Source: Parasporobacterium sp. | GTDB lineage: Bacteria; Bacillota; Clostridia; Lachnospirales; Lachnospiraceae | NCBI GenBank assembly: GCA_017459985.1 | Contig: JAFUBX010000030.1 | Span: 62,001-126,000 of the forward strand | Length of the DNA: 64,000 bases | Direction of reading: 5' to 3' | Part shown: positions 1 to 64,000 of the stretch, one piece after another | How positions within the stretch are numbered: position 1 is the first letter of the stretch | Layout of the letters: every line of letters starts with the position of its first letter | The notes under the pieces: model-generated | What the model was told of the DNA's origin: nothing | Seen by the model: only the letters and a program-made list of their open reading frames with translations | Databases searched by the model: none | Program-made: the position numbers and the translations under genes

Positions 1-208
1 CCATGAGGTCCCTTCTTTTACAATTGAAAATAGTGCACATTGTATCAACTTTATCCATACGAGGAGTCTTCAACCCTTTGCACCAGTTTGAAACTGACGT
101 AGTTCCAACCCCTAATTTTTTTGCAAGTTCTAATTGAGTCATATTATTAATAGATAAATAATAGCGTAATCTATTCGAAAAAATATCATTAAAAGTCGAA
201 TTATTCAT
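1..208 (-). CDS. CI-like XRE repressor, C-terminus outside window
   Basis: A leftward ORF starts with ATG at 208 behind GGAGGT, and 69 codons are visible before the window edge. An HTH_3/XRE fold is seen at about residues 10 to 65 (MTQLELAKKLGVGTTSVSNW, then PRMDKVDTMCTIF). It is divergent from the early promoter at 291..319, the standard arrangement of a temperate phage repressor. The missing C-terminus would show whether it carries a LexA/S24 cleavage domain or a metallopeptidase-linked design. Confidence 0.8.
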   Translation of the reverse strand, partial: MNNSTFNDIFSNRLRYYLSINNMTQLELAKKLGVGTTSVSNWCKGLKTPRMDKVDTMCTIFNCKRRDLM

Positions 209-230
209 GTTGTAAGACCTCCGCAGATCT

Positions 231-259
231 AATATACACCAAAAGTGTTTATTAAACAA
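231..259 (-). promoter_or_regulatory. Candidate repressor promoter
   Basis: On the minus strand TTGTTT (259..254), a 17-bp spacer and TATATT (236..231) precede the repressor start by about 25 bp. The -10 is good and the -35 moderate. Confidence 0.5.
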
Positions 260-280
260 CACCGAAAGTGAAAATATTTT

Positions 281-319
281 ACTTTAAGTGTTGACATCCA
301 CTTTAAGTGGATTTATAAT
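281..319 (+). promoter_or_regulatory. Early lytic promoter with operator palindromes
   Basis: TTGACA (291..296), a 17-bp spacer and TATAAT (314..319) make a full-consensus sigma-A promoter. The spacer contains the perfect palindrome CCACTTTAAGTGG (298..310), and a second copy of its core, ACTTTAAGTG (281..290), abuts the -35. Bound repressor would cover the -35/-10 interval, so this is inferred to be the PR-type promoter controlled by the divergent XRE protein and the Cro-like protein at 687..896. Confidence 0.75.
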
Positions 320-351
320 AATGACATCAAACACGAAAGGAGAAAGCAAAG

Positions 352-471
352 ATGAAAAGAAGGCCAATAAAAAAGAGTCACGAGCTCCTCGTTGCACAGG
401 TTACACTCGTGACCGCCATTCTCGGACTCGCAGCACAGATCATTGAACTGATCATCAAACTGCTGGAGTAG
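352..471 (+). CDS. 39-aa membrane peptide, holin-like toxin type
   Basis: ATG at 352 follows AAAGGAGA. The product has a basic N-terminus (MKRRPIKKSHE) and a single hydrophobic segment of about 24 residues ending in IIKLLE. Size and layout resemble the small putative holin-like toxin (Hol-Tox) peptides of Firmicute prophages; that assignment is by shape only. It is the first gene after the early promoter. Confidence 0.55.
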   Translation: MKRRPIKKSHELLVAQVTLVTAILGLAAQIIELIIKLLE

Positions 472-475
472 GAGA

Positions 476-495
476 AGGGGAGGGAAACCTCCCCT
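476..495 (+). terminator. GC-rich hairpin after the first early gene
   Basis: An 8-bp stem AGGGGAGG/CCTCCCCT with a GAAA loop. No U-tract follows, so it may attenuate, protect mRNA or pause transcription rather than terminate strongly. Confidence 0.4.
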
Positions 496-559
496 CAGTC
501 AGATTGTACTTTTCATCCTTTACTTTGTCAATAATGATATGCAGAAAGGAGGTACAGGT

Positions 560-643
560 ATGTTAGCATTAGAGATTATTGAGGTTATCTGCAGCGTGAT
601 TACAATAATTGGAATTATATACCTTATTCGTAAGCAAAAATAA
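560..643 (+). CDS. 27-aa single-span membrane peptide
   Basis: ATG at 560 sits behind AAAGGAGGT, a strong site. The peptide is almost wholly hydrophobic (MLALEIIEVICSVITIIG) and ends in the basic tail RKQK. It is the second of three tiny membrane ORFs in the early region. Function unknown; toxin-like or superinfection-exclusion roles are possible. Confidence 0.5.
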   Translation: MLALEIIEVICSVITIIGIIYLIRKQK

Positions 644-686
644 TAATTGCAGCTGGCCTATCGGCTATACGGGGGAAAGGGAAAGA

Positions 687-896
687 ATGGAAGAATTGAA
701 AATAAGTTTGGCAGCAGCCAGAGTAAATGCTGGATTAACTCAGGATGAAGTGGCAAATCAATTAGGAGTGTCAAATAAAACAGTAGGAAACTGGGAAAAA
801 GGGGTAGTTATTCCCAATTCAGCGACAGTATTTATGTTATCAGATCTGTATAAGATTCCTAAAGATAATATTTTTTTGCCCGAAAAATCCACTTAA
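687..896 (+). CDS. Cro-like XRE regulator
   Basis: A 69-aa protein that is essentially one HTH_3 domain (AGLTQDEVANQLGVSNKTVG, WEKG) with a short tail. The frame is open upstream to 609, but the ATG at 687 follows GGGAAAGGGAAAG and gives the usual domain start. Small size and position just downstream of the operator-bearing early promoter suggest a Cro-type antirepressor. Confidence 0.82.
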   Translation: MEELKISLAAARVNAGLTQDEVANQLGVSNKTVGNWEKGVVIPNSATVFMLSDLYKIPKDNIFLPEKST

Positions 897-901
897 AGGG
901 G
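889..901 (+). promoter_or_regulatory. Third operator-like site
   Basis: CCACTTAAAGGGG overlaps the stop codon of the Cro-like gene and differs at two positions from the perfect palindrome at 298..310. It may be a distal operator. Confidence 0.35.
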
Positions 902-971
902 ATCACTTGCTAACCTACGGTCACCAGAACTGGAAAATAATTATGGAGGTAAACCACATGGATATAAAAAA

Positions 972-1211
972 ATGCAGCAGCGGGCAGTAATATCCTGCCA
1001 AAAGATAGATGTAGTGATCTGTGATCATATAAGGATGTGCCAGCAGGAAGGGATCGATCCGGAGGAAACATTCGCTGAGATTGGTTCCGTACTGATGACC
1101 ATGCTGGACGAAACAGCCATTATGTTTGGCTTAAGAACGACAGAGGTCAGGACAAAGCTGTTACAGATAGGGAATGAGGTCGACCGGATCCTGGCTGAAT
1201 GGGAAGAATAA
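972..1211 (+). CDS. 79-aa early phage protein, unknown function
   Basis: An acidic helical protein (QEGIDPEETFAEIGSVLMTM) with no motif I recognise. ATG at 972 has no site at normal distance. The strong site GGAGGT (944..949) serves an ATG at 958 whose 10-codon frame ends in TAA. That mini-frame carries A AAA AAA (966..972) in phase for a -1 slip, which would join MDIKK to MQQRAVISC. Either the A7 tract hides an indel, or the gene is read by slippage or reinitiation. Confidence 0.55.
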   Translation: MQQRAVISCQKIDVVICDHIRMCQQEGIDPEETFAEIGSVLMTMLDETAIMFGLRTTEVRTKLLQIGNEVDRILAEWEE

Positions 1212-1224
1212 CAGGAGGGCAGAT

Positions 1225-1311
1225 ATGTATTCTACTAAAACCACGATAATACTATCGGTAATAACAAGTGTTCTAACATATATAGTATTACGGTTGTTAT
1301 TACCGATATAA
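1225..1311 (+). CDS. 28-aa membrane peptide overlapping a convergent gene
   Basis: ATG at 1225 follows ACAGGAGGGC, a good site. The peptide MYSTKTTIILSVITSVLTYI plus a hydrophobic tail ending LLLPI is a single membrane span. It overlaps the 3' end of the leftward gene 1235..1582 over a large inverted repeat, so both strands encode similar hydrophobic segments. Confidence 0.5.
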   Translation: MYSTKTTIILSVITSVLTYIVLRLLLPI

Positions 1312-1582
1312 GGATTGGCAGCAAGACGCTTCTCATCTTCTGCCTGCGTGACCAGACCAGGAACCGGAGCCCCTTGTCAGAAATATGTGCAGTATTAAGG
1401 GGAATCGGCCGATTAAAAGCATCACGTTCCTTACTCTGATCCAGTTTTATCAGGTCTGCTTTATACAGGGCCTGAAAATACCGGCAGTTATCTTTTGTCA
1501 GAGTATGGTGTTTTGCCTTGCGAAGGGAACGCATCTCATCACGCAGCAGGACAATGTTATCAAAATTATATTCAAGATTCAC
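1235..1582 (-). CDS. Tail-anchored 115-aa phage protein
   Basis: A leftward gene inside a rightward early cluster. It starts with GTG at 1582, supported by GGAGGTGG just upstream. The soluble N-terminal 80 residues are basic and look like a small winged-helix or regulatory domain (DNCRYFQALYKADLIKL, ISDKGLRFL). A C-terminal span of about 25 residues (VLLPILISVITTVILYML) would anchor it. Function unknown; orientation suggests expression in the lysogen. Confidence 0.6.
   Translation of the reverse strand: MNLEYNFDNIVLLRDEMRSLRKAKHHTLTKDNCRYFQALYKADLIKLDQSKERDAFNRPIPLNTAHISDKGLRFLVWSRRQKMRSVLLPILISVITTVILYMLEHLLLPIVLSWF
1253..1308. repeat. 15-bp perfect inverted repeat
   Basis: TATCGGTAATAACAA (1253..1267) and its exact complement (1294..1308) flank a 26-nt loop. 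It lies at the convergent overlap of 1225..1311 and 1235..1582. Confidence 0.75.
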
Positions 1583-1600
1583 AGTACCACCTCCATAGGA

Positions 1601-1639
1601 GGGAGTATATCACAAAAGGAAAACCGGAGGGAATTATGA
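1601..1639 (+). repeat. Translation-initiation direct repeat, copy 1
   Basis: A 39-bp segment carrying the site GGAGGG and the next gene's start codon, repeated at 1813..1851 with one mismatch. Confidence 0.8.
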
Positions 1640-1851
1640 AAGAAGAGAATGTAATTATCAGAGGGATAGCGATTGATATCAGTGAAGAAAAACTAAATGA
1701 AATATTCCAGAGGCTGTATGAGGCGGAAAAGCAGATCCGTGAGTGTTATACCGAGCTGCAGTATCTGGGGGTAGTAAGGATAATAAAAGCCCCCACTGAT
1801 GAAAACAGTGAGGGGAGTATATCAGAAAAGGAAAACCGGAGGGAATTATGA
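1636..1851 (+). CDS. 71-aa early phage protein, coiled-coil-like
   Basis: ATG at 1636 follows CCGGAGGG. The middle is strongly helical (EEKLNEIFQRLYEAEKQIRE). Its last 12 codons (GSISEKENRREL) are encoded by the second copy of the 39-bp repeat and therefore derive from a duplicated initiation region. It overlaps the next gene by ATGA. No family recognised. Confidence 0.6.
   Translation: MKEENVIIRGIAIDISEEKLNEIFQRLYEAEKQIRECYTELQYLGVVRIIKAPTDENSEGSISEKENRREL
1813..1851 (+). repeat. Translation-initiation direct repeat, copy 2
   Basis: The second 39-bp copy (38/39 identical to 1601..1639) gives the ribosome site and ATGA junction of the next gene while also coding for the tail of the previous one. 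Confidence 0.8.
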
Positions 1852-2057
1852 CAATAAGAGATCTGTTGGAAACACAAATGATCAATGATGAAACAAAGAT
1901 CAGTGTGGACAAACCGTATCATACATACGGAGCCGAATTGCGGAGGAATGGATCCTGGCCAGTTTACGAGGGCCAGATCGTGGATCTGATGGACGAGGAG
2001 ATCCAGGAACTGGCATACGAGAAGAGCGTCAATGAGATCGCAGCCACTTTAAAATAA
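1848..2057 (+). CDS. 69-aa early phage protein, unknown
   Basis: Starts in an ATGA overlap behind CCGGAGGG. A small acidic protein with a central YHTYGAELRRNGSWPVYEG segment followed by LMDEEIQELAYEK. No known motif; probably a modulator of host or phage functions expressed early. Confidence 0.55.
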   Translation: MTIRDLLETQMINDETKISVDKPYHTYGAELRRNGSWPVYEGQIVDLMDEEIQELAYEKSVNEIAATLK

Positions 2058-2069
2058 GGGAGGAGAACA

Positions 2070-2342
2070 ATGAACAGAAGAACATATGGTGTTGCAGCAC
2101 CAGAAAAAAAGAACGCCGGTACCGAGGATGAATGCCAGGGAATCAATGAAATATATGAAGAGAACATCAAGCTGATCAATACAAAAAGATTACAGGAACT
2201 ACTCGGATGCTGCTACAGCTCCGCCGTAAAAATCGGGACAGCTGCCTGTGCAAAGGTCATGGTCGGCAGCAGTCCGAGATGGAAGGTCAGCCGGATCAAT
2301 GAATATCTGGAAAGCCAGTGTGAGGAGGGAGCTGCATCATGA
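2070..2342 (+). CDS. Excisionase/AlpA-like small DNA-binding protein
   Basis: 90 aa, ATG behind GGGAGGAG. Residues 37 to 85 (INTKRLQELLGCCYSSAVKI, then SPRWKVSRINEYLES) fit the pattern of HTH_17/MerR-like excisionase domains: helix, LG turn, recognition helix, wing, and a final helix ending YLE. It could be a phage excisionase or transcription modulator. It overlaps the next gene by ATGA. Confidence 0.55.
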   Translation: MNRRTYGVAAPEKKNAGTEDECQGINEIYEENIKLINTKRLQELLGCCYSSAVKIGTAACAKVMVGSSPRWKVSRINEYLESQCEEGAAS

Positions 2343-2653
2343 TCTTTACGGTCCAGGATAAATATGAGGAGAAGACCAAGTATATCTGTTCCTTTACAAC
2401 AAAGGCATCCGCAGAGCAGATGGTTCGGGATTTGGAAGACCAGGATCGGGCGGACAATGCATATGAACCGGATAAATACATCGTCATGCGCAGGGGCCTG
2501 TGTTATTCCGATTATGGGATGTCCTGCGGATATAACAGGAATTGTATTTGTATGCTGGATGAACCATATGAGAACTGCCCGGCCAGGAAGAAGAAGGCAG
2601 CAGGCAGCGCGGATCCGGGAGACCGGCAGCAGTATTTATCGCCGGCAAACTAA
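2339..2653 (+). CDS. 104-aa cysteine-bearing early protein
   Basis: Coupled to the preceding gene through ATGATC (ATGA overlap). The N-terminal half is beta/alpha (FTVQDKYEEKTKYICSFTT). The centre carries five cysteines (GLCYSDYGMSCGYNRNCICM, then ENCPARKKK), a likely small metal site. Family not recognised. Confidence 0.55.
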   Translation: MIFTVQDKYEEKTKYICSFTTKASAEQMVRDLEDQDRADNAYEPDKYIVMRRGLCYSDYGMSCGYNRNCICMLDEPYENCPARKKKAAGSADPGDRQQYLSPAN

Positions 2654-2670
2654 GATTGAAAGGACTTTAG

Positions 2671-2898
2671 ATGACAGAAAAACAGAAAGAATGGGCCTAT
2701 GCTGCGGAATCCCTGATAAAGAAGGTGCCGGGTGGGAAAGATATTAAGATCTACACTTCAGAGACATTTGTCCGGGTGCAGCATATAAAGATCAACAGTG
2801 CATACCGGATGTTCGCGATATGCAAAACAGACAGCAAAAAGAAGATTGTGGAGACCATATTGCGGATGGTGGAGGAGATAAGGAGGGAAACAACATGA
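2671..2898 (+). CDS. 75-aa early phage protein, unknown
   Basis: ATG at 2671 is preceded by GAAAGGAC. An alpha/beta protein (WAYAAESLIKKVPGGKDIKI) with a helical C-terminus (VETILRMVEEIRR). It overlaps the next start by ATGA. No motif identified. Confidence 0.55.
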   Translation: MTEKQKEWAYAAESLIKKVPGGKDIKIYTSETFVRVQHIKINSAYRMFAICKTDSKKKIVETILRMVEEIRRETT

Positions 2899-3086
2899 GG
2901 AGCAGGAGAAGGAAAAAAAAGAACCTGAAAAAGATCGCGTTTATTGCATTTGCCATCCTGATCACGGGATACATGATCTGGATCATGGATTACAGCCGGA
3001 AGTGCCAGGCCCGTGCGGATGAGGTGGCAGCCAGGGCGGACTTGGCGATTGCCAGGGCAGAGCGTTCACTGGGAATAGGGAGGTAA
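2895..3086 (+). CDS. 63-aa single-pass membrane protein
   Basis: The start at 2895 (ATGA overlap with the previous gene, AAGGAGGG upstream) is preferred over the longer open frame. A basic N-terminus MRSRRRKKKNLKK is followed by one span (IAFIAFAILITGYMIWIM) and an Ala/Arg-rich helical tail. Likely cytoplasm-in topology. Confidence 0.6.
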   Translation: MRSRRRKKKNLKKIAFIAFAILITGYMIWIMDYSRKCQARADEVAARADLAIARAERSLGIGR

Positions 3087-3088
3087 TC

Positions 3089-3511
3089 ATGATCAGTATA
3101 TGGATAGGGATCGGCCTATCAGCCCTGTTTATCATCCTGAGGCTGTTCGGGGCAATCCCGTGGGCGTGGATCTGGGTCTTATCCCCGCTGTGGATAGAAG
3201 CCGGGTTGTATGTGGCGGTTATTGCGTTCGCATTCGTCATTGCGGTGATATCGGGCGGGATAGAATCCTTAAAAAATAAAAAAATACTGGAAAAAGATAA
3301 GAAAGAACGGAGGTATGTAATGATCATTTCAAGGAAGAGGATGGAACAGGTAATCCAGCGGAGAGTCAGGGAGGGGATCAGCCAGCATGACATGAAAACC
3401 GCCTGCAGAAGGCAGGAGGAAAAGATCTGGAAACTGAAGATGCAGATCAAGGATCTGAAACATGAACTGCAATACTTAGGTGACAGGCTGAAAGAGCTGG
3501 AGAGAAAATAG
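3089..3511 (+). CDS. Membrane-plus-coiled-coil protein, possibly two start sites
   Basis: 140 aa from ATG at 3089 behind GGGAGG. Residues 1 to 55 hold two spans with a Trp-rich turn (GAIPWAWIWVLSPLWIEAG), resembling small phage transmembrane proteins of the Fels-type. Residues 80 to 140 are a charged coiled coil (EEKIWKLKMQIKDLKHELQ). An internal CGGAGGT and ATG at 3320 would give a 63-aa soluble coiled-coil form. Confidence 0.6.
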   Translation: MISIWIGIGLSALFIILRLFGAIPWAWIWVLSPLWIEAGLYVAVIAFAFVIAVISGGIESLKNKKILEKDKKERRYVMIISRKRMEQVIQRRVREGISQHDMKTACRRQEEKIWKLKMQIKDLKHELQYLGDRLKELERK

Positions 3512-3535
3512 GCGGGCAGCTTGAAAGGATTTTAT

Positions 3536-3631
3536 ATGGATTCCGACAATAACTGGATCAACCTGCCAGGATTCGGACAGACTATCCCCTGTGCAGCTAA
3601 AGAGGACAAGAGCACAACGCCGGAAGGCTGA
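3536..3631 (+). CDS. 31-aa small ORF
   Basis: ATG at 3536 behind GAAAGGA encodes MDSDNNWINLPGFGQTIPCA and 11 more residues. Hydrophilic, no recognised motif; listed because spacing and ribosome site are reasonable. Confidence 0.35.
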   Translation: MDSDNNWINLPGFGQTIPCAAKEDKSTTPEG

Positions 3632-3650
3632 ATATTATCACGGGTATTTT

Positions 3651-3674
3651 CGGAGCGGTCTCCGGATCGCTCCG
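3651..3674 (+). repeat. Inverted repeat before the HTH gene
   Basis: CGGAGCG (3651..3657) and CGCTCCG (3668..3674) form a 7-bp stem just upstream of the ribosome site of the next gene. Possible autoregulatory operator or hairpin. Confidence 0.4.
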
Positions 3675-3688
3675 GAAAGGAGGTGCCA

Positions 3689-3910
3689 ATGAAGCTGACG
3701 GCGGAAAAGAAAAAAGAAATCGAGGTTCTGTTGCAGCAGAATCTCTCCTATAAAGAGATTGCAAAGCGGGTCGGGGTCAGTGTGTCACTGATATATAAGG
3801 CCACAAACCAGATCCTGACTAACAGCAACAGCCCGAGGACCCGGAAACGGCGTGGATCCGGGTTCCGGACACCGAACGATCAGAACCGGTTTTATATATC
3901 ACATTACTGA
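3689..3910 (+). CDS. Small resolvase/sigma-type HTH protein
   Basis: 73 aa; ATG at 3689 with AAAGGAGGT. Residues 5 to 48 form a HTH_23/sigma-r4-like fold (LLQQNLSYKEIAKRVGVSVS, LIYKATNQIL). The remainder is a basic tail (RTRKRRGSG). Probably a phage DNA-binding regulator. Confidence 0.6.
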   Translation: MKLTAEKKKEIEVLLQQNLSYKEIAKRVGVSVSLIYKATNQILTNSNSPRTRKRRGSGFRTPNDQNRFYISHY

Positions 3911-3917
3911 GAGGAAA

Positions 3918-4361
3918 ATGATGGAACTTAACAAGAACTCGACAAAACTAAACAGAAAAACTGAAGAGTTAAAACCATGCCCGTTTTGCGGAGGAACAGA
4001 TCTGCATCTGGAAGGTATTTTTGGACCGGAAAAGATTGTTTGCTATGAATGCCTTGCAGTTTTTTCACAGGCAGAGAGTATTTGTGAAGAAGATTTGATT
4101 GAGGCATGGAACCGGAGAATGGGAGACAGTGAAGATGGGATCCAGGAATGGATATCGACATCTGAACGGCTCCCGGAAAAGCAGGGAATGTATCTCGTCA
4201 CAGTCCTGGGAGATACGGACTTCTGCTGGTGGAACGGGGATGAATGGGGCATGTACAGCCATGCGGATAAATGGAGTGAGTGCCCGTCAGACGAAGTAGA
4301 GGCGTGGAGGGAACTGCCGGAGCCGTGGCCGCTGACAATAAAGCCAGAAAGGAAAAAATAA
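3918..4361 (+). CDS. Lar-type zinc finger fused to DUF551
   Basis: 147 aa starting at 3918 behind GAGAGG. The N-terminus has the restriction-alleviation Lar pattern ELKPCPFCGGTDLHL with a second Cys pair CYECLAVF, ending in AWNRR. The C-terminal half (WISTSERLPEKQGMYLVTV, CWWNGDEW, WRELPEP) is a DUF551 domain, common in phage and mobile elements. Lar of Rac prophage relieves type I restriction; whether this one does is unknown. Confidence 0.75.
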   Translation: MMELNKNSTKLNRKTEELKPCPFCGGTDLHLEGIFGPEKIVCYECLAVFSQAESICEEDLIEAWNRRMGDSEDGIQEWISTSERLPEKQGMYLVTVLGDTDFCWWNGDEWGMYSHADKWSECPSDEVEAWRELPEPWPLTIKPERKK

Positions 4362-4702
4362 TGAAGGAAGATATGCTGTTAAGCATCAGCTCAGATGCAT
4401 TTATTGATGTCCGGGGATCCTTTGACCGGATCCTGGAAACTGTCCTAAAGAAGATGGAGATCCGGGATTCTGATAAGGCTGCGATTACACTGGATATCGG
4501 GATCACACTGGAGAATGTCAAGACGACAGACACAGCCACCGGGGAAGTCCTGAATGTGAAAAATCCGGAGATCAAATACTCCATTAAACACAAATTGGAT
4601 TACAAGGCCGGAGAGACAGAGACCGGATCCATCCGGAAAGCAGATTCTTATCTGGTCTGCGAAAACGGGCAGTGGAAGATCCGGCCGATCGAGGACGGCT
4701 AG
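4361..4702 (+). CDS. 113-aa phage protein of unknown function
   Basis: Starts at 4361 in a TAATG overlap with the previous stop. The pattern is helix (FDRILETVLKKMEIRDSDKA) then beta strands (AAITLDIGITLENVKTT, IKYSIKHKLDYKAG). It resembles small phage early proteins loosely annotated around replication, but no firm family can be named. Confidence 0.6.
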   Translation: MKEDMLLSISSDAFIDVRGSFDRILETVLKKMEIRDSDKAAITLDIGITLENVKTTDTATGEVLNVKNPEIKYSIKHKLDYKAGETETGSIRKADSYLVCENGQWKIRPIEDG

Positions 4703-4759
4703 ATGACAATCGAAGATCTGGCACCGGCAGCAGAAAAAAAGGAAAAGAAAAAGAAATAA
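4703..4759 (+). CDS. 18-aa lysine-rich micro-ORF
   Basis: ATG directly abuts the previous TAG and encodes MTIEDLAPAAEKKEKKKK. No clear ribosome site; only translational coupling would express it. Confidence 0.2.
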   Translation: MTIEDLAPAAEKKEKKKK

Positions 4760-4771
4760 CCAGGGCAGGAA

Positions 4772-5518
4772 ATGAAACGGGTAAAGAGAAGGACGTTCTA
4801 CGGTAGTATCTGTGAACAGGAAGTCTACTATATAAAAGAGAATAGGGATCACAGATTGTCTGAACCTTCCGAACCCAGATTTCATACGGAGGAAGAACGG
4901 TCCGCACATCGGGAGGCAATATCCCGGAGAAGGCATGTCAGGCTGTTCAATGCAAATTTCTCCTCCGGATCCATTTATTCCACACTGACATTGGACAATG
5001 ACAACGAAGTCCATGAATACGAAGAAATGAAAAGACTGAGAGATAATTACATCCGGAGACTCCGCAGGAGGTATCCGGATGTGGTTATCTTCGCATATTT
5101 AGGCAGGGGGAAAAATACACACCGGTTCCATATGCATATGGTGTCTGACGGGATCCCGGAGGAGGCCATACGGGACCAGTGGAAGTATGGAAAGAATATC
5201 CGGATAGAATACCTCCGGGAACATAACTTCTATGATGGTGTGGATCACGGGGAGGATTATACGGCCCTTGCAAATTATTTATTTGACCACTGGCAGCCGG
5301 AATTCGGCGGGCACAGATGGTTCAATACCAGGAATGCCAGACAGCCGGAGCGGGAGACACCGACGCTGGTAAAGCGTAACTACAACGAAGAGCATCCGCC
5401 AATCGCACCGAAGGGATATATATTGGTAGAAACCATGATTAACCAATACGGATACATGAGATTTGTTTATGTGAAGAAACCGGTCTCCCGCTGGAAGAAG
5501 AAAAAGAAGGAGACCTGA
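4772..5518 (+). CDS. HUH-type Rep-like endonuclease (ORF2/G2P type)
   Basis: 248 aa. The rolling-circle Rep core is visible: a beta strand YSTLTLDND (residues 69 to 77), the metal-binding His-hydrophobic-His motif FHMHMV (119 to 124), and a helix EDYTALANYL (161 to 170) whose Tyr163 or Tyr169 could be the nucleophile. It would nick one strand at an origin. No polymerase, helicase or SSB accompanies it, so replication presumably uses host machinery or genes left of the window. A basic tail ends the protein. Confidence 0.65.
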   Translation: MKRVKRRTFYGSICEQEVYYIKENRDHRLSEPSEPRFHTEEERSAHREAISRRRHVRLFNANFSSGSIYSTLTLDNDNEVHEYEEMKRLRDNYIRRLRRRYPDVVIFAYLGRGKNTHRFHMHMVSDGIPEEAIRDQWKYGKNIRIEYLREHNFYDGVDHGEDYTALANYLFDHWQPEFGGHRWFNTRNARQPERETPTLVKRNYNEEHPPIAPKGYILVETMINQYGYMRFVYVKKPVSRWKKKKKET

Positions 5519-5542
5519 TCATACAAATATAGAAAGAAACCA

Positions 5543-5571
5543 TTTGCAGCAGCTCAGGAAGGAGCTGCAAA
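5543..5571 (+). repeat. Hairpin between Rep and late regulator
   Basis: TTTGCAGC (5543..5550) pairs with GCTGCAAA (5564..5571). No U-tract. Could be an mRNA structure or the Rep nick-site hairpin. Confidence 0.35.
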
Positions 5572-5616
5572 CAGCCTCGTAAATGTGTAAAGTTTTATGA
5601 CCGGAGGAAATGGATA

Positions 5617-6048
5617 TTGACGGCGAAGGAATATCTGAGACAGCTGTGGTGGCTGGATCATGAGATCGATGAAAAGTACAGGGAACTGGAGTACCTGAGG
5701 GAGCTGGCAGCAGGCTGCTCCTCCCCGGAAATAACCGGGATGCCAAAAGGGAATTCAGGAAAAGATAAGATTAGTGATGTTGTAGTCCGGATGGTAGACC
5801 TGCAGACTTATATCAATTTCAGGACAGACCAGCTGATCGGCCTGAAGGAAAAGATCATAAAACAGATCGACGAGATGCCGGATCCGAGAAACAGGATTCT
5901 CCTGTCCTGCCGGTATGTCCGGAGACAGAAGTGGGATGAGATCAGCAGAAGGATGTCCTATGATAAGTCCCACATCCTGAAGCTGCATAAGAAAGCCCTG
6001 GCAGAATTCGAATCTGTTCATCCGGAGATCCGGAAACTGAGAAAATAA
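5617..6048 (+). CDS. DUF1492/ArpU-type late transcription regulator
   Basis: 143 aa from a TTG at 5617, chosen because CCGGAGG lies 9 nt upstream and the frame has no better start. The N-terminus is helical (LRQLWWLDHEIDEKYRELEY). The C-terminus has a sigma-region-4-like HTH (RYVRRQKWDEISRRMSYDKS, then HILKLHKKALAEF). These proteins sit just before packaging genes in Firmicute phages and switch on late genes, consistent with the promoter candidate just downstream. Confidence 0.75.
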   Translation: MTAKEYLRQLWWLDHEIDEKYRELEYLRELAAGCSSPEITGMPKGNSGKDKISDVVVRMVDLQTYINFRTDQLIGLKEKIIKQIDEMPDPRNRILLSCRYVRRQKWDEISRRMSYDKSHILKLHKKALAEFESVHPEIRKLRK

Positions 6049-6052
6049 AAGA

Positions 6053-6086
6053 TGCCACTATATGCCACCTTTTTATGTGCTATTAT
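6053..6086 (+). promoter_or_regulatory. Candidate late promoter with TGCCAC pair
   Basis: TGCCAC at 6053..6058 and 6063..6068 are exactly 10 bp apart (one helical turn), followed 12 bp later by TGCTATTAT, an extended -10 (TATTAT 6081..6086). There is no -35 consensus, as expected for an activator-dependent promoter. Inferred target of the adjacent DUF1492 protein. Confidence 0.5.
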
Positions 6087-6135
6087 GCTAATGGAATTTT
6101 ATATATCATAATACCTCCAAGTTACAAACCATCGA

Positions 6136-6161
6136 GAAACAGCACCCTCGGGTGCTGTTTC
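6136..6161 (+). terminator. 12-bp perfect hairpin in late leader
   Basis: GAAACAGCACCC (6136..6147), TC, GGGTGCTGTTTC (6150..6161). No long U-tract follows. Lying between the late promoter and the first late gene, it could be a terminator subject to antitermination or a stabilising leader structure. Confidence 0.5.
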
Positions 6162-6184
6162 CCGTTACAGGAAAGGAAATAGAT

Positions 6185-6427
6185 ATGGCAGAGAAGAAAA
6201 CAGAGAAACTGAAAGAGAAAGAAAAGGCCGGGAAAGCCCAGAAAGAAAAGCCGGCAAAGAGAACAGGAACCGTATTTGGAGGCAGCCTGAATATCAGGCC
6301 GCAGCCGAATACCGACGCAGACCCGGTCGGTGTGATCCGGAACGGGGAAGAGGTTGAGATCCTGGAAGACCTTGGCGATTGGTATAAAGTGGATGCCGGC
6401 TATGTCATGTCCCGGTGGGTAAAATAA
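6185..6427 (+). CDS. Small SH3-domain protein
   Basis: 80 aa starting at 6185 behind AGGAAAGGAA. A Lys/Glu-rich helix (residues 1 to 26) precedes a bacterial SH3_3 domain (GSLNIRPQPNTDADPVGVIR, GDWYKVDAGYVMSRWVK). No signal peptide, so cytoplasmic or virion-associated. It is the first late gene and is fused end-to-start with the HNH gene. Confidence 0.7.
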   Translation: MAEKKTEKLKEKEKAGKAQKEKPAKRTGTVFGGSLNIRPQPNTDADPVGVIRNGEEVEILEDLGDWYKVDAGYVMSRWVK

Positions 6428-6877
6428 ATGCCGCCCACCAGAAAAGACCGGATAGGGGAACACCGTACGGCCCTCGAAAAGAATAAAAAGATCATATTCC
6501 AGATGCAGAACATCTGCGGCATCTGTGGATTGCCGGTGGACATGTCCCTGAAATATCCGGATCCCATGAGCAGGACCGTGGACCATATTATTCCGATCGA
6601 CAAGGGCGGGCATCCGTCCGACCTGTCAAATCTTCAACTGGCCCACCGTTATTGTAACCGTCAGAAAGGGGCCCGGTTATTTTTACCCGGGCAGGAAAAA
6701 AACCTCGGGATCAATTCCGGCCGGGATTCAAAAGGCCGCCCTAAAAAAGACCCGGGCATAAAAAAGAACGCCAGAAAAGCAGAGGAAGATTCGGGAATAC
6801 AAACAAGGGAAAACGATCTGTCCGGAGACAATGACGATCTTCCGCTTCATGCGGACTGGGCAACCCTCTCATGGTAG
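6428..6877 (+). CDS. HNH endonuclease of the packaging module
   Basis: 149 aa, ATG abutting the previous TAA. The HNH core is intact: zinc-type cysteines CGICGLPV, the DHIIPIDKGGHPSD segment and NLQLAHRYCNRQKG. HNH proteins placed next to terS are known partners of terminase in cos-type phages, needed for specific end cutting. The C-terminal third is charged and repetitive (RPKKDPGIKKN). Confidence 0.85.
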   Translation: MPPTRKDRIGEHRTALEKNKKIIFQMQNICGICGLPVDMSLKYPDPMSRTVDHIIPIDKGGHPSDLSNLQLAHRYCNRQKGARLFLPGQEKNLGINSGRDSKGRPKKDPGIKKNARKAEEDSGIQTRENDLSGDNDDLPLHADWATLSW

Positions 6878-7217
6878 TTCGGGAAGAAAGTTGATTTGGC
6901 TTTTGTGATGGAAAAAGAAAAAAGAAAAAAGAACAAAAGCATCTGAGGATCTGAAAAAGGACAGGAAAACAACAGGATTCTTTTTCGATGGATCCGAAGG
7001 GATCCTGCAGAAAACAGACGGTTTCGGGAAAGACCCGGAAACAGGGGGGATATCCCCCTCCCAGGGTGCCGGCCGCCCTTCCGCCCCTCTTACTGGGCGG
7101 ATTTCTGCGGGAGGAAAAATCATAAAAGGGGGTAAATGGAGTCTCTTCCATTACCGCGCGCACGCGAGAAAAAACGTGTCGTATTTTGACGTACACTGCA
7201 CGGGAAGCAGGTGGAAA
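6878..7217. other. Non-coding stretch with candidate cos region
   Basis: No convincing gene. A purine-rich A/G tract (6900..6960) is followed by the 14-bp palindrome GGGGGATATCCCCC (7045..7058), and a CG-rich CCGCGCGCACGCGAG (7154..7168) 50 bp before the terS start. Position between HNH and terS is where cos sites of such phages lie; the cut position is not determinable here. Confidence 0.4.
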
Positions 7218-7607
7218 GTGAAAAAAAGAAGATGGAAAACAAGGATCAAAAAGCTGTGTGAAGAAGTCGGCACCTATAAAAAGTCATTTGATGACTTGAT
7301 CGACATGGCAGCGGCCTATGCAGAGCAGCGGGATAATGTCGGGGAAATGCTCCTGGAAGAGGAGCTGATCATAGAACAGACTAACAAGGGCGGCTTCACG
7401 AATAAAGTGAAGAATCCGGCCTATGTGATCTGGGATGACCTGAACAAAACCCTGCTGATGTGCTTCCGGGAGCTGGGACTGACGCCGGCACAGCTGAAAA
7501 AGATCAATGAAGACACCTTTATCCGGAGCCGGGAGGAGAAAAACGGTAATACACTGATCGAACTGCTCCGGAAGAAACAACAGGATGAGGAAAATAAAGA
7601 TGGCTGA
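7218..7607 (+). CDS. Terminase small subunit, P27 type
   Basis: 129 aa. GTG at 7218 preceded by GGAAGCAGGTGG is preferred over the upstream GTG at 7176 because the family starts with a short basic helix. The P27-type pattern is clear: GTYKKSFDDLIDMAAAYAEQ, IIEQTNKGGFTNKVKNPAYV, LNKTLLMCFRELGLTPAQLK. It recognises the packaging site and recruits the large subunit, which here is encoded 3 kb downstream. Confidence 0.85.
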   Translation: MKKRRWKTRIKKLCEEVGTYKKSFDDLIDMAAAYAEQRDNVGEMLLEEELIIEQTNKGGFTNKVKNPAYVIWDDLNKTLLMCFRELGLTPAQLKKINEDTFIRSREEKNGNTLIELLRKKQQDEENKDG

Positions 7608-8820
7608 TGATCTGAAAGGGATTGCGTATCTGAGACGGAAACTGAATACAAAGAGGGACCGGGTAAACCTTCGTTATAAGCATTATGAAATGAAGCATAT
7701 AACGAAAGACCTGAATGTCTCCACGCCGAAGGAACTGAAATGGCTGAATGAAGTCCTTGGGTGGTGCGCCATGGCAGTGGACAGCCTGGCAGACAGGATC
7801 GTATTCAGGGAGTTCCGTGATGATAATCTCGGGATGAACGAGATCTTCCAGATGAACAACATTGATATCCTTCCTGATAGTGCGGTCCTGTCAGCATTGA
7901 TATCCTCCTGCAGCTTCATCTATATCTCCCCGGATGAGAACGGGTTCCCAAGGATGCAGGTGATCGATGGAGGGAATGCGACGGGGGAGATAGACCCGAT
8001 CACAGGCCTCCTGAAGGAAGGGTATGCAGTACTTAAGAGAGATTCTGATTCCGATGCCCCGCTGATCGAAGCTTATTTCACTCCTGACCGGACAGATTAT
8101 TATGAGCCGGGGAAAGCACCGAGGTCGATAGGTAATCCTGCGGGTATTCCGCTGCTGGTGCCGGTGATCTTCCGGCCGGATGCCCGGAGGCCCTTTGGCC
8201 ACAGCCGGATCAGTCGGTCATGCATGTCACTGGTGGACGGGGCCGTCAGGACGTTAAAAAGATCAGAGATCACTGCGGAGTTTTATTCCTTCCCCCAGAA
8301 ATGGGTGACGGGGTTAAGCCAGGACGCAGAAGCAATGGATAAATGGAAAGCAACCATATCCTCCATGCTGGTTTTCACAAAGGATAGCAATGAGCAGCAT
8401 CCGGTGGTCGGACAGTTCGCACAGCAGTCCATACAGCCGCATATTGACCAGCTGCGGATGTTCGCGTCGGCATTTGCAGGGGAAACAGGGCTGACGCTGG
8501 ATGATCTGGGATTTCCCCAGGACAACCCGTCTTCCGCAGATGCGATTAAGGCGGCACATGAGAATATGCGCCTTCGTGCAAGAAAAGCCCAGCGAACATT
8601 CGGATCAGGGTTCCTGAATGCCGGATACGTGGCTGCCTGTCTGCGGGATCAGTATCCGTACAGGAGGGAAGTGATGTACCTGACAACCCCGGTATTTGAG
8701 CCGATCTTTGAGCCGGATGCGGCAATGTTGGCCGGGATCGGAGATGCGGTCGTGAAGATCAACCAGGCGATCCCGGATTATGTGACGGGGGAGAAAATGA
8801 GGGACATGACAGGATACTGA
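7600..8820 (+). CDS. Portal protein, SPP1 gp6-like
   Basis: 406 aa starting at 7600 (GATGAGG upstream, overlapping terS); an alternative ATG lies at 7585. Typical portal features: WCAMAVDSLADRIVFREF near the N-terminus, a central PVIFRPDARRPFGHSRISRS segment and the helical GETGLTLDDLGFPQDNPSS, then AIKAAHENMRLRARKAQ. Forms the dodecameric DNA gate of the capsid. Confidence 0.85.
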   Translation: MADDLKGIAYLRRKLNTKRDRVNLRYKHYEMKHITKDLNVSTPKELKWLNEVLGWCAMAVDSLADRIVFREFRDDNLGMNEIFQMNNIDILPDSAVLSALISSCSFIYISPDENGFPRMQVIDGGNATGEIDPITGLLKEGYAVLKRDSDSDAPLIEAYFTPDRTDYYEPGKAPRSIGNPAGIPLLVPVIFRPDARRPFGHSRISRSCMSLVDGAVRTLKRSEITAEFYSFPQKWVTGLSQDAEAMDKWKATISSMLVFTKDSNEQHPVVGQFAQQSIQPHIDQLRMFASAFAGETGLTLDDLGFPQDNPSSADAIKAAHENMRLRARKAQRTFGSGFLNAGYVAACLRDQYPYRREVMYLTTPVFEPIFEPDAAMLAGIGDAVVKINQAIPDYVTGEKMRDMTGY

Positions 8821-8821
8821 T

Positions 8822-9238
8822 ATGGCGAAAGACATTGTTCCGGAACTGTATAAAAAGATACAGTCGGAATTTGAACAGAATATGAAAGCCAGCAGGCTGA
8901 TCAGGAGCTTCCAGAGCAGGGAAAAACACACTGCGAAGGAAGTTTCTTTATACGCTGAGGAACTCGGGAAATGTGCTTCTTCTGCATTATTAGACTACTT
9001 GGCAGAAGAAAACCTTCCGAACGGAACACTCTATTGGAATATCGCATACAGGATCATCGTACCGTTCCTGAATGAGATACATGGGATGGTCATGGAAGCG
9101 GCAGAAAAGATGCAGCGGCAGCAGGATGAGCAGATCGGGATCCGGATCACGCCGATCCGGCCGGAGTTCCCGGAGGAACGGGTCAACGGGCTGATCAATA
9201 AGCTGATGGATTACCAGGAGGACGAGAATGGGAAGTAA
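8822..9238 (+). CDS. 138-aa head-module protein after portal
   Basis: Mostly helical (DIVPELYKKIQSEFEQNMKA, LYWNIAYRIIVPFLNEIHG). It starts 2 nt after the portal stop and overlaps the MuF-toxin gene by 11 nt. Position suggests a structural or chaperone partner of the MuF-like protein. Not matched to a named family. Confidence 0.6.
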   Translation: MAKDIVPELYKKIQSEFEQNMKASRLIRSFQSREKHTAKEVSLYAEELGKCASSALLDYLAEENLPNGTLYWNIAYRIIVPFLNEIHGMVMEAAEKMQRQQDEQIGIRITPIRPEFPEERVNGLINKLMDYQEDENGK

Positions 9239-10037
9239 ATATGAAAACCTCCTGGAAGACGGTTCCGGAAATATAATTCAGTCTTTCTTTGATAATTTCC
9301 TCAAAAGCAATGCTGATTTTCGAGCAAAAGCTGGCTTTCGGATGACCGTGATCCGGGAGAGCATCGGTGTGTGCTGCGCCTGGTGCCAGGATCTGGTCGG
9401 TACATACGATTATGACAACCGGCCAGCTGATATCTATGCCAGGCATAAGAACTGTACATGCGTGGTAACCACAAAAACAGAGCGGGGGACCTATCAGGAT
9501 GCCTGGAGCCGGAAGGAATACGATAGCCAGAGGGAGGCGAGAGTTGCCAGGGAACAGGAGATTATAGAAGAACGGTTACAAATGGATAAACTAAGCAAAA
9601 GAATCAGGAGCATATATGGATCTGACAGACCGGGAAGAGGGGTGGTGAACAGAGAAAACGGATATAAAACATCAAAGCACAAAAAGGAAATTAATTGTGC
9701 TGACTGGCTTATAGAAAAATTCGGAGGAGATGTTAGATTGCTTAAAGAAGTAAATAAAGAGGGCGTCAAAACCCCTGATTACTTATGGAAAGGAAAATTA
9801 TGGGAGCATAAAACAGCATCTTCGATAAATTCAATTGATAAGCAACTCCAGACAGCTATACACCAGATAGCAAAAAATCCAGGTGGAGTAATAATTGAAT
9901 TGCCCAGCACAAGTACTTTAACGGTAAAAGAAGTGCATGAAGCTGTCTTAAACAGAATCGAACGGAAATCATATAAAAAACAGGTTAAAGTGATAATAAA
10001 AAAGGAAGACGATATTATTGGCGTAATAAAACATTAA
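9228..10037 (+). CDS. MuF-like minor capsid protein with CdiA-C-type toxin tail
   Basis: 269 aa. Residues 40 to 80 carry the MuF-type cysteine/His signature (CCAWCQDLVGTYDYDN, RHKNCTC). After a helical linker, residues 140 to 269 match the CdiA C-terminal nuclease pattern: NCADWLIEKFGGDV, TPDY at 182, WEHK at 192 (a PD-x-ExK-like active site), then repeated strands. The coding turns AT-rich at about 9590, exactly where the tail begins, as in swapped polymorphic-toxin cassettes. Such virion-borne toxins are thought to act in host or competitor cells; the PF18451-type domain is described as a tRNase. Confidence 0.75.
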   Translation: MGSKYENLLEDGSGNIIQSFFDNFLKSNADFRAKAGFRMTVIRESIGVCCAWCQDLVGTYDYDNRPADIYARHKNCTCVVTTKTERGTYQDAWSRKEYDSQREARVAREQEIIEERLQMDKLSKRIRSIYGSDRPGRGVVNRENGYKTSKHKKEINCADWLIEKFGGDVRLLKEVNKEGVKTPDYLWKGKLWEHKTASSINSIDKQLQTAIHQIAKNPGGVIIELPSTSTLTVKEVHEAVLNRIERKSYKKQVKVIIKKEDDIIGVIKH

Positions 10038-10041
10038 AAAT

Positions 10042-10099
10042 GGGCGCCCCGCAGACCTAAGGGTCCACGTTCGCCCCGGTAAGGGTTTTACGCACTTAC
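10042..10099 (+). other. Possible structured RNA element after the toxin gene
   Basis: GGGCG (10042..10046) pairs with CGCCC (10072..10076) around an inner GACC-TAAG-GGTC hairpin; GTAAG (10079..10083) pairs with CTTAC (10095..10099). It is GC-rich within an AT-rich island and begins 4 nt after the toxin stop. Terminator, recombination target or RNA are all possible. Confidence 0.3.
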
Positions 10100-10142
10100 A
10101 ATTTAATAATACCATTTTTTTGAAATTGTGCAACATTATTAT

Positions 10143-10216
10143 GGTGTGGATGGCCAAGAGGAAAAGGCACCAGATTGTGGCTCTGGGAATCGTGGGTTCG
10201 AGTCCCACTTCACACC
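10143..10216 (+). tRNA. tRNA-His(GTG), phage-encoded
   Basis: A complete cloverleaf: G-1:C73 plus 7-bp acceptor (GTGTGGA/TTCACAC), D-stem GCC/GGC with GG in the loop, anticodon stem CCAGA/TCTGG around TTGTGGC (anticodon GTG), variable GAATC, T-arm GTGGG TTCGAGT CCCAC. The extra G-1 opposite C73 is diagnostic for tRNA-His. No CCA is encoded. It lies between the toxin and the candidate immunity gene. Confidence 0.9.
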
Positions 10217-10339
10217 CTGGAGTACTTGATTAGCGTACAAAAAAGATATAAAATTCCAGAAGAAGAAATGAAAATAACTCAAAAGAATCTGCAATATTAT
10301 ATTTCGAAGCTTGAAAAATTGCTGAGTGATGGAGAATAG
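10217..10339 (+). pseudogene. Coding-like frame without a start, after the tRNA
   Basis: A frame open from inside the tRNA reads LEYLISVQKRYKIPEEEMKI then TQKNLQYYISKLEKLLSDGE and stops at 10337..10339, overlapping the next start. It looks like the helical C-terminus of a real protein (perhaps an older immunity gene) cut off at its 5' end. Only a weak ATG at 10268 (23 aa) is available. Confidence 0.3.
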
Positions 10340-10532
10340 ATATTTAATCATAGATGAATTCAAGATAAACGGGGGTAAAGTAATTACTCTGGATAGACCT
10401 TATGAGTTTAGTAATAATCATAAGGCTGTTATCGATGGCAAACAATATGATTACTATCTCAATTCTATTCCAGACTGGATAGCAATTAAGAGCAATGATT
10501 CCTTTAAAGGAAAAGAGTTAGTATTTGAATGA
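10329..10532 (+). CDS. Candidate immunity protein for the MuF toxin
   Basis: 67 aa, ATG at 10329 (GTG at 10326 also possible), weak ribosome site, overlapping the preceding frame's stop. The sequence is beta-rich (YLIIDEFKINGGKVITLDRP, IDGKQYDYYLNSIPDWIAI) and AT-rich like the toxin tail. Toxin-immunity order and shared composition suggest a cognate immunity protein; no homologue is recognised. Confidence 0.5.
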   Translation: MENRYLIIDEFKINGGKVITLDRPYEFSNNHKAVIDGKQYDYYLNSIPDWIAIKSNDSFKGKELVFE

Positions 10533-10563
10533 TCAGATAAAATTGTACAATGATTATGCGATA

Positions 10564-10585
10564 AAGAGCCTCCAGGCTCTTTTTT
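10564..10585 (+). terminator. Rho-independent terminator
   Basis: AAGAGCCT-CC-AGGCTCTT followed by T5, closing the toxin/immunity segment. Confidence 0.75.
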
Positions 10586-10606
10586 GATGGCGGAATTATA
10601 GCACAG

Positions 10607-10630
10607 GCAGCCGGCCAGGCTGCTATTTTT
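10607..10630 (+). terminator. Second hairpin before terL
   Basis: GCAGCC (10607..10612) pairs with GGCTGC (10618..10623), then TATTTTT. A weaker terminator in tandem with the previous one. Confidence 0.45.
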
Positions 10631-10651
10631 ATACCTATAAGGGAACAGAAT

Positions 10652-12055
10652 ATGAAACAACGAATCGGCAGCCAGAAGCCGACAGTCCGGATCGCATTGC
10701 CATATTCCAGGACAGATGGGAAAGATGCCATAGATCTGTATGAGCTCACCGGGCAGACTGTAATGGAATGGCAGAAGCTGATCATCAGGGATATCCTCGC
10801 CAGAAACAGGGACGGGCTCTGGGCCCATACCAGATATGGATACGAAGTCCCGAGGCAGAACGGGAAAGGAGAGATCCTGGCGATCCGGGAACTTTACGGC
10901 CTTGCCATCGGCGAACGGATCCTGCACACTGCCCATCTGGTACAGACAGCCCACAAGGCATTTGAACGCCTGGAAGGATTACTGGATAAGCTCGGGATTG
11001 AATACCGGTCAATCAAGGCTAAAGGGCAGGAGCTGATCGAGATCACGGACGGGGGACGGGTCGAGTTCCGGACACGGACTGCAAAAGGCGGGCTGGGAGA
11101 ATCCTATGACCTTGTGATTATCGATGAAGCGCAGGAATACCAGACAGACCATGAAACAGCCCTGCTGTATGTAATCGCTGCGTCCCGGAACCCGCAGATC
11201 ATCATGACGGGGACCCCGCCGACGCCGATCTCCTCGGGGACAGTCTTCCGGGATTACCGGGAAGAAGTCCTGAAAGGCGGAAAAAAGGATTCCGGCTGGG
11301 CGGAATGGTCTGTGGAAGAAATGTCCGACATCCAGGACAGGGATCTATGGTACAGGACGAACCCTTCTCTCGGGATCCGGCTGACAGAACGGACCGTTGA
11401 AGCGGAGCTGGGGGAGACAGACGCAAAGAAGATCGATTTCAATATCCAGCGTCTGGGGTTATGGATCCGGGAGAACCAACAGTCTGCGATCCTGCAGTCT
11501 GACTGGGACAGGACATTGGTGCACAGGATCCCGGAACTGACCGGGAAGATATATGTCGGGATCAAATATGCAAAGACGGGAGACTCCATATCTGTTGCGG
11601 TTGCAGTAAAGACCAAAGACGGGAGGATCTTTACGGAGGTCGTGAAGCGGATCATGGTCAGGGACGGAATCGATTGGATCCTCAGCTTCCTGGAAAAGAT
11701 AAAGAAGAAGACCAACAAGGTTGTTATAGATGGGGCTAATGGACAGAAGATCCTGGCCGATGCCATGAAGGAGCACAAACTGAAGGGATGTGTGCTCCCG
11801 AAGGTAGCGGATGTCATAAATGCCAATGCGACATTTGAAAAGTTGATATTTGAAGGGAAACTCTGCCGGATGGAGCAGCCGTCACTTACAAGGGTGGTGA
11901 CGAACTGCAGCAAGCGTCAGATCGGGAGCAACGGCGGGTTCGGGTATCAGGCGATTTATGCGGACATGGATGTATCACTGATGGACAGCGTGATCTTCGC
12001 CACATGGGCTGCGCAGCAGTTCCCGGATCCGAAACCACAGAAGATCAGTTATTAG
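10652..12055 (+). CDS. Terminase large subunit
   Basis: 467 aa. ATPase motifs: Walker A VPRQNGKGE (66 to 74) and Walker B with catalytic Glu LVIIDEAQE (154 to 162), coupling motif IIMTGTP. The nuclease half has GIKYAKTGD (303 to 311) where many families carry an Asp in place of the Lys, VVIDGANG (357 to 364) and the C-terminal MDSVIFA. It is separated from terS by the portal, MuF-toxin and immunity genes, an uncommon order. Confidence 0.9.
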   Translation: MKQRIGSQKPTVRIALPYSRTDGKDAIDLYELTGQTVMEWQKLIIRDILARNRDGLWAHTRYGYEVPRQNGKGEILAIRELYGLAIGERILHTAHLVQTAHKAFERLEGLLDKLGIEYRSIKAKGQELIEITDGGRVEFRTRTAKGGLGESYDLVIIDEAQEYQTDHETALLYVIAASRNPQIIMTGTPPTPISSGTVFRDYREEVLKGGKKDSGWAEWSVEEMSDIQDRDLWYRTNPSLGIRLTERTVEAELGETDAKKIDFNIQRLGLWIRENQQSAILQSDWDRTLVHRIPELTGKIYVGIKYAKTGDSISVAVAVKTKDGRIFTEVVKRIMVRDGIDWILSFLEKIKKKTNKVVIDGANGQKILADAMKEHKLKGCVLPKVADVINANATFEKLIFEGKLCRMEQPSLTRVVTNCSKRQIGSNGGFGYQAIYADMDVSLMDSVIFATWAAQQFPDPKPQKISY

Positions 12056-12080
12056 AAAGGGCCGGAAGGCTCTTTTTTGA
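12056..12080 (+). terminator. Terminator-like hairpin after terL
   Basis: GAAAGGGCC pairs with GGCTCTTTT across a GGAA loop, followed by a T-run. It would reduce transcription into scaffold and capsid unless antiterminated. Confidence 0.55.
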
Positions 12081-12126
12081 TAAACATATTACGAGACGGC
12101 ACGGAAAAGCCGGGAAAGGAAACAAC

Positions 12127-12594
12127 ATGGAATTTACACCAATCAACACACAGGAAGAGTTTGACAGTGCCATCAAGGACAGGCTGGCAAGGCAGGAGAC
12201 AAAGATCCGCGGTGAATATGCGGATTATGATGCCCTGAAGAAGCAGTCGCAGTCCTGGGAAACAGAAAAACAGTCCTATGAGAAGACGATCGCAGACAAT
12301 AAGACAGCGTATGAAGACCTGAATACGAAGTACACCGAAGCGACAGGAAAAATCGCACAGTATGAAACGGATGCACTGAAAACGAAGGTCGCCATCGAAT
12401 CCGGCCTGCCGGTCGCCATGTTCAGCTACCTCAAAGGGACCACGGAAGAGGAGATCCGGAGGAGCGCGGAAGAACTGGGTAAATTCACAAAGGGAGGCCA
12501 GGCAGCACCTCTGGCAGATCCGGAAGGCGACCCGCCGAAGGACAGCAAAAATGCAGCAATGAGAAAAATGCTGCGGGAAATGAAAGGAGAATAA
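12127..12594 (+). CDS. Scaffold protein, DUF4355 type
   Basis: 155 aa from ATG at 12127 (GGAAAGGAAAC). The central region is a long charged coiled coil (QSWETEKQSYEKTIADNKTA, YEDLNTKYTEATGKI), with a short hydrophobic patch (ESGLPVAMFSYL) and a C-terminal basic helix (MRKMLREMKGE) that would contact the capsid. Sits directly before the major capsid gene, as scaffolds do. Confidence 0.8.
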   Translation: MEFTPINTQEEFDSAIKDRLARQETKIRGEYADYDALKKQSQSWETEKQSYEKTIADNKTAYEDLNTKYTEATGKIAQYETDALKTKVAIESGLPVAMFSYLKGTTEEEIRRSAEELGKFTKGGQAAPLADPEGDPPKDSKNAAMRKMLREMKGE

Positions 12595-12600
12595 TAGAAA

Positions 12601-13512
12601 ATGGGAAATATTATCAGTAAAAACGGGACAACTTATTTTGCCCCGGAACTTGTAACCGAAATGTTTAACCTGGTAAAAGGCCATTCGACTATTGCCAGAC
12701 TGGCAAACCAGACTCCGATCCCGTTCACCGGATCCGAGATCATGACCTTCAGCATGGATCACGAAGTGTCCATTGTTGGGGAGAATGCAGCAAAGGTGAA
12801 TGGAGGCGGTACGCTGGGATCCATTTCGATCCTCCCGATCAAATTCGAATATGGCCTCAGGGTATCCGATGAATTCATGTACGCTTCCGAGGAGCGGCAG
12901 CTGACCTTCCTTCAGGCGTTTATGGAAGGCTTTTCCAGGAAGTTGGGAAGAGGTATTGATATTGCCTCCTTCCATGGATTTAACCCGTACAGCGGGACCG
13001 CTTCCTCCGTTGTCGGAACCAACCATTTCGACAGTGCGATCACTGCCGGGAATACAGTCACCTTCGCGGCAGCCACAGCAGACGACAATCTGGAGTCAGC
13101 AATCCAGAAAGTCACGGATGCTGAAAATGAGGTGACTGGTATCGCAATGGCACCTGCTTTCGCAGCAGCAATGGCAGCCCTGAAGACAGATGATAAATAT
13201 TCCAGGTACCCGGAATTCAAGTTCGGGGGAAAACCGGCAACCTTCGCCGGGATGGACTGCGATATCAACCCGACGGTTGCATTCAACAGCAACAATGACC
13301 GGGTAATCGTGGGTGACTTCCAGAATGCGTTCAAGTGGGGTTATTCAAAAGAGATCCCGCTGAAGGTGATCGAGTACGGCTGCCCGGACAATGATGCGAC
13401 GGCAGGCGACCTGCAGGGACACAACCAGGTGTATCTCAGATCCGAAGCATATGTCGGATGGGGAATCCTGGATGCAGCTGCATTTGCAAAGGTCGCTGCC
13501 AGCAACGGCTGA
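12601..13512 (+). CDS. Major capsid protein, HK97 fold
   Basis: 303 aa, ribosome site AAAGGAGAA. Typical HK97-type pattern: N-arm then SIVGENAAKVNGGGTLGSIS (E-loop region), a long helix (FLQAFMEGFSRKLGRGID), and the P-domain/A-domain segment DRVIVGDFQNAFKWGYSKEI. No long N-terminal delta domain, in line with a separate scaffold protein. Confidence 0.85.
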   Translation: MGNIISKNGTTYFAPELVTEMFNLVKGHSTIARLANQTPIPFTGSEIMTFSMDHEVSIVGENAAKVNGGGTLGSISILPIKFEYGLRVSDEFMYASEERQLTFLQAFMEGFSRKLGRGIDIASFHGFNPYSGTASSVVGTNHFDSAITAGNTVTFAAATADDNLESAIQKVTDAENEVTGIAMAPAFAAAMAALKTDDKYSRYPEFKFGGKPATFAGMDCDINPTVAFNSNNDRVIVGDFQNAFKWGYSKEIPLKVIEYGCPDNDATAGDLQGHNQVYLRSEAYVGWGILDAAAFAKVAASNG

Positions 13513-13525
13513 TGAGGTGAGATAA

Positions 13526-13942
13526 ATGGCAGCATTTGCGACAATACAGGATGTGACTGACCTGTGGAGGGCAATGAGTGCTGATGAACAGACAAGGGCG
13601 GAGAACCTTCTCCCTGTCATTAGCGACATCCTGCGCAGATATGCCCACAAGGTCGGAAAAGATCTTGATGAAATGATCGCCGCAGATGAGAGCGGCGCAC
13701 TGGCCACCACGGCAAAAGCCGTGGTGGTGAATATCGTTGCCAGGACGCTGAACACCCCGGTATCCGGGGATGTAGCTGCCCTGTCACAGTATTCGCAGTC
13801 CGGGCTCGGATATACCGTATCCGGAACATTCGTGGCTGGCGGGAGGACAATCTTTATCATGAAATCTGACCTTGCGGATCTGGGCCTGAGGGTCCAGAGG
13901 TATGGCGTGATCGATTTCATGACTGCCGGAGGTGATGACTGA
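13526..13942 (+). CDS. Head-tail connector, gp6-like
   Basis: 138 aa. The helical N-terminus (ATIQDVTDLWRAMSADEQTR, AENLLPVISDILRRYAHKVG) is typical of phage connector (Phage_Gp6-type) proteins that stack below the portal. Overlaps the next gene by TGATG. Confidence 0.7.
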   Translation: MAAFATIQDVTDLWRAMSADEQTRAENLLPVISDILRRYAHKVGKDLDEMIAADESGALATTAKAVVVNIVARTLNTPVSGDVAALSQYSQSGLGYTVSGTFVAGGRTIFIMKSDLADLGLRVQRYGVIDFMTAGGDD

Positions 13943-14274
13943 TGCTCCACGGGATAACCGTACAGCTGGAACTGAAGACAGAAACCGGCAGGGATGCGTT
14001 TAACCGTCCGGTATATACTACGGCCTATGAGGATGTGGAAAATGTCCTTGTTGGCCGCCCGGATCCGCAGGAAGTAACGGATACCCTGAACCTTACCGGG
14101 AAAAGGATCGAGTATGTCCTCGGGATCCCCAAAGGGGACACCCATGATTGGACAGATAAAAAGGTCCGGTTTTTCGGGGAGGAATTCCGGACGTTTGGAT
14201 TTCCGGAGACCGGGATACAGGACCTGATTCCAATGGACTGGGGACAGAATGTGAGGGTAGAACGGTATGGGTAA
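13942..14274 (+). CDS. Head closure protein
   Basis: 110 aa, mainly beta (HGITVQLELKTETGRDAFNR, KKVRFFGEEFRTFGFPETG). Second connector position, between gp6-like and gp10-like genes, fits a head-tail joining/stopper protein. Overlaps both neighbours. Confidence 0.65.
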   Translation: MLHGITVQLELKTETGRDAFNRPVYTTAYEDVENVLVGRPDPQEVTDTLNLTGKRIEYVLGIPKGDTHDWTDKKVRFFGEEFRTFGFPETGIQDLIPMDWGQNVRVERYG

Positions 14275-14506
14275 GATCACAAGGGTGGAACTGGATTATG
14301 ACGGCATCGGGCAGCTGATGCGGGGATCCGGAATGAAGGATGCGGTATCAGCCTGCGCCGGCCAGATTGCAGCCAGGGCAGGAAATGACTATACCAGTGA
14401 AGCGCATCTGTCCTCACAGAGATGGAATGCGAATGTCTATCCCGTCGGGATCGACGGATGGCGGGATAATCTGGAGAACAATACATTACTGAAGGTGCTG
14501 AGATGA
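14267..14506 (+). CDS. HK97 gp10-like tail completion protein, short
   Basis: 79 aa: VELDYDGIGQLMRGSGMKDA then SAHL-type YTSEAHLSSQRWNANVYPVG and a C-terminal DNLENNTLLKVLR. The RxN-V motif near the end is typical of gp10-like proteins, which are usually 110 to 150 aa, so this is a compact version. Overlaps its neighbours. Confidence 0.65.
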   Translation: MGKITRVELDYDGIGQLMRGSGMKDAVSACAGQIAARAGNDYTSEAHLSSQRWNANVYPVGIDGWRDNLENNTLLKVLR

Positions 14507-14853
14507 TTGAGATCATAGTTTTAAATTATCTGTTAGACCAGGATATTGATGGGATCGGGGAAAATGTATTCCTGGAGGTCCCGGAGGATCCTCCTGCCCG
14601 GTATATCGTGATCGAGAAGACCGGGTCGGGAAGGGAAAACCGGATCAGTAATGCATCCTTCGCGGTACAATCGATCTCAGCAAACAGCCTCCTGGAGGCA
14701 GCCAGCACCAATGAAGCGGTGAAGGCGGCCATGGATGTATTTGCAGAAAACTCGGATAAGATCTACTCCTGCAGGCTGGACACCGATTATAACTTTACCA
14801 ACACAGCAACAAAGGAATACCGCTATCAGGCGGTTTTTAATTTGCACTTTTGA
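14503..14853 (+). CDS. Tail terminator/completion protein
   Basis: 116 aa, fourth connector gene, starting in a 4-nt overlap. Alpha/beta pattern (YLLDQDIDGIGENVFLEVPE, PARYIVIEKTGSGRENRI, SCRLDTDYNFTNTATKEYRY) resembles the gpU-fold tail terminator that caps the tail tube. Confidence 0.7.
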   Translation: MIEIIVLNYLLDQDIDGIGENVFLEVPEDPPARYIVIEKTGSGRENRISNASFAVQSISANSLLEAASTNEAVKAAMDVFAENSDKIYSCRLDTDYNFTNTATKEYRYQAVFNLHF

Positions 14854-14875
14854 TTTTTGAAAGGAGATACACAGA

Positions 14876-15433
14876 ATGAGCAATAAAGTATCAGCTGCAA
14901 AACCGAAGATTGGCGGGGCAGTCAGTGTCGCACCGTCCGGAACAGCACTTCCGACTGATGCAAGGACAGCCCTGGCAGCAGCATTCACTCCGCTGGGATA
15001 CATCTCTGACGACGGGCTTACGAACTCCAACAACATTGAGACCGACTCCATTAAAGCATGGGGCGGAGACGAGGTCCTGACGATCTATAACGGCCGGGAG
15101 GACAGCTTCCAGTATACGCTGCTTGAAGCATTAGACCTGAATGTCCTGAAGCAGGTATATGGCGCTGAAAATGTAACCGGAACACTGGAAGACGGGATCG
15201 CGATCAACGTGAAAAGCAATTACGAATTCCCGGAACAGGTCCTTGTAATCGACATGACCCTGAAGGATGGCAACCTGAAGAGAATTGTCATTCCTGCAGG
15301 CCGGGTAGCCGAAGTCGGGGACATTACCTACTCGGATAATGATGCGATCGGGTATGAGACCACGATCAAGGCATTGCCGGATGCTTCCGGGAACACCCAT
15401 TATGAGTATATTGCGGCACCGTCCAACGGTTGA
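14876..15433 (+). CDS. Major tail tube protein
   Basis: 185 aa behind GAAAGGAGA. Beta-rich throughout (VSAAKPKIGGAVSVAPSGTA, GGDEVLTIYNGREDSFQYTL, YSDNDAIGYETTIKALPDAS), as in siphovirus tail tube proteins. Located between the terminator and the chaperone pair. Confidence 0.8.
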   Translation: MSNKVSAAKPKIGGAVSVAPSGTALPTDARTALAAAFTPLGYISDDGLTNSNNIETDSIKAWGGDEVLTIYNGREDSFQYTLLEALDLNVLKQVYGAENVTGTLEDGIAINVKSNYEFPEQVLVIDMTLKDGNLKRIVIPAGRVAEVGDITYSDNDAIGYETTIKALPDASGNTHYEYIAAPSNG

Positions 15434-15451
15434 AAGTAAAAAGGAGACAAT

Positions 15452-15748
15452 ATGGAAGATCAGAAAATGAACATTACAACCTCAAGCGGATATACCTGCT
15501 CCATTGATGCGGATGCCATGGATGATCTGGAAGTGTTCGAAAGCATCCGGAAGATGCAGGATCCGAGCAGCTCGTCTTTCGTACAGCTGGGAGCCCTGTT
15601 CCATGCATTCCAGAAACTGATCGGGGAGGAACAGGATGCAGCCCTGCGCCAGTTCCTGGCAGAGAAAGAAGGAAAGGTCAGGACTTCTTCCTACAAACGC
15701 GAGGCAGAAGAGGTGTTTTCTGAAGCCGCAAAAAATAAAAAAAAATAA
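15452..15748 (+). CDS. Tail assembly chaperone G
   Basis: 98 aa, strong site AAAAGGAGA. N-terminal strands then helix (YTCSIDADAMDDLEVFESIR, FVQLGALFHAFQKLIGEEQD). The last codons run through A9 (15737..15745) before TAA, a slippery tract that allows a -1 shift into the next frame. The G product binds the tape measure protein during tail assembly. Confidence 0.8.
   Translation: MEDQKMNITTSSGYTCSIDADAMDDLEVFESIRKMQDPSSSSFVQLGALFHAFQKLIGEEQDAALRQFLAEKEGKVRTSSYKREAEEVFSEAAKNKKK
15737..15745 (+). other. Programmed -1 frameshift site
   Basis: A9 read AAA-AAA-AAA just before the G stop. A -1 slip continues as IIAYAQ into the ATG-less start of the T frame (IIAYAQMRASDEDALICDFA), giving a single G-T protein, as in most siphovirus tail chaperones. 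Confidence 0.75.
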
Positions 15749-15762
15749 TCGCATATGCACAG

Positions 15763-16128
15763 ATGAGGGCTTCCGACGAGGATGCCCTTATTTGTGATTT
15801 TGCACAGTATTACCATATCTATGATCTGGAACAGGTCGGTGTCAGGAAGGCAGCAATCCTTGCCTGCGGCCTTCCGGAGGAAAGCCGGACAATGAAACGG
15901 CTGAGCGGAAACAAACTGTCCGGAGAACGGGTGATCCTTGTATCGATGCTGGATACCATCCGGAGCATAGAATTTGCCGTATATCAGTCACACTCAAAGA
16001 AGAAGATCAAAAAACCGAAGCCGTTGCTGAAAAAGATGATGGACGGCGGGGAAAAGAAGGAACTTCTGGGGTACGGGACGGCACAGGAATTTGAAGAAGC
16101 CAGGAAGAAGTTTTTACGGGAGATGTAA
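15763..16128 (+). CDS. Tail assembly chaperone T, DUF5361-like
   Basis: 121 aa if counted from the in-frame ATG at 15763, but there is no ribosome site and conserved residues (IIAYAQ) lie upstream of the ATG, so it is probably made only as the -1 frameshift extension of G. Pattern LICDFAQYYHIYDLEQVGVR then RLSGNKLSGERVILVSMLD fits DUF5361-type T proteins; C-terminus basic. Confidence 0.75.
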   Translation: MRASDEDALICDFAQYYHIYDLEQVGVRKAAILACGLPEESRTMKRLSGNKLSGERVILVSMLDTIRSIEFAVYQSHSKKKIKKPKPLLKKMMDGGEKKELLGYGTAQEFEEARKKFLREM

Positions 16129-16131
16129 GGA

Positions 16132-19100
16132 ATGGCAGATGGCGTAAAAGTAGGAACTGGATATATACAGGTCATGCCGGAGATGAAGGATTTCACTTCA
16201 TCCCTGAAATCACAGGTATCCGGGAGCATGGACAGCGAGGGATCCTCTGCCGGGAGCAAATTCAGCAACGGATTCAAAAAGGGACTCTCGATCGCCGCTA
16301 CGGCAGCAGCTGCCGCAACAACGGCGGTGACTGCCTTCGCAGGAGCTTCCGTGAATGTCGGCAAGGAATTTGACGCCTCCATGTCACAGGTGGCGGCAAC
16401 CATGGGAACAACCACGGACCAGATCTCAGACCTGCGTGACTTTGCCATGGAGATGGGACGGACGACGGCCTTCAGCGCGACAGAAGCATCAGAAGCCCTG
16501 AACTATATGGCACTTGCCGGATACGATGCAAATACATCCATGGAGATGCTGCCAACCGTGCTGGATCTGGCAGCAGCCGGCAATATCGCGCTGGCTTCTG
16601 CATCCGACATGGTCACGGATGCGCAGTCCGCGTTAGGACTGAGCCTGGATGAGACCAGTGAACTGGTCGATAAGATGGCCAAGGCCTCCAGCAAATCCAA
16701 CACCAGCGTTGCACAGCTGGGCGATGCGATCCTGAAGATCGGCGGTACAGCCAACATCATGTCCGGAGGAACAACGGAACTGGCAACCGCCCTCGGTCTC
16801 CTGGCAGATAACGGAATCAAAGGAGCAGAAGGCGGAACACACCTCCGGAATATCCTCCTGTCATTGGCAGCACCGACGGATACCGCAGCAACTGCCCTTA
16901 ATTCCCTGGGCGTGGAAGCTGTGGATTCTGAAGGAAACCTTCGGCCGCTGGAAGATGTTATGCTGGATCTGAATGATGCCCTGGCGGATTATGGCGACGC
17001 GGATAAAGCAGCCATCATCAGCAGCATCTTCAATAAGACGGACATTGCGGCCGTGAACGCTCTTTTAGGAACCAGCAAAGACCGGTGGGAGGAACTGTCG
17101 GATGCCATTGATGATTCCACAGGGGCGGCAAAAGCCATGGCGGAAACGCAGCTGGACAATCTTGCCGGGGATATCACGCTGTTCAAATCCGCGCTGGAGG
17201 GGGCACAGATCACACTGTCAGATGTCCTGACTCCATCCCTCCGGGAATTTGTCCAGTTCGGGACGGATGCCGTCAGCGGACTGACAGCTGCATTCCAGGA
17301 AGGCGGATTATCCGGGGCCATGTCAGCCCTTGGGGATTATATCTCCCAGGGGGCAGATATGCTGATGGATGCGCTTCCTTCCATCCTGGAAGCCGGGATG
17401 GCACTCCTGGATTCCCTGTTGGATGGCCTGGTGGACAATACCCCGAAGATCGTGGAGACAGCGGTCACCCTGATCACATCCTTTATCGAACATATCAGCA
17501 CGATGCTCCCGGAACTGATCAGCGCGTTCCTTGAGATCACGACACAGGTGTTTGAGGCGATCATCGCAAACCTCCCGCAGATCCTGAGTTCCTTATGGAC
17601 AGCCCTGACAGGCAGCCTGGAAGCACTCGGCAGTAACCTGGAAGGAACCGGGATCATCCTTGGGGCAATGCTGGTGAAAGGGATCAGCAGCAAAGGCCTG
17701 TCCGGGATTCAGGATATGATCGGGAAGATCGGGTCGATGTTTACGGAAGGGTTCTCGGCAGGAGGGATCGTCGGGGTTGCGATTGCAGGGATTGCCGGCG
17801 TGGCAGCAGCGACAAAACTGGTGACGGATTCCTGGAAAGATGCCTATGCGGAATCAAGCCCGTTCACAGAAGCATTACTTAATGTTTCTGCAGTCAATGA
17901 CACTCTGGCTGCTTCAATCCAGAATACGAAGGATAAATATGATGCCAGTGTTACCGGATCGGAAGCAAATGCAGCTGCAGCAGAGGCACTGTATGGAAAA
18001 CTGCAGGACCTGATCACCGCATACGACGGGACTGCAGGGCAGCAGGAACTGATCGTCGGGCTGGTCGATGAACTGAATGAACTGGTCCCGGGTCTTGGCC
18101 TTGCATGGGATGAAGTGACCAATTCCCTGAACCTGACGAATGAAGAGATCCTGAATAATATTGAACTGATGCGGGTTCAGGCACAGGTCGCAGCACTCCA
18201 GGAGATGTATATTCAGTCACTGAAAGACCAGTATACTGCACAGAAAAATTATGAACTGGCTCTTTCATCTACCCATGCAGCCATGGAGGAGTACGGGATC
18301 ACACAGCAGGAGTTAAATGCCGCTTTAGAAGATGGAATCCTCGGATATGATGAATGGCTGCAGATGACAGGTCAATCGATCTTCGATATATATAACGCAT
18401 ATACTTCATTGGATCAGTTCACAAATCAGATTATTGAGACAGGTGAGGCATACCATAATCTTACTGATGTTACAGAAAACGTAAACTGGGCAGAAGAGAA
18501 GCTGATAGAGGCAACTGCAGATCTGGCAGAACAGACCCAGACAACAAAGGATTCCATGGTGGAGGCAGCCAATGAGATCAATGAAGAAGTAAATTTTGAT
18601 CCTGCGGTGGAATCGGCAGCAACCGCCGGGGAGGAGATCCCGGCGGAATTTGCCAGCAGCATTGAAAGCGGTCAGCCACAAGTGGAAACTGCAGCCTCCG
18701 AGATGGCGGATGCGGTTGTTAATGAGGTCTCGGATGTTCCGTCAGAGATGTATGACACTGGATCTGATGCCGGCAGTGAGATGGACAGCGGCGTTACATC
18801 ACAGCTGGATTCTGTAAAGAACACAGTCCAGACAATGGCAAGCTATTTCGGAACGGAAACGGCGCAGATCGGGATGGGCCTATATAACCTTGCCACAACA
18901 GCGGTTACAGGGTTTGCGACGGCGATTGCCACGACCGCATCAGAGCAGGTGGTCCCTGCAATCAATGCAATGGTAACCGGGATCAGCGCATCGTTAAGCA
19001 CACTGCCGAATTCCATGTACAGTGTTGGGGATATGGCCGGATCCGGATTATATAACGGGCTGTCAGCCTGGTCCGGGGCATTGTCTTCCCTGGCATGGAG

Positions 19101-19479
19101 TATTGCGAACAGCATCAATGCAGCTGCCCGGGCGGCACTGCAGATCCATTCCCCCTCAAAAGTGATGCAGGAAGTCGGACTTTATACCGCCGAAGGACTG
19201 TCTATTGGTCTGGAGGACGGGACCCAGGAAGTCATGGATTCCACTGATAATATGATCCTCGGGGTCATCGGGGCTTCGGATTACCGGTATGAAATGGAAA
19301 ATGATACGCAGGACGGTGATGGGGAGGATATCGGGAGCTATCTGTCACAGATCATGGTCCTTCTGGACAAGATCTCAAAGATGCAGATGGTGACAGATAC
19401 GGGTGCCCTGGTCGGGGAAATGGCGGAAGCCATGAATGAGAGATTTGAAGCCATCCGGCTGAGGGAAGGCAGAGGATAA
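16132..19479 (+). CDS. Tape measure protein
   Basis: 1115 aa. The TP901-type core is at residues 60 to 300 (ATMGTTTDQISDLRDFAMEM, GTTELATALGLLADNGIKGA). Hydrophobic helical stretches near 400 to 570 (FSAGGIVGVAIAGIAGVAAA) may insert in the membrane at DNA ejection. A coiled-coil region follows, then IHSPSKVMQEVGLYTAEGLS near the C-terminus, a common tape-measure tail motif. At about 1.5 angstrom per residue this predicts a tail of roughly 165 nm. Confidence 0.9.
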   Translation: MADGVKVGTGYIQVMPEMKDFTSSLKSQVSGSMDSEGSSAGSKFSNGFKKGLSIAATAAAAATTAVTAFAGASVNVGKEFDASMSQVAATMGTTTDQISDLRDFAMEMGRTTAFSATEASEALNYMALAGYDANTSMEMLPTVLDLAAAGNIALASASDMVTDAQSALGLSLDETSELVDKMAKASSKSNTSVAQLGDAILKIGGTANIMSGGTTELATALGLLADNGIKGAEGGTHLRNILLSLAAPTDTAATALNSLGVEAVDSEGNLRPLEDVMLDLNDALADYGDADKAAIISSIFNKTDIAAVNALLGTSKDRWEELSDAIDDSTGAAKAMAETQLDNLAGDITLFKSALEGAQITLSDVLTPSLREFVQFGTDAVSGLTAAFQEGGLSGAMSALGDYISQGADMLMDALPSILEAGMALLDSLLDGLVDNTPKIVETAVTLITSFIEHISTMLPELISAFLEITTQVFEAIIANLPQILSSLWTALTGSLEALGSNLEGTGIILGAMLVKGISSKGLSGIQDMIGKIGSMFTEGFSAGGIVGVAIAGIAGVAAATKLVTDSWKDAYAESSPFTEALLNVSAVNDTLAASIQNTKDKYDASVTGSEANAAAAEALYGKLQDLITAYDGTAGQQELIVGLVDELNELVPGLGLAWDEVTNSLNLTNEEILNNIELMRVQAQVAALQEMYIQSLKDQYTAQKNYELALSSTHAAMEEYGITQQELNAALEDGILGYDEWLQMTGQSIFDIYNAYTSLDQFTNQIIETGEAYHNLTDVTENVNWAEEKLIEATADLAEQTQTTKDSMVEAANEINEEVNFDPAVESAATAGEEIPAEFASSIESGQPQVETAASEMADAVVNEVSDVPSEMYDTGSDAGSEMDSGVTSQLDSVKNTVQTMASYFGTETAQIGMGLYNLATTAVTGFATAIATTASEQVVPAINAMVTGISASLSTLPNSMYSVGDMAGSGLYNGLSAWSGALSSLAWSIANSINAAARAALQIHSPSKVMQEVGLYTAEGLSIGLEDGTQEVMDSTDNMILGVIGASDYRYEMENDTQDGDGEDIGSYLSQIMVLLDKISKMQMVTDTGALVGEMAEAMNERFEAIRLREGRG

Positions 19480-19480
19480 C

Positions 19481-20128
19481 ATGAACCAGGTATATTTTGG
19501 AACAGTAAGATCATATACAGACCTTGGCCTGATGTTGACGGATGTGGAAATCAGTTCTCCGGAGCCAAAAAGGATACTGGCAGATGTCCCGGGAATGGAC
19601 GGACAGCTGGATCTGACATTCAGTCTGGCAAAGGAAGTAAGGTTTAAAAACAGGAAGATCACACTGACATTTGTGAAGGCAAATTACCGGAATGAATGGC
19701 AGCAGATTTTTTCGACAATCTATAACAGGGTACATGGAAGAATGTTCCAGGTGCGGATCGAACCGGATCTTACAAGATACTGGTCAGCATTCTGCACGGT
19801 CAGCAAAACGAAGAGCAATAAGAAAAAAGGAACATTTGTGATAGAACTGGATGCCTATCCGTATCAGTACAATGTAATTAATACGGTATATGAAGTAATC
19901 GCAGCTTCAATCGGAAAATCACAAATCTGTACAAATTCCAGGATGCCGGTACAGCCACAGTTCCTGGCAACGGAAGCCTGTACTGTCTCTTTCGGGGAGA
20001 TCACTCATACACTGGCTGCGCAGACTCCGGAAGTATTTACGGATATCATTTTTACGGAAGGCAGCAATGAAGTGATCCTTGCCGGCTCTGGCACCGTGAC
20101 GATTACCTACAGAGAGGGCACATTATAA
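19481..20128 (+). CDS. Distal tail protein (Dit)
   Basis: 215 aa, starting 1 nt after the tape measure stop. Family pattern SYTDLGLMLTDVEISSPEPK, VPGMDGQLDLTFSL and FKNRKITLTFV. Forms the hexameric hub at the tail tip that holds the spike and receptor-binding subunits. Confidence 0.85.
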   Translation: MNQVYFGTVRSYTDLGLMLTDVEISSPEPKRILADVPGMDGQLDLTFSLAKEVRFKNRKITLTFVKANYRNEWQQIFSTIYNRVHGRMFQVRIEPDLTRYWSAFCTVSKTKSNKKKGTFVIELDAYPYQYNVINTVYEVIAASIGKSQICTNSRMPVQPQFLATEACTVSFGEITHTLAAQTPEVFTDIIFTEGSNEVILAGSGTVTITYREGTL

Positions 20129-23100
20129 TGGCCTATAAAGCATATGTAAACAACAGCATATTCTTTTCTACAGAATCTGATGTGGACGCGCTGAAACTAT
20201 CCGGCGCGTCTGTTTCGTTACAGGCCGGATCCGCAGGCGAATTTGTCTTCACGGTCCCGCCCTGTAATGATTTCTATGAGAATTTCAATAAACTGATAGA
20301 TTTCGTGGATGTATACCGGGATGATGACCTGATCTTTTCCGGAAGGGTGTTCAGCATCCAGAAGACATTTGATACCCAGCAGAAAATCACATGTGAAGGA
20401 TTACTGGCTGTCCTGAATGACAGTATATTCCGCCCTGTGGAATTTGACGGGACTGTCCATGAACTGGTACGGGCGATCCTGGATTCCCATAATGAACAGG
20501 TAGACAGTTCCAAGCAGGTGCTGGCCGGGGTACTGACCGTTTCGAACGATGCCTGTTACCGGGCTTATGAAAATTATGATACCAGTATCAGCCGCCTGCA
20601 GGATCTCATGGATGCCTTTGGCGGGAACATGTATATCCGGAAGACGCAGAACGGACTGTATCTGGATTGGTATGAAGGATTTGAATCCGGATGTGAACAG
20701 AGTATCAATTTCGGGAAAAACCTTCTGGATCTGACCATATTCGATGACAGTACGGATATCATCACGGTTCTGATCCCTCTGGGCGCGGAGGATGAAGCAA
20801 CCGGAGAGCGGCTGACCATTAAATCTGTAAACAATAACCAGGACTATATCCTGGCAGCAGACCAGTATATCAACCAGTACGGATATGTCTGGGGATCGAA
20901 AACATGGGACGATGTGACGCAGGCTTCCAGGCTGAAATCCAAGGGACAGACTTGGCTGGCATCCTGTCTGACACCGAAGATGCAGATCAATGTCACTGCA
21001 GTAGATCTTGCGGATGCCGGATACAGTGTGGAAAGCTTCCGGGTCGGGCAGAGCATCAAGGTGGTCTCTGAACCGCATGGTCTGTCCGGGACATGGTTCG
21101 ACTGTAATAAACAGTCCCTGGATTTATTACATCCGGAAAATAATAAACTGTCCTTAGGGACAACGAAGATCGGATACGTTAAGACCCAGAGATCCAATTC
21201 CGCGGACAAGATTACGGAAAAAGTCGCTGCAAAATATGCGACACAATCTGCATTACAGATAGCTGTAGATAATACCACCCAGATCATTAATGGAAATAAA
21301 GGCGGATTCAAGGTCGAACGGGATACGAATGGGGACGGGCTCATTGATGAAGTCCTTTTTATGGATACGACAGACGTAGAGACAGCAAGAAATGTCTGGC
21401 GGATCAACCAGTCCGGCTGGGGGCATTCCTCCAATGGGATTGATGGCCCGTATACCATGGGCGCAACGCTGGATGATGCGTTTGTGGCGCAGTTCATTAC
21501 TGCCGGTTACCTGAATGCCGATCTCCTGAAGGTGGGAAGGATCCAGGGACAGCAAGGGAGCACATATTGGGATCTTGTAACCGGAGATCTGCACATCGAA
21601 GGGGAATTTGACGTAGATAAATCCAAGAACTTTGTCCGGCAGCCTTCGACTCCTTATTTTGTAGGTGATCTTTGGGTCACAGAATATGAGCCAACCTCTG
21701 CAGTCGTCGGGTATGCCGTGGCGGGAAGATCCATCGTCGGGCAGGACAGGAGCGGGGATGGTACCGGATCCATCATGATGTGTATCTACACCAGGACTAC
21801 CGGGGACTTCAATGCAAATGACTGGGCGTTGGTCACAGATTATATTGATACAAGTGCCCTGACCGGCCTGCAGCAAAGGATGTCATCAGCAGAACTGAAT
21901 ATTTCCGCCAATACAGCATCCATCCAGCTGAAGGCCGATACTTCTGTGGTTTCGGATCTGGCAGACCGGGTATCCAGCGCGGAGATCAAGGTTGATGGAT
22001 ATGACGGGAGGATCAATCTCCTGGCAACGAACGTCGAAGAGGTAAAGACGGATGTTGCTGATAAATCTAAGACATTTTATCAGGAACCGGTCCCGCCGTA
22101 TGTAGTCGGGGATACCTGGGTCACAGGTGCACATGAAGAATATAACGCGATTGCCGGTGTGGCGATCGCCGGGAAGGCACTGACCGGATGGGGCAAGGAT
22201 ATTTATCTTTGTATCCATGACAGGGCGGAGAATGAATCCTACAGTTTCAATGATTGGATCCTTGCAACAGAATATGCCAGCGAGACACAGCTGAATTCTG
22301 TCCGGAAGGAAATCCGGAATGCGGAAGTCAGCATCGATGCTGCAAATGCCAGGATCGATCTGAAAGCAGACCGGACAGTGGTCACGGATCTGGCCACCCG
22401 CGTAGACGCTGCCGAGATCAGTATTGATGGAGCAAACGCCAGAATCGACCTGAAAGCAGACAGCAGCACGGTCACAAGCCTTGCCAGCAGGGTGACGCAG
22501 GCGGAGATTGATATCAATGCAGCGGAAGCACAGATTTCATCAAAGGTAAGTGTTTCCACATACAATCAGCTGGCAAACCGCGTCACGACCGCTGAAAGCG
22601 CGATCACGCAGAAGGTCAACAGCTCGGATTATACTTCAACAGAGATCATCAGCCGGATCAACAGCGGAAACAATACGATCAATGAAGCAAAGATCAACCT
22701 GACGGCGCAGAATATTGTAAACAAGATCAACGGAAGCAATCAGAAGATCAATTCCACCAATTTGGATATTTCTGCAGCGACTGTCGTTGACCTGATCAAC
22801 AATGGCAGCAGCACAATCAATTCTGCAAAGGTAAACATCACGGCAGCAGTCATTGCAGATAAGATCAATAAGGGATCTTCAACGATCAGTGAAGCGAAGA
22901 TTACGCTGACGGCGCAGAATATTGCGAATAAGATCAATGAGAGTTCCGTAAAAATATCCGCTGACCGGATCGATCTGGAAGGACAGGTCTCGATCAGTGC
23001 ACTGAATTCGGATGCGAAATCGAACCTGCTGAAAAATACAACGGTTAAGACGCAGTTCTATCTAAGTACGTCCACATCTTCCGCAACGGGAGGATCATGG

Positions 23101-24267
23101 AGCGATACTGTTCCGGCGTGGTCTGCGGACCATTATATCTGGACCAGGACAGCAACGACGAAAACGAAAGCTGACGGGACTGCGGCAACAACATACTCCA
23201 CAGCGGTATATGACCAGAACCTGACCAGGGCATTGTCCACGGCAGAAACAGCCAGGACAAACGCAAACAGTGCGCTGTCCAGGTCGACGTATCATTATGC
23301 GACCTGTTCCACGGCCGCAGGGACGGCGGCGAAAGCGGCTTCCTGCACTGGTTTTTCACTATATAACGGGGCAACGGTTACGGTATATTTCGCCAATGCA
23401 AATACGGTATCGGCTCCGACGCTAAATGTGAACGGTACCGGCGCGAAACCGATCTTTGTTAAGAATACGAATATCACGAAGGCATATTACTGGCAGGCAA
23501 AAGATACTGTAACATTCGTGTACAACGGGACGAACTGGGTCATGACGGAATCATCCGCCAATGCGGTGATCGCAGGGTGGTGCTACCAGAATGACAAGAC
23601 CCTGATCGATGGAGGGATGCTGGCAACCGGAACAGTAACGACAGCAAAGCTTTATGCCAAAGCTGTCACCGCAGCGAAGATCGATGTGGATGACCTGTTT
23701 TCCCAGAATATTGAAGCGACAAACTTCCACCTTAAGGGTGGGTCAATAGATATATCAACCTCCAGTGCAACAAAGGACATTATTGAACTGAATTATGGAA
23801 ACGGAAAACTAAGCCTGGCACCTGGCAGGATTCAGCTATATACGAACAATGTTAAGAGATTCCAGCTATTGGCGGGGACCCTCATGGGATACAACTCCTC
23901 CGGAGAGGTAACCTTCGGACTGAGCACGAATACCGGATCCATAACATTGAAATATCCGCTGTTCAAGATCGTCGGAAAGAGCTTTAAAGCAACACTGTCC
24001 GGAAGTGCTGCCAGCGTTTACTGGAAAGAAGGAACCATCGAGGTAACCCCGGATGACGGATATGAAATAGTGGGCCTTGGCGGATATTACGCATCCTGTG
24101 AATCCGGAAACGCATATTGTATCAATGTATATCGGGCCTGTGTCGCGGAAAGTTCTGCCGGAGGCCTGAAATTCTTCTATGGTTTCGCAAATACAGGTGT
24201 GACTACACAAACTGTTACCCTGCATTATTACTTATTAGAAGCATATACGAAAGGAACAGTATCATGA
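20128..24267 (+). CDS. Tail spike/endopeptidase-tail protein (Tal-like) with repeats
   Basis: 1379 aa. The N-terminal 380 residues fit the prophage endopeptidase-tail fold (gp27-like hub). Next come two copies of an 80-residue module (PYFVGDLWVTEYEPTSAVVG and PYVVGDTWVTGAHEEYNAIA), separated by heptad-like blocks (NARIDLKADRTVVTDLATRV). Then several 25-residue beta-helix-like repeats (INEAKINLTAQNIVNKINGS) and a C-terminal head of unknown fold. The repeat lattice suggests an elongated trimeric fibre; no catalytic motif is obvious. Confidence 0.8.
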   Translation: MAYKAYVNNSIFFSTESDVDALKLSGASVSLQAGSAGEFVFTVPPCNDFYENFNKLIDFVDVYRDDDLIFSGRVFSIQKTFDTQQKITCEGLLAVLNDSIFRPVEFDGTVHELVRAILDSHNEQVDSSKQVLAGVLTVSNDACYRAYENYDTSISRLQDLMDAFGGNMYIRKTQNGLYLDWYEGFESGCEQSINFGKNLLDLTIFDDSTDIITVLIPLGAEDEATGERLTIKSVNNNQDYILAADQYINQYGYVWGSKTWDDVTQASRLKSKGQTWLASCLTPKMQINVTAVDLADAGYSVESFRVGQSIKVVSEPHGLSGTWFDCNKQSLDLLHPENNKLSLGTTKIGYVKTQRSNSADKITEKVAAKYATQSALQIAVDNTTQIINGNKGGFKVERDTNGDGLIDEVLFMDTTDVETARNVWRINQSGWGHSSNGIDGPYTMGATLDDAFVAQFITAGYLNADLLKVGRIQGQQGSTYWDLVTGDLHIEGEFDVDKSKNFVRQPSTPYFVGDLWVTEYEPTSAVVGYAVAGRSIVGQDRSGDGTGSIMMCIYTRTTGDFNANDWALVTDYIDTSALTGLQQRMSSAELNISANTASIQLKADTSVVSDLADRVSSAEIKVDGYDGRINLLATNVEEVKTDVADKSKTFYQEPVPPYVVGDTWVTGAHEEYNAIAGVAIAGKALTGWGKDIYLCIHDRAENESYSFNDWILATEYASETQLNSVRKEIRNAEVSIDAANARIDLKADRTVVTDLATRVDAAEISIDGANARIDLKADSSTVTSLASRVTQAEIDINAAEAQISSKVSVSTYNQLANRVTTAESAITQKVNSSDYTSTEIISRINSGNNTINEAKINLTAQNIVNKINGSNQKINSTNLDISAATVVDLINNGSSTINSAKVNITAAVIADKINKGSSTISEAKITLTAQNIANKINESSVKISADRIDLEGQVSISALNSDAKSNLLKNTTVKTQFYLSTSTSSATGGSWSDTVPAWSADHYIWTRTATTKTKADGTAATTYSTAVYDQNLTRALSTAETARTNANSALSRSTYHYATCSTAAGTAAKAASCTGFSLYNGATVTVYFANANTVSAPTLNVNGTGAKPIFVKNTNITKAYYWQAKDTVTFVYNGTNWVMTESSANAVIAGWCYQNDKTLIDGGMLATGTVTTAKLYAKAVTAAKIDVDDLFSQNIEATNFHLKGGSIDISTSSATKDIIELNYGNGKLSLAPGRIQLYTNNVKRFQLLAGTLMGYNSSGEVTFGLSTNTGSITLKYPLFKIVGKSFKATLSGSAASVYWKEGTIEVTPDDGYEIVGLGGYYASCESGNAYCINVYRACVAESSAGGLKFFYGFANTGVTTQTVTLHYYLLEAYTKGTVS

Positions 24268-24479
24268 CAGTAGACCAGTCAATCAGGAAAACGAAAGAAG
24301 CATTATTGGAAGTACTGAATAACTCCGGACTCACGATCTGTACAATGGAACTCCTGATGGAGAACATGCTGAATATCATCCATGCGCAGGCCGAGAATAC
24401 TTTGGCCAAGGATGATATCGCAATGTTGAATGAACAGAGCGAACCGGAAGAAAGGAGGGAAGAAGTTGGCACTGAGTAA
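24264..24479 (+). CDS. 71-aa helical tail-module protein
   Basis: ATGA overlap with the spike gene. Almost all helix (IRKTKEALLEVLNNSGLTIC, MELLMENMLNIIHAQAE). Frequently seen small accessory behind the spike; function unknown, perhaps a chaperone for the receptor-binding proteins. Confidence 0.6.
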   Translation: MTVDQSIRKTKEALLEVLNNSGLTICTMELLMENMLNIIHAQAENTLAKDDIAMLNEQSEPEERREEVGTE

Positions 24480-24678
24480 AGTAATATACACGGATAACCA
24501 GACAGTGATCCATGCGGAAAACTTGAATGATATCCAGGACGAGATCATCAACAAATGTGTGACAGTGGATAGCAAGACATTTACTGCTGCACAGAAAAAA
24601 CAGGCAAGGACGAACATCGGGATTCCGACCACGAACGCGCTGGCGGACCTGACGTATACAGTAGTTGCAGAGTTTTAA
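24466..24678 (+). CDS. 70-aa small tail fibre-associated protein
   Basis: Start assigned to TTG at 24466 because GGAGGG precedes it by 7 nt. Pattern YTDNQTVIHAENLNDIQDEI then DSKTFTAAQKKQARTNIGI: the last motif (LTAxQKxQARxNIG) is common at the collagen-like or fibre shaft ends of phage tail proteins. Overlaps the preceding gene. Confidence 0.6.
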   Translation: MALSKVIYTDNQTVIHAENLNDIQDEIINKCVTVDSKTFTAAQKKQARTNIGIPTTNALADLTYTVVAEF

Positions 24679-24698
24679 AGGAAAGAAAGGAGATTCAA

Positions 24699-24821
24699 AT
24701 GCCTAAAGTCACTAAAAAATTTAGGGGGGGGTACTGCCCGGCGACATCAGTGCCGAAATCATTCTCTCAGAAAGGAGGCAGGGCTGTATGCTTTGACTTC
24801 CGGAAGGGAGGAAGTAGGTAA
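24699..24821 (+). CDS. 40-aa ORF containing a G8 tract
   Basis: ATG at 24699 behind AAAGGAGATT. A small basic peptide with two cysteines (GYCPATSVPKSF, AVCFDFRKGG). Eight consecutive G (24724..24731) lie inside codons 9 to 11, so a slip would alter the product. Just before the receptor-binding genes; unknown role. Confidence 0.4.
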   Translation: MPKVTKKFRGGYCPATSVPKSFSQKGGRAVCFDFRKGGSR

Positions 24822-24838
24822 TCCGGGAGGTGACTCCT

Positions 24839-25156
24839 GTGGCTAACAAAGAGATCCAGTTGATAGATGGGAATGATTATTTATATCCCATCACATCTGT
24901 TAGACCCATTATAGAAAATACAGATCTTAACGATTGCACGAATGTTGGTTTGTGGCAATGTAGTTCATCTGCTCTAGCAAGCACGTTAATTAATTGCCCT
25001 ATCAAGAATGCAGGATTTCCAATGCTTGTTCTGAGAGTTGGCGAAGGAGCTGCAAGAATTCAAGTCATCTTCTCCGGCCAATCAATGTACATAAGACGGA
25101 GAACGACAACATCATGGGCGTCGTGGTATGAGTACACTGGGACTCAAGTTAGCTAA
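24839..25156 (+). CDS. Pyocin-knob receptor-binding subunit
   Basis: 105 aa from GTG at 24839, chosen for GGGAGG at 7-nt spacing (GTG at 24830 also open). An N-terminal strand block (EIQLIDGNDYLYPITSV) is followed by a pyocin-knob-like domain: NTDLNDCTNVGLWQCSSSAL, then MYIRRRTTTSWASWYEY. Such knobs sit on fibre tips and aid receptor binding. Confidence 0.65.
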   Translation: MANKEIQLIDGNDYLYPITSVRPIIENTDLNDCTNVGLWQCSSSALASTLINCPIKNAGFPMLVLRVGEGAARIQVIFSGQSMYIRRRTTTSWASWYEYTGTQVS

Positions 25157-25176
25157 CTGATTACCGAAAAGCCAAT

Positions 25177-25539
25177 ATGGCTCAAAGTATCAAACTGAAT
25201 AATGATGTCTATTGGGATGTGACGGGCTTATATGGGGTCGGAGTATATTCCGGCATCATAATCGTTCCGTCGCAAGGATCTATCACCCTGGATATGCCTG
25301 CTAATTTCAGAGGCTTTTTCGTCTCAATTCCAATTGCAAAATCGGTAGACGGATTCGGGATGTATGGTCTTATCAGGCAGGGAGCGACGTCCGGTTATCA
25401 ATATATCAAGCCAATCGTAGATTGTACGATACTGACAGCAACACAGGATGTGACAACATCGCCGATTGTGATTCATAGCTCAAGCAGCTATCCCGTTACC
25501 CTAATTTGGTTCGGGAATAATATGCTAGGCATCCAATAA
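25177..25539 (+). CDS. Tail fibre tip module A
   Basis: 120 aa of beta structure. It shares with the next gene an N-terminal block, SIKLNNDVYWDVTGLYG here versus AITLNNDIYWDISSLHG there. The rest is unrelated, as expected for interchangeable receptor-binding tips. The ribosome site is poor, so expression may depend on coupling. Confidence 0.55.
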   Translation: MAQSIKLNNDVYWDVTGLYGVGVYSGIIIVPSQGSITLDMPANFRGFFVSIPIAKSVDGFGMYGLIRQGATSGYQYIKPIVDCTILTATQDVTTSPIVIHSSSSYPVTLIWFGNNMLGIQ

Positions 25540-25571
25540 GACAACATTTTTTCACGGTAGCCCATACTTGA

Positions 25572-25976
25572 ATGGGAAAAGCAATAACACTTAATAACGA
25601 TATATATTGGGATATATCCTCGCTCCACGGAATGGCGGATATCACAACTGCCGCGTGGACTGCCGAACAGAACCCGGGATCAATGCAAAACGTAACAGAA
25701 GAAGTTATTCTTCCGAAAGGCACATATATGGTAGACGGATCCTATCCAATTGCGGACAGTGATCTAACGACGACATTAAGGGCTGTTAGAGGGTCAACGA
25801 CACTGGGAACAAATCATTACATTATGGGAGGAACTTATGCACAGATTCATGAGGTGTTCCAGGTGACGAGTGACGAAGCAACGGTAGTTCTAAGGTCAGC
25901 ACAGTCAAATGCGACTTCACAAGCCGTGTTTAGCTATATTGAGCGTGGATATATCAGCTTCATTCGGTTGGCATGA
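25572..25976 (+). CDS. Tail fibre tip module B
   Basis: 134 aa. After the shared LNNDIYWDISSLHG block, a TNF-like beta domain is suggested by VILPKGTYMVDGSYPIADSD, TLRAVRGSTTLGTN, QVTSDEATVVLRSAQSN and SYIERGYISFIRLA. No good ribosome site before ATG 25572. Probably receptor binding. Confidence 0.55.
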   Translation: MGKAITLNNDIYWDISSLHGMADITTAAWTAEQNPGSMQNVTEEVILPKGTYMVDGSYPIADSDLTTTLRAVRGSTTLGTNHYIMGGTYAQIHEVFQVTSDEATVVLRSAQSNATSQAVFSYIERGYISFIRLA

Positions 25977-25993
25977 AATAATAGGAGGAGCCA

Positions 25994-26233
25994 ATGATTA
26001 AATTTTCAGACAGAACGTACAATTTTTTAAAGTGGGTGATCTGTATCGTACTTCCGGCAATTTGTACTGCGGTGATTTCCGTAGGTGAGGTTTTTGCATG
26101 GCAGGCATATACAGATCCGATCAGTAAATGCATCGTTATCGTGCAGACGATGTTAGGAGCGATCTTCTGCATCGGGAACGTGCATTATTATCAGGAAAAC
26201 ATATCGGAAAAAGCAAATACAGAGGTCAAATAA
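25994..26233 (+). CDS. Phage holin
   Basis: 79 aa behind AGGAGG. Two spans (WVICIVLPAICTAVISVGEV and SKCIVIVQTMLGAIFCIGNV) with a charged tail: the Dp-1-type small holin layout. Together with the following membrane protein it precedes the lysin, forming the lysis cassette. Confidence 0.75.
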   Translation: MIKFSDRTYNFLKWVICIVLPAICTAVISVGEVFAWQAYTDPISKCIVIVQTMLGAIFCIGNVHYYQENISEKANTEVK

Positions 26234-26234
26234 A

Positions 26235-26549
26235 ATGAGCACAGCAATAACAATTATAATCGCAGTCATTGGATCAACAGCATTATCGCAGTTGATCCAA
26301 TTTTTTGTCAGCCGGCACGACAGTAAAAAAAGGATCCCGGAAAAGCTGGAAACCCTGGAGAAGGACACGATCCGGACGCAGCTCCTGTTCCTGATCCAGC
26401 TGACCCCAGAAGAAATACAGGAGATCCTGACAGTGGCCAAGCACTATTTCGGAGTGCTGAACGGTGACTGGTATATGACCAGCATTTTTAATAAATGGCT
26501 GGTAAGGAACAAAATCGCGGAACCGGAGTGGTTTGATAAGGAGAAATAA
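26235..26549 (+). CDS. Membrane-anchored lysis-cassette protein
   Basis: 104 aa. One N-terminal span (AITIIIAVIGSTALSQLIQF) then a basic and helical cytoplasmic domain (LETLEKDTIRTQLLFLIQLT, EEIQEILTVAKHYFG). It starts 1 nt after the holin stop. Role could be holin partner or antiholin. Confidence 0.6.
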   Translation: MSTAITIIIAVIGSTALSQLIQFFVSRHDSKKRIPEKLETLEKDTIRTQLLFLIQLTPEEIQEILTVAKHYFGVLNGDWYMTSIFNKWLVRNKIAEPEWFDKEK

Positions 26550-26567
26550 AAGGAGGGTGAAGAACAA

Positions 26568-27932
26568 ATGAAAGGAATAGACCTGTGCTGCCAGCAGCAT
26601 ACAGTTGACTGGGCCAAAGTAAAGCAGTCCGGGGAGGTGGAGTTCATTGTCCCCCGGACCGGGTGGGGCGTGAACTGCGACGGAAGCGGTATCGATCCGA
26701 AGTTCCTGGAGTACGTCTCCGGCGCGCAGAAGCAGGGCATCGCCGTGCCGGCAGTGTACCACTTTATCTATGCCCATGACGAGGCCACCGCCCGGCAGAA
26801 CGCCGCCTGTGCGATCGCAGCAGTACAGCGGGCAGGCCTGCCGAAGTCCACGATCATTTGGTGCGACCAGGAAGAGGATACCGTGATCAACGCTAAGAAG
26901 CAGGGATATAACGTCACGACTTCGATGCAGCGGAATATAACGGAGGCCTTCTGTGACTACGTCCTGCAGCAGGGATATTGTACCGGTGTATACCTCAATC
27001 AGGACTACCTGACCCGCGTATACGGGAAGGGCATCACCCAGAAGTATGACATCTGGCTGGCCGACCTGGAAGGCGAGCCATACTGCGACTGTGTCTACCG
27101 GCAATATGACTGGCACGGCCAGATCTCCGGTATTCCGACCAACGTTGACCGGGATGTGTATCTTGGCAGGTATACCGCAGGGACAGCAAAGCCGAAGGTG
27201 CAGGAAGTACAGGTTCTAACGAAAGTCGGGAAGTTCATCACTGCCCTGCAGGAGCTGGGGGATGGACGGTATTACTACTATGGTGAGGGCAACCCGGGGA
27301 TCGGATGCTCCGATTATGTCTGCCTGGCACTCCAGAAGGCAGGCATCATAAAAGTCGGAGAGACCTTCTGGGCTGGCCAGGGACAGCGCGGGATCCTGGA
27401 GGATAAGACCCGGTTCCAGCGGATCCCATGGGACCCGAAGGCCCTGAAGGCCGGGGATATCCTGTGGAGCCAGGGACACCATGTCGCTGTATGGGACGGC
27501 GGCAATGGCGTCTACGAGGGCTCCCCGGTACATTCCCACGGGGTATGTGATAATGGGCGGACCGGGGTCGGCCGCAGATGGAACCACACCTACTGGAACT
27601 GTGGCACTGGAACCAACACCTGGGATTGCATCTACCGGATCATCGACCCGGAGGCAGTTAAGGAAGACGCTAAGAAAGAGGTGAATATGGATAAGGCATA
27701 CAACATTAAGACACTGGTCGGATTCCTGCCGGACATCAAGTACGGAGTCACCGGCCAGACAGTAAAGGCACTGCAGACCATATTGGCAAAATACGGCTGG
27801 TACACCGATGCCATCGACGGCAGCTGCGGACCGAACACAACCAGAGGCATTAAGTTGATGCAGACCGCGTTAGGTCTCACTGTAGACGGCTGGGTCGGTC
27901 AGTATACATGGTCAGCCTTGTTAATTGGCTGA
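26568..27932 (+). CDS. Modular endolysin: GH25 muramidase, C40 peptidase, PG-binding
   Basis: 454 aa behind AAAGGAGGG. Residues 1 to 200 are GH25 (GIDLC with Asp5; CDQEED at 99 to 104 as the acidic pair). Residues 220 to 370 form an NlpC/P60-like domain with Cys247 (GIGCSDYVC) and His304/305 (GHHVAVWDGG). Residues 385 to 454 are a PG_binding_1 domain (GVTGQTVKALQTIL, AIDGSCGPNT, VDGWVGQYTW). No signal peptide: release needs the holin. Two different cut sites in one lysin. Confidence 0.9.
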   Translation: MKGIDLCCQQHTVDWAKVKQSGEVEFIVPRTGWGVNCDGSGIDPKFLEYVSGAQKQGIAVPAVYHFIYAHDEATARQNAACAIAAVQRAGLPKSTIIWCDQEEDTVINAKKQGYNVTTSMQRNITEAFCDYVLQQGYCTGVYLNQDYLTRVYGKGITQKYDIWLADLEGEPYCDCVYRQYDWHGQISGIPTNVDRDVYLGRYTAGTAKPKVQEVQVLTKVGKFITALQELGDGRYYYYGEGNPGIGCSDYVCLALQKAGIIKVGETFWAGQGQRGILEDKTRFQRIPWDPKALKAGDILWSQGHHVAVWDGGNGVYEGSPVHSHGVCDNGRTGVGRRWNHTYWNCGTGTNTWDCIYRIIDPEAVKEDAKKEVNMDKAYNIKTLVGFLPDIKYGVTGQTVKALQTILAKYGWYTDAIDGSCGPNTTRGIKLMQTALGLTVDGWVGQYTWSALLIG

Positions 27933-28118
27933 TTCTGACTGCAATAGATTTTGAAAAAGTTATCGCAAACCTTTATTTTCTGACGTTTTTTTGACAGCAT
28001 TTCTGACAGCATTAAAGGTCAGAAACGGTGAAAAAGAGTGAAATCACATGAAACGTTATTAAACATATGAGAGATATCAGTTTTCCTTTAAAAATCAACG
28101 TTTTTTAAGAAAAAACAA
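27933..28118. other. Prophage right-end region with repeats
   Basis: No gene. TGACAGCATT occurs twice as direct repeats 12 bp apart (27992..28001, 28004..28013), a plausible integrase arm-site pair. An AT-rich stretch leads into the tRNA-Leu terminator. The attachment core should lie here or in the tRNA 3' end. Confidence 0.45.
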
Positions 28119-28148
28119 CCGGAACCGGCTATTTACAGCCGGTTCCGG
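28119..28148 (-). terminator. Terminator of tRNA-Leu
   Basis: On the minus strand a perfect 12-bp stem (CCGGAACCGGCT/AGCCGGTTCCGG, 6-nt loop) followed by TTGTTTTTT. Confidence 0.8.
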
Positions 28149-28156
28149 AATCTCGA

Positions 28157-28236
28157 TGCGGGCGACAGGACTTGAACCTGCACGGTCGCCCACCAGGACC
28201 TAAACCTGGCGCGTCTGCCAATTCCGCCACGCCCGC
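28157..28236 (-). tRNA. tRNA-Leu(TAG)
   Basis: Acceptor GCGGGCG/CGCCCGC with discriminator A, anticodon loop TTTAGGT between CCAGG and CCTGG (anticodon TAG), long variable arm TGGGCGACCGT region, T-loop TTCAAGT. No CCA encoded. The gene is intact, and its 3' end faces the prophage. Confidence 0.92.
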
Positions 28237-28262
28237 TTTCTCATGCTTTGTCAAGCTTTGTT

Positions 28263-28291
28263 ATGATACCCGATAATTGCTGATTTTACAA
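28263..28291 (-). promoter_or_regulatory. tRNA-Leu promoter
   Basis: Minus strand TTGTAA (28291..28286), 17-bp spacer, TATCAT (28268..28263). Confidence 0.55.
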
Positions 28292-28502
28292 GAAAATAAA
28301 TTCTTTGATCCTGATCAATGCAAAAAGAATTAAAGATTGATAAACAAATTGATATACTTCTTCCTCTGAAGTGTGATAATATCAGAGCCGGACAAATAGC
28401 ATGACCGACGCAATTGGCGACAAATGGCGATGAATAACACAAAAGACAGCAGCGGGCAGCAGATGATGCAGGCAGAGCTTCGCAAAAACGATGGGGCAGA
28501 GT

Positions 28503-29423
28503 ATGAAATATTATAAGATTCTGGAACGGCTGACGGAATGTTCGGAGGAAGCGCTGAAGGACGGCGGTTCCCAGTATGTGGCCGTGCTTACTTCCGAAGA
28601 ATGGAAGAAGAGAGAAGCGGCATTTGATATGCTGATCGATCTGGATCAGGATTTTGCGGAGCGGAATGAGACAAAGGCGCTGGTGAATTATGACTCTCTG
28701 ACCGGGACAGTTTCTGTCCCGGACAGACAGCACATTTCCGATGTCCGGCATTGCTTCGCGTTTGCATTGGATGAGAAGGGGATCGTGATCATTGATGATG
28801 AAGGGTATGCGGCTTCCCTGGTTCAGAAGATCCGGAATACGAAAAAGTGGCAGCTGCCCGGTCTGGAGCGGTTCCTGTATGATCTTCTGGAAAATATCAT
28901 TTCGGAGGATATCCATATTCTGGAATCCATGGAACATCAGCTGAATCAGCTGGAGGACCAGATCATACGGAATGAAGAAGAGACTTATCCGATGGATCTG
29001 AATGATCTGCGGGGAGATCTGCTGGATCTTCGGATGCATTATGAACAGCTGATTGATCTGGGACATGAACTGGAGGAAAATGAGAACGGTTTCTTCCGTA
29101 CGGAGAATCTCCGGTATTTCCGCTTGTTTACTGAACGTGTTTCAAGGCTGCAGGACTCAGTGACTTCCCTTAGGGATTATGTGGTTCAGCTACGGGACCT
29201 GATTCATACCCAGCTGAGTGTGCGCCAGAATAAGATTATGACGCATCTGACGCTGATTACCTCGATCTTCATGCCGCTGACTTTGATCGCCGGATGGTAC
29301 GGCATGAATTTCAGGTACATGCCGGAGCTGGGATTTCGGTATTCCTATCTGGTCGTGATCATTATCTCCGTGCTCATTGTGATCTTCTTTATCCTCTGGT
29401 TCAAGAAGAAAAAATGGATGTGA
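28503..29423 (+). CDS. corA: CorA-type magnesium/divalent metal transporter
   Basis: 306 aa from ATG at 28503 (an ATG at 28491 is also in frame; neither has a strong site). A long acidic cytoplasmic domain with helices (LESMEHQLNQLEDQIIRNEE) is followed by two C-terminal spans. The signature GMN motif is present after the first span (YGMNFRYMPELG), and the tail is KKKKWM. A second Mg transporter (MgtE) is encoded at 49 to 50 kb. Confidence 0.85.
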   Translation: MKYYKILERLTECSEEALKDGGSQYVAVLTSEEWKKREAAFDMLIDLDQDFAERNETKALVNYDSLTGTVSVPDRQHISDVRHCFAFALDEKGIVIIDDEGYAASLVQKIRNTKKWQLPGLERFLYDLLENIISEDIHILESMEHQLNQLEDQIIRNEEETYPMDLNDLRGDLLDLRMHYEQLIDLGHELEENENGFFRTENLRYFRLFTERVSRLQDSVTSLRDYVVQLRDLIHTQLSVRQNKIMTHLTLITSIFMPLTLIAGWYGMNFRYMPELGFRYSYLVVIIISVLIVIFFILWFKKKKWM

Positions 29424-29427
29424 ACCG

Positions 29428-30319
29428 ATGGATGAGTCATGGTATTATTCCCTGAATCAATATCTGCAGGAGCGTTTTCACGAAAAGATCTACAAACTCG
29501 CCCTTCAGGGAGGGGAGACCTGCCCGAACCGGGACGGGACAGTCGGATATGGAGGATGCAGTTTCTGCGGAGAGGGAAGCGGAAGCTTTGCTTCAGAAAC
29601 CATAGAGGAAGCCATAGAAAGGCTATCCTCCAAACAGATTGGAAACCGGTATATCGCCTATTTCCAGAGTTATACCGCGACCTACAAGATGACGGATTCC
29701 CTGATCCGCCGGTTGTGGGATGCGGCCGAGGACGAACGGATCGCAGTCCTCTCACTGGGAACCCGTCCGGATTGTCTGGAGGATCAGACGCTGCAGCTGC
29801 TCCGGGAGCTTGCAGAACGAAAGCCGGTCTGGGTGGAACTGGGACTTCAGACCATCCATGAGCAGACGGCGGAGAAAATCCGCCGGGGATACTCTCTGGA
29901 TGTATTTGAACAGGCAGTTCAAAAATCTGAGAGCCAATGGGCTGGATGTCATTGTGCATCTGATTCTGGGGCTTCCCGGAGAGAGCACAGAGCAGATGGT
30001 GGAATCCATCCGCTATCTGAATTGTCAGGATATCCAGGGCGTAAAGCTGCAGCTGCTTCATATACTGAAAGGGACGGAACTGGGGGAGCAGTTCGTACTG
30101 GGAACGGAGGATCCGTTTACACTCGATGAGTACGCGGACCTTCTCTGCGAACTTGTCAGAAACCTGAGGCCGGAGATCGTGATTCATCGTCTCACCGGTG
30201 ACGGTGCCAAAAAAGACCTTCTTGCTCCGTTATGGAGCGCTGACAAGAAACGGGTGCTGAATACGATCCGGCAGAGATTCCACGAACAGAAGGTGATTCA
30301 GGGAAGTGCCTGGAGCTAA
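29428..30319 (+). pseudogene. YhcC-like radical SAM gene broken by a 1-nt insertion
   Basis: The first frame has the TIGR01212/YhcC signature CPNRDGTVGYGGCSFCGEGS and SYTATYKMTDSLIRRLWDAA. Near 29921..29925 (A5) the frame shifts; the rest of the protein (NLRANGLDVIVHLILGLPGE onward) continues in the +1 frame to 30319. Removing one A restores VQNLRANGLDV and a 296-aa protein of normal family length. Either an assembly/sequencing error or a recent inactivation. Starts 4 nt after corA. Confidence 0.8.
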
Positions 30320-30407
30320 GAAATTCACCGAATCAATCAGTACCCGGATCCGGAGGATTCCCGGAACCGGAAGCTCCCGGAGCCAATCAATATCATTTGA
30401 GGAAATT

Positions 30408-31628
30408 ATGGAAGCAAATACAACCGTGATACTGAAAAAAGGAGAAGGACGGACCATCAAAGCCGGAGGAGCCTGGATCTACGATAATGAGATCGACACG
30501 ATCAGAGGGACCTTCCGGAACGGCAGTATTGTTCGGGTGGAGGACTTCGATGGCTATCCCATGGGGAAAGGATTTATCAATCAGAATTCCAGGATCCGCA
30601 TCCGGATGCTGACCAGGAAAATGGAACCGGTGGATGATCTGTTCTGGGAAAAGAAACTTCGGACAGCCTGGGAATACCGAAAGACCGTCATGCACAACGA
30701 ACAGGATCTGAACTGCTGCCGGCTGATCTTCGGGGAAGCGGACGGATTTCCGGGACTGGTGGTGGATAAATATGCGGATATTCTGGTGGCGGAATGTCTT
30801 GCTTTGGGAATGGATCTGCTGAAGGAACAGATCCTCCGGATCCTGACCGGCATTCTGGCGGAGGAAGGGATCCGGATCCGAGGCATCTTCGAGCGCTCCG
30901 ACGCGCCGGTCCGGAAGAAGGAAGGACTTTTGCCGTATAAAGGATTTATCGGGGAAGAGTTTCCGACAGTGGTGGGGATCACCGAAAACGGCGTTCATTA
31001 TCAGGTGGACGTGGAAAACGGACAGAAGACCGGATTTTTCCTGGATCAGAAATACAACCGTCTGGCGATGCAGCGGATCTGCGCAGGAAAGGACCGGGTC
31101 CTGGACTGTTTTACCCACATGGGAACCTTTGCCCTGAATGCGGGACTGGCGGGGGCAAAAGAAGTTCTGGGACTTGATATTTCCGGGTATGCCGTCAGAC
31201 AGGCCAGGGACAATGCCGCCCTGAATCATCTGGAAGACAGGGTCATCTTCCGGGAGGCCAATGTGCTGGATGAACTTCCGAAGCTTTATGAAGCGGGAGA
31301 ACGGTTTGATGTGGTGATCCTGGATCCCCCGGCCTTTACCAAATCCCGGGAGGCGACGAAAAACGCCATTAAAGGATACCGGGAGATCAATATGAAGGGA
31401 ATGCGGCTTGTCAGAGACGGCGGATATTTTGCGACCTGTTCCTGCTCCCATTTTATGACACAGGAACTGTTTGCAAAGGTGATCTCCCAGGCTGCGCAGA
31501 CGGTGCACTGCAGTTTGCGGCAGGTAGAATTCCGCACACAGGCTCCGGATCATCCGATCCTGTGGAATGCAGAAGAAAGCTATTATCTGAAATTTTATAT
31601 TTTCCAGGTATTGACATCACTGCGTTAA
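30408..31628 (+). CDS. RlmI-like 23S rRNA methyltransferase
   Basis: 406 aa; ATG at 30408 behind TGAGGAAAT rather than the longer open frame. N-terminal PUA-like domain (RTIKAGGAWIYDNEIDTIRG), the family segment GQKTGFFLDQKYNR, SAM motif I VLDCFTHMGTFALNAGLAGA, and the DPPAFTKS catalytic motif with a later Cys pair TCSCSH. Fits the class I m5C methylases (RlmI/YccW group). The end of this gene carries the promoter of the next operon. Confidence 0.85.
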   Translation: MEANTTVILKKGEGRTIKAGGAWIYDNEIDTIRGTFRNGSIVRVEDFDGYPMGKGFINQNSRIRIRMLTRKMEPVDDLFWEKKLRTAWEYRKTVMHNEQDLNCCRLIFGEADGFPGLVVDKYADILVAECLALGMDLLKEQILRILTGILAEEGIRIRGIFERSDAPVRKKEGLLPYKGFIGEEFPTVVGITENGVHYQVDVENGQKTGFFLDQKYNRLAMQRICAGKDRVLDCFTHMGTFALNAGLAGAKEVLGLDISGYAVRQARDNAALNHLEDRVIFREANVLDELPKLYEAGERFDVVILDPPAFTKSREATKNAIKGYREINMKGMRLVRDGGYFATCSCSHFMTQELFAKVISQAAQTVHCSLRQVEFRTQAPDHPILWNAEESYYLKFYIFQVLTSLR

Positions 31629-31639
31629 AGGGGTAAACT
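31611..31639 (+). promoter_or_regulatory. Promoter of the attenuated ABC operon
   Basis: TTGACA (31611..31616), 17-bp spacer, TAAACT (31634..31639), inside the last codons of the methylase gene. Transcription should begin near 31646, just ahead of the leader peptide. Confidence 0.7.
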
Positions 31640-31662
31640 TGCCCCGAACCAAGGAGATACTT

Positions 31663-31725
31663 ATGAACCGTGCAGATTTCGCATTTTTTAATTACGCATT
31701 CGCCTTTTACTTTCCCGAGAAGTAA
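31663..31725 (+). CDS. Phe/Tyr-rich leader peptide
   Basis: ATG at 31663 behind AAGGAGAT encodes a 20-residue peptide, MNRADFAFFNYAFAFYFPEK. Six Phe and two Tyr fall within residues 6 to 17. Its stop codon directly abuts the antiterminator arm. Ribosome stalling at Phe or Tyr codons would free the antiterminator, so it senses charged tRNA-Phe and/or tRNA-Tyr. Confidence 0.85.
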   Translation: MNRADFAFFNYAFAFYFPEK

Positions 31726-31799
31726 ATTTTGTTTGTGCAGTTAAAAATGCAGGACCGGATGATGCAAAGCTTCACAAACAAAATGTGAAGCTTTTCTTT
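31726..31799 (+). promoter_or_regulatory. Transcription attenuator (antiterminator and terminator)
   Basis: Antiterminator arm ATTTTGTTTGTG (31726..31737) is exactly complementary to CACAAACAAAAT (31773..31784), which overlaps the terminator. The terminator is an 11-bp perfect stem AAAGCTTCACA (31766..31776)/TGTGAAGCTTT (31784..31794) with TTTTCTTT. The two structures are mutually exclusive. Confidence 0.85.
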
Positions 31800-31870
31800 A
31801 TGAAAATCATCCCTGCTGTCGGAGCATAAGGATTTCAATCACTGTAATCATTATACCTGGAGGACGAAAC

Positions 31871-32851
31871 ATGAAAAAGAAAATTACAGCAATCGTTAGT
31901 ATTTTACTGGCCTCTCTTCTGATCGGAAGCAGCTTTGTCTATGCGGAGGAAGCAGAGGATGCGGTCTATACCGTCGGCATCTGCCAGCTGGTACAGCATA
32001 ATGCCCTTGACGCAGCAACCCAGGGGTTTAAAGATGCCCTGATCGAAGCGCTGGGGGAGGAACATGTGATCTTTGATGAACAGAATGCCGCCGGCGACAG
32101 CGCAACCTGTGCAACGATCACTGCCGGATTTGCCGCCAGTGAAGTGGATCTGATTATGGCAAATGCTACGCCGGCCCTGCAGGCTGCCGCATCCGCCACC
32201 AGCACGATCCCGATTCTCGGAACCTCGGTCACAGACTACGGCACAGCCCTGAACCTGAACGACTTCTCCGGCACGGTGGGCGGAAATATTTCCGGCACCA
32301 GCGATCTGGCTCCGTTGGATCAGCAGGCTCAGATCATCAAGGAACTGTTCCCGGAAGCGCAGACTGTCGGAATCATGTACTGCTCCGGAGAAGCAAACTC
32401 CGTATATCAGGCCACAACCATCCGGACTTACCTGGAGGAGGAAGGCTACACCGTGGAGGAATACACCTTTGCTGATTCCAATGATGTGGCATTCGTGACC
32501 CAGTCCGCCTGCGATGAGTGCGATGTTCTGTTCCTTCCGACCGACAACACAGCCGCTTCCTGTACTTCTGCAATTGATGCTGTCGCACGTCCTACGAGAA
32601 CCCCGATTGTGACAGGGGAAGAAAATATGTGCGTCGGATGCGGCGTGGCAACACTGACCATCAGCTATTATGACCTCGGAAAGGTAACCGGACAGATGGC
32701 TGCCAAAGTTCTGACCGGAGAGGAAGAGATTTCCGAAATGCCGATCCAGTGGGCTGCCGAGACCGTAAAGAAATACAATCCGGAAATCTGCGCAGATCTC
32801 GGAATTGAGATTCCGGACAGCTACGAAGCCCTGGAGATCGCAGCCGAATAA
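31871..32851 (+). CDS. ABC transporter substrate-binding protein, TrpX-like
   Basis: 326 aa behind CTGGAGG. Signal peptide of about 25 residues (ITAIVSILLASLLIGSSFVY, cut near AEE), no lipobox Cys. Family pattern of ABC_sub_bind proteins: VGICQLVQHNALDAATQGFK, DLIMANATPALQAAASATST, IPILGTSVTDY, and LFLPTDNTAAS. Related TrpX proteins bind tryptophan; the Phe/Tyr leader here argues for phenylalanine or tyrosine. Acts outside the membrane with the next two genes. Confidence 0.8.
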   Translation: MKKKITAIVSILLASLLIGSSFVYAEEAEDAVYTVGICQLVQHNALDAATQGFKDALIEALGEEHVIFDEQNAAGDSATCATITAGFAASEVDLIMANATPALQAAASATSTIPILGTSVTDYGTALNLNDFSGTVGGNISGTSDLAPLDQQAQIIKELFPEAQTVGIMYCSGEANSVYQATTIRTYLEEEGYTVEEYTFADSNDVAFVTQSACDECDVLFLPTDNTAASCTSAIDAVARPTRTPIVTGEENMCVGCGVATLTISYYDLGKVTGQMAAKVLTGEEEISEMPIQWAAETVKKYNPEICADLGIEIPDSYEALEIAAE

Positions 32852-32871
32852 TACCATTTATTGAAGGATAA

Positions 32872-32894
32872 CTCCGCTGTATTCTGCAGCGGAG
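32872..32894 (+). repeat. Intercistronic hairpin
   Basis: CTCCGCTG/CAGCGGAG with a 7-nt loop, no U-tract. Likely protects the 5' segment mRNA so that binding protein is made in excess over permease. Confidence 0.5.
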
Positions 32895-32937
32895 CTATCC
32901 GCGTTCAGCATACCATTTTTAAAAGGAAACAGGATCG

Positions 32938-33909
32938 ATGAGTTTAACATCATTCACAGCAGCTATTTCAATTGGCAACCTGATCAGCAGACTGCCCAGC
33001 GGCGTTTCCCAGGGGATTATCTGGGGAATCATGGCGCTGGGCGTTTATGTGACTTTCCGGTTGCTGGATATTGCGGACCTGAGTGTGGACGGAACCTTTA
33101 CAACCGGCGCAGCAGTCACCGTAATGCTTACCCTGGCAGGAGTTCCTTCCTGGGCAGCCACGCTTGCTGCAATCGTGGCTGGCCTGGCAGCAGGATGCAT
33201 TACCGGCCTGCTCCATACGAAACTGGGAATCCCGGCAATCCTGGCCGGTATTCTGGTGCAGTTTGCGCTATATACGGTCAACCTCCGGATCATGGGAATG
33301 GCGGCTAATAAATCCATCAACCCGGATCAGTTCCGTCTGGTTCTTACGATGAGAAATGTTCCGGTCGCCATCTTAGTGGGCGGAGTGATCGCCCTGGTGG
33401 TGATTCTTCTGATGTACTGGTATTTCGGAACGGAACAGGGATCCGCGATCCGTGCGACAGGATCCAGTCCCCAGATGAGCCGGGCGTTAGGAATCAATAC
33501 CGGTACCATGAAGATCATCGGTTTGGCGCTGTCCAATGGACTGGTGGCTCTTGCCGGCGGTCTTATGGCCCAGTATCAGGGATATTCCGATATCAACATG
33601 GGCCGGGGCGCCATTGTCATCGGTCTGGCTGCGGTGATCATCGGCGAAGGAATTTTTGACGCCATCTTCCGGAAAGGTGCGAATTTTATTGCAAAGCTGG
33701 CCTTTGTGATTCTGGGCGGTATTTTGTATTACATTATCATGATCATTATCCTGTGGCTAAAACTGGATCCGAATGATCTGAAGCTCTTTACGGCGCTGAT
33801 CGTAGCGATTTTCCTGGCTGTCCCATATATAAAGAAAATGACAGGAGAATCCTTCGGAAAAGCAGGAAAACTGAGCCTGAAATGGCTGAAGAACAAAACA
33901 CAGGACTGA
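32938..33909 (+). CDS. ABC transporter permease, TrpY-like
   Basis: 323 aa with about nine spans, of the BPD_transp_2 (LivH/RbsC-like) fold. Recognisable segments: GIIWGIMALGVYVTFRLLDI, ADLSVDGTFTTGAA and LSNGLVALAGGLMAQYQGYS. These match permeases paired with ABC_sub_bind proteins. The start ATG at 32938 follows AAAAGGAAAC. Confidence 0.82.
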   Translation: MSLTSFTAAISIGNLISRLPSGVSQGIIWGIMALGVYVTFRLLDIADLSVDGTFTTGAAVTVMLTLAGVPSWAATLAAIVAGLAAGCITGLLHTKLGIPAILAGILVQFALYTVNLRIMGMAANKSINPDQFRLVLTMRNVPVAILVGGVIALVVILLMYWYFGTEQGSAIRATGSSPQMSRALGINTGTMKIIGLALSNGLVALAGGLMAQYQGYSDINMGRGAIVIGLAAVIIGEGIFDAIFRKGANFIAKLAFVILGGILYYIIMIIILWLKLDPNDLKLFTALIVAIFLAVPYIKKMTGESFGKAGKLSLKWLKNKTQD

Positions 33910-33919
33910 GGATAATCAT

Positions 33920-34672
33920 ATGTTAGAAGTCATGCATGTAAGTAAAACCTTCAACAAAGGGACCATCAATGAAAAAAGGGCGCTCATCGATGTCAGCCTG
34001 ACTATGGAATCCGGCGAATTTGTTACGGTCATTGGCGGCAATGGCGCCGGAAAATCCACCCTTCTCAATGCTGTGGCGGGATCCTGGCCTGTTGATGAGG
34101 GAGCGATCCTGGTGGATGGAGTGAATATCACCGGCATGCCGGAATACAAAAGGGCGCCGATGATCGGACGGGTCTTTCAGGACCCGATGATCGGAACCGC
34201 TCCCAATATGGAACTTCAGGAAAACCTGGCCCTGGCCTATCGCCGGGGACAGAAACGAACCCTGCGGTGGGGGATCACGGCGAAGGAAAAGGAAATGTAC
34301 CGGGAACGGCTGGCGACGCTGAATCTGGGACTGGAGGAGAGAATGACGACCCAGGTGGGCCTGTTGTCCGGCGGCCAGAGGCAGGCAGTGACGCTGCTGA
34401 TGGCTGCGCTTCAGAGACCAAAGCTTCTGCTGTTGGATGAGCATACGGCAGCCCTGGACCCGAAGACCGCGGAGAAAGTACTGGCCTTTTCCGACCGGAT
34501 CGTGAAGGAATACAGTCTTACCACTCTGATGATCACCCATAACATGACGGACGCCATTGAGCACGGGACCAGGCTGATCATGATGGATGGAGGAGAGATC
34601 GTTTTTGATATTAAGGGAGAGGATAAGATCCATCTGCGTAAAGAAGATCTGATCTCCAGATACAAGATCTGA
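33920..34672 (+). CDS. ABC transporter ATPase, TrpZ-like
   Basis: 250 aa. Walker A GGNGAGKST, Q-loop RVFQDP, ABC signature LLSGGQRQA, Walker B LLLLDEHTAALDP and switch His ITHNMTD. The His-containing DEHTAALDP variant is common in this transporter subgroup. Last gene of the attenuated operon. Confidence 0.85.
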   Translation: MLEVMHVSKTFNKGTINEKRALIDVSLTMESGEFVTVIGGNGAGKSTLLNAVAGSWPVDEGAILVDGVNITGMPEYKRAPMIGRVFQDPMIGTAPNMELQENLALAYRRGQKRTLRWGITAKEKEMYRERLATLNLGLEERMTTQVGLLSGGQRQAVTLLMAALQRPKLLLLDEHTAALDPKTAEKVLAFSDRIVKEYSLTTLMITHNMTDAIEHGTRLIMMDGGEIVFDIKGEDKIHLRKEDLISRYKI

Positions 34673-34766
34673 ACACTGAAGAGCCCCGAACGCAGCAAAG
34701 CCTGTGTGATCTCCGTCGGGAATCACGAAAAATGGCGAAAAACCGCGCAAAAACGCGAAAATCCGA

Positions 34767-34795
34767 TTGACAATCCCTGGGGGCTCCTTTATAAT
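34767..34795 (+). promoter_or_regulatory. rplM-rpsI promoter
   Basis: TTGACA (34767..34772), 17 bp, TATAAT (34790..34795): consensus strength, as expected for ribosomal protein genes. Confidence 0.85.
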
Positions 34796-34802
34796 TCCTG
34801 AT

Positions 34803-34936
34803 TGTGACGGCGTGCTTTCGTGCAAAGCCGACAGCCCCGGTAAGGCATTTCAGAGCATCGTCGGAAGTAAAATGTATATAACGGTTTTCCGGCTCCCGCA
34901 GGATTCGGAGAACTCAAAACATTTAGGAGGAAAAAC
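34803..34936 (+). ncRNA. 5' leader of rplM, candidate L13 autoregulatory leader
   Basis: A leader of about 130 nt with internal pairing (for example GGCGTGCTTTCGTGCAAAGCC). Firmicute rplM operons carry an L13-binding leader. Placement fits, but the consensus was not verified. Confidence 0.45.
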
Positions 34937-35365
34937 ATGAAAACATTTATGGCTAATCCGGCAACCATTGAGAGAAAATGGTATGTAGTAGATGCTACAG
35001 GACTTACATTAGGTCGTCTCTCAAGTGAGGTTGCTAAAATTTTGCGCGGAAAAAACAAACCGATCTTTACCCCTCACGAAGACACCGGTGATTATGTCAT
35101 CATCGTCAACGCTGAGAAGATCGCTGTGACCGGCAAAAAGCTGAACCAGAAGATCTACTACAATCATTCCGATTATGTCGGAGGAATGAGAGAGACAGAT
35201 CTCAAGACCATGCTGGCTAAGAAGCCGGAAAGAGTTATTGAACTTGCAGTTAAGGGTATGCTTCCGAAGGGACCTCTCGGACGTTCCATGATCAGGAAAC
35301 TGTTCGTTTACGCAGGACCGGAACATAAGCATCAGGCTCAGAAGCCGGAAGCATTATCATTATAA
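34937..35365 (+). CDS. rplM: Ribosomal protein L13
   Basis: 142 aa behind TAGGAGG. Standard L13 with [40 protein letters not shown], and the C-terminal [12 protein letters not shown]. Part of the large subunit; co-transcribed with rpsI. Codon use is typical of highly expressed genes. Confidence 0.97.
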
Positions 35366-35385
35366 GCTGAAAGGAGGAAATAACA

Positions 35386-35772
35386 ATGGCAAAATTCTAT
35401 GGAACCGGAAGAAGAAAAAAGAGTATCGCCAGAGTCTATCTGGAGCCGGGCAAAGGCACGATCACGATCAATAAGAGATCCCTGGATGAGTATTTTGGTC
35501 TGGAAACCCTGAAAGTTATCGTTTGCCAGCCTCTTGAAGCTGTGAACGCTGCTGATAAGTATGATGTTACCGTGACTGTCAGAGGCGGCGGATTTACAGG
35601 CCAGGCAGGTGCTGTAAGACACGGAATCGCCAGAGCACTCTGCGAAGCAGATGCTGACAACCGTCCTGCTCTTAAGAAAGCCGGATATCTGACAAGAGAT
35701 CCCCGTATGAAAGAAAGAAAGAAATACGGTCTCAAAGGTGCACGTAGAGCTCCTCAGTTCAGCAAGAGATAG
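35386..35772 (+). CDS. rpsI: Ribosomal protein S9
   Basis: 128 aa behind AAAGGAGG. N-terminal [19 protein letters not shown] and the conserved basic C-terminal tail RRAPQFSKR that reaches the P-site tRNA. Second gene of the L13-S9 operon, followed by a terminator. Confidence 0.97.
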
Positions 35773-35799
35773 TCGCCCTGTTTTACAGGAACTTCACAC

Positions 35800-35828
35800 A
35801 AACCCCGGAATTTCCGGGGTTTGTTTTT
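35800..35828 (+). terminator. rpsI terminator
   Basis: AAACCCCGG/CCGGGGTTT stem followed by GTTTTTT. Confidence 0.85.
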
Positions 35829-35927
35829 TAATATGGCGGTCATGCAATGGGGTCTGCATCCTGATGTGACAGGAATGCCATAGGTTTTGCAGTCTGATGG
35901 AACGGGGATGCCATAGATATTCGGATA

Positions 35928-36734
35928 TCATAGATAATAATTCCGGATAATCAGATCAAATTCAGCGGTTGAAAACGGCCGCGTGCTGGTTTCAGCCGTG
36001 ATGATCAGTTTTTCTCCCGGGAAGATTCCATTTTGCGCGTAAGTATAGATTTTCCCGATCGCATTATTACAATAAGAAGGATTATCCATCATTCCGAAGT
36101 GTTCCTGAATATATTCCCGTCGGGTTCGTTTATTCAATATCTGAAAATCGGCTCTCCAGACCCGTCCGTCCCTCAGTTTCAAAGGATATTCGTATCTGTA
36201 CGGAATACTTTTCTGATAAAGTGTGTCAGCGATAATCTTTTCTGATTTTGAACGAACCCGTTCTCCCTTCATCGTATAATACTCCGGATCATCTGGTCTG
36301 AAACTGCCCGGAAGATATGCGACGGATTCCCATTGCCGGATAAAAACGTCGTCTGGAATAATTCCGGGGATTACTAATTTTCTCCTTTCCGGAGACAGCT
36401 TCTGATAGCGGTCTTTAAGAAGGCCCGGATCGTAGACTTTCAGAAACCGTTCAATGTTTTTGAATTGCTTTTTTGCATCTTGAAGCAGTGCCAGATTATA
36501 ATCCTTCTGTGCCAGTCTTCCGGCCAGTTCTGCTTTGCTTTCCTTCAGATAGGTCCTGATTTTCTGTCCGGTTGTCTTGTCCGCTGTATATTGATAATAA
36601 TGTACTTTTCCTTTTACCGTGCTGATCTGAAGAGATCCATCCGGCACCTGACCTAACTGGGTCTGCAGCCTTCGGATCAGTTTTCCGAGATCATTTTGTT
36701 CTGCTTTTAATTGATAGATTATTGTTTCCTGCAT
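35928..36734 (-). CDS. PD-(D/E)XK-like protein next to the 26-bp array
   Basis: 268 aa starting at 36734 behind CAGGAGG. An N-terminal coiled coil (LIRRLQTQLGQ, KAELAGRLAQKDYNLALLQD) is followed by a restriction-like fold: Glu165 in VRSKSEKIIADTLYQ, the segment YRYEYPLKLRDGRVWRADF (Asp196), EHFGMMDN (Glu211) and Lys228. The usual PDF is RADF here, so catalysis is not assured. Family seen scattered in Clostridia with unknown role. It is monocistronic, and its promoter region overlaps the first repeat of the array 36760..37055. Confidence 0.65.
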   Translation of the reverse strand: MQETIIYQLKAEQNDLGKLIRRLQTQLGQVPDGSLQISTVKGKVHYYQYTADKTTGQKIRTYLKESKAELAGRLAQKDYNLALLQDAKKQFKNIERFLKVYDPGLLKDRYQKLSPERRKLVIPGIIPDDVFIRQWESVAYLPGSFRPDDPEYYTMKGERVRSKSEKIIADTLYQKSIPYRYEYPLKLRDGRVWRADFQILNKRTRREYIQEHFGMMDNPSYCNNAIGKIYTYAQNGIFPGEKLIITAETSTRPFSTAEFDLIIRNYYL

Positions 36735-36759
36735 TTAGTGCCTCCTGTACCTTTCATTA

Positions 36760-37055
36760 TCATGTATAAAGTGGTGGCTTCTGGTTTTTACATGACGAAA
36801 ATTCCGGCAGTATCATGTAAATAATAACAATTGAAAGATTTACATGATAAATTTCTCTGTCTTATCATGTAAAAACAGGTGATTGAATTATTTACATGAC
36901 GAAAAATTGAAAATAATCATGCAAAATTAGTAATCAAACAAATATACATGATGAATAAATAAAAACGGTCATGTAAATCTGGAAGATCACGAAAATTACA
37001 TGATGGAAATCGAAAAATCATCATGTAAAAATAACGATCTTTACAAATTACATGA
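36760..37055. repeat. Array of 12 alternating 9-bp inverted repeats, 26-bp period
   Basis: TCATGTAAA and TTTACATGA alternate strictly, starting at 36760, 36787, 36813, 36839, 36865, 36891, 36917, 36943, 36969, 36995, 37021 and 37047. All intervals are 26 bp except the first (27). Seven copies are perfect and five have one mismatch. The 17-bp spacers are all different. Fills the divergent intergenic region between the nuclease-like gene and an ABC operon. Confidence 0.95.
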
Positions 37056-37200
37056 TTAATCAAAAATTAAATCGATGAAATAATCCCGGAAACCGAAATC
37101 GTATTGATGTGCAGATAGAGGATAGCATATCAAAGCGGCCGAGTCTACACCAAAATGAATGAAATGGTGTGGAAAGGGAATCCACATGGGCAATTTGATA

Positions 37201-37229
37201 TTGACTTTACTACGGTAGAATGGTAGCAT
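37201..37229 (+). promoter_or_regulatory. Promoter of the amino-acid ABC operon
   Basis: TTGACT (37201..37206), 17 bp, TAGCAT (37224..37229). It overlaps an upstream in-frame ATG at 37228, which therefore cannot be the translation start. Confidence 0.55.
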
Positions 37230-37263
37230 GCTAAAAGAATCTGATTATAAAGTGAGGTCATCT

Positions 37264-38085
37264 ATGAAATCTAAAAAATTACTTTCCGTTATTGTTGGTA
37301 TTATGTGTATGGTCCTTCTTGCAGGTGCTGTCAGCGTGTATGCAGGAGAGGCTGCTTCTGATCTGGCAGCGATCCAGGACAAGGGCGTGCTGGTCGTCGG
37401 AATTACCGATTTTGCACCGATGGATTATAAGGATGAGAATGGGAACTGGATCGGATTTGATGCAGAACTTGCAGAAGCATTTGCAGAGATTATCGGGGTG
37501 GACGTGGAGTTCCAGGAGATTGACTGGGACAACAAGATCCTTGAGCTGAATGCCGGATCCGTAGACTGTATCTGGAACGGTATGACTCTGACAGAGGAAG
37601 TTGCAGAGGCAATGGAATGCACCGGAACCTATGCGCTCAATGCACAGGTCGTAGTAATGAAGGCAGATAAGCTGGCCGATTATGCGGATGCAGAGAGCAT
37701 GGCGGATCTCAGCTTTGCTGTGGAAGCCGGTTCTGCCGGAGAAGCTGTTGCGCAGGAAGCCGGATTTGAGATCAACTCTGTACAGAATCAGGCAGCTGCT
37801 CTGATGGAAGTGGCAGCCGGAACTTCTGATGCCTGCGTGATCGACAAGACCATGGCAGATGCCATGACCGGAGAAGGCACAAGCTATGCAGATCTGGGCT
37901 ACGCTGTTTCTCTTTCCAGCGAAGAGTATGTGGTCGGATTCCGGAAAGGATCCGATGCCGCCGCTGCTCTGGATGAGAAGATCCAGGAATGGATCAAGGA
38001 TGGTACGATGGCAGAGATCTCCGCAAAGTATGATAACGCCGTATCCATCGCAGAAGCCAGAGACGCCGCTGAAGAAGCTGAATAA
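37264..38085 (+). CDS. Amino-acid ABC transporter binding protein
   Basis: 273 aa from ATG at 37264 (GTGAGG upstream). Signal peptide LLSVIVGIMCMVLLAGAVSV then YAGEA, without a lipobox Cys at the cut. SBP_bac_3 fold: GVLVVGITDFAPMDYKDENG, GFDAELAEAFAEIIGVDVEF, DCIWNGMTLTEE. Polar amino acid uptake with the permease and ATPase downstream; substrate cannot be read from sequence. Confidence 0.88.
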   Translation: MKSKKLLSVIVGIMCMVLLAGAVSVYAGEAASDLAAIQDKGVLVVGITDFAPMDYKDENGNWIGFDAELAEAFAEIIGVDVEFQEIDWDNKILELNAGSVDCIWNGMTLTEEVAEAMECTGTYALNAQVVVMKADKLADYADAESMADLSFAVEAGSAGEAVAQEAGFEINSVQNQAAALMEVAAGTSDACVIDKTMADAMTGEGTSYADLGYAVSLSSEEYVVGFRKGSDAAAALDEKIQEWIKDGTMAEISAKYDNAVSIAEARDAAEEAE

Positions 38086-38132
38086 GCCTTAAAGCTTACA
38101 AAGTCGGCGAAAGACCAATATATCATGAAAAC

Positions 38133-38168
38133 TTGAAGTGAGCCGAGCTTATGCCCGGCTCACTTCAA
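38133..38168 (+). repeat. Strong intercistronic hairpin
   Basis: A 13-bp perfect stem TTGAAGTGAGCCG/CGGCTCACTTCAA with a 10-nt loop, no U-run. Likely partial terminator or 3' stabiliser giving excess binding protein. Confidence 0.65.
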
Positions 38169-38187
38169 TGACAGACAGGATCGGAAT

Positions 38188-38847
38188 ATGTTTGCAAATG
38201 TATTGAGCGCCCTTTCTATCGGGTTTTTGAAAACACTGGAAATCTTTGGTTTGACACTGGTCGGAGCAATCCCTCTGGGGCTTTTGATCTGCCTGGGCGC
38301 AATGACCAGGATCCGCGTCGTGAAATATGTGATCCGGTTTCTCGTCTGGGTGATCCGGGGAACGCCACTGATGCTTCAGCTTCTGGTGATCTATTACGGA
38401 CCGGGTCTGATCATCGGTGATAACTGGTGGGGCAGCGGGGAGCATGGACGGTTCATTGCCACCATTGTCGCGTTTATCATCAATTACGCCTGTTATTTCT
38501 CGGAGATCTTCCGGGGCGGCATTCAGTCGATTCCCGTGGGGCAGCAGGAAGCCGGCTTCGTGCTGGGTTTGACGAAAGCCCAGATCTTCTTCCGGATCAC
38601 CCTGCTTCAGGTGGTGAAACGGATCGTTCCTCCCATGTCCAATGAGATCATCACGCTGGTCAAAGATACCTCTCTGTCCAGGATCATTGCGCTGCAGGAG
38701 CTGATCTGGGCGGGGCAGTCTTTTATGAAAAGCGCCGGAATCATCTGGCCGCTGTTCTTTACCGGGATCTATTATCTGGCATTCAGCGGAATCTTAACGG
38801 TCGTATTTAACCGGATCGAGAAAAAACTGGAGTTTTTCAGAGTCTGA
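38188..38847 (+). CDS. Amino-acid ABC transporter permease
   Basis: 219 aa, five or so spans of the HisM/GlnP type. EAA loop region seen at [20 protein letters not shown] and [29 protein letters not shown] near the N-terminal third is characteristic. Pairs with the GlnQ-type ATPase 18 bp downstream. Confidence 0.88.
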
Positions 38848-38864
38848 TCGATGGGGGCAAGGTT

Positions 38865-39653
38865 ATGTCATTACTGGAAGTAAACAATCTGAAAAAAAGT
38901 TTCGGGAAAAACACGGTGCTGAAGGGCGTCAGCTTTTCCCTGGATAAAGGACAGACATTGTCCGTGATCGGCCCTTCCGGAGGCGGAAAGACCACGATCT
39001 TGCGATGTCTGAATTTTCTGGAGATCCCGGATGAGGGAACGGTGAAGGTGGGAGACGAGATCATTTTTGACGCGGCACAGACAGCCCGGCTGTCTGACCG
39101 GGAGATCCGGAAAAACCGTCTGCACTTCGGCCTGGTATTCCAGGATTTCAACCTGTTTCCGCAGTATACCGCTCTGGGAAATATTATGCTGGCGCCGAAA
39201 CTGCAGGCAGCCTCCAGTCCAGAGATGTCAAGGGAGAAGAACATTCCCCCGGAACGGATCGAGGAATACTGTCTGGAAATTTTGGACAGGGTAGGGCTGG
39301 CGGATAAAAAGGATCATTATCCGCATCAGCTGTCCGGCGGTCAGAAGCAGCGGGTTGCCATTGCCAGAGCCATGGCGATGAATCCGGAGATCCTGTTCTT
39401 TGATGAACCAACCAGCGCGCTGGATCCGGAACTGACCGGAGAAGTGCTGAAGGTGATCCGTCGGCTTTCGGAAGAAAAGATGACCATGATCATTGTGACC
39501 CATGAAATGGGATTTGCGAAAAATGTTTCCGACCAGATTATTTTCATGGATAACGGACTGATCGCGGAGCAGGGAACGCCGGAGGAAGTGTTTAATCATC
39601 CGAAGAATCCGAGAACCCTCGAATTCCTGCGAGGTTATACCGGACTGGAATAA
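38865..39653 (+). CDS. Amino-acid ABC transporter ATPase
   Basis: 262 aa. Walker [11 protein letters not shown]-loop [10 protein letters not shown], signature QLSGGQKQR, Walker [15 protein letters not shown], His switch IVTHEMGFA. GlnQ/HisP class. A 20-residue insertion around [15 protein letters not shown] precedes the signature region, longer than in typical GlnQ. Confidence 0.9.
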
Positions 39654-39675
39654 ACCTGATATATCCGTTCATCTG

Positions 39676-39704
39676 TTGTATTCAGACAGCAAATAGTTTA
39701 AAAT
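39676..39704 (+). promoter_or_regulatory. Aspartokinase promoter
   Basis: TTGTAT (39676..39681), 17 bp, TAAAAT (39699..39704). No riboswitch-sized leader precedes the start at 39748. Confidence 0.55.
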
Positions 39705-39747
39705 ACTTTCGCGTTTATGCGAATATGTATTACAGGAGACATGAAAC

Positions 39748-41085
39748 ATGATCAAAGTTGTGAAATTCGGAGGCAGTTCTCTGGCTAATGCCGAACAGTT
39801 TAAAAAAGTCAAAGCCATCATTGAAGCCGATGAGAGCCGGGTGTTTGTTGTGCCTTCCGCTCCGGGAAGACGCTTTTCGGGAGATGACAAGGTCACGGAT
39901 CTGCTGATCCACATGTATGAAACAGCCGAAAAGGGCGGAGATTTTTCTGCAGAACTGGAGGTGATCCGGGGCCGGTTCAATGAGATCATAGAAGGACTGG
40001 AACTGTCAGATTTCAGTCTGGAAGAGGAATTCCGGGAAATCGGGCAGATGCTTCAGACGGATCCTCAGAAGGATTATACCGCATCCCGGGGGGAATATCT
40101 GAACGGAAAGATCCTGGCCAGATATCTGGGGTATCACTTTATTGATTCCAGGGAAGTGATCTTCTTTAATGATGAGGGGAATCTGAATTCCTATAAAACA
40201 GAGAAGGTGATGTCCCAGAGACTGAAGGAATGCGGACGTGCTGTGATCCCCGGATTCTACGGTCTCGGGAAGGACGGAAATGTGAAGACCTTCTCCCGGG
40301 GAGGATCCGATGTCACCGGTTCGATTGTTGCCCAGGGCTGCCGGGCGGATGTCTATGAGAACTGGACGGATGTTTCCGGCTGTATGGTGGCGGATCCCCG
40401 GATCATCAAAAATCCGGATGTTATCCGCTATGTCACCTATCGGGAGTTAAGGGAGCTGTCCTATATGGGCGCATCGGTTCTTCATGAAGACGCCATTTTC
40501 CCGGTCAGAAGCTGCGGGATTCCGATCAACATCAAGAATACCAATGCTCCGGAAGACGAGGGAACCTGGATCGTGGAAAGCACCTGCCAGAAACCGGATC
40601 ATCTGATTACAGGAATCGCCGGCAAGAAGGGCTTCTGCTCCGTCCTTATCATCAAATCCATGATGAACGCAGAGGTGGGCTTCGGACGAAAGGTTCTGCA
40701 GGCATTTGAGGACAACGGCATCTCCTTCGAGCATATGCCTTCCGGAATCGACACCATGACCGTCGTTGTTCACGAGGATGAATTCCTCCATAAAGAGCAG
40801 AAGGTGGTATCTGCGATTCACAGGCTTTCTTCGCCGGATTCTGTTGAGATCGAATCCAACCTGGCTCTGATCGCTGTGGTGGGCCGGGGAATGCGGTCCG
40901 CAAGCGGTACTGCGGCAAGGCTGTTTACGGCTCTTGCGGATGCCCATATCAATATCCGTATGATCGACCAGGGATCCTCCGAGCTGAATATTATCGTGGG
41001 TGTGGAGAATAAGGATTTTGAAAACGCGATCAAAGCGATCTACAATACCTTTGTAACGTCTGATCATAACGAAAAACAAGATTAG
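39748..41085 (+). CDS. Aspartate kinase
   Basis: 445 aa. Kinase signature KVVKFGGSSLANAEQFKKVK, the FSRGGSDVTGS phosphate motif and ENWTDVSGCMVADPR. Two C-terminal ACT domains (SVLIIKSMMNAEVGFGRKVL; LIAVVGRGMRSASGTAARLF) for allosteric control. Phosphorylates aspartate at the head of lysine, threonine and methionine synthesis. About 440 aa is normal for monofunctional enzymes. Confidence 0.93.
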   Translation: MIKVVKFGGSSLANAEQFKKVKAIIEADESRVFVVPSAPGRRFSGDDKVTDLLIHMYETAEKGGDFSAELEVIRGRFNEIIEGLELSDFSLEEEFREIGQMLQTDPQKDYTASRGEYLNGKILARYLGYHFIDSREVIFFNDEGNLNSYKTEKVMSQRLKECGRAVIPGFYGLGKDGNVKTFSRGGSDVTGSIVAQGCRADVYENWTDVSGCMVADPRIIKNPDVIRYVTYRELRELSYMGASVLHEDAIFPVRSCGIPINIKNTNAPEDEGTWIVESTCQKPDHLITGIAGKKGFCSVLIIKSMMNAEVGFGRKVLQAFEDNGISFEHMPSGIDTMTVVVHEDEFLHKEQKVVSAIHRLSSPDSVEIESNLALIAVVGRGMRSASGTAARLFTALADAHINIRMIDQGSSELNIIVGVENKDFENAIKAIYNTFVTSDHNEKQD

Positions 41086-41088
41086 TCT

Positions 41089-42405
41089 ATGAAAGAAAAA
41101 TTCAATCTGACGCTTCTGATCCGCAAATTTATCGTTCTTGTCGCAGGTTTATTTATCCTGGCGTTTGGAATCGCCCTGTCTGCCAAAAGCGGATTGGGCG
41201 TATCTCCTTCCCAGTCTCTTTCTTATATCCTGAGTCTGATTGCCCCGCTTTCCATGGGTACCTTCACTATGATCATCAATCTGTGCCTGTTTGCGGGGCA
41301 GATCCTGATCCTACGGAAGAATTTTAAACTGGTTCATTTTCTGCAGCTGGCAGTGGTGTTTATCTTTTCTTATTTTACGGATCTGACATTGGCTGTCGTC
41401 GCCCCTTTGGAGATCAGTTCCTACTGGGCACGATTGCTTTTGTCCATTGTCTCCTGCATCATAATGGCCTTTGGCGTTTTTCTGGAAGTAAAGGCCGGAC
41501 TGATCGTCATGGCCTCTGAGGGATTTATCTCTGCCCTTGCCGATAAGATCCGGAAGGATTTCGGCCTGACCAAGATCTTTGTGGACTGGGGCTTTATTGT
41601 ACTCAGTACGATCCTTTCCCTGCTGTGTTTCAGGGCTTTTGTGGGAGTCCGGGAGGGAACTGTGATCGCAGCCTTTTTGGTAGGGTATTGTGTCCGATTC
41701 TATAATAAGAAGATCCGGTTCCTCGACAGATTCCTGGAGTCTCCGACAGAGCTTATGCCGGAAAATGTCTATGCCTCCCTTAGCTGCCCGCTGGTCATTA
41801 CTATCGAGCGGGAACTGGGCAGCGGCGGCCATGAGATCGGAGAAGCACTGGCCAAACGTCTGGGAATCAAATTCTATGATTATAATCTGATCGCGGAAAC
41901 CGCAAAGGCAGCCGGTCTTCCTGCGGACGATATCGAAAAATCCGAGGAACGTTTGGGAATCGGACTGCTTTCCAATCTGTCCCAGGGAAATTATGCCATG
42001 AGCCAGGAGGAGTCCAAAGAAGAGGCGATTTTCAGGGCCCAGGTCCAGGTGATCCGGGAGATCGCGGAGAAGGAATCCTGCGTGATCGTCGGACGTCTGG
42101 GAAGCTATATTCTGAACGGACGTCCCAATACCCTGAATCTGTTCCTGTCTGCGGATCTGGATTTCCGCGCGGAGCAAATCGCCCAAAAACTGAAGATCCC
42201 GAAGGAAAAAGCCCGGAAGATGGTGAAAAAAGAAGATTCCATGAGGGCCAAATACTGTGAGCATTTTACCGGAATGCCCTGGGGACTGGCCTGTCATTAC
42301 GGTTTGGCCGTGCATACCTCCGATTATGGGCTGGATAATTCCGTCGAACTGATCCTGGATGCCATGGAGCATGCGACCTGTAAAGTAGAATCAGCTGCCG
42401 AATAA
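41089..42405 (+). CDS. Membrane (YczE/YitT-like) and cytidylate kinase-like fusion
   Basis: 438 aa, start 3 nt after aspartokinase. Residues 1 to 205 have five or six spans in a YczE-like layout (ILAFGIALSAKSGLGVSPSQ, FGVFLEVKAGLIVMASEGF). Residues 233 to 435 are a cytidylate-kinase-2-like P-loop domain (ITIERELGSGGHEIGEALAK, VIVGRLGSYIL, EHFTGMPWG). The GSGG P-loop is intact. Combines a membrane domain with a nucleotide kinase on the cytoplasmic side; physiological role unknown. Confidence 0.8.
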   Translation: MKEKFNLTLLIRKFIVLVAGLFILAFGIALSAKSGLGVSPSQSLSYILSLIAPLSMGTFTMIINLCLFAGQILILRKNFKLVHFLQLAVVFIFSYFTDLTLAVVAPLEISSYWARLLLSIVSCIIMAFGVFLEVKAGLIVMASEGFISALADKIRKDFGLTKIFVDWGFIVLSTILSLLCFRAFVGVREGTVIAAFLVGYCVRFYNKKIRFLDRFLESPTELMPENVYASLSCPLVITIERELGSGGHEIGEALAKRLGIKFYDYNLIAETAKAAGLPADDIEKSEERLGIGLLSNLSQGNYAMSQEESKEEAIFRAQVQVIREIAEKESCVIVGRLGSYILNGRPNTLNLFLSADLDFRAEQIAQKLKIPKEKARKMVKKEDSMRAKYCEHFTGMPWGLACHYGLAVHTSDYGLDNSVELILDAMEHATCKVESAAE

Positions 42406-42406
42406 T

Positions 42407-42432
42407 ACGGAAGGGAAACCTTCCGTTTTTTT
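42407..42432 (+). terminator. Terminator of the aspartokinase operon
   Basis: ACGGAAGG-GAAA-CCTTCCGT followed by T7. Confidence 0.88.
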
Positions 42433-42491
42433 CGGATTCCTCCTGCTTCCTGTTCGTCTTTCTGTCCGGTACTTATCTCAACAATACAAAA

Positions 42492-42513
42492 AGGACATCC
42501 CTTCGGATGTCCT
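42492..42513 (-). terminator. tRNA-Gly terminator
   Basis: Minus strand AGGACATCC-GAAG-GGATGTCCT then TTTTT. Confidence 0.82.
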
Positions 42514-42516
42514 CAG

Positions 42517-42589
42517 AGCGATAGACGGGGTTCGAACCCGCGGTCTCGACCTTGGCAAGGTCGCGCGTTACCAACTACGCCACTATCGC
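42517..42589 (-). tRNA. tRNA-Gly(GCC)
   Basis: Acceptor GCGATAG/CTATCGC with discriminator T, anticodon loop TTGCCAA inside CGACC/GGTCG (anticodon GCC), T-arm CGGGG with TTCGAAC loop. No CCA encoded. Confidence 0.93.
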
Positions 42590-42614
42590 ACATGTCGCTC
42601 TCGCAACGTTGAAT

Positions 42615-42643
42615 AATATACTATACCGACCTTTATTTGTCAA
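42615..42643 (-). promoter_or_regulatory. tRNA-Gly promoter
   Basis: Minus strand TTGACA (42643..42638), 17 bp, TATATT (42620..42615). Confidence 0.8.
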
Positions 42644-42763
42644 CAATTTTATTCAGACATAAATATGAATTGCTGTCCGGAAGTAATATTTGTGTTAGGA
42701 ATGTGGTTGTGGTAGAATAAGCAAATCTGTAAACAGGCAGGAAGACGGACAGGAGGGTTGTTT

Positions 42764-44122
42764 ATGAGGATCACGATCGCAGGATGCGGCAGGGTCGGTA
42801 CGGCCATTGCCATGCAGCTGATGAAAGAAAATCACGATATTACCGTGATTGATAATAATGAACAGAATATCGATCAGATCAGTAATTCCCTGGACGTGCT
42901 CCCGGTGGAGGGAGATGCGGCATCTGCCCAGGTCCTTCTGGACGCCGGGGTCAACAAAAGCGATCTGCTGATCGCTGTGACGGATTCGGATATTGTGAAT
43001 CTGATGATCTGTATCATCGCCAAGAAGATCGGCGTTGAGAAGACCATTGCCCGGATCCGGGAACCGAACTATGCCCATACCATCAATCTGATCAAAGAAG
43101 ATATGGGACTTTCCTTTGCAGTCAATCCGGAGCGGGATGCGGCGAAGGAGATCATGAATGTCCTGATGTTTAAAGGCGCCAGCCAGGTGGAGACCTTTGC
43201 CCAGGGCAATAATGAAGTGATGACCTTTGTGATAAGGGATCAGAATCCCATTGCCGGGATGCTGGTGAAGGATCTGTCCCGGTTTATCAACCGGAAGATC
43301 CTGATCTGCGCCATCAAACGGCAGAATGATATCTTTATCCCCAATGGCAGCGTGAAGCTGGAGGTCAATGATTATATTTCCTTTGTGGCCAAGCGGGAGG
43401 ATGCGATCCAGTTCTTCAAGAAGATGAAATACGAAACCGGAAGGATCCGGGATCTGACGATCATCGGAGGCGGTAAACTGGGGTATTACCTTGCGGATAT
43501 GGCCAATGCGAACGGGATCACCGTAAGGGTCATTGATAAAGATCCGGAGCTGTGCAGAGAACTGAATGAACGGATCCCCGGTGCGGAGATCATGTGCGGG
43601 GACGGTACGGATCTGGCGGTTCTGGAGGAATGCGGAGTATTTCAGTCCTCTGCGGTGGCAATGACGACAGACTCCGATGAGAAGAATGTACTGGTGTCCA
43701 TGTATCTCTCCAAGACCCATCCGGATATCAAGGTGATCACAAAGCTCAAGAAATCCGACTTCGAAGATATGCTGTACGGGATTGATATCGGAAATGTATT
43801 TAATCCCAAATATATCGCGGCAGACAGGGTCATTACATACGTCAGGGCCATGACGGAATCCCTGGAAAATGAAGTGCAGTCGATCTGTCATGTCATCGAT
43901 AATAAAGTGGAAGTCCTGGAATTCAAGATCACGGAGATGACGGAAAATCTCCGGATCCCGCTTCAGAAGATCCGCTTCCGGGAGCACCTTCTGCTTGCCA
44001 GCATTACACGAAACGGAAATTCCTTTATTCCGGGAGGTGATGACACCATCGAAGTCGGGGACACCATACTGGTCATCACCACTGACAAAGGGATTGAGCG
44101 TTTCAGTGAAATATTTGCATAA
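42764..44122 (+). CDS. trkA: Trk potassium uptake regulator TrkA
   Basis: 452 aa, ATG at 42764 behind AGGAGGG (TTG at 42758 is inside that window and rejected). Two RCK_N/RCK_C repeats: ITIAGCGRVGTAIAMQLMKE and LTIIGGGKLGYYLADMANAN, each a Rossmann fold binding NAD(H) or ATP. Gates the TrkH channel encoded 11 nt downstream. Confidence 0.92.
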   Translation: MRITIAGCGRVGTAIAMQLMKENHDITVIDNNEQNIDQISNSLDVLPVEGDAASAQVLLDAGVNKSDLLIAVTDSDIVNLMICIIAKKIGVEKTIARIREPNYAHTINLIKEDMGLSFAVNPERDAAKEIMNVLMFKGASQVETFAQGNNEVMTFVIRDQNPIAGMLVKDLSRFINRKILICAIKRQNDIFIPNGSVKLEVNDYISFVAKREDAIQFFKKMKYETGRIRDLTIIGGGKLGYYLADMANANGITVRVIDKDPELCRELNERIPGAEIMCGDGTDLAVLEECGVFQSSAVAMTTDSDEKNVLVSMYLSKTHPDIKVITKLKKSDFEDMLYGIDIGNVFNPKYIAADRVITYVRAMTESLENEVQSICHVIDNKVEVLEFKITEMTENLRIPLQKIRFREHLLLASITRNGNSFIPGGDDTIEVGDTILVITTDKGIERFSEIFA

Positions 44123-44133
44123 TACGAGACTCT

Positions 44134-45615
44134 ATGAATAAACGACTGATTTTTAAAATAATCGGACTGATCCTGCTGATCGAAGCGGTCTTTATGCTGT
44201 TTCCCATGATCATCGGGATCGCGGCAGGAGAAGGGGACTGGAAATATTTCCTTTATACCCTGATTCCCTGCGCCGCCGCCGGAGCAGGACTGTTCTCTGT
44301 CAGGATACGGAATAAGAATATGTACGCCAAGGAAGGAATGGCGATCGTCGGACTTGCCTGGATCATTCTGAGTCTGGTCGGCGCGGTTCCTTACTTTATC
44401 TCGGGATTTATCCCGGATTATATTAATGCGCTGTTCGAGAGCGTTTCCGGATTTACCACATCCGGAATCACTGTGGTTGCCGATGTGGAGGCTGCAAGTC
44501 ACGGAATGCTGTTCTGGAGAAGCCTGACTCACTGGATCGGGGGCATGGGCGTTCTGGTCTTTATGCTGGCAATTTCTCCGGTGGTCGGAGGATCCTCCAT
44601 GCATCTCATGCGGGCGGAGGCTCCGGGCCCCGTCACCGAGAAGATCAAGCCCAGGATCAGCACCACCGCGAAATGGCTCTATGCCATGTATCTGGTTCTT
44701 ACCGCCCTGGAGATCCTTGCGCTTGTGATCGACGGACTCAGCCCCTTCCATGCAACGCTGATATCCTTCGGAACTCTGGCAACCGGCGGATTTTCTTATC
44801 TGAACTCATCCCTGGCTGCATTCACCGCATCCCAGCAGGTGATCGTTGAAGTGTTCATGGTGCTGGCCGGGATCAATTTCAGCCTGTATTTCCTTGTGGT
44901 TACAGGAAAGGTGAAGAAGGTCCTGAAGGATCTGGAACTGAGGTGGTATCTGATCATTCTTGCCGCGGGCTCAGTCCTGATCAGTCTCAATGTGTATTTT
45001 ACCCGGGATCAGTTCACAGGATTCGGGGAGGCATTTCATCAGTCTGCGTTTGCCGTGATTTCCGGGATGACTTCCACCGGATTTGCCGCTTACGATTACA
45101 ACCTCTGGCCCGGGTTTTCCCAGGTGATTCTTCTGATCCTGATGTTTGTCGGAGGCTGTGCGGGAAGTACCGGAGGCGGTATTAAGGTCTCCCGCTTTGT
45201 GCTGGCGTTTAAAGGCCTCCGGGGGAGGATCCGGGAAACCGTCAATCCCAAAGGGACCTACAATGTAAAATATAACGGAAAGACTGTTCCGGAAAATATT
45301 CTGAGATCCACATTTCTGTATTTTCTGATGGTCATGGTGATCACGATTTTTTCGACGGTAATCGTTTCTCTGGAACCGGGAATGGATATTTCCACCTCCA
45401 TTGCATCGGTGGCGACGACGCTGAATAACAACGGAATTGAATTAAAAAACAGCCTGGTGGCCGGATTTGCATCCTATGCCTGGTGGACCAGACTGGTTTA
45501 TATCATTGACATGCTGATCGGCAGACTGGAGATCTTCCCGGTGGTTGCGCTGTTTGTTTTCCTGTTCCGGCCGATGGAGAAGGCCGCGGGTAAAGTAAAA
45601 AAACACCTGTTCTAA
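44134..45615 (+). CDS. trkH: Potassium uptake channel TrkH
   Basis: 493 aa, about ten spans. Selectivity-filter repeats are visible at FESVSGFTTSGITVV, SFGTLATGGFSY, ISGMTSTGFAAYD and ASVATTLNNNGIE. Works with TrkA as a K+ uptake system. Its stop overlaps by 4 nt the end of the convergent small gene. Confidence 0.92.
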   Translation: MNKRLIFKIIGLILLIEAVFMLFPMIIGIAAGEGDWKYFLYTLIPCAAAGAGLFSVRIRNKNMYAKEGMAIVGLAWIILSLVGAVPYFISGFIPDYINALFESVSGFTTSGITVVADVEAASHGMLFWRSLTHWIGGMGVLVFMLAISPVVGGSSMHLMRAEAPGPVTEKIKPRISTTAKWLYAMYLVLTALEILALVIDGLSPFHATLISFGTLATGGFSYLNSSLAAFTASQQVIVEVFMVLAGINFSLYFLVVTGKVKKVLKDLELRWYLIILAAGSVLISLNVYFTRDQFTGFGEAFHQSAFAVISGMTSTGFAAYDYNLWPGFSQVILLILMFVGGCAGSTGGGIKVSRFVLAFKGLRGRIRETVNPKGTYNVKYNGKTVPENILRSTFLYFLMVMVITIFSTVIVSLEPGMDISTSIASVATTLNNNGIELKNSLVAGFASYAWWTRLVYIIDMLIGRLEIFPVVALFVFLFRPMEKAAGKVKKHLF

Positions 45616-45842
45616 AGATCCTGTTTCTTTCCGGAGTCGGAAACATCCTTTTTCAGCATCTTGTAGAGCCAGGAATAGACCCATAACATGATGGGGACAA
45701 TGATCGTGGCAGCGATGCAGGCCATGAACCAGGAATTGGTGTGTTCATTGCCGAAAATCGCAAGCAGAAGGGTCGTGAGATACAATCCGACCAGAATGAT
45801 GATACCGATAATTGCCAGGATTCGTCTGGGCTTATTGTTCAT
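45612..45842 (-). CDS. Small two-span membrane protein
   Basis: 76 aa, ATG at 45842 behind GGGAAGGAA. Two spans (ILAIIGIIILVGLYLTTLLL and ACIAATIIVPIMLWVYSWLY) and a charged tail. Convergent with trkH. Common uncharacterised protein in Lachnospiraceae by appearance. Confidence 0.65.
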   Translation of the reverse strand: MNNKPRRILAIIGIIILVGLYLTTLLLAIFGNEHTNSWFMACIAATIIVPIMLWVYSWLYKMLKKDVSDSGKKQDL

Positions 45843-45954
45843 GACAGTTCCTTCCCTTCGATACTGTGCCGCGTTTGATGACCGGGGAGAGTATAGTGTA
45901 TTCCGGGATCAGCTGTCAAGAGAATCAAAATATTGAAATACAAAGGAGAATTCC

Positions 45955-46926
45955 ATGTCAGAGGATTATATTTTAAGGGCAACGGCCGCGGATCTGAAGA
46001 TCCGGGCATTTGCGATTACATCAACGAATCTGGTAGAGTACGCAAGACAGAGACATAATACCAGTCCGGTTGCGACGGCCGCGCTGGGACGTCTGCTTTC
46101 TGCCGGGGCGATGATGGGCGTTATGATGAAAGGGGAAAAGGATGTTCTGACCCTGCAGATGAAGGGAGACGGCCCCATCGAAGGCCTCACGGTGACGGCG
46201 GATTCCCATGGTAATGTGAAAGGATATCCCGGCAATCCCAATGTGATCATTCCGGTGAATTATGCGGGAAAGCTGGATGTCGGTGCCGCCATCGGATACG
46301 GAGAGCTGATCGTGATCAAAGACCTGGGAATGAAAGAACCCTATGTCAGCCAGACTCCATTGGGGACCTCTGAAGTGGCGGAGGATCTGACCTTTTATTT
46401 TGCCAAATCGGAGCAGACCCCCAGCTCCGTCGCCCTTGGGGTACTCATGAACCGGGATAATACGGTGGCGCAGGCTGGCGGTTTTATCATTCAGGTCATG
46501 CCCGGGATCGATGAAGCGGTCATTGATCAGCTGGAGGAGAAGATCTCAAAGATCACATCGGTCACTTCCATGATGGAAAGCGGCATGGGACCGGAGGAGA
46601 TCCTGCAGGAGGTTCTGGGCGAGTTTGATCTGCAGATCAATGAAAAGATCCCCACCCGGTTTTACTGTGACTGCTCCAAATCAAAGGTGTCCAGGGCGCT
46701 GATCGCAATGGGAAAGACCGAATTGCAGAACATTATTGAAGAAGGCAAGGAGATCGAAGTCAAATGCCATTTCTGCAACACCGATTATACCTATAGTATT
46801 AAGGAAGTGGAATTTCTGCTTCAGCAGGCAATGCTGAAGAGTGCTGCCCGCAAGCTGGGACTGTCGGAGAAGCCGGAACCGGTATCAGAAGAGCAGAAAC
46901 CAGCAGGGACGGAAGACCAGGACTGA
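45955..46926 (+). CDS. hslO: Hsp33 redox chaperone
   Basis: 323 aa. N-terminal DYILRATAADLKIRAFAITS and the C-terminal zinc site CDCSKSK ... VKCHFC (CxC plus CxxC) that opens on oxidation to release chaperone activity. About 30 residues longer than the usual 290, due to a Pro/Glu-rich tail. Confidence 0.94.
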   Translation: MSEDYILRATAADLKIRAFAITSTNLVEYARQRHNTSPVATAALGRLLSAGAMMGVMMKGEKDVLTLQMKGDGPIEGLTVTADSHGNVKGYPGNPNVIIPVNYAGKLDVGAAIGYGELIVIKDLGMKEPYVSQTPLGTSEVAEDLTFYFAKSEQTPSSVALGVLMNRDNTVAQAGGFIIQVMPGIDEAVIDQLEEKISKITSVTSMMESGMGPEEILQEVLGEFDLQINEKIPTRFYCDCSKSKVSRALIAMGKTELQNIIEEGKEIEVKCHFCNTDYTYSIKEVEFLLQQAMLKSAARKLGLSEKPEPVSEEQKPAGTEDQD

Positions 46927-46976
46927 AGCACTCCGCGAATATACTACTGACTGACAGGGTGCCCGTCATACTACAA

Positions 46977-47004
46977 AAAGCCGCGATCAAAAGATCGCGG
47001 CTTT
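46977..47004. terminator. Bidirectional terminator
   Basis: AAAGCCGCGATC-AAAA-GATCGCGGCTTT between convergent hslO and the cold-shock gene, flanked by A-run and T-run. Confidence 0.85.
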
Positions 47005-47035
47005 CTGATATTACATGAATACTTTTTGTTTGTAC

Positions 47036-47239
47036 TTACTGAATCTTTGTTACATTAATTGCCTGTGGTCCCTTTTCGCCTTCAATTATTTCGAATTCAA
47101 CAGCGTCGCCTTCGCTTAAAGACTTAAAACCTTCCATATTGACTCCGGAGTAGTGAACGAAAATGTCCTTGCCGTTCTCGTCGCTGATAAATCCGTAGCC
47201 CTTCTGGTTGTTGAACCATTTAACAGTTCCATTGCCCAT
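47036..47239 (-). CDS. Cold-shock domain protein
   Basis: 67 aa behind TGGAGGA. RNP1 KGYGFI and RNP2 DIFVHYS are present in a single S1-like cold shock domain. Single-stranded nucleic acid binding; RNA chaperone. Own promoter upstream. Confidence 0.94.
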
Positions 47240-47286
47240 GCTGTATATCCTCCATAGAAAGTATTATAAAGTATTATGTGGTTTGG

Positions 47287-47315
47287 AATGTATCATAGTT
47301 TGCAAGAACTGTCAA
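47287..47315 (-). promoter_or_regulatory. Cold-shock gene promoter
   Basis: Minus strand TTGACA (47315..47310), 17 bp, TACATT (47292..47287). Leader of about 40 nt, shorter than classical cspA leaders. Confidence 0.65.
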
Positions 47316-47321
47316 ATCTTT

Positions 47322-49040
47322 TCATTCATAATCATATGCGGAATTGTATACCACACCGACCTGAGGAGCCTCTCCGGTCTTGGCCTCAATCAGATCGGAT
47401 AAGGTTACCAGCTGATAGCCTTCTTCGATCAGATACGGAACCAGGACTTCAATGGCTTCCGCTGTCTCATCATAGACGTTCCGGAACTGGATGATATCGC
47501 CGTCCTCCACATAGGTTTCGATCCGTTCTACGATCTCATTGTAATCATAGTACTCCCAGTCATGGGAATCAAAGTTGAAGAGAATGATCGGCATTCCGGC
47601 GGCTTCACAGATCTCCCGGATGTTGTCGGTGACTTCACCTCTGGTCGCACGGAAGAGTACCGGTGCCTGTCCGCAGGCTGCTTCAATGGATGCATTGGCG
47701 TTCAGGATATCTTCCTCGGTCACTTCTTCTCCAACATGGGACTCGTCATAAGTGTGGTTTCCAATCTCGTGTCCTTCAGAAACGATCCGGGACATCATAT
47801 CCGGATAATATTCCGCGTTCAGTCCGGTCTGGAAGAAGGTTGCTTTGGAATCGTTCTCGGCCAGTACATTCAGGATCCGGTCGGTGACGGTACCGCCGTC
47901 GGGGCCTCCGTCAAAGGTAAGGGCCACCATCTTCTGGTCATCATCCGCAGCAGCCGTCTGGGAAATCGGATCCGTGACTTCGCCGGAGAAGGTTGCGCAC
48001 CATTCGGAAGCACTGTCCTCACATACAGTCCGCAGAGACAGGTAATACGTTTCACCGTTTACAAGATTGTTGATCGTATAACTGTAGGTCCCGGCGTCGC
48101 TGTTATAGGCGGCATCATTTGCGGTGAAATAAACCGTGGTGGCGTCCCGCAGATTGTCATACAGACCATATTTCAGTTCATAGGTCGCGGTATTACCCTG
48201 AAGCGCCCAGTTCACCGTAAGAGAATTCTCGGTTTCTGTGGTGGAGGCACTGGTGCCGGTTACAGCATTCGGTTTGGTATATCCCTGGGCCATGGTTCCT
48301 TCGGTCTTCGTTCCGTTGCCCTTTACCGTTACGATATTGTATTTGTATAGGGTTCCTGCAGTCAGATTGTCGTAGGTCCGGGAATTCTCGCCTTCGGTCA
48401 GGGTATCGATCAGTTTGTACTGTCCGTTGCCGCCCTCGGCGCGATAGACTTCATAGCTGAGCCCTTTCCGGGCACCGGACCAGTCAAGGGTCTGGGTTGT
48501 TGCGGTGGAGTTGATGGTGATCTCCCCGACATCCTTGACCTGACAGCTGCGTGCGATCAGGATGATGGCAAGGATGATGATGATCAGAGCAATAAGGCCG
48601 ATGATGCCCTTTTTGAGAAGGTCATTCCGGGCTGCCTGCTGCGCCTGCTTGCGTTTGTAGGTGGATCCGGATTCGGAATCCTCCTGTCCGGATGCCTGCG
48701 CAAACTTATCCCGGAACCGGGAAAGGAAAGAGGAAACTGCGGAAGTCTCCTTCGGCTCCGATTCGCCGACGGGTTCTGCAGTTTCGGGAATATCCGCGGG
48801 CTCCGTGTTTACAGGTTCTTCCGCAGCCTTTGGTTCCGGCTCCGGTTTATTCCGGTATGTGATGTAATCGGAATTCAGATAAATTGTCTGCGGACCCGGT
48901 TTGTTGGGATCCGCCGGTTTGTAGGTTTCTTCACGCAATGATCTGGATTTGTTAGCAGATCTTCCGGTAGAATCCGAGTAATGCGATGCAGACCTCAGAG
49001 AGGCCGCCTTTTTGGTGGTTCGTTTCATATCTTCTGCCAT
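47322..49040 (-). CDS. Membrane-anchored FN3 and degenerate NodB-fold protein
   Basis: 572 aa, ATG at 49040 behind GGAGGG. Cytoplasmic disordered acidic region (1 to 140), one span (144 to 163), two FN3-like domains (about 170 to 258 and 262 to 355), then a NodB deacetylase fold (370 to 555). The catalytic motifs are altered: TFDGGP instead of TFDDGP, HTYDESH with widened His spacing, RATRG instead of RxPxG, and IIQFRN where an HD pair is expected. It probably binds rather than deacetylates cell-wall polysaccharide. Confidence 0.8.
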   Translation of the reverse strand: MAEDMKRTTKKAASLRSASHYSDSTGRSANKSRSLREETYKPADPNKPGPQTIYLNSDYITYRNKPEPEPKAAEEPVNTEPADIPETAEPVGESEPKETSAVSSFLSRFRDKFAQASGQEDSESGSTYKRKQAQQAARNDLLKKGIIGLIALIIIILAIILIARSCQVKDVGEITINSTATTQTLDWSGARKGLSYEVYRAEGGNGQYKLIDTLTEGENSRTYDNLTAGTLYKYNIVTVKGNGTKTEGTMAQGYTKPNAVTGTSASTTETENSLTVNWALQGNTATYELKYGLYDNLRDATTVYFTANDAAYNSDAGTYSYTINNLVNGETYYLSLRTVCEDSASEWCATFSGEVTDPISQTAAADDDQKMVALTFDGGPDGGTVTDRILNVLAENDSKATFFQTGLNAEYYPDMMSRIVSEGHEIGNHTYDESHVGEEVTEEDILNANASIEAACGQAPVLFRATRGEVTDNIREICEAAGMPIILFNFDSHDWEYYDYNEIVERIETYVEDGDIIQFRNVYDETAEAIEVLVPYLIEEGYQLVTLSDLIEAKTGEAPQVGVVYNSAYDYE

Positions 49041-49096
49041 TTTACTATCCCTCCAGAGTTAATCTGTACTCTATATAATACCGCAAAATATAGGTT

Positions 49097-50467
49097 TTAG
49101 GCAATATGTAATATTGCAACTGCAAGATTAAAATATATCAGCAGTGTCAGCGCGTCCACGATCGTAGTTATGAACGGGCTGGACATGACTGCCGGGTCGA
49201 AACCGATCTTCTGTGCCAGCATCGGCAGGATGCAGCCGATGAACTTGGCAATGATTACGGCGCAGAACAAAGCCAGGGAGATGACGATGATCATCAGAAC
49301 CGTCACATCTTCATCCCTTGAATTAAGGATCATCATCTTGATGAAGTTTACGACTGCCAGGGTCGCTCCGCACATGACGCCAACCCGGAGCTCCTTCCAG
49401 ATGACCTTGAAAATATCCCGGAATTCAATATCTTCCAGTGAAAGGGCACGGATCACGGTAACAGAGGCCTGTCCGCCGCAGTTGCCTCCCGTGTCCATCA
49501 GCATGGGGATACAGGCGGACAGCAGGATGGAAACGGACAGAGCGTCTTCAAACCCGGTGATGATCATACCGGTGAATGTGGCGGAAATCATGAGGAGTAA
49601 AAGCCAGGGAATACGGGACTTGTATGTCTGCCAGACACTGGTCTGCAGATAGGGCTTATCCACATGGCGAATAGCAGCCATTTTCTCGATATCCTCCGTC
49701 GCCTCTTCTTCCATAACGTCGAGAGCGTCATCGACGGTGACGATTCCGACCAGCCGTTCCTCGTCATCCACAACAGGAAGCGCCAAAAGATCGTATTTGC
49801 TGAACATCTGGGAGACTTCTTCCTTATCTGTATGGGTATGGGCGTAGACCAGGTTGGTCTCCATGATATCCACGATCTCCGTATCCTCTTCAGAAAGGAG
49901 AAGATCCTTTGCGGTGACCATACCCAGCAGTTTTTTATTGTAATCCGTTACATAACAGGTATAGATGGTTTCCTTGTCGACGCCGGTCCTGCGGATCCGG
50001 GTCAGGGCTTCGGCCACTGTCATATTCTTCCGGAGAGACACATACTCGATGGTCATGATGGATCCGGCCGAATCATCCGGATACTGCAGGATCTTATTGA
50101 TCATCGCCCGGGTGGTGGCGTCCGTTGTGGAAAGGATTCTTTTAACTACATTTGCAGGCATTTCCTCCACAATGTCGACCGTATCATCCAGATAGATCTC
50201 ATCGATGATATCTTTCAATTCTGAATCGGAGAAACTTTTGATCAGATGTTCCTGCATGTCACTGTCCATCTCGACGAAGGTCTCGGCAGCGAGTTCTTTG
50301 GGAAGCAGCCGGAATAGAATAGCGACCCGCTCTTTTGAAAAGTCGTTTAACAGACCGGCAATATCCACAGGGTTCATCTCTGAGAATATTTCCCGGATCC
50401 GGGCGTACTTTTTGGCTTCGAACAATTCTGTGATATTATCCACGTCAGGAGTCATTTTCTCGTCCAT
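49097..50467 (-). CDS. mgtE: Magnesium transporter MgtE
   Basis: 456 aa from ATG at 50467 (GAAAGGAG upstream), not the longer open frame. N domain (LFRLLPKELAAETFVEMDSD), two CBS domains (YPDDSAGSIMTIEYVSLRKN; LLALPVVDDEERLVGIVTVD) and five C-terminal spans with MLMDTGGNCGGQASVTVIRA, the pore region. The 5' leader is too short for an M-box riboswitch. Confidence 0.93.
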   Translation of the reverse strand: MDEKMTPDVDNITELFEAKKYARIREIFSEMNPVDIAGLLNDFSKERVAILFRLLPKELAAETFVEMDSDMQEHLIKSFSDSELKDIIDEIYLDDTVDIVEEMPANVVKRILSTTDATTRAMINKILQYPDDSAGSIMTIEYVSLRKNMTVAEALTRIRRTGVDKETIYTCYVTDYNKKLLGMVTAKDLLLSEEDTEIVDIMETNLVYAHTHTDKEEVSQMFSKYDLLALPVVDDEERLVGIVTVDDALDVMEEEATEDIEKMAAIRHVDKPYLQTSVWQTYKSRIPWLLLLMISATFTGMIITGFEDALSVSILLSACIPMLMDTGGNCGGQASVTVIRALSLEDIEFRDIFKVIWKELRVGVMCGATLAVVNFIKMMILNSRDEDVTVLMIIVISLALFCAVIIAKFIGCILPMLAQKIGFDPAVMSSPFITTIVDALTLLIYFNLAVAILHIA

Positions 50468-50551
50468 AGTCTGTCTCCTTTCATGAAGATTTCTTTTAAT
50501 CTTATACCAACAGAATCTAAAATGCAAATGAAGAATCCTGTAAGATTCCCA

Positions 50552-50580
50552 TTGAATAAAAACCGGTTTTCAACTATTAT
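50552..50580 (+). promoter_or_regulatory. Promoter of the SPFH gene
   Basis: TTGAAT (50552..50557), 17 bp, TATTAT (50575..50580), then AAAGGAGA before the start. Confidence 0.55.
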
Positions 50581-50630
50581 AGACGTGTACAGAACTTTGT
50601 GAACTAATTAATGCAAAAAGGAGAAAATAT

Positions 50631-51848
50631 ATGGGACTGATTACAGCAGCATTAGGCGCAGCAGGCGGCGTTCTGGCCGATTCCTGGAAAGAGTTTTTCT
50701 ATTGTGATGCCATAGATAAAGACACCCTGGTTGTTAAGGGCCAGAAGAAGATCGGAAACCGTTCTTCCAATGTTCTCGGAAGCGACAACATTATCTCCAA
50801 CGGATCCGGGATCGTGGTGGCTGACGGGCAGTGTATGATCATCGTGGATCAGGGCAAGGTCGTGGAGATCTGTGCAGAACCGGGTGAATTCACATACAAT
50901 TCCTCCACAGAGCCCAGCATCTTTGCGGGAAGCCTCGGAGATACGATCCGCCAGACCTTCCAGGCCATGGGCAGGAGAATTGCCTACGGCGGAGATACCG
51001 GCCATGATCAGAGAGTTTATTATTTCAATACCAAGGAGATCCTGGAGAATAAATTCGGAACTCCGAATCCGGTGCCGTTCCGTGTGGTGGACAGCCGGAT
51101 CGGATTGGATCTGGATGTTTCCATCCGCTGTTCCGGTATCTATTCTTACCGGATCGCGGATCCGATCAAGTTCTACACCAATGTGTGCGGGAATGTTTCC
51201 AAATCCTTCACCAGAGCAGAACTGGATGATCAGCTGAAGGCTGAGTTCATCTCCGCGCTTCAGCCGGCGATGGGACAGCTGTCTGCACTGCAGCTTCGGC
51301 CCAATGAGATCGTAACCCATAATACGGAACTTGAAAATGCGATGAACCAGGCACTTTCTGCAAAATGGAATGACCTGAGAGGCCTTGTGGTGGTCAGCAT
51401 CGCCCTGGGATCCGTGACGCTTCCGGAGGCCGATCAGGAACTGATTAAGCAGACCCAGAGAGGCGCAGCCCTGTCCAATCCGACCCTGGCAGCAGGTGTT
51501 CTGGCAGGCGCACAGGCCAATGCCATGGAGGCAGCCGCATCCAATTCCGCAGGCGCCATGACCGGATTTATGGGCATGGGAATGGCTTCCAATGCCGGCG
51601 GCAATCTGGCAGGTCTTTACCAGATGGGTTCTGCTCCGGCACCGCAGGCTCCGGTACAGCCCCAGCAGGCTCCGGTGCAGCCGGAAGCTCCCGTACAGAC
51701 GGAGTTCGGATCAGACACGGTGTATTCTCCGGATGCTGCAGAAGGAACGGCGCAGAGCGGACCGGCTCCGAAATTCTGCTCTCAGTGCGGATCTCCGCTT
51801 TCTCCGGGCGTGAAATTCTGTTCCCAGTGCGGAGCTAAGATCCAGTAA
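50631..51848 (+). CDS. SPFH-domain protein with C-terminal zinc ribbon (YdjI-like)
   Basis: 405 aa. An SPFH/band-7-like domain spans roughly 25 to 285 (DTLVVKGQKKIGNRSSNVLG, LDLDVSIRCSGIYSYRIADP, LKAEFISALQPAMGQLSALQ). A Gly/Ala/Met-rich hydrophobic segment, a Pro/Gln-rich linker of repeated APVQP units, and a zinc ribbon with two Cys pairs (KFCSQCGSPL, KFCSQCGAKIQ) follow. Resembles B. subtilis YdjI, linked to membrane stress. No N-terminal membrane span. Confidence 0.82.
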   Translation: MGLITAALGAAGGVLADSWKEFFYCDAIDKDTLVVKGQKKIGNRSSNVLGSDNIISNGSGIVVADGQCMIIVDQGKVVEICAEPGEFTYNSSTEPSIFAGSLGDTIRQTFQAMGRRIAYGGDTGHDQRVYYFNTKEILENKFGTPNPVPFRVVDSRIGLDLDVSIRCSGIYSYRIADPIKFYTNVCGNVSKSFTRAELDDQLKAEFISALQPAMGQLSALQLRPNEIVTHNTELENAMNQALSAKWNDLRGLVVVSIALGSVTLPEADQELIKQTQRGAALSNPTLAAGVLAGAQANAMEAAASNSAGAMTGFMGMGMASNAGGNLAGLYQMGSAPAPQAPVQPQQAPVQPEAPVQTEFGSDTVYSPDAAEGTAQSGPAPKFCSQCGSPLSPGVKFCSQCGAKIQ

Positions 51849-51870
51849 ACCAGTAAGAGGGTAATTGTAA

Positions 51871-52155
51871 ATGAGTAAAAAAATCAGAACACAGGAAGTC
51901 GAAGACCTTTTTGACGCAATCCTTTCCTTGAAAGATAAGGAGGAGTGCTTCCGGTTCTTCGAAGATATATGTACAACAAATGAGATCTTGTCCTTTGCCC
52001 AGAGATTCCAGGTGGCGAAGATGCTGGAAAACAAGCATACCTACCAGGATATCGCGGAGAAGAGCGGTGCTTCCACCGCAACGATCTCCCGCGTAAAACG
52101 CGCGATCGATGACGGCAGCGGCGGTTACAAGATGATATTTGAAAGGTTACAGTAA
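51871..52155 (+). CDS. yerC: YerC/TrpR-like regulator
   Basis: 94 aa. The TrpR-fold pattern is clear: EVEDLFDAILSLKDKEECFR, LSFAQRFQVAKMLENKHTYQ, DIAEKSGASTATISRVKRAI. Located directly before pcrA, the usual neighbour in Firmicutes. DNA-binding regulator of unknown ligand. Confidence 0.85.
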   Translation: MSKKIRTQEVEDLFDAILSLKDKEECFRFFEDICTTNEILSFAQRFQVAKMLENKHTYQDIAEKSGASTATISRVKRAIDDGSGGYKMIFERLQ

Positions 52156-52166
52156 GCAATCAATTT

Positions 52167-54452
52167 ATGAGCAGTATTTTAGACAGATTAAATGACAGAC
52201 AGAAAGAAGCGGTCCTTAAAACAGAAGGACCGCTTCTTATACTGGCCGGAGCCGGCTCCGGGAAGACCCGGGTGATCACGAACCGGATCGCCTATATGAT
52301 ACAGGAGAAGGGAGTTTATCCCGGACAGATCCTGGCCATTACATTTACCAACAAAGCCGCGTCCGAGATGCGGGAACGGCAGGAGAAAATGCTGGGGATG
52401 GCCCTCAGGGGAGCCTGGATCTGCACCTTCCATTCCTGCTGTGTCCGGATCCTCCGGATGCATGCGGATAAGGTCGGATACAATACGAATTTTACGATCT
52501 ACGATGCGGACGATCAGAAAACCGTGATTAAGAACATCTGCAAAAAGTTCGATATCGATACGAAGCAGTTCAAGGAAAAATGGTTTCTGGGGCAGATCTC
52601 TTCCGCCAAGGATGAGCTGATCGACGTGGATCAGTTTGAACGGAATGCCTCCGGGGATTATTATCTGGAACGGGTGGCAAAGGTCTACCGGGAGTATCAG
52701 AAGGAACTGATACGCAATAACGCGATGGATTTTGATGATCTGATCGTGAAAACCGTGGAGCTGTTCCGGAAGAATCCGGATGTGCTGGCGATGTTCCAGG
52801 AACGGTTCCGCTATATTTCCGTAGATGAGTACCAGGACACGAATACAGCCCAGTTTGTATTTGTGGGCCTGTTGGCGAAGAAATACCGGAATATCTGTGT
52901 GGTGGGGGATGATGATCAGTCCATTTACAAATTCCGGGGAGCCAATATTGAGAATATCCTGAATTTTGAAAAGGTCTTTCCGGATGCGGCAGTGATCCGG
53001 CTGGAGCAGAATTACCGGTCCACCAAAACCATTCTGAACGCCGCCAATGCGGTGATCAGCAACAATACGAACCGGAAGGCCAAGACGCTCTGGACGGATG
53101 CGGAAGAGGGGGAGAAGGTCCGTCTGTTCTATGTGGAGAATCCCTATATGGAGGCGGACCGGGTCATCGCAGTGATCCGGAAATATCTTCATGACGGATA
53201 TCCGCTGAACAGCTGCGCCTGCCTGTACCGGACCAATGCCCAGTCCCGGGCGCTGGAAGAAGCATTTATCAGAGCGAATATTCCCTATAAGATCGTCGGA
53301 GGCGTGAATTTCTACCAGCGCAAAGAGATCAAGGATATCCTGGCGTATCTGAAAACCATTGATAACGGCAGCGATGATGTGGCGGTCAAGCGGATCATCA
53401 ACGTGCCGAAGCGGGGGATCGGCGCCTCCTCGGTGAATCTGGTGCAGCATTTTGCAGACGAGCGGGGAATCAGTTTTTATTCAGCACTGGATACCGGTCT
53501 GACAGAGGGGATCTTCGGAAAGGCCGGAGAGAAGCTCCGCAGTTTCCGGGATCTGATCGAGGAGCTTCGCAGAGATGCGGAAGAATCCAGTGTGAAGGCT
53601 CTGATCGAGCAGGTTCTGGACAAAAGCGGTTATATGATGGAACTGCAGGCGGAGCAGACGGTGGAAGCACAGACCCGGATCGAAAATATTGAAGAACTGG
53701 TCAATAAGGCAGCTGCCTATGATGACAGCTTTCAGGAACCGGGCAGGAGTGCTGACGGAGAGGAACCGCAGGATGAATTTCTGATGGTGCAGGATCATGC
53801 AACGCTCAGCGGATTTCTGGAAGAGGTTTCCCTGATTGCCGATATCGACAGCTGGGACGGAGCGGAAGATTATGTATCCCTGATCACGATCCATTCCGCG
53901 AAGGGCCTGGAATTTGACAATGTCTTTCTCTGCGGAATGGAGGACGGGCTCTTTCCGATGAACGCGGCCATCTGCTCCGATGATCCGGGAGATCTGGAGG
54001 AGGAGCGGCGTCTTGCCTATGTGGGAATCACCAGGGCGAAGAAGCATCTGGTCCTGACCGCCTCCAAGACCAGAATGGTCCGGGGCGAGACCATGGTGTC
54101 CGCGCTGTCCCGGTTTGTACGGGAGATTCCGCCGATGATTCTGGAAAATGACAGGGATAACTTGTATATCAAAACCGGTTCCGCTGACCGGGAAGCTCCT
54201 TCAAAATCTGCATCAAAGGTGAAACTCAGCGATAAGCCTTATCTGTTTGCTTCGGAGAAAAAACAGTTTGAGGTGAAGAATCAGGCCGGTCTTGGATATG
54301 GAGTCGGGGACCGGGTCAGCCATATCAAGTTCGGAGAAGGGATCGTCACCGCCATAGACGCTGGGGGAAAGGACTTTGAGGTGACGGTGGATTTTGAAGA
54401 TTTCGGAGTCAAGAAGATGTTTGCCAGTTTTGCAAAGCTGGAGAAGCTGTGA
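52167..54452 (+). CDS. pcrA: UvrD/Rep-family helicase PcrA
   Basis: 761 aa. Walker A LAGAGSGKTR, motif Ia ITFTNKAASEM, motif II VDEYQDTN, motif III GDDDQSIYKFRGA, motif IV YRS, motif V TIHSAKGLEFDNVFLCGM and motif VI YVGITRAKK. 3' to 5' helicase in repair and RCR plasmid/phage replication; a likely partner for HUH Rep proteins. The C-terminal Tudor-like domain is present (VGDRVSHIKFGEGIVTAI). Confidence 0.95.
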   Translation: MSSILDRLNDRQKEAVLKTEGPLLILAGAGSGKTRVITNRIAYMIQEKGVYPGQILAITFTNKAASEMRERQEKMLGMALRGAWICTFHSCCVRILRMHADKVGYNTNFTIYDADDQKTVIKNICKKFDIDTKQFKEKWFLGQISSAKDELIDVDQFERNASGDYYLERVAKVYREYQKELIRNNAMDFDDLIVKTVELFRKNPDVLAMFQERFRYISVDEYQDTNTAQFVFVGLLAKKYRNICVVGDDDQSIYKFRGANIENILNFEKVFPDAAVIRLEQNYRSTKTILNAANAVISNNTNRKAKTLWTDAEEGEKVRLFYVENPYMEADRVIAVIRKYLHDGYPLNSCACLYRTNAQSRALEEAFIRANIPYKIVGGVNFYQRKEIKDILAYLKTIDNGSDDVAVKRIINVPKRGIGASSVNLVQHFADERGISFYSALDTGLTEGIFGKAGEKLRSFRDLIEELRRDAEESSVKALIEQVLDKSGYMMELQAEQTVEAQTRIENIEELVNKAAAYDDSFQEPGRSADGEEPQDEFLMVQDHATLSGFLEEVSLIADIDSWDGAEDYVSLITIHSAKGLEFDNVFLCGMEDGLFPMNAAICSDDPGDLEEERRLAYVGITRAKKHLVLTASKTRMVRGETMVSALSRFVREIPPMILENDRDNLYIKTGSADREAPSKSASKVKLSDKPYLFASEKKQFEVKNQAGLGYGVGDRVSHIKFGEGIVTAIDAGGKDFEVTVDFEDFGVKKMFASFAKLEKL

Positions 54453-54485
54453 TGCAGGCGGCGGATTGTCAGCTGGAAAGTATTT

Positions 54486-55730
54486 ATGAGTAAGAAGAAA
54501 AAGAAACCGGATATGTCGATGTATGAGGACAGGGCACAGCTCTGCCCTCATTTTGAACAGTGCGGCGGATGTACCATGCAGAAGATCTCCTATGGGAAGC
54601 AGCTGGAGATCAAGGCCGCGCAGGTGCGGAACCTGCTGGAAGAAGCAGAGCTTCAGATCCCCGACTTTGAGGGGATTCTTGGAAGTCCCTCCGAAGAAGG
54701 ATACCGCAATAAAATGGAATTTACCTTCGGAGATGAATGCAAGGGCGGGCCTTTTGCCCTGGGCCTTCATATGCGCGGCAGTTTTATGAATATCGTGAAT
54801 CTCACAGACTGTCATCTGGTTCATCCCGATATGAATCTGATCCGCAACAAGGTCAGGGATTTTCTGGATTTCTATTATTCACAGGGATTGATCTCATTCC
54901 GGAATAATAAAACCCAGATCGGCTATCTGCGGCATCTGCTGATCCGGCGGGCAGCCGCTACCGGAGAGATTCTTGTGGCGCTGGTTACCACTTCGCAATA
55001 TCCGGAAGCCCTGAAGGAGAAGATTCCGGAATCCCGGCTGATGGAACAGTTTGTCGATGTTCTGAAGAGCCTGGAACCGGAGGGGGAGATTACGGGGATC
55101 CTGCATATTGTGAATGATGCCCGGTCCGATGTTGTGCAGTCTGACAGAACAGAGATTCTGTCCGGCAGGGATTACATCTATGAAGAGGTCCTGGGGCTTC
55201 GGTTTAAAGTGTCTGTTTTTTCCTTCTTTCAGACCAATACAAAAGGCGCGGAGCTTCTGTACCGCAAAGCCCGGGAATATGCTGCTGACGCTCATGGAAC
55301 TCTCTTTGATCTTTACTGCGGAACCGGAACGATTTCCCAGCTTATGAGCCCTGCGGTGGAGAAGGTCATTGGGGTGGAGATTGTTCCGGAGGCCGTGGAG
55401 GCCGCCAGAGAAAATGCGAAGCTGAATGGGATTAGTAACGCGGAATTTATTGCGGACGATGTTCTGAAAGCGCTGGAATACCTTCCGGTTCCGGATTCTC
55501 TGATTCTGGACCCGCCCCGGGAAGGGATTCATCCCAAAGCCCTGGGAATGATTCTCCGATATGGCATTGAGAATATTGTATATGTCAGCTGCAAGCCGGC
55601 TTCTCTGGCCCGGGATCTGCATGCCTTTGATCTGGCCGGATACCGGATCCGGAAAGTCTGCTGTGTGGACATGTTCCCGCAGACGAACCACATCGAGACT
55701 ATAGTGTTGCTACAAAGACAGAACTCGTAG
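54486..55730 (+). CDS. rlmCD: 23S rRNA m5U methyltransferase (RlmCD/RumA), altered C-terminus
   Basis: 414 aa. 4Fe-4S Cys motif CPHFEQCGGCTMQKI, QTNTKGAELLY, SAM motif LFDLYCGTGTISQLM, catalytic DPPREGIHPKAL and SCKPASLARDL. The family normally ends a few residues after NHIETVVLL or continues into a tail; here the last residues LQRQNS appear to come from an inserted element, while a typical tail is found at 57888..58034. Confidence 0.9.
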   Translation: MSKKKKKPDMSMYEDRAQLCPHFEQCGGCTMQKISYGKQLEIKAAQVRNLLEEAELQIPDFEGILGSPSEEGYRNKMEFTFGDECKGGPFALGLHMRGSFMNIVNLTDCHLVHPDMNLIRNKVRDFLDFYYSQGLISFRNNKTQIGYLRHLLIRRAAATGEILVALVTTSQYPEALKEKIPESRLMEQFVDVLKSLEPEGEITGILHIVNDARSDVVQSDRTEILSGRDYIYEEVLGLRFKVSVFSFFQTNTKGAELLYRKAREYAADAHGTLFDLYCGTGTISQLMSPAVEKVIGVEIVPEAVEAARENAKLNGISNAEFIADDVLKALEYLPVPDSLILDPPREGIHPKALGMILRYGIENIVYVSCKPASLARDLHAFDLAGYRIRKVCCVDMFPQTNHIETIVLLQRQNS

Positions 55731-56006
55731 AAATCCTTTGTTTTAAGCACTTTTACGAGCATTTCATCTTTGGTGAGACGGACTGGTCAAAGCGCGGAAA
55801 ACGTCTCGAAAAGTATGTCCGGGTGGCTATAACAATAGAACTCGTAACAGTAGGCACAAAAACCCGAAGACTTATAGACAAGTAAATATTGGATCAATGA
55901 TGGACGTTTACCCGCTGCATTTCCGCAGTGAATAGACGCCCATTTTTGCGTTCACGGAAGATTCTGAGGAGGAGAGCAGAGGGAGTTCATTACCCGTTGC
56001 TTCTGA

Positions 56007-56035
56007 TTGACAAGTCCTTCAAAAAGAACTAATAT
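56007..56035 (+). promoter_or_regulatory. Promoter of the AbiEi-like gene
   Basis: TTGACA (56007..56012), 17 bp, TAATAT (56030..56035). Confidence 0.75.
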
Positions 56036-56043
56036 TTAATTTA

Positions 56044-56073
56044 AATTCGGCATATACAAAAAACGCCGAAATT
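56044..56073. promoter_or_regulatory. Inverted repeat downstream of the -10
   Basis: TTCGGC (56046..56051) and GCCGAA (56065..56070) extended by AT-rich arms, just after the -10 and before the start. AbiEi proteins autoregulate by binding promoter inverted repeats, so this is the probable operator. Confidence 0.5.
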
Positions 56074-56092
56074 AAATAATATTTGGTAAAGA

Positions 56093-56683
56093 ATGATGAT
56101 TAACGATGAAAACATCCCAAAAAATAAGATCATTATTTCCATGAAGGAATTAAGGGATAGAGGCTATTCTCAATATATGGTCAGCAAACTGGTCGATGAA
56201 GGAAAACTTATCAAACTGAATAAAAGCTATTATGAGAATACAGGCTATCAAGGAGAAGAATCTGATTTTTATTATGTGGAGGCATATGCACCGAGAGGTG
56301 TCATCTGTCTGATGAGTGCTGCTGTATATTACAACCTGACTACTTTCATTCCAGATGCAGTAGAGATTGCCATCCCAAGGAAGGCAAAGGTCTCGACAAT
56401 TCCTAAATGGCCACCTATGAAGGTTCACTATTTTACGGATGAGAGATATGCCTTGGGACTAGTAACCGTACAGGAAGGTAACAATCTATTCCGGATCTAT
56501 GATATTGAAAAGACAGTCGTGGATATTGTTTTTTACAGAGAAAGAGTCGGGATTGAAGAAATAAAGGAAATACTTCACAACTATCTTCGAAGGCAGAACA
56601 GAGAGCTTGATCGACTTTACGCATACGCTAAAAAACTTCATTGTGAGAAGATCCTCAGAACATATCTGGAAGTTCTGATATGA
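56093..56683 (+). CDS. AbiEi-like antitoxin/transcription regulator
   Basis: 196 aa. An N-terminal winged-helix (IIISMKELRDRGYSQYMVSK, LVDEGKLIKLNKSYYENTG) and the AbiEi C-terminal domain (APRGVICLMSAAVYYNLTTF, VEIAIPRKAKV, RIYDIEKTVVDIVFYRERVG). In type IV abortive-infection modules AbiEi pairs with the nucleotidyltransferase AbiEii, absent here; the following gene encodes a DUF1016 nuclease instead. Ends in ATGA. Confidence 0.8.
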   Translation: MMINDENIPKNKIIISMKELRDRGYSQYMVSKLVDEGKLIKLNKSYYENTGYQGEESDFYYVEAYAPRGVICLMSAAVYYNLTTFIPDAVEIAIPRKAKVSTIPKWPPMKVHYFTDERYALGLVTVQEGNNLFRIYDIEKTVVDIVFYRERVGIEEIKEILHNYLRRQNRELDRLYAYAKKLHCEKILRTYLEVLI

Positions 56684-56727
56684 CAATCAAAGGATGCTTA
56701 ACAGCAATGATAGATAAGGAGAGCAGG

Positions 56728-57828
56728 ATGGACAGTGAATTGATGAAATATAACGATGCTTATCGGAATTGGATACAGGATGTCAGTAAGCGTTTCCGTC
56801 AGAGCCAGATAAAAGCGGCGGTTAAGGTCAATGATGAAATGCTTCGCTTTTACTGGACGCTCGGTCGAGACATGGATTCTATTAAAAGCGATTATGAATG
56901 GGGAAGCCATTTTTATGATCAAATCAGTAAAGACCTGAAGAAAGTACTCCCGGGAGTAAAATCATTTTCCCCGAGGAATCTTCTATATATGCATCAGTTT
57001 TACAGGCTGTTTCCCCAAATAGAAATTGCGCCCCAGCATGATGCGTTAATTGCGGGGAGTATAATTACGCCCCAGGTTGATGCGCAAATTGATATGCTGT
57101 CTGTATTTTGCATACCTTGGGGGCATCAAAAGCTTTTGATCGATAGATGCAATGGAGATTCAACCAAAGCTCTGTTCTATGTACATAAAACAATTGAAAA
57201 CAATTGGTCCAGAGCTGTGCTGTTAAATTTTCTGGATACAGATCTTTACGAGCGGCAGGGTAAAGCTGTTACGAACTTTTCAGTGACGCTGCCTGCGCCG
57301 CAGAGTGATCTGGCTCAGGCTATTACCCGTGATCCGTACAATTTTGATTTTTTGACGATCCGTGAAAAATATGATGAGAAGGAACTGAAGGATGCTCTGA
57401 TGGATAAAGTTGAAAATTTCCTGATGGAGCTTGGAACCGGTTTTGCCTTTATGGGCCGTGAGGTAAGACTGGTGATCGGAAATACTGAGAAATTTCTGGA
57501 TATGCTGTTTTACAATGCTAAGCAGCATTGCTATGTTGTTGTGGAAGTCAAGGCGGTTGAATTTGACTCTTCTTTTGCAGGACAGCTGGGTACTTATGTA
57601 GTGGCGGTGAATCACCAAATGAAAACGGAACTGGATAATCCAACCATTGGATTGTTGATTTGCAAAGGAATGGATAGAGTTGAGGCGTAGTACGCGCTTG
57701 AATCCACCAGCCAGCCATTAGGTGTATCCAGTTACGAACTGTCTAAACTGATTCCTGAAGAGTTTAAAGGCAGTCTGCCGACGATAGAGGAAATTGAAGC
57801 GGAATTGGCGGATGGGCACAATGATTAA
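56728..57828 (+). pseudogene. DUF1016/YhcG-type nuclease gene with in-frame TAG
   Basis: ATG at 56728 behind AAGGAGAG (the ATG at 56680 overlaps the previous stop). DUF1016 N domain (IQDVSKRFRQSQIKAAVKVN, FYWTLGRDMDSI, FSPRNLLYMHQFYRLFP) and the C-terminal PD-(D/E)XK-type part (GRQ-like FMGREVRLVIGNTEKFLDML, CYVVVEVKAVEFD). TAG at 57688..57690 replaces an expected Gln (GCG-TAG-TACGCGCTTGAATCC) and 45 further codons in the same frame end at 57828. A CAG to TAG change would explain it. Confidence 0.8.
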
Positions 57829-57887
57829 CGGTGTTTTTGAGCAGAACCGGAACTAACAGATGATCGGTACATGAATGTTGACGCGGA

Positions 57888-58034
57888 ATGGATCGTTTTG
57901 CACCTACTGGCCATGTGGAGACTGTGTGCCTCTTGGACAGACGAAAACCCGACGATACGATAAAAGTCTCCGTGAATATGGATGACTATTATCAAATTAG
58001 GGATGCCGAGGAAGCGGAGAAAAAACCTTCATAA
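57888..58034 (+). pseudogene. Displaced C-terminus of the RumA-type methylase
   Basis: A 48-codon frame, MDRFAPTGHVETVCLLDRRK followed by PDDTIKVSVNMDDYYQIRDA and EEAEKKPS. HVETVCLL matches the NHIETIVLL end of the intact methylase 2.2 kb upstream, and the rest looks like its original C-terminal tail. Such fragments mark the right junction of elements integrated in this gene. Confidence 0.65.
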
Positions 58035-58064
58035 GACCGAAATAGTATATCGAGATAGAAACTT

Positions 58065-58107
58065 AGCTGTTGATGCGTAAGAAAAATACGTATCGGCAGC
58101 TTTTTTT
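58065..58107 (+). terminator. Terminator after the RumA fragment
   Basis: A 15-bp stem with G-U pairs (AGCTGTTGATGCGTA/TACGTATCGGCAGCT), 7-nt loop, T7 tail. Probably the original terminator of the methylase gene. Confidence 0.75.
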
Positions 58108-58234
58108 ATTTTCAGCCGAGAACGGACGGAACGAAAATTATGAAAAAGTAATATGCAGCAGACATTGTCTTTATTCTTGAAAGCGGTCAGAGGAGATGGA
58201 TTTCTCCGCTGACCGTTTGTTTTTGCGCTTGTTT

Positions 58235-58561
58235 TTATTCCAATTCCTTTTTATATTCCGTTCCCCAGGATTCCATAGACTTTATGATGGGACGCATGGA
58301 TTCTCCGAGTTCGGAAAGAGCATATTCTACACGGGGCGGTACTTCGGGAAATACTGTGCGCGTGATAATGCCGTCTTCTTCCATTGAGCGGAGACTGTCA
58401 GTCAGAACCTTCTGGCTGATCCCTTCAAGGCTTCTCTGCAGTTCGTTAAAGCGCCAGGGTCTTACAAGCAAGTTCCTCATAATGAGCAGTTTCCATTTGC
58501 TGCCTATCAGGGATACTGTGGTTGCTACCGGGCAATCCGGGAGTTCTTCTTTTTTCTTCAT
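58235..58561 (-). CDS. HxlR-family regulator
   Basis: 108 aa behind ATAGGAGGT. Winged-helix pattern of the family: CPVATTVSLIGSKWKLLIMR, FNELQRSLEGISQKVLTDSL and YALSELGESMRPIIKSMESW. Cys10 sits in the CPV motif used for thiol or aldehyde sensing in HxlR proteins. Divergent from the ACGX peptide operon and inferred to control it and itself. Confidence 0.85.
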   Translation of the reverse strand: MKKKEELPDCPVATTVSLIGSKWKLLIMRNLLVRPWRFNELQRSLEGISQKVLTDSLRSMEEDGIITRTVFPEVPPRVEYALSELGESMRPIIKSMESWGTEYKKELE

Positions 58562-58593
58562 AGGGGATACCTCCTATAATATTTATTTTATGG

Positions 58594-58618
58594 TGTTACA
58601 TTCAAATGTGATGTAACA
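58594..58618. promoter_or_regulatory. HxlR operator palindrome
   Basis: TGTTACAT (58594..58601) and ATGTAACA (58611..58618), perfect arms with a 9-bp centre, placed just downstream of the hxlR -10: a classic autorepression site. Confidence 0.7.
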
Positions 58619-58623
58619 GTTAA

Positions 58624-58652
58624 ATTATAGTGCAATGTTCAACTTGTGTCAA
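58624..58652 (-). promoter_or_regulatory. hxlR promoter
   Basis: Minus strand TTGACA (58652..58647), 17 bp, TATAAT (58629..58624): full consensus. Confidence 0.85.
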
Positions 58653-58718
58653 TGATAATTGGGGAGTCAAAAAAATTTCTGCTCCTATAGGTTCCATGAA
58701 GCCAGTAAATCCGCAAAA

Positions 58719-58743
58719 GTTACAAAAAAGTAACCAGGGTTAC
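58719..58743. promoter_or_regulatory. Second operator cluster, peptide side
   Basis: GTTACAAAAAAGTAAC (58719..58734) repeats the GTTAC/GTAAC arms of the first operator with 6-bp spacing, and another GTTAC follows at 58739..58743, just upstream of the peptide promoter. Confidence 0.55.
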
Positions 58744-58757
58744 AAAAAGGTGCGTAC

Positions 58758-58785
58758 TTGTGGGATTTTCAGGCATCCGTATAAT
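58758..58785 (+). promoter_or_regulatory. ACGX operon promoter
   Basis: TTGTGG (58758..58763), 16 bp, TATAAT (58780..58785). Good -10, weak -35, compatible with regulation. Confidence 0.6.
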
Positions 58786-58850
58786 GAGAATCACAGACAG
58801 GTGAGTGGTCGCCTGCTGAAACAAAACTCATCAAACAGGAGGTACGTATC

Positions 58851-59078
58851 ATGGCATTATCAAACATTGCAGGATGGAATGTGAACACAGCTGGAAGCGC
58901 TTGTGGCGCATCTGACAAGCCGGCAGCATGCGGTGCATCCGAGAAGCCCGCAGCATGCGGAAGTGCTTGTGGCGCTGGCGATAAGCCTGCAGAGACATCG
59001 GCAGCATGCGGAGCAGCTGACAAGCCGGAAGAAAAGCCTGCAGCTTGCGGAAGCGCCTGTGGTGCCGGTGACAAATAA
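58851..59078 (+). CDS. ACGX-repeat RiPP precursor peptide
   Basis: 75 aa, ATG behind CAGGAGGT. A short leader MALSNIAGWNVNTAG is followed by seven Cys, each in an ACG(A/S) unit (Cys18, 27, 36, 40, 53, 66, 70), separated by Lys/Pro/Asp/Glu linkers such as SDKPA and EEKPA. Matches the ACGX-repeat peptide class that pairs with a dedicated radical SAM/SPASM enzyme, encoded next. The thiols are the likely modification sites. Product chemistry unknown. Confidence 0.85.
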   Translation: MALSNIAGWNVNTAGSACGASDKPAACGASEKPAACGSACGAGDKPAETSAACGAADKPEEKPAACGSACGAGDK

Positions 59079-59120
59079 GAACGAACGCTTGTAAGCATAG
59101 ATCTTGTTTACTCTGTACGC

Positions 59121-59155
59121 AGAACCACAACGAAATCAAAGATTTCTGTGGTTCT
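59121..59155 (+). repeat. Hairpin after the precursor gene
   Basis: AGAACCACA/TGTGGTTCT plus an inner GAAATC/GATTTC, a long stem that should stabilise the precursor mRNA. Confidence 0.6.
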
Positions 59156-59172
59156 AGTGTGGCCAAACAGTT

Positions 59173-59206
59173 GATCCTCCGGCTGTCAAAGGTCGGAGGA
59201 TCTTTT
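59173..59206 (+). terminator. Leaky terminator between precursor and maturase
   Basis: GATCCTCCG (59173..59181)/CGGAGGATC (59194..59202) then TTTT. Would give high precursor and lower enzyme expression. Confidence 0.65.
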
Positions 59207-59262
59207 CAGAGAGATATCAGCATAAAGCTGTTTAAGATAATCAGGAATTGGAGCGTAGGATC

Positions 59263-60324
59263 ATGAAACCTTATTTTTCTTTTCAATGGCATATAACAGA
59301 TGAATGTGATCAGAGATGCAAGCATTGCTATATCTACTCTGCAGGGGATCATACCTGCCTGCTTTCCATGAACTGGAAGCAGATGGAGGACACCCTCTAT
59401 AACTGCCTTGATTTCTGTGAAGTATATGGCAGAACACCGTATTTCTATATTACCGGCGGTGATCCGATCCTGCATCCTGATTTTTGGAGATTATTAGAAC
59501 TTATCAAGGAGCATGATATCAAGTTTACGATCCTGGGAAACCCGTTCCACTTAAATGACCAGGTATGCCGTGAACTAAAATGGTACGGCTGTGAGAAATA
59601 TCAGCTATCCCTTGATGGGCTGAGGGAGACACATGACTGGTTCCGGAAGCCGGGTTCTTTTGACTGCACTTTGGAGAAAATCGGATGCATCAATCGTGCA
59701 GGCATCCGAAGCGTTATCATGACAACGGTATCAAAGACGAACCGCATGGAGGTGCCGGGAATCATTGATGAAGTGGTAAAGGCAGGGGCAAATGTATTTG
59801 CCTTTTCCAGATATGTACCGAGTGGCGGCGACTTAGATGCCAGCATGACCGCGCAGGAATACAGAGAACTTCTGACAATCTGTGATAAGAAGTTTAAGGA
59901 ATACGAAGCGGAAGGATGCGACACTTATTTTAACAAGAAGGATCATCTTTGGACGCTGTATGAATATGAGACGGGAGAGTTTAAGATCCCGGAGAATGCT
60001 GAAAAAGGAATGATCTATGGCGGATGCAACTGCGGCAACTGCCATTTGACGATATTGCCGTCAGGTGATGTGTACGCCTGCCGGAGAGTAGCAGAGAGCA
60101 AAGTCGGAAATGTATTTGAGGACAGACTTGCTGATCTGTGGGTGACAAGTGTTGAGAGCTATCGTGAGTATGAGAAGTTCAGCAAATGCTCCAAATGCAA
60201 GCTGCTTGCGTGGTGTAGGGGATGTCCTGCGGTAGCAAGAGGCACTTATGGAGATTTCTATACAAATGATCCCCAGTGCTGGGCGGATGAGAACGGAGAA
60301 CTGTTTCAGGAGGTGGAAGGCTGA
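59263..60324 (+). CDS. Radical SAM/SPASM maturase, ACGX system
   Basis: 353 aa from ATG at 59263 (TTGGAG upstream). Radical SAM cluster motif CDQRCKHC in WHITDECDQRCKHCYIYSAG, GGDP motif FYITGGDPILHP, and a C-terminal SPASM Cys set (GGCNCGNCHLTILPSGDVYA, CSKCKLLAWCRGCPAVA) for auxiliary 4Fe-4S clusters. Predicted to act on Cys of the adjacent peptide, perhaps thioether formation. Overlaps the next gene by TGATGG. Confidence 0.88.
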   Translation: MKPYFSFQWHITDECDQRCKHCYIYSAGDHTCLLSMNWKQMEDTLYNCLDFCEVYGRTPYFYITGGDPILHPDFWRLLELIKEHDIKFTILGNPFHLNDQVCRELKWYGCEKYQLSLDGLRETHDWFRKPGSFDCTLEKIGCINRAGIRSVIMTTVSKTNRMEVPGIIDEVVKAGANVFAFSRYVPSGGDLDASMTAQEYRELLTICDKKFKEYEAEGCDTYFNKKDHLWTLYEYETGEFKIPENAEKGMIYGGCNCGNCHLTILPSGDVYACRRVAESKVGNVFEDRLADLWVTSVESYREYEKFSKCSKCKLLAWCRGCPAVARGTYGDFYTNDPQCWADENGELFQEVEG

Positions 60325-61283
60325 TGGATAAGATGATGAAAGCAGTTGTTTTGAATGATATTACGGAAGCAAAGGATGTCTCTCTTTCGGAGATTCCTGT
60401 TCCTGAAGTACAGCCCGGATGGGTGCTGGTGAGGGTCAGGGCTTTCGGGATGAACCACTCAGAACAGATCCTCAGGATGAATGAGATTAAAGCTGATTAT
60501 ATAAGGAAACCGATCATTCCGGGTATCGAGTGCGTTGGTGAGATTGTAGATCCGTCTGATAGCGGAATGGAGACCGGACAAAAGGTCATAGCACTAATGG
60601 GCGGAATGGGGCGTTCCTTTAACGGGAGTTATGCGGAGTATGCGCTGCTACCGGCGCATCATGTTTTTGCCATTGAAAGCAGCCTGCTGTGGGAAGACCT
60701 TGCTGCGATTCCGGAGACCTATTTTACAGCCTGGGGAAGTTTATTTGAGTGCCTGCAGCTTAAAGCACAGGACACTTTACTGGTGCGTGGCGCTACATGC
60801 GCTTTGGGATATGCTGCGATTCAGATCGCAAAGGCGCTGGGCTGTCACGTGATCGCAACAACACACAGGGAAAGTAAACTGGATCTGATATCTGCTGCGG
60901 ATGAGCAGGTGCTGGATGACGGAAAGCTTACCGGAGAGGTTCAAGGGGTGACTAAGGCTCTTGATCTGGTCGGACCTAAGAACCTTAAGGATACACTTGC
61001 AGCTTTGGAGCGTGGCGGAATCGTCTGCCAGACAGGAATCCTTGGCGGGGTATACGCCCTGAATGGTTTTGATCCTATTAAGGATATCCCGAATGGAGTT
61101 TATCTGACAGGGTTCTTCTCCAATTATCCGACACAGGAGATCGTGGATGATATGCTCAGGTTTTTCAATGAGAAAAAGCTGGTTCCGATCAGCGGTAAGG
61201 TGTTTGATTTTGAAAATATCAGGGATGCGGTCATAGCACAGGATACCGGTGCAGTGAATGGAAAGATCGTAGTCAGAATGTAA
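60324..61283 (+). CDS. MDR-family oxidoreductase (quinone reductase-like)
   Basis: 319 aa. GroES-like N domain (VQPGWVLVRVRAFGMNHSEQ, IIPGIECVGEIVDPSDSGME) and a Rossmann fold whose glycine motif reads VRGATCALGYAAIQIAKALG. The structural zinc Cys lobe of true alcohol dehydrogenases is missing, so a quinone oxidoreductase/enoyl reductase-type enzyme is more likely. Co-transcribed with the maturase. Confidence 0.82.
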   Translation: MDKMMKAVVLNDITEAKDVSLSEIPVPEVQPGWVLVRVRAFGMNHSEQILRMNEIKADYIRKPIIPGIECVGEIVDPSDSGMETGQKVIALMGGMGRSFNGSYAEYALLPAHHVFAIESSLLWEDLAAIPETYFTAWGSLFECLQLKAQDTLLVRGATCALGYAAIQIAKALGCHVIATTHRESKLDLISAADEQVLDDGKLTGEVQGVTKALDLVGPKNLKDTLAALERGGIVCQTGILGGVYALNGFDPIKDIPNGVYLTGFFSNYPTQEIVDDMLRFFNEKKLVPISGKVFDFENIRDAVIAQDTGAVNGKIVVRM

Positions 61284-61296
61284 AGGAGTAAAGCTG

Positions 61297-62181
61297 ATGG
61301 GAATGGAGCAGAAGACGCATTTTCATGTGGATAAATCAAAATGTATCAAATGCAGTAAATGTATCAATACCTGCTCCGGCACGGTGATCGAGTTTGGTGA
61401 TGACGGATACCCGTATATGAAGGAGTTTGAGCGCTTCGGATGGAGGGGCTGTTGGAGATGCCAGCATTGCCTGGCGGTGTGTCCGCAGGGTGCAATCTCT
61501 ATCTTTGGGAAAAAGCCGGAAGATTCCCTTCCTATGCCGCCTAAAGAAATGGGTGAATACATGGAGCAGCTTGTGACAGGCCGCCGTTCCTGCAGACGTT
61601 TTCTGGATAAAAATGTGGATCCGGATATCGTAACCCGTATCCTGTCTGCAATGGCAGCGGCTCCTACCGGCGGAAATGCCCAGGGCGTGGAATACACAGT
61701 CATTGACGACAAGGACAGGGTGCATGAGATCTGGCAGAAAGCATACTCCGTTATGGATGCCAAGGCCGAGAAACATATCTATACGCATAGCTTCAGCGAT
61801 TTTTATTATGGCAAGATGAAGCAGTCTGAGAAGACTGTGCGCAAGAATGATCTACTGTTCTGCGGGGCTCCGCATTTGTTTATTGCCCATGAAAAGTGTG
61901 TCGGGAAATGGGCAGAGGACAGCAAGGTAAATTGCAATATCGCTACAGCATATTTTGAACTTCTCTGTAATGCTCACGGACTGGGAACAACTATCATGAG
62001 TTATTCGGCGGAGGTGTTGAATGAACTGGCACCAAAGGCAAGGGAGATGCTGAGTATTCCTAAAGAGCATTATATGGGACTGATCGTCGGTTTTGGATAT
62101 CCGGAGATTGAATATGCCAGAGGGGGGCAAAAAGACAGATCAGCGAAGACTCACAGATACAGCGAGAGGAAGGGGCGGTAA
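61297..62181 (+). CDS. Ferredoxin-nitroreductase fusion
   Basis: 294 aa behind AAAGGAG. N-terminal 2x4Fe-4S ferredoxin (KCIKCSKCINTC; CWRCQHCLAVCPQGAI), then a nitroreductase FMN domain (RRSCRRFLDKNVDPDIVTRI, AAAPTGGNAQGVEYTV, GLIVGFGYPEIEYAR). A flavin enzyme fed by low-potential electrons; it may recycle or supply electrons for the RiPP enzymes or detoxify nitro/quinone compounds. Confidence 0.85.
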   Translation: MGMEQKTHFHVDKSKCIKCSKCINTCSGTVIEFGDDGYPYMKEFERFGWRGCWRCQHCLAVCPQGAISIFGKKPEDSLPMPPKEMGEYMEQLVTGRRSCRRFLDKNVDPDIVTRILSAMAAAPTGGNAQGVEYTVIDDKDRVHEIWQKAYSVMDAKAEKHIYTHSFSDFYYGKMKQSEKTVRKNDLLFCGAPHLFIAHEKCVGKWAEDSKVNCNIATAYFELLCNAHGLGTTIMSYSAEVLNELAPKAREMLSIPKEHYMGLIVGFGYPEIEYARGGQKDRSAKTHRYSERKGR

Positions 62182-62786
62182 TGATGCTGGATTTCATGGA
62201 AATATCAAAACAGAGGCATACGGTTCGGAAGTATGCTCAGAAACCTGTGGAGCAGGAGAATATAGAAAAGATATTGGAAGCAGGAAGATGGGCTCCGACG
62301 GCGGTAAATGCTCAGCCGCAAAGGATCCTTGTGATGGATACGCAGGAAAACCTGGATAAAGTGAAGGAGTTCTGCACTTTCGGATGGCAGAAAAAATATG
62401 CTGATCTTGCCAGTGAGAGCGATACAAAGGATCATAAAAACAGCATATTCTACTATGGTGCGCCGGTGGTGCTGCTTGTTTGTTATGATAAAGATGAATG
62501 CTGGACGCATCCTGAGAGTGGAAGAAGCAGCGGTGCGACAGATGCTACGATCGTTGCCACACATATGATGATGGAGGCAACAAGCCTTGGTCTTGGAAGT
62601 GCATGGATCAGTTATTTTGATGAGGATAAAGCAAGAAAACTTTTGAATATCCCAGACAGCTGGCAACCGGTATGTATGCTCTATGTGGGATATTCGGCGG
62701 ATGATTATCAGCCGAATGAAAAGATGTCCGCTAAGAGAAAACCATTGAGTGAGACATGTTTTTTCAATGAGGTGACAAATGTATGA
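62181..62786 (+). CDS. Nitroreductase
   Basis: 201 aa starting in an overlap with the previous stop. Nitroreductase pattern: [40 protein letters not shown], and [20 protein letters not shown] with the conserved C-terminal YVGYSAD. FMN-dependent, NAD(P)H-using. Second flavin reductase of the operon. Confidence 0.87.
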
Positions 62787-63162
62787 GAAAATGACGCAGG
62801 AACAGCGGCTTAACTATCTTGTGGAAGAGTTCAAGGCTGATTCAGATGATTTTAAAGAGTTACAGGTGCCGGATGATACGGAGAACAAGCAACGGATACT
62901 GCGGTCTCTGATGAACATCCGCATGCCGAAAGAAATATCAGAAGAGGTGCTTGCTGTTCAGGATGAATATCTGTCAGGTAGAACTGAAGAAAAAGGCATC
63001 GTGTTTGTTTCTGATATCCCGGTTATCAGGGATGGACTATCTGTCTGGCAGGGAGATATCACAAGGCTTGCAGTGGATGCTATCGTTAATGCGGCAAATT
63101 CCCGGATGCTCGGGTGCTTCGTCCCGATGCACACTTGCATCGACAATGCGATACTAATCTGA
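62779..63162 (+). pseudogene. Truncated macrodomain (ADP-ribose hydrolase) gene
   Basis: 127 aa versus about 260 for zinc-dependent macrodomain hydrolases. N-terminal helical region then [20 protein letters not shown] and the start of the zinc loop [14 protein letters not shown], after which the frame runs into unrelated sequence and stops. Cut at the substrate pocket, so presumably inactive. Overlaps the nitroreductase by 8 nt, showing it was the last gene of the operon. Confidence 0.75.
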
Positions 63163-63209
63163 CTTATACATCGGAGTCCATTTACGTTGTAAAAGATACG
63201 CGCACGCTG

Positions 63210-63689
63210 ATGCACTTTCAATACTGGTACGATGAGGTAAAACCGACTGAGCCGTTTATTCCCAAGACTCAGGGAGAACATATCAAGTATGCAAGGATGC
63301 AGCTTGGCTTGTCACAAAGAGAATTTGCAAAGAAGCTGGGTTGTACCAAGGGCGAGATTACGAAGTACGAGAGCGACAGAGCTCCCGTGACATATTCAAG
63401 AGGGCTTGCCATGGCCGAAGCGCTGGAGGTTGACCCGACAGCGATCTTTGACGATTATCTGCTGTTTATCCACTACCCCTATTCTCGGAGGATCAAAGAG
63501 ATTCGCACGGAGCTCAATTTGTCTCAGATAGAGTTATCACAGGAAATGGGGGTATATAACTGCGCGGTGAATCGCTGGGAATGTGGCCGCGAGGCGCCAA
63601 GAAGACACACCTTTCCGAAGATCAAGTCCTATTGCGAACAGAACGGCATCAGCCTATTAGGTGAGAAATACAAGGAGATTGACACATGA
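63210..63689 (+). CDS. Tandem HTH (XRE) regulator, probably 5' truncated
   Basis: 159 aa from ATG at 63210; the open frame extends further upstream with protein-like sequence (ESIYVVKDTRTL) and there is no good ribosome site, so the true N-terminus may be lost at the junction near 63150. Two XRE HTH units: GLSQREFAKKLGCTKGEITK and NLSQIELSQEMGVYNCAVNR. Coupled to the next gene by ATGA. Confidence 0.65.
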   Translation: MHFQYWYDEVKPTEPFIPKTQGEHIKYARMQLGLSQREFAKKLGCTKGEITKYESDRAPVTYSRGLAMAEALEVDPTAIFDDYLLFIHYPYSRRIKEIRTELNLSQIELSQEMGVYNCAVNRWECGREAPRRHTFPKIKSYCEQNGISLLGEKYKEIDT

Positions 63690-64000
63690 CACAGGAAGAA
63701 CGCAGAATATGGCTCATTCAGGATTTGCAGAAGCAAATGCCCGAATATGCCGATTATCAGATTCCGAAGACAGGAGAAGATCAATGGCGACTGCTCAGAG
63801 GTCTGTTTAATGTCCGGCCTCCCATGCCCGCTTCAGATGAATTTTTCAAGGTGCAGGGTGAGTTCCTGCGGGAGATGACGAGGGAGAAAGGAATCACTGA
63901 CGGGGCCAGCCTTGAACCGTGCAAAAAGGATGATCGGCTTGTTCTGTGGCGTGGCGATATAACGACACTTAAGGTTGATGCGATCGCCAATGCGGCGAAC
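63686..64000 (+). CDS. Second macrodomain protein, cut by window edge
   Basis: 105 codons visible. A paralogue of 62779..63162: MTQEERRIWLIQDLQKQM, then VLWRGDITTLKVDAIANAAN, the macrodomain ADP-ribose pocket, at the window end. The frame is intact so far. Likely zinc-dependent protein-ADP-ribose hydrolase under control of the linked XRE protein. Confidence 0.75.
   Translation, partial: MTQEERRIWLIQDLQKQMPEYADYQIPKTGEDQWRLLRGLFNVRPPMPASDEFFKVQGEFLREMTREKGITDGASLEPCKKDDRLVLWRGDITTLKVDAIANAAN

Follow-up and report, generated by a model that had tools for sequence, protein, structure and literature searches.

A small PD-(D/E)XK-like protein encoded in a Parasporobacterium genome is accompanied by a phased array of alternating inverted half-sites. 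Many members of its family sit beside alternating arrays, in what looks like a previously undescribed protein-plus-repeat system. The reading that we favor, at a probability of roughly 0.58, is that this PD-(D/E)XK-like nuclease would bind, cut and disperse the arrays, in the manner of a REPtron (see below) but with an unrelated nuclease.

An alternating array next to a PD-(D/E)XK-like gene

The window (the whole stretch of DNA that was analysed, 64,000 nt) comes from a genome of 3.53 Mb in 131 contigs, referred to here as G000. Positions 36760..37055 hold 12 half-sites of the form TTTACATGA/TCATGTAAA in strict alternation (the array as a whole having no strand), with one step of 27 bp followed by ten of 26 bp. 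A motif scan placed the minus-strand half-sites, numbers 1, 3, 5, 7, 9 and 11, at 36760..36768, 36813..36821, 36865..36873, 36917..36925, 36969..36977 and 37021..37029, and the plus-strand half-sites, numbers 2, 4, 6, 8, 10 and 12, at 36787..36795, 36839..36847, 36891..36899, 36943..36951, 36995..37003 and 37047..37055. Seven of the 12 are perfect, five (numbers 1, 7, 8, 10 and 12) have a single change, and CATG is kept in all. This layout, first described in the initial annotation, was recovered by the rescan and by a general detector of alternating inverted chains: of the 212 overlapping 600-bp tiles into which the window was cut, three gave chains of at least four half-sites, all three being this array, and no such chain was found elsewhere in the 64,000 nt. 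What makes the array striking is the order and spacing of the half-sites and not the number of matches; plain matches to TTTACATGA in the window numbered 22 against 15.1 expected, a count reached in 7 of 100 shuffles. An origin by chance or low complexity was rejected, given the three tiles out of 212 and the fact that none of 100 dinucleotide-shuffled upstream regions of homologues (see below) reached four half-sites. The initial annotation also held that all spacers differ. This is true of the window array but not of some others, where spacers are almost repeated from unit to unit, as in the array near C111:58.7k.

The array lies 25 bases from the start codon of the gene for a 268-aa protein (35928..36734, minus strand) and thus probably overlaps the promoter of that gene. 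On the array's other side, after 172 bases, start genes (37228-39653) that we take to be an amino-acid ABC uptake operon (binding protein, permease and ATPase).

The 268-aa protein gene, recognized as an ORF and by the profile of its relatives, is the presumed cognate of the array. Its C-terminal nuclease-like domain spans about residues 153-268 (35928..36278, minus strand). Across 100 homologues, residues S162, E165, D196 and G214 are invariant, and H212 (99/100), E182 (98/100) and E211 (97/100, Asp in three) are nearly so, suggesting that a catalytically active nuclease is probably being kept. The conserved acidic residues stand in PD-(D/E)XK order, with E-H where the usual motif has Lys; the name PD-(D/E)XK-like is taken from this residue pattern and from general knowledge of the fold. 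The window protein matched no Pfam family (E up to 1) and no NCBIfam family, and its PHROGs matches were weak at best (E 0.033 and above). The profile search for solved relatives returned none, its best match (E 0.092) being to a coiled-coil stretch. A structure model from a two-row alignment was poor (mean pLDDT 49.8). In this model the N-terminal 100 residues (36435..36734, minus strand) form, at low confidence (block pLDDT 55-79), a helix, three strands and a long helix, and our guess is that this region could be the part that reads DNA. A phage origin was ruled against, since neither an array nor a relative was found in viral contigs.

Arrays beside homologues across the Lachnospiraceae

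A family profile built from 24 sequences found matches in 120 of 397 genomes of the family at E 1e-30 and in 13 of 398 genomes of the phylum at E 1e-15, those outside the family being to the nuclease part alone. The homologue set comprises the matches listed and fetched from the family-wide search, several of the compared genomes being incomplete: 200 loci yielded 122 distinct hits, of which 107 were full-length and 100 had at least 300 bp upstream, seven having been dropped for short flanks. With detector thresholds of our own choice, and near-palindromic motifs left out, upstream chains of at least four half-sites were present at 63 of the 100 homologues and of at least six at 49, the maximum being 21; at 37 there was no upstream array of at least four. 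These arrays share the build of the window array and have different motifs. The initial annotation had suggested that protein and array may form one unit, and had proposed looking for alternating repeats upstream of homologues; the counts just given bear the suggestion out.

Downstream chains were found at 11 of 98 homologues (at least four half-sites) and at 5 of 98 (at least six). At three of these five (L091, L195 and L199, or 3 of 98) the upstream side also had at least six half-sites, with the same motif. Counting either side, 51 of the 100 homologues had an array of at least six. The rate dropped with divergence from the profile, from 17 of the 20 top scorers to 6 of the last 20 (at least six half-sites upstream). 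Five members of the set belong to G000, and the window gene alone among them has an array; no upstream array of at least four half-sites was found at the other four full-length paralogues, which are divergent (C91, C21, C127:101k and C126; L045-L048). The possibility that the gene is a bystander, raised by the distance of most arrays from eight homologue matches, was dropped in view of the homologues' upstream arrays.

Motif and protein change together

Motif similarity in the 49 arrays of at least six half-sites followed protein identity (Mantel test with Spearman correlation, 0.187; permutation sd 0.043; none of 2000 permutations as high). The relationship comes mainly from pairs above 50% protein identity, where mean motif similarity was 0.516 against 0.31-0.35 below. 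The window gene has as neighbors two genes (34937..35772, plus strand) that, from their sequences, we take to be rplM and rpsI and regard as conserved context outside the system. Among 123 loci tested, some duplicate and many with short flanks, rpsI and a homologue shared one fetched stretch in 10 genomes from 9 genera, counting that of the window. Eight rpsI-linked members are in the table of 100, and five of the eight have at least six half-sites, each with a different motif, suggesting that the motif can change with the unit staying where it is. No separate clade is formed by these linked members, whose common ancestor spans 53 of 107 tips.

Same-facing half-sites lie whole helical turns apart

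The distance between same-facing half-sites in the 49 arrays was 51-54 bp (28 arrays), 61-64 bp (14) or 73-75 bp (7), that is, five, six or seven turns of 10.5 bp. No array fell at 55-60 or 65-72 bp, the detector having permitted sums from 36 to 90 bp. The best-fit period was 10.50 bp (R 0.872; Rayleigh p about 7e-17), and R never exceeded 0.454 in 3000 draws of 49 from a uniform null. With 34 representatives below 50% identity, R was 0.862 at 10.5 bp (best fit 10.65 bp); with 16 below 40%, the best fit was 10.85 bp. Three homologues whose proteins are 66-68% identical (L152, L154 and L171) have the TGATGC motif in common and are set at six or seven turns, so a unit appears to gain or lose a full turn at a time. 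Because of this whole-turn quantisation, the array is very probably read on double-stranded DNA by a protein, with same-facing sites read from one face. The helical phasing that the initial annotation had proposed from the window array thus extends to the larger set.

Dispersed arrays in the same genome

G000 contains 12 TTTACATGA arrays of 7 to 14 half-sites each, with 132 half-sites in total at the cut-off used: the window's own and eleven further ones, on contigs C12, C21, C34, C61, C89, C96, C97, C100, C111 (two, including the window's), C121 and C127. The eleven are placed between unrelated genes, and the view that the array belongs to the window gene only was dropped on their account. 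Five (C61, C96, C97, C121 and C127) are mutual copies, 80 to 96% identical by blastn; their cores are 94.3% and their spacers 79.6% identical, a comparison that is partly circular because core columns were picked by motif. Among 13 other genomes of the genus, the motif was matched in one (G006), which has four arrays, one of them directly upstream of that genome's best homologue of the window gene (48 to 49% identical). Exact long TTTACATGA pairs were found in one of 299 family genomes, namely G000 itself; of 14 genomes of the genus, 2 had shorter pairs, each with a gene beside the motif.

A further G000 paralogue (C85:9.1k), whose partial match leaves it outside the set of 100, has a four-site array of TCATGCG sites upstream, and the genome has 49 TCATGCG pairs at 24 places. 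The 20 further stretches that were fetched have 2 to 14 half-sites with steps mostly of 28 and 24, and at seven of these places the inverted pair is solitary. Between places, similarity is higher for the inner 21-bp segments (75%) than for the linkers (64%; L251 left out), as if the inverted pair were the spreading unit, and two inner segments are identical at four places each, on separate contigs. Seven of 18 placed TCATGCG arrays are inside small predicted ORFs, which may not be genes. TCATGCG pairs also occur at the edges of some TTTACATGA arrays, most clearly at C61 and C121 (L036 and L041), as if mixed arrays served, or were passed between, two paralogues. At L247 and L251 (G000:C12:14.4k and C37:6.7k), the array and 45 bp on each side are identical, reflecting either a segmental duplication or an assembly duplicate. 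Three G000 contigs (C24, C97 and C121; L249, L259 and L041) stop within an array or soon after one, so array counts from short-read assemblies of genomes like this may be too low.

A third family in G000 has the half-site TGCCGAAAA/TTTTCGGCA with steps of 28 and 33 (61 bp), as at L258:1748-1960, and is also present at L247, L253, L262, L263, L265 and L266. Its arrays are often near TCATGCG sites and are bounded by ACCGCAATGC. This family is an orphan: none of the G000 paralogues examined is a homologue gene with the motif.

Dispersed arrays in other genomes

TACGGTT pairs were found in 7 of 12 genomes tested. Five of the six genomes with a TACGG-type homologue were positive (G107 had no pair). 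Four genomes with another or an unknown homologue motif gave one lone pair, in G078, which may be due to chance. Of two genus mates, G775 was positive and G771 (a genus mate of G034) had no pair. The pairs occur at 11 places in G065 and 14 in G775, forming chains of at least four half-sites at 10 and 12, respectively. In G244, a seven-turn family (TTAGCCT) is present at four places, one adjoining its gene. Dispersed copies of a gene's own repeat were thus seen in G000, G006, the TACGGTT genomes and G244, the orphan TGCCGAAAA family excepted. The initial annotation had regarded arrays beside unrelated genes, together with homologues lacking arrays, as speaking against a gene-array unit. Many such arrays exist, but the tested families co-occur with a homologue of the same motif, the exceptions being the orphan family and the lone G078 pair. 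Two of the arrays follow tRNA genes: the dispersed G065:C1 array comes 98 bp after a tRNA-Thr gene (L202:1629-1702), and the gene-linked G244:C13 array about 180 bp after a tRNA-Pro gene (L107:926-1000).

Comparison of G065 with G775 gave four G065 arrays with matching flanks on both sides (L204, L205, L209 and L211). In two of them the size difference amounts to one and two whole units, or 53 and 104 bp, respectively; another of the four, the array linked to the gene, is the same size in both genomes. A fifth G065 array, the only place tested for an empty site, corresponds to a shrunken relic in G775 and not to a clean empty site; five other places (L203, L206, L207, L208 and L210) have no counterpart among the fetched G775 loci. 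Certain arrays thus hold their position between two species, an observation that also fits a fixed cellular function.

Comparison with known repeat systems

Bacterial MITEs and insertion sequences include short dispersed intergenic repeats without genes, and in this the arrays resemble them; the arrays differ in that their number of units varies and no terminal repeats delimit an element of fixed extent. A closer likeness is found in the RAYT genes. According to the available sections of two accounts, RAYT (TnpA-REP) together with REP or BIME repeats forms a "REPtron", a nuclease gene with its own repeat adjoining (PMC2817692, PMC8266576). Within the same sections, the shared features are intergenic copies of the gene's repeat, regularly spaced repeats of alternating orientation (in BIMEs), co-divergence of repeat and protein (here the Mantel correlation above), orthologous genes that hold their place while repeats change, and several families per genome (PMC2817692, PMC8266576). 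The statement in the initial annotation that no system with such a layout has been described was too strong in the light of what is available of PMC2817692, RAYT with REP/BIME being much alike and its enzyme unrelated.

The differences are equally specific. The RAYT enzyme is an HUH Y1 transposase (PF01797), whereas the window protein is PD-(D/E)XK-like and, having no Pfam match, has no Y1_Tnp domain. The REP repeat of a RAYT is a palindrome with a GTAG or CGTC head, and paired changes keep its hairpin. Here none of the three motifs that were read closely (TTTACATGA, TCATGCG and TACGGTT) is a palindrome, the spacing comes in multiples of a 10.5-bp turn, and paired changes in neighboring half-sites are rare in two of three families (see below). 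RAYT genes are described, in the part of PMC2817692 that was available, as always flanked on both sides by inverted repeats; here an upstream array is much commoner than arrays on the two sides together. As in the REPINs of PMC3116915, as far as its available sections describe them, an inverted pair is the smallest dispersed unit (compare the lone TCATGCG pairs); unlike them, the arrays have no RAYT link, are commonly long and tandem, and in the two larger families do not support a hairpin. A search of the open-access PubMed Central literature with few terms gave, among the matches listed, no account of a PD-(D/E)XK protein with such arrays. The best reading is by analogy: the system would be a PD-(D/E)XK counterpart of the REPtron and, by its enzyme, not a member.

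A proposed mechanism and its alternatives

Six features have their basis in the sequences themselves: the gene-array link, the co-divergence of motif and protein, the helical quantisation, the dispersal of resident motifs, the whole-unit insertions or deletions in two arrays and the kept catalytic residues. From them we infer binding by the window protein, its assembly into an oligomer, cutting and a role in dispersal. In the reading that we favor, the nuclease is a small PD-(D/E)XK-like protein that has been resident in the chromosome for a long time, together with its own phased array. Its copies would bind the half-sites cooperatively in double-stranded DNA, with about two and a half turns between neighbors and five whole turns (six or seven in other arrays) between copies that face the same way. 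The ordered oligomer along the array would cover the promoter beside the gene, and the protein would in this way limit itself. The bound nuclease could then nick or cut arrays carrying its motif; repair or copying of the cut arrays would change their size by whole units and seed arrays in trans at other intergenic places, as protein and motif drift together.

We put at even odds the broader proposition that this is a second, independently evolved repeat-dispersal system, in which a domesticated PD-(D/E)XK nuclease, assembled as an ordered oligomer, reads phased arrays in double-stranded DNA and spreads, trims and renews them across the chromosome, protein and motif having kept in lockstep for as long as the bacterial family has existed. 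If so, REP-like repeat systems would have arisen at least twice from unrelated nucleases. A large bacterial family would carry a protein-DNA recognition code readable from genomes alone, with dozens of natural protein-motif pairs, each site printed beside its gene. The reasons for the long persistence of such repeats in genomes would become testable outside the RAYT lineage, and the whole-turn quantisation makes an unusual, testable prediction on how the protein would assemble on DNA.

The alternative that survives best, although we consider it unlikely, is that the protein is an autorepressor and a chromosome or gene regulator acting at the dispersed arrays, the nuclease serving otherwise and ordinary recombination spreading the arrays. 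This would account for everything but the recent spread. It agrees with an array 25 bases from a start codon, with arrays that hold the same places in two species, and with a phasing suited to cooperative binding. The identical 21-bp inner segments on four separate contigs each point to recent spread, however, and the invariant catalytic residues do not favor a purely regulatory protein. The arrays are mostly in tandem or convergent intergenic places and not at divergent promoters (12 of 15 for TTTACATGA and 20 of 24 for TACGGTT, after setting aside stretches with fewer than four sites, at an edge or in an ORF), a weak argument as gene calls were crude, gene-linked arrays were included and there is no orientation baseline.

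Improbable in our estimation is a defence function, in which the arrays, at the gene and at other places, would mark self or keep the nuclease inactive and the nuclease would attack invading DNA. Residues 153-265 match the C-terminal part of proteins of a PADLOC candidate-defence family, PDC-S68 (E 8.9e-25), and the gene is multi-copy and patchily distributed. Against these points stand the place by rpsI in 10 genomes of 9 genera, which is not expected for a defence island, and the viral contigs, which contained neither array nor relative; the dispersal of the arrays would also be left unexplained.

It is more improbable still that the arrays are those of a different enzyme or DNA-binding protein, such as a RAYT-type Y1 transposase, with the PD-(D/E)XK gene a bystander. 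Y1_Tnp genes are present in three of six array-bearing genomes, but no match was found in the other three (G775, G034 and G816; listed completeness 100, 92 and 81), and the six fetched Y1 loci, of nine matches, showed scattered exact cores and no chain. A Y1 transposase was rejected as the array maker on these two grounds; moreover, the motif follows the PD-(D/E)XK protein.

That the array acts as RNA or single-stranded hairpins, as a CRISPR- or TIGR-like guide or processing array, is very improbable. Adjacent half-sites are able to pair, and the changes in one family described below are in its favor, but the idea is opposed by the 10.5-bp quantisation, by spacers that in several arrays are drifting tandem copies rather than diverse inserts, and by the rarity of mirrored changes in two larger sets. 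The initial annotation had judged the array not to be CRISPR-like in repeat size, and a CRISPR-like nature is indeed not supported: CRISPR- and TIGR-type guide arrays have diverse guide spacers, whereas here half-sites alternate in inverted orientation and, in several arrays, the same spacers return from unit to unit and from place to place. A known RNA was also discarded as the identity of the array, no Rfam family coming near its cut-off (best E 0.35, 23.9 bits against 55). The suggestion of an RNA hairpin in the initial annotation finds no support in the two larger families, where a changed base was seldom mirrored in the neighboring inverted half-site (5 of 86 for TTTACATGA and 8 of 66 for TACGGTT) and was more commonly shared with the next-but-one half-site (33 and 20, respectively). 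In the GTCATGCG family, 6 of 14 deviations were mirrored in the neighbor and none was shared with the next-but-one, as a hairpin would require, and a hairpin step may operate in that family.
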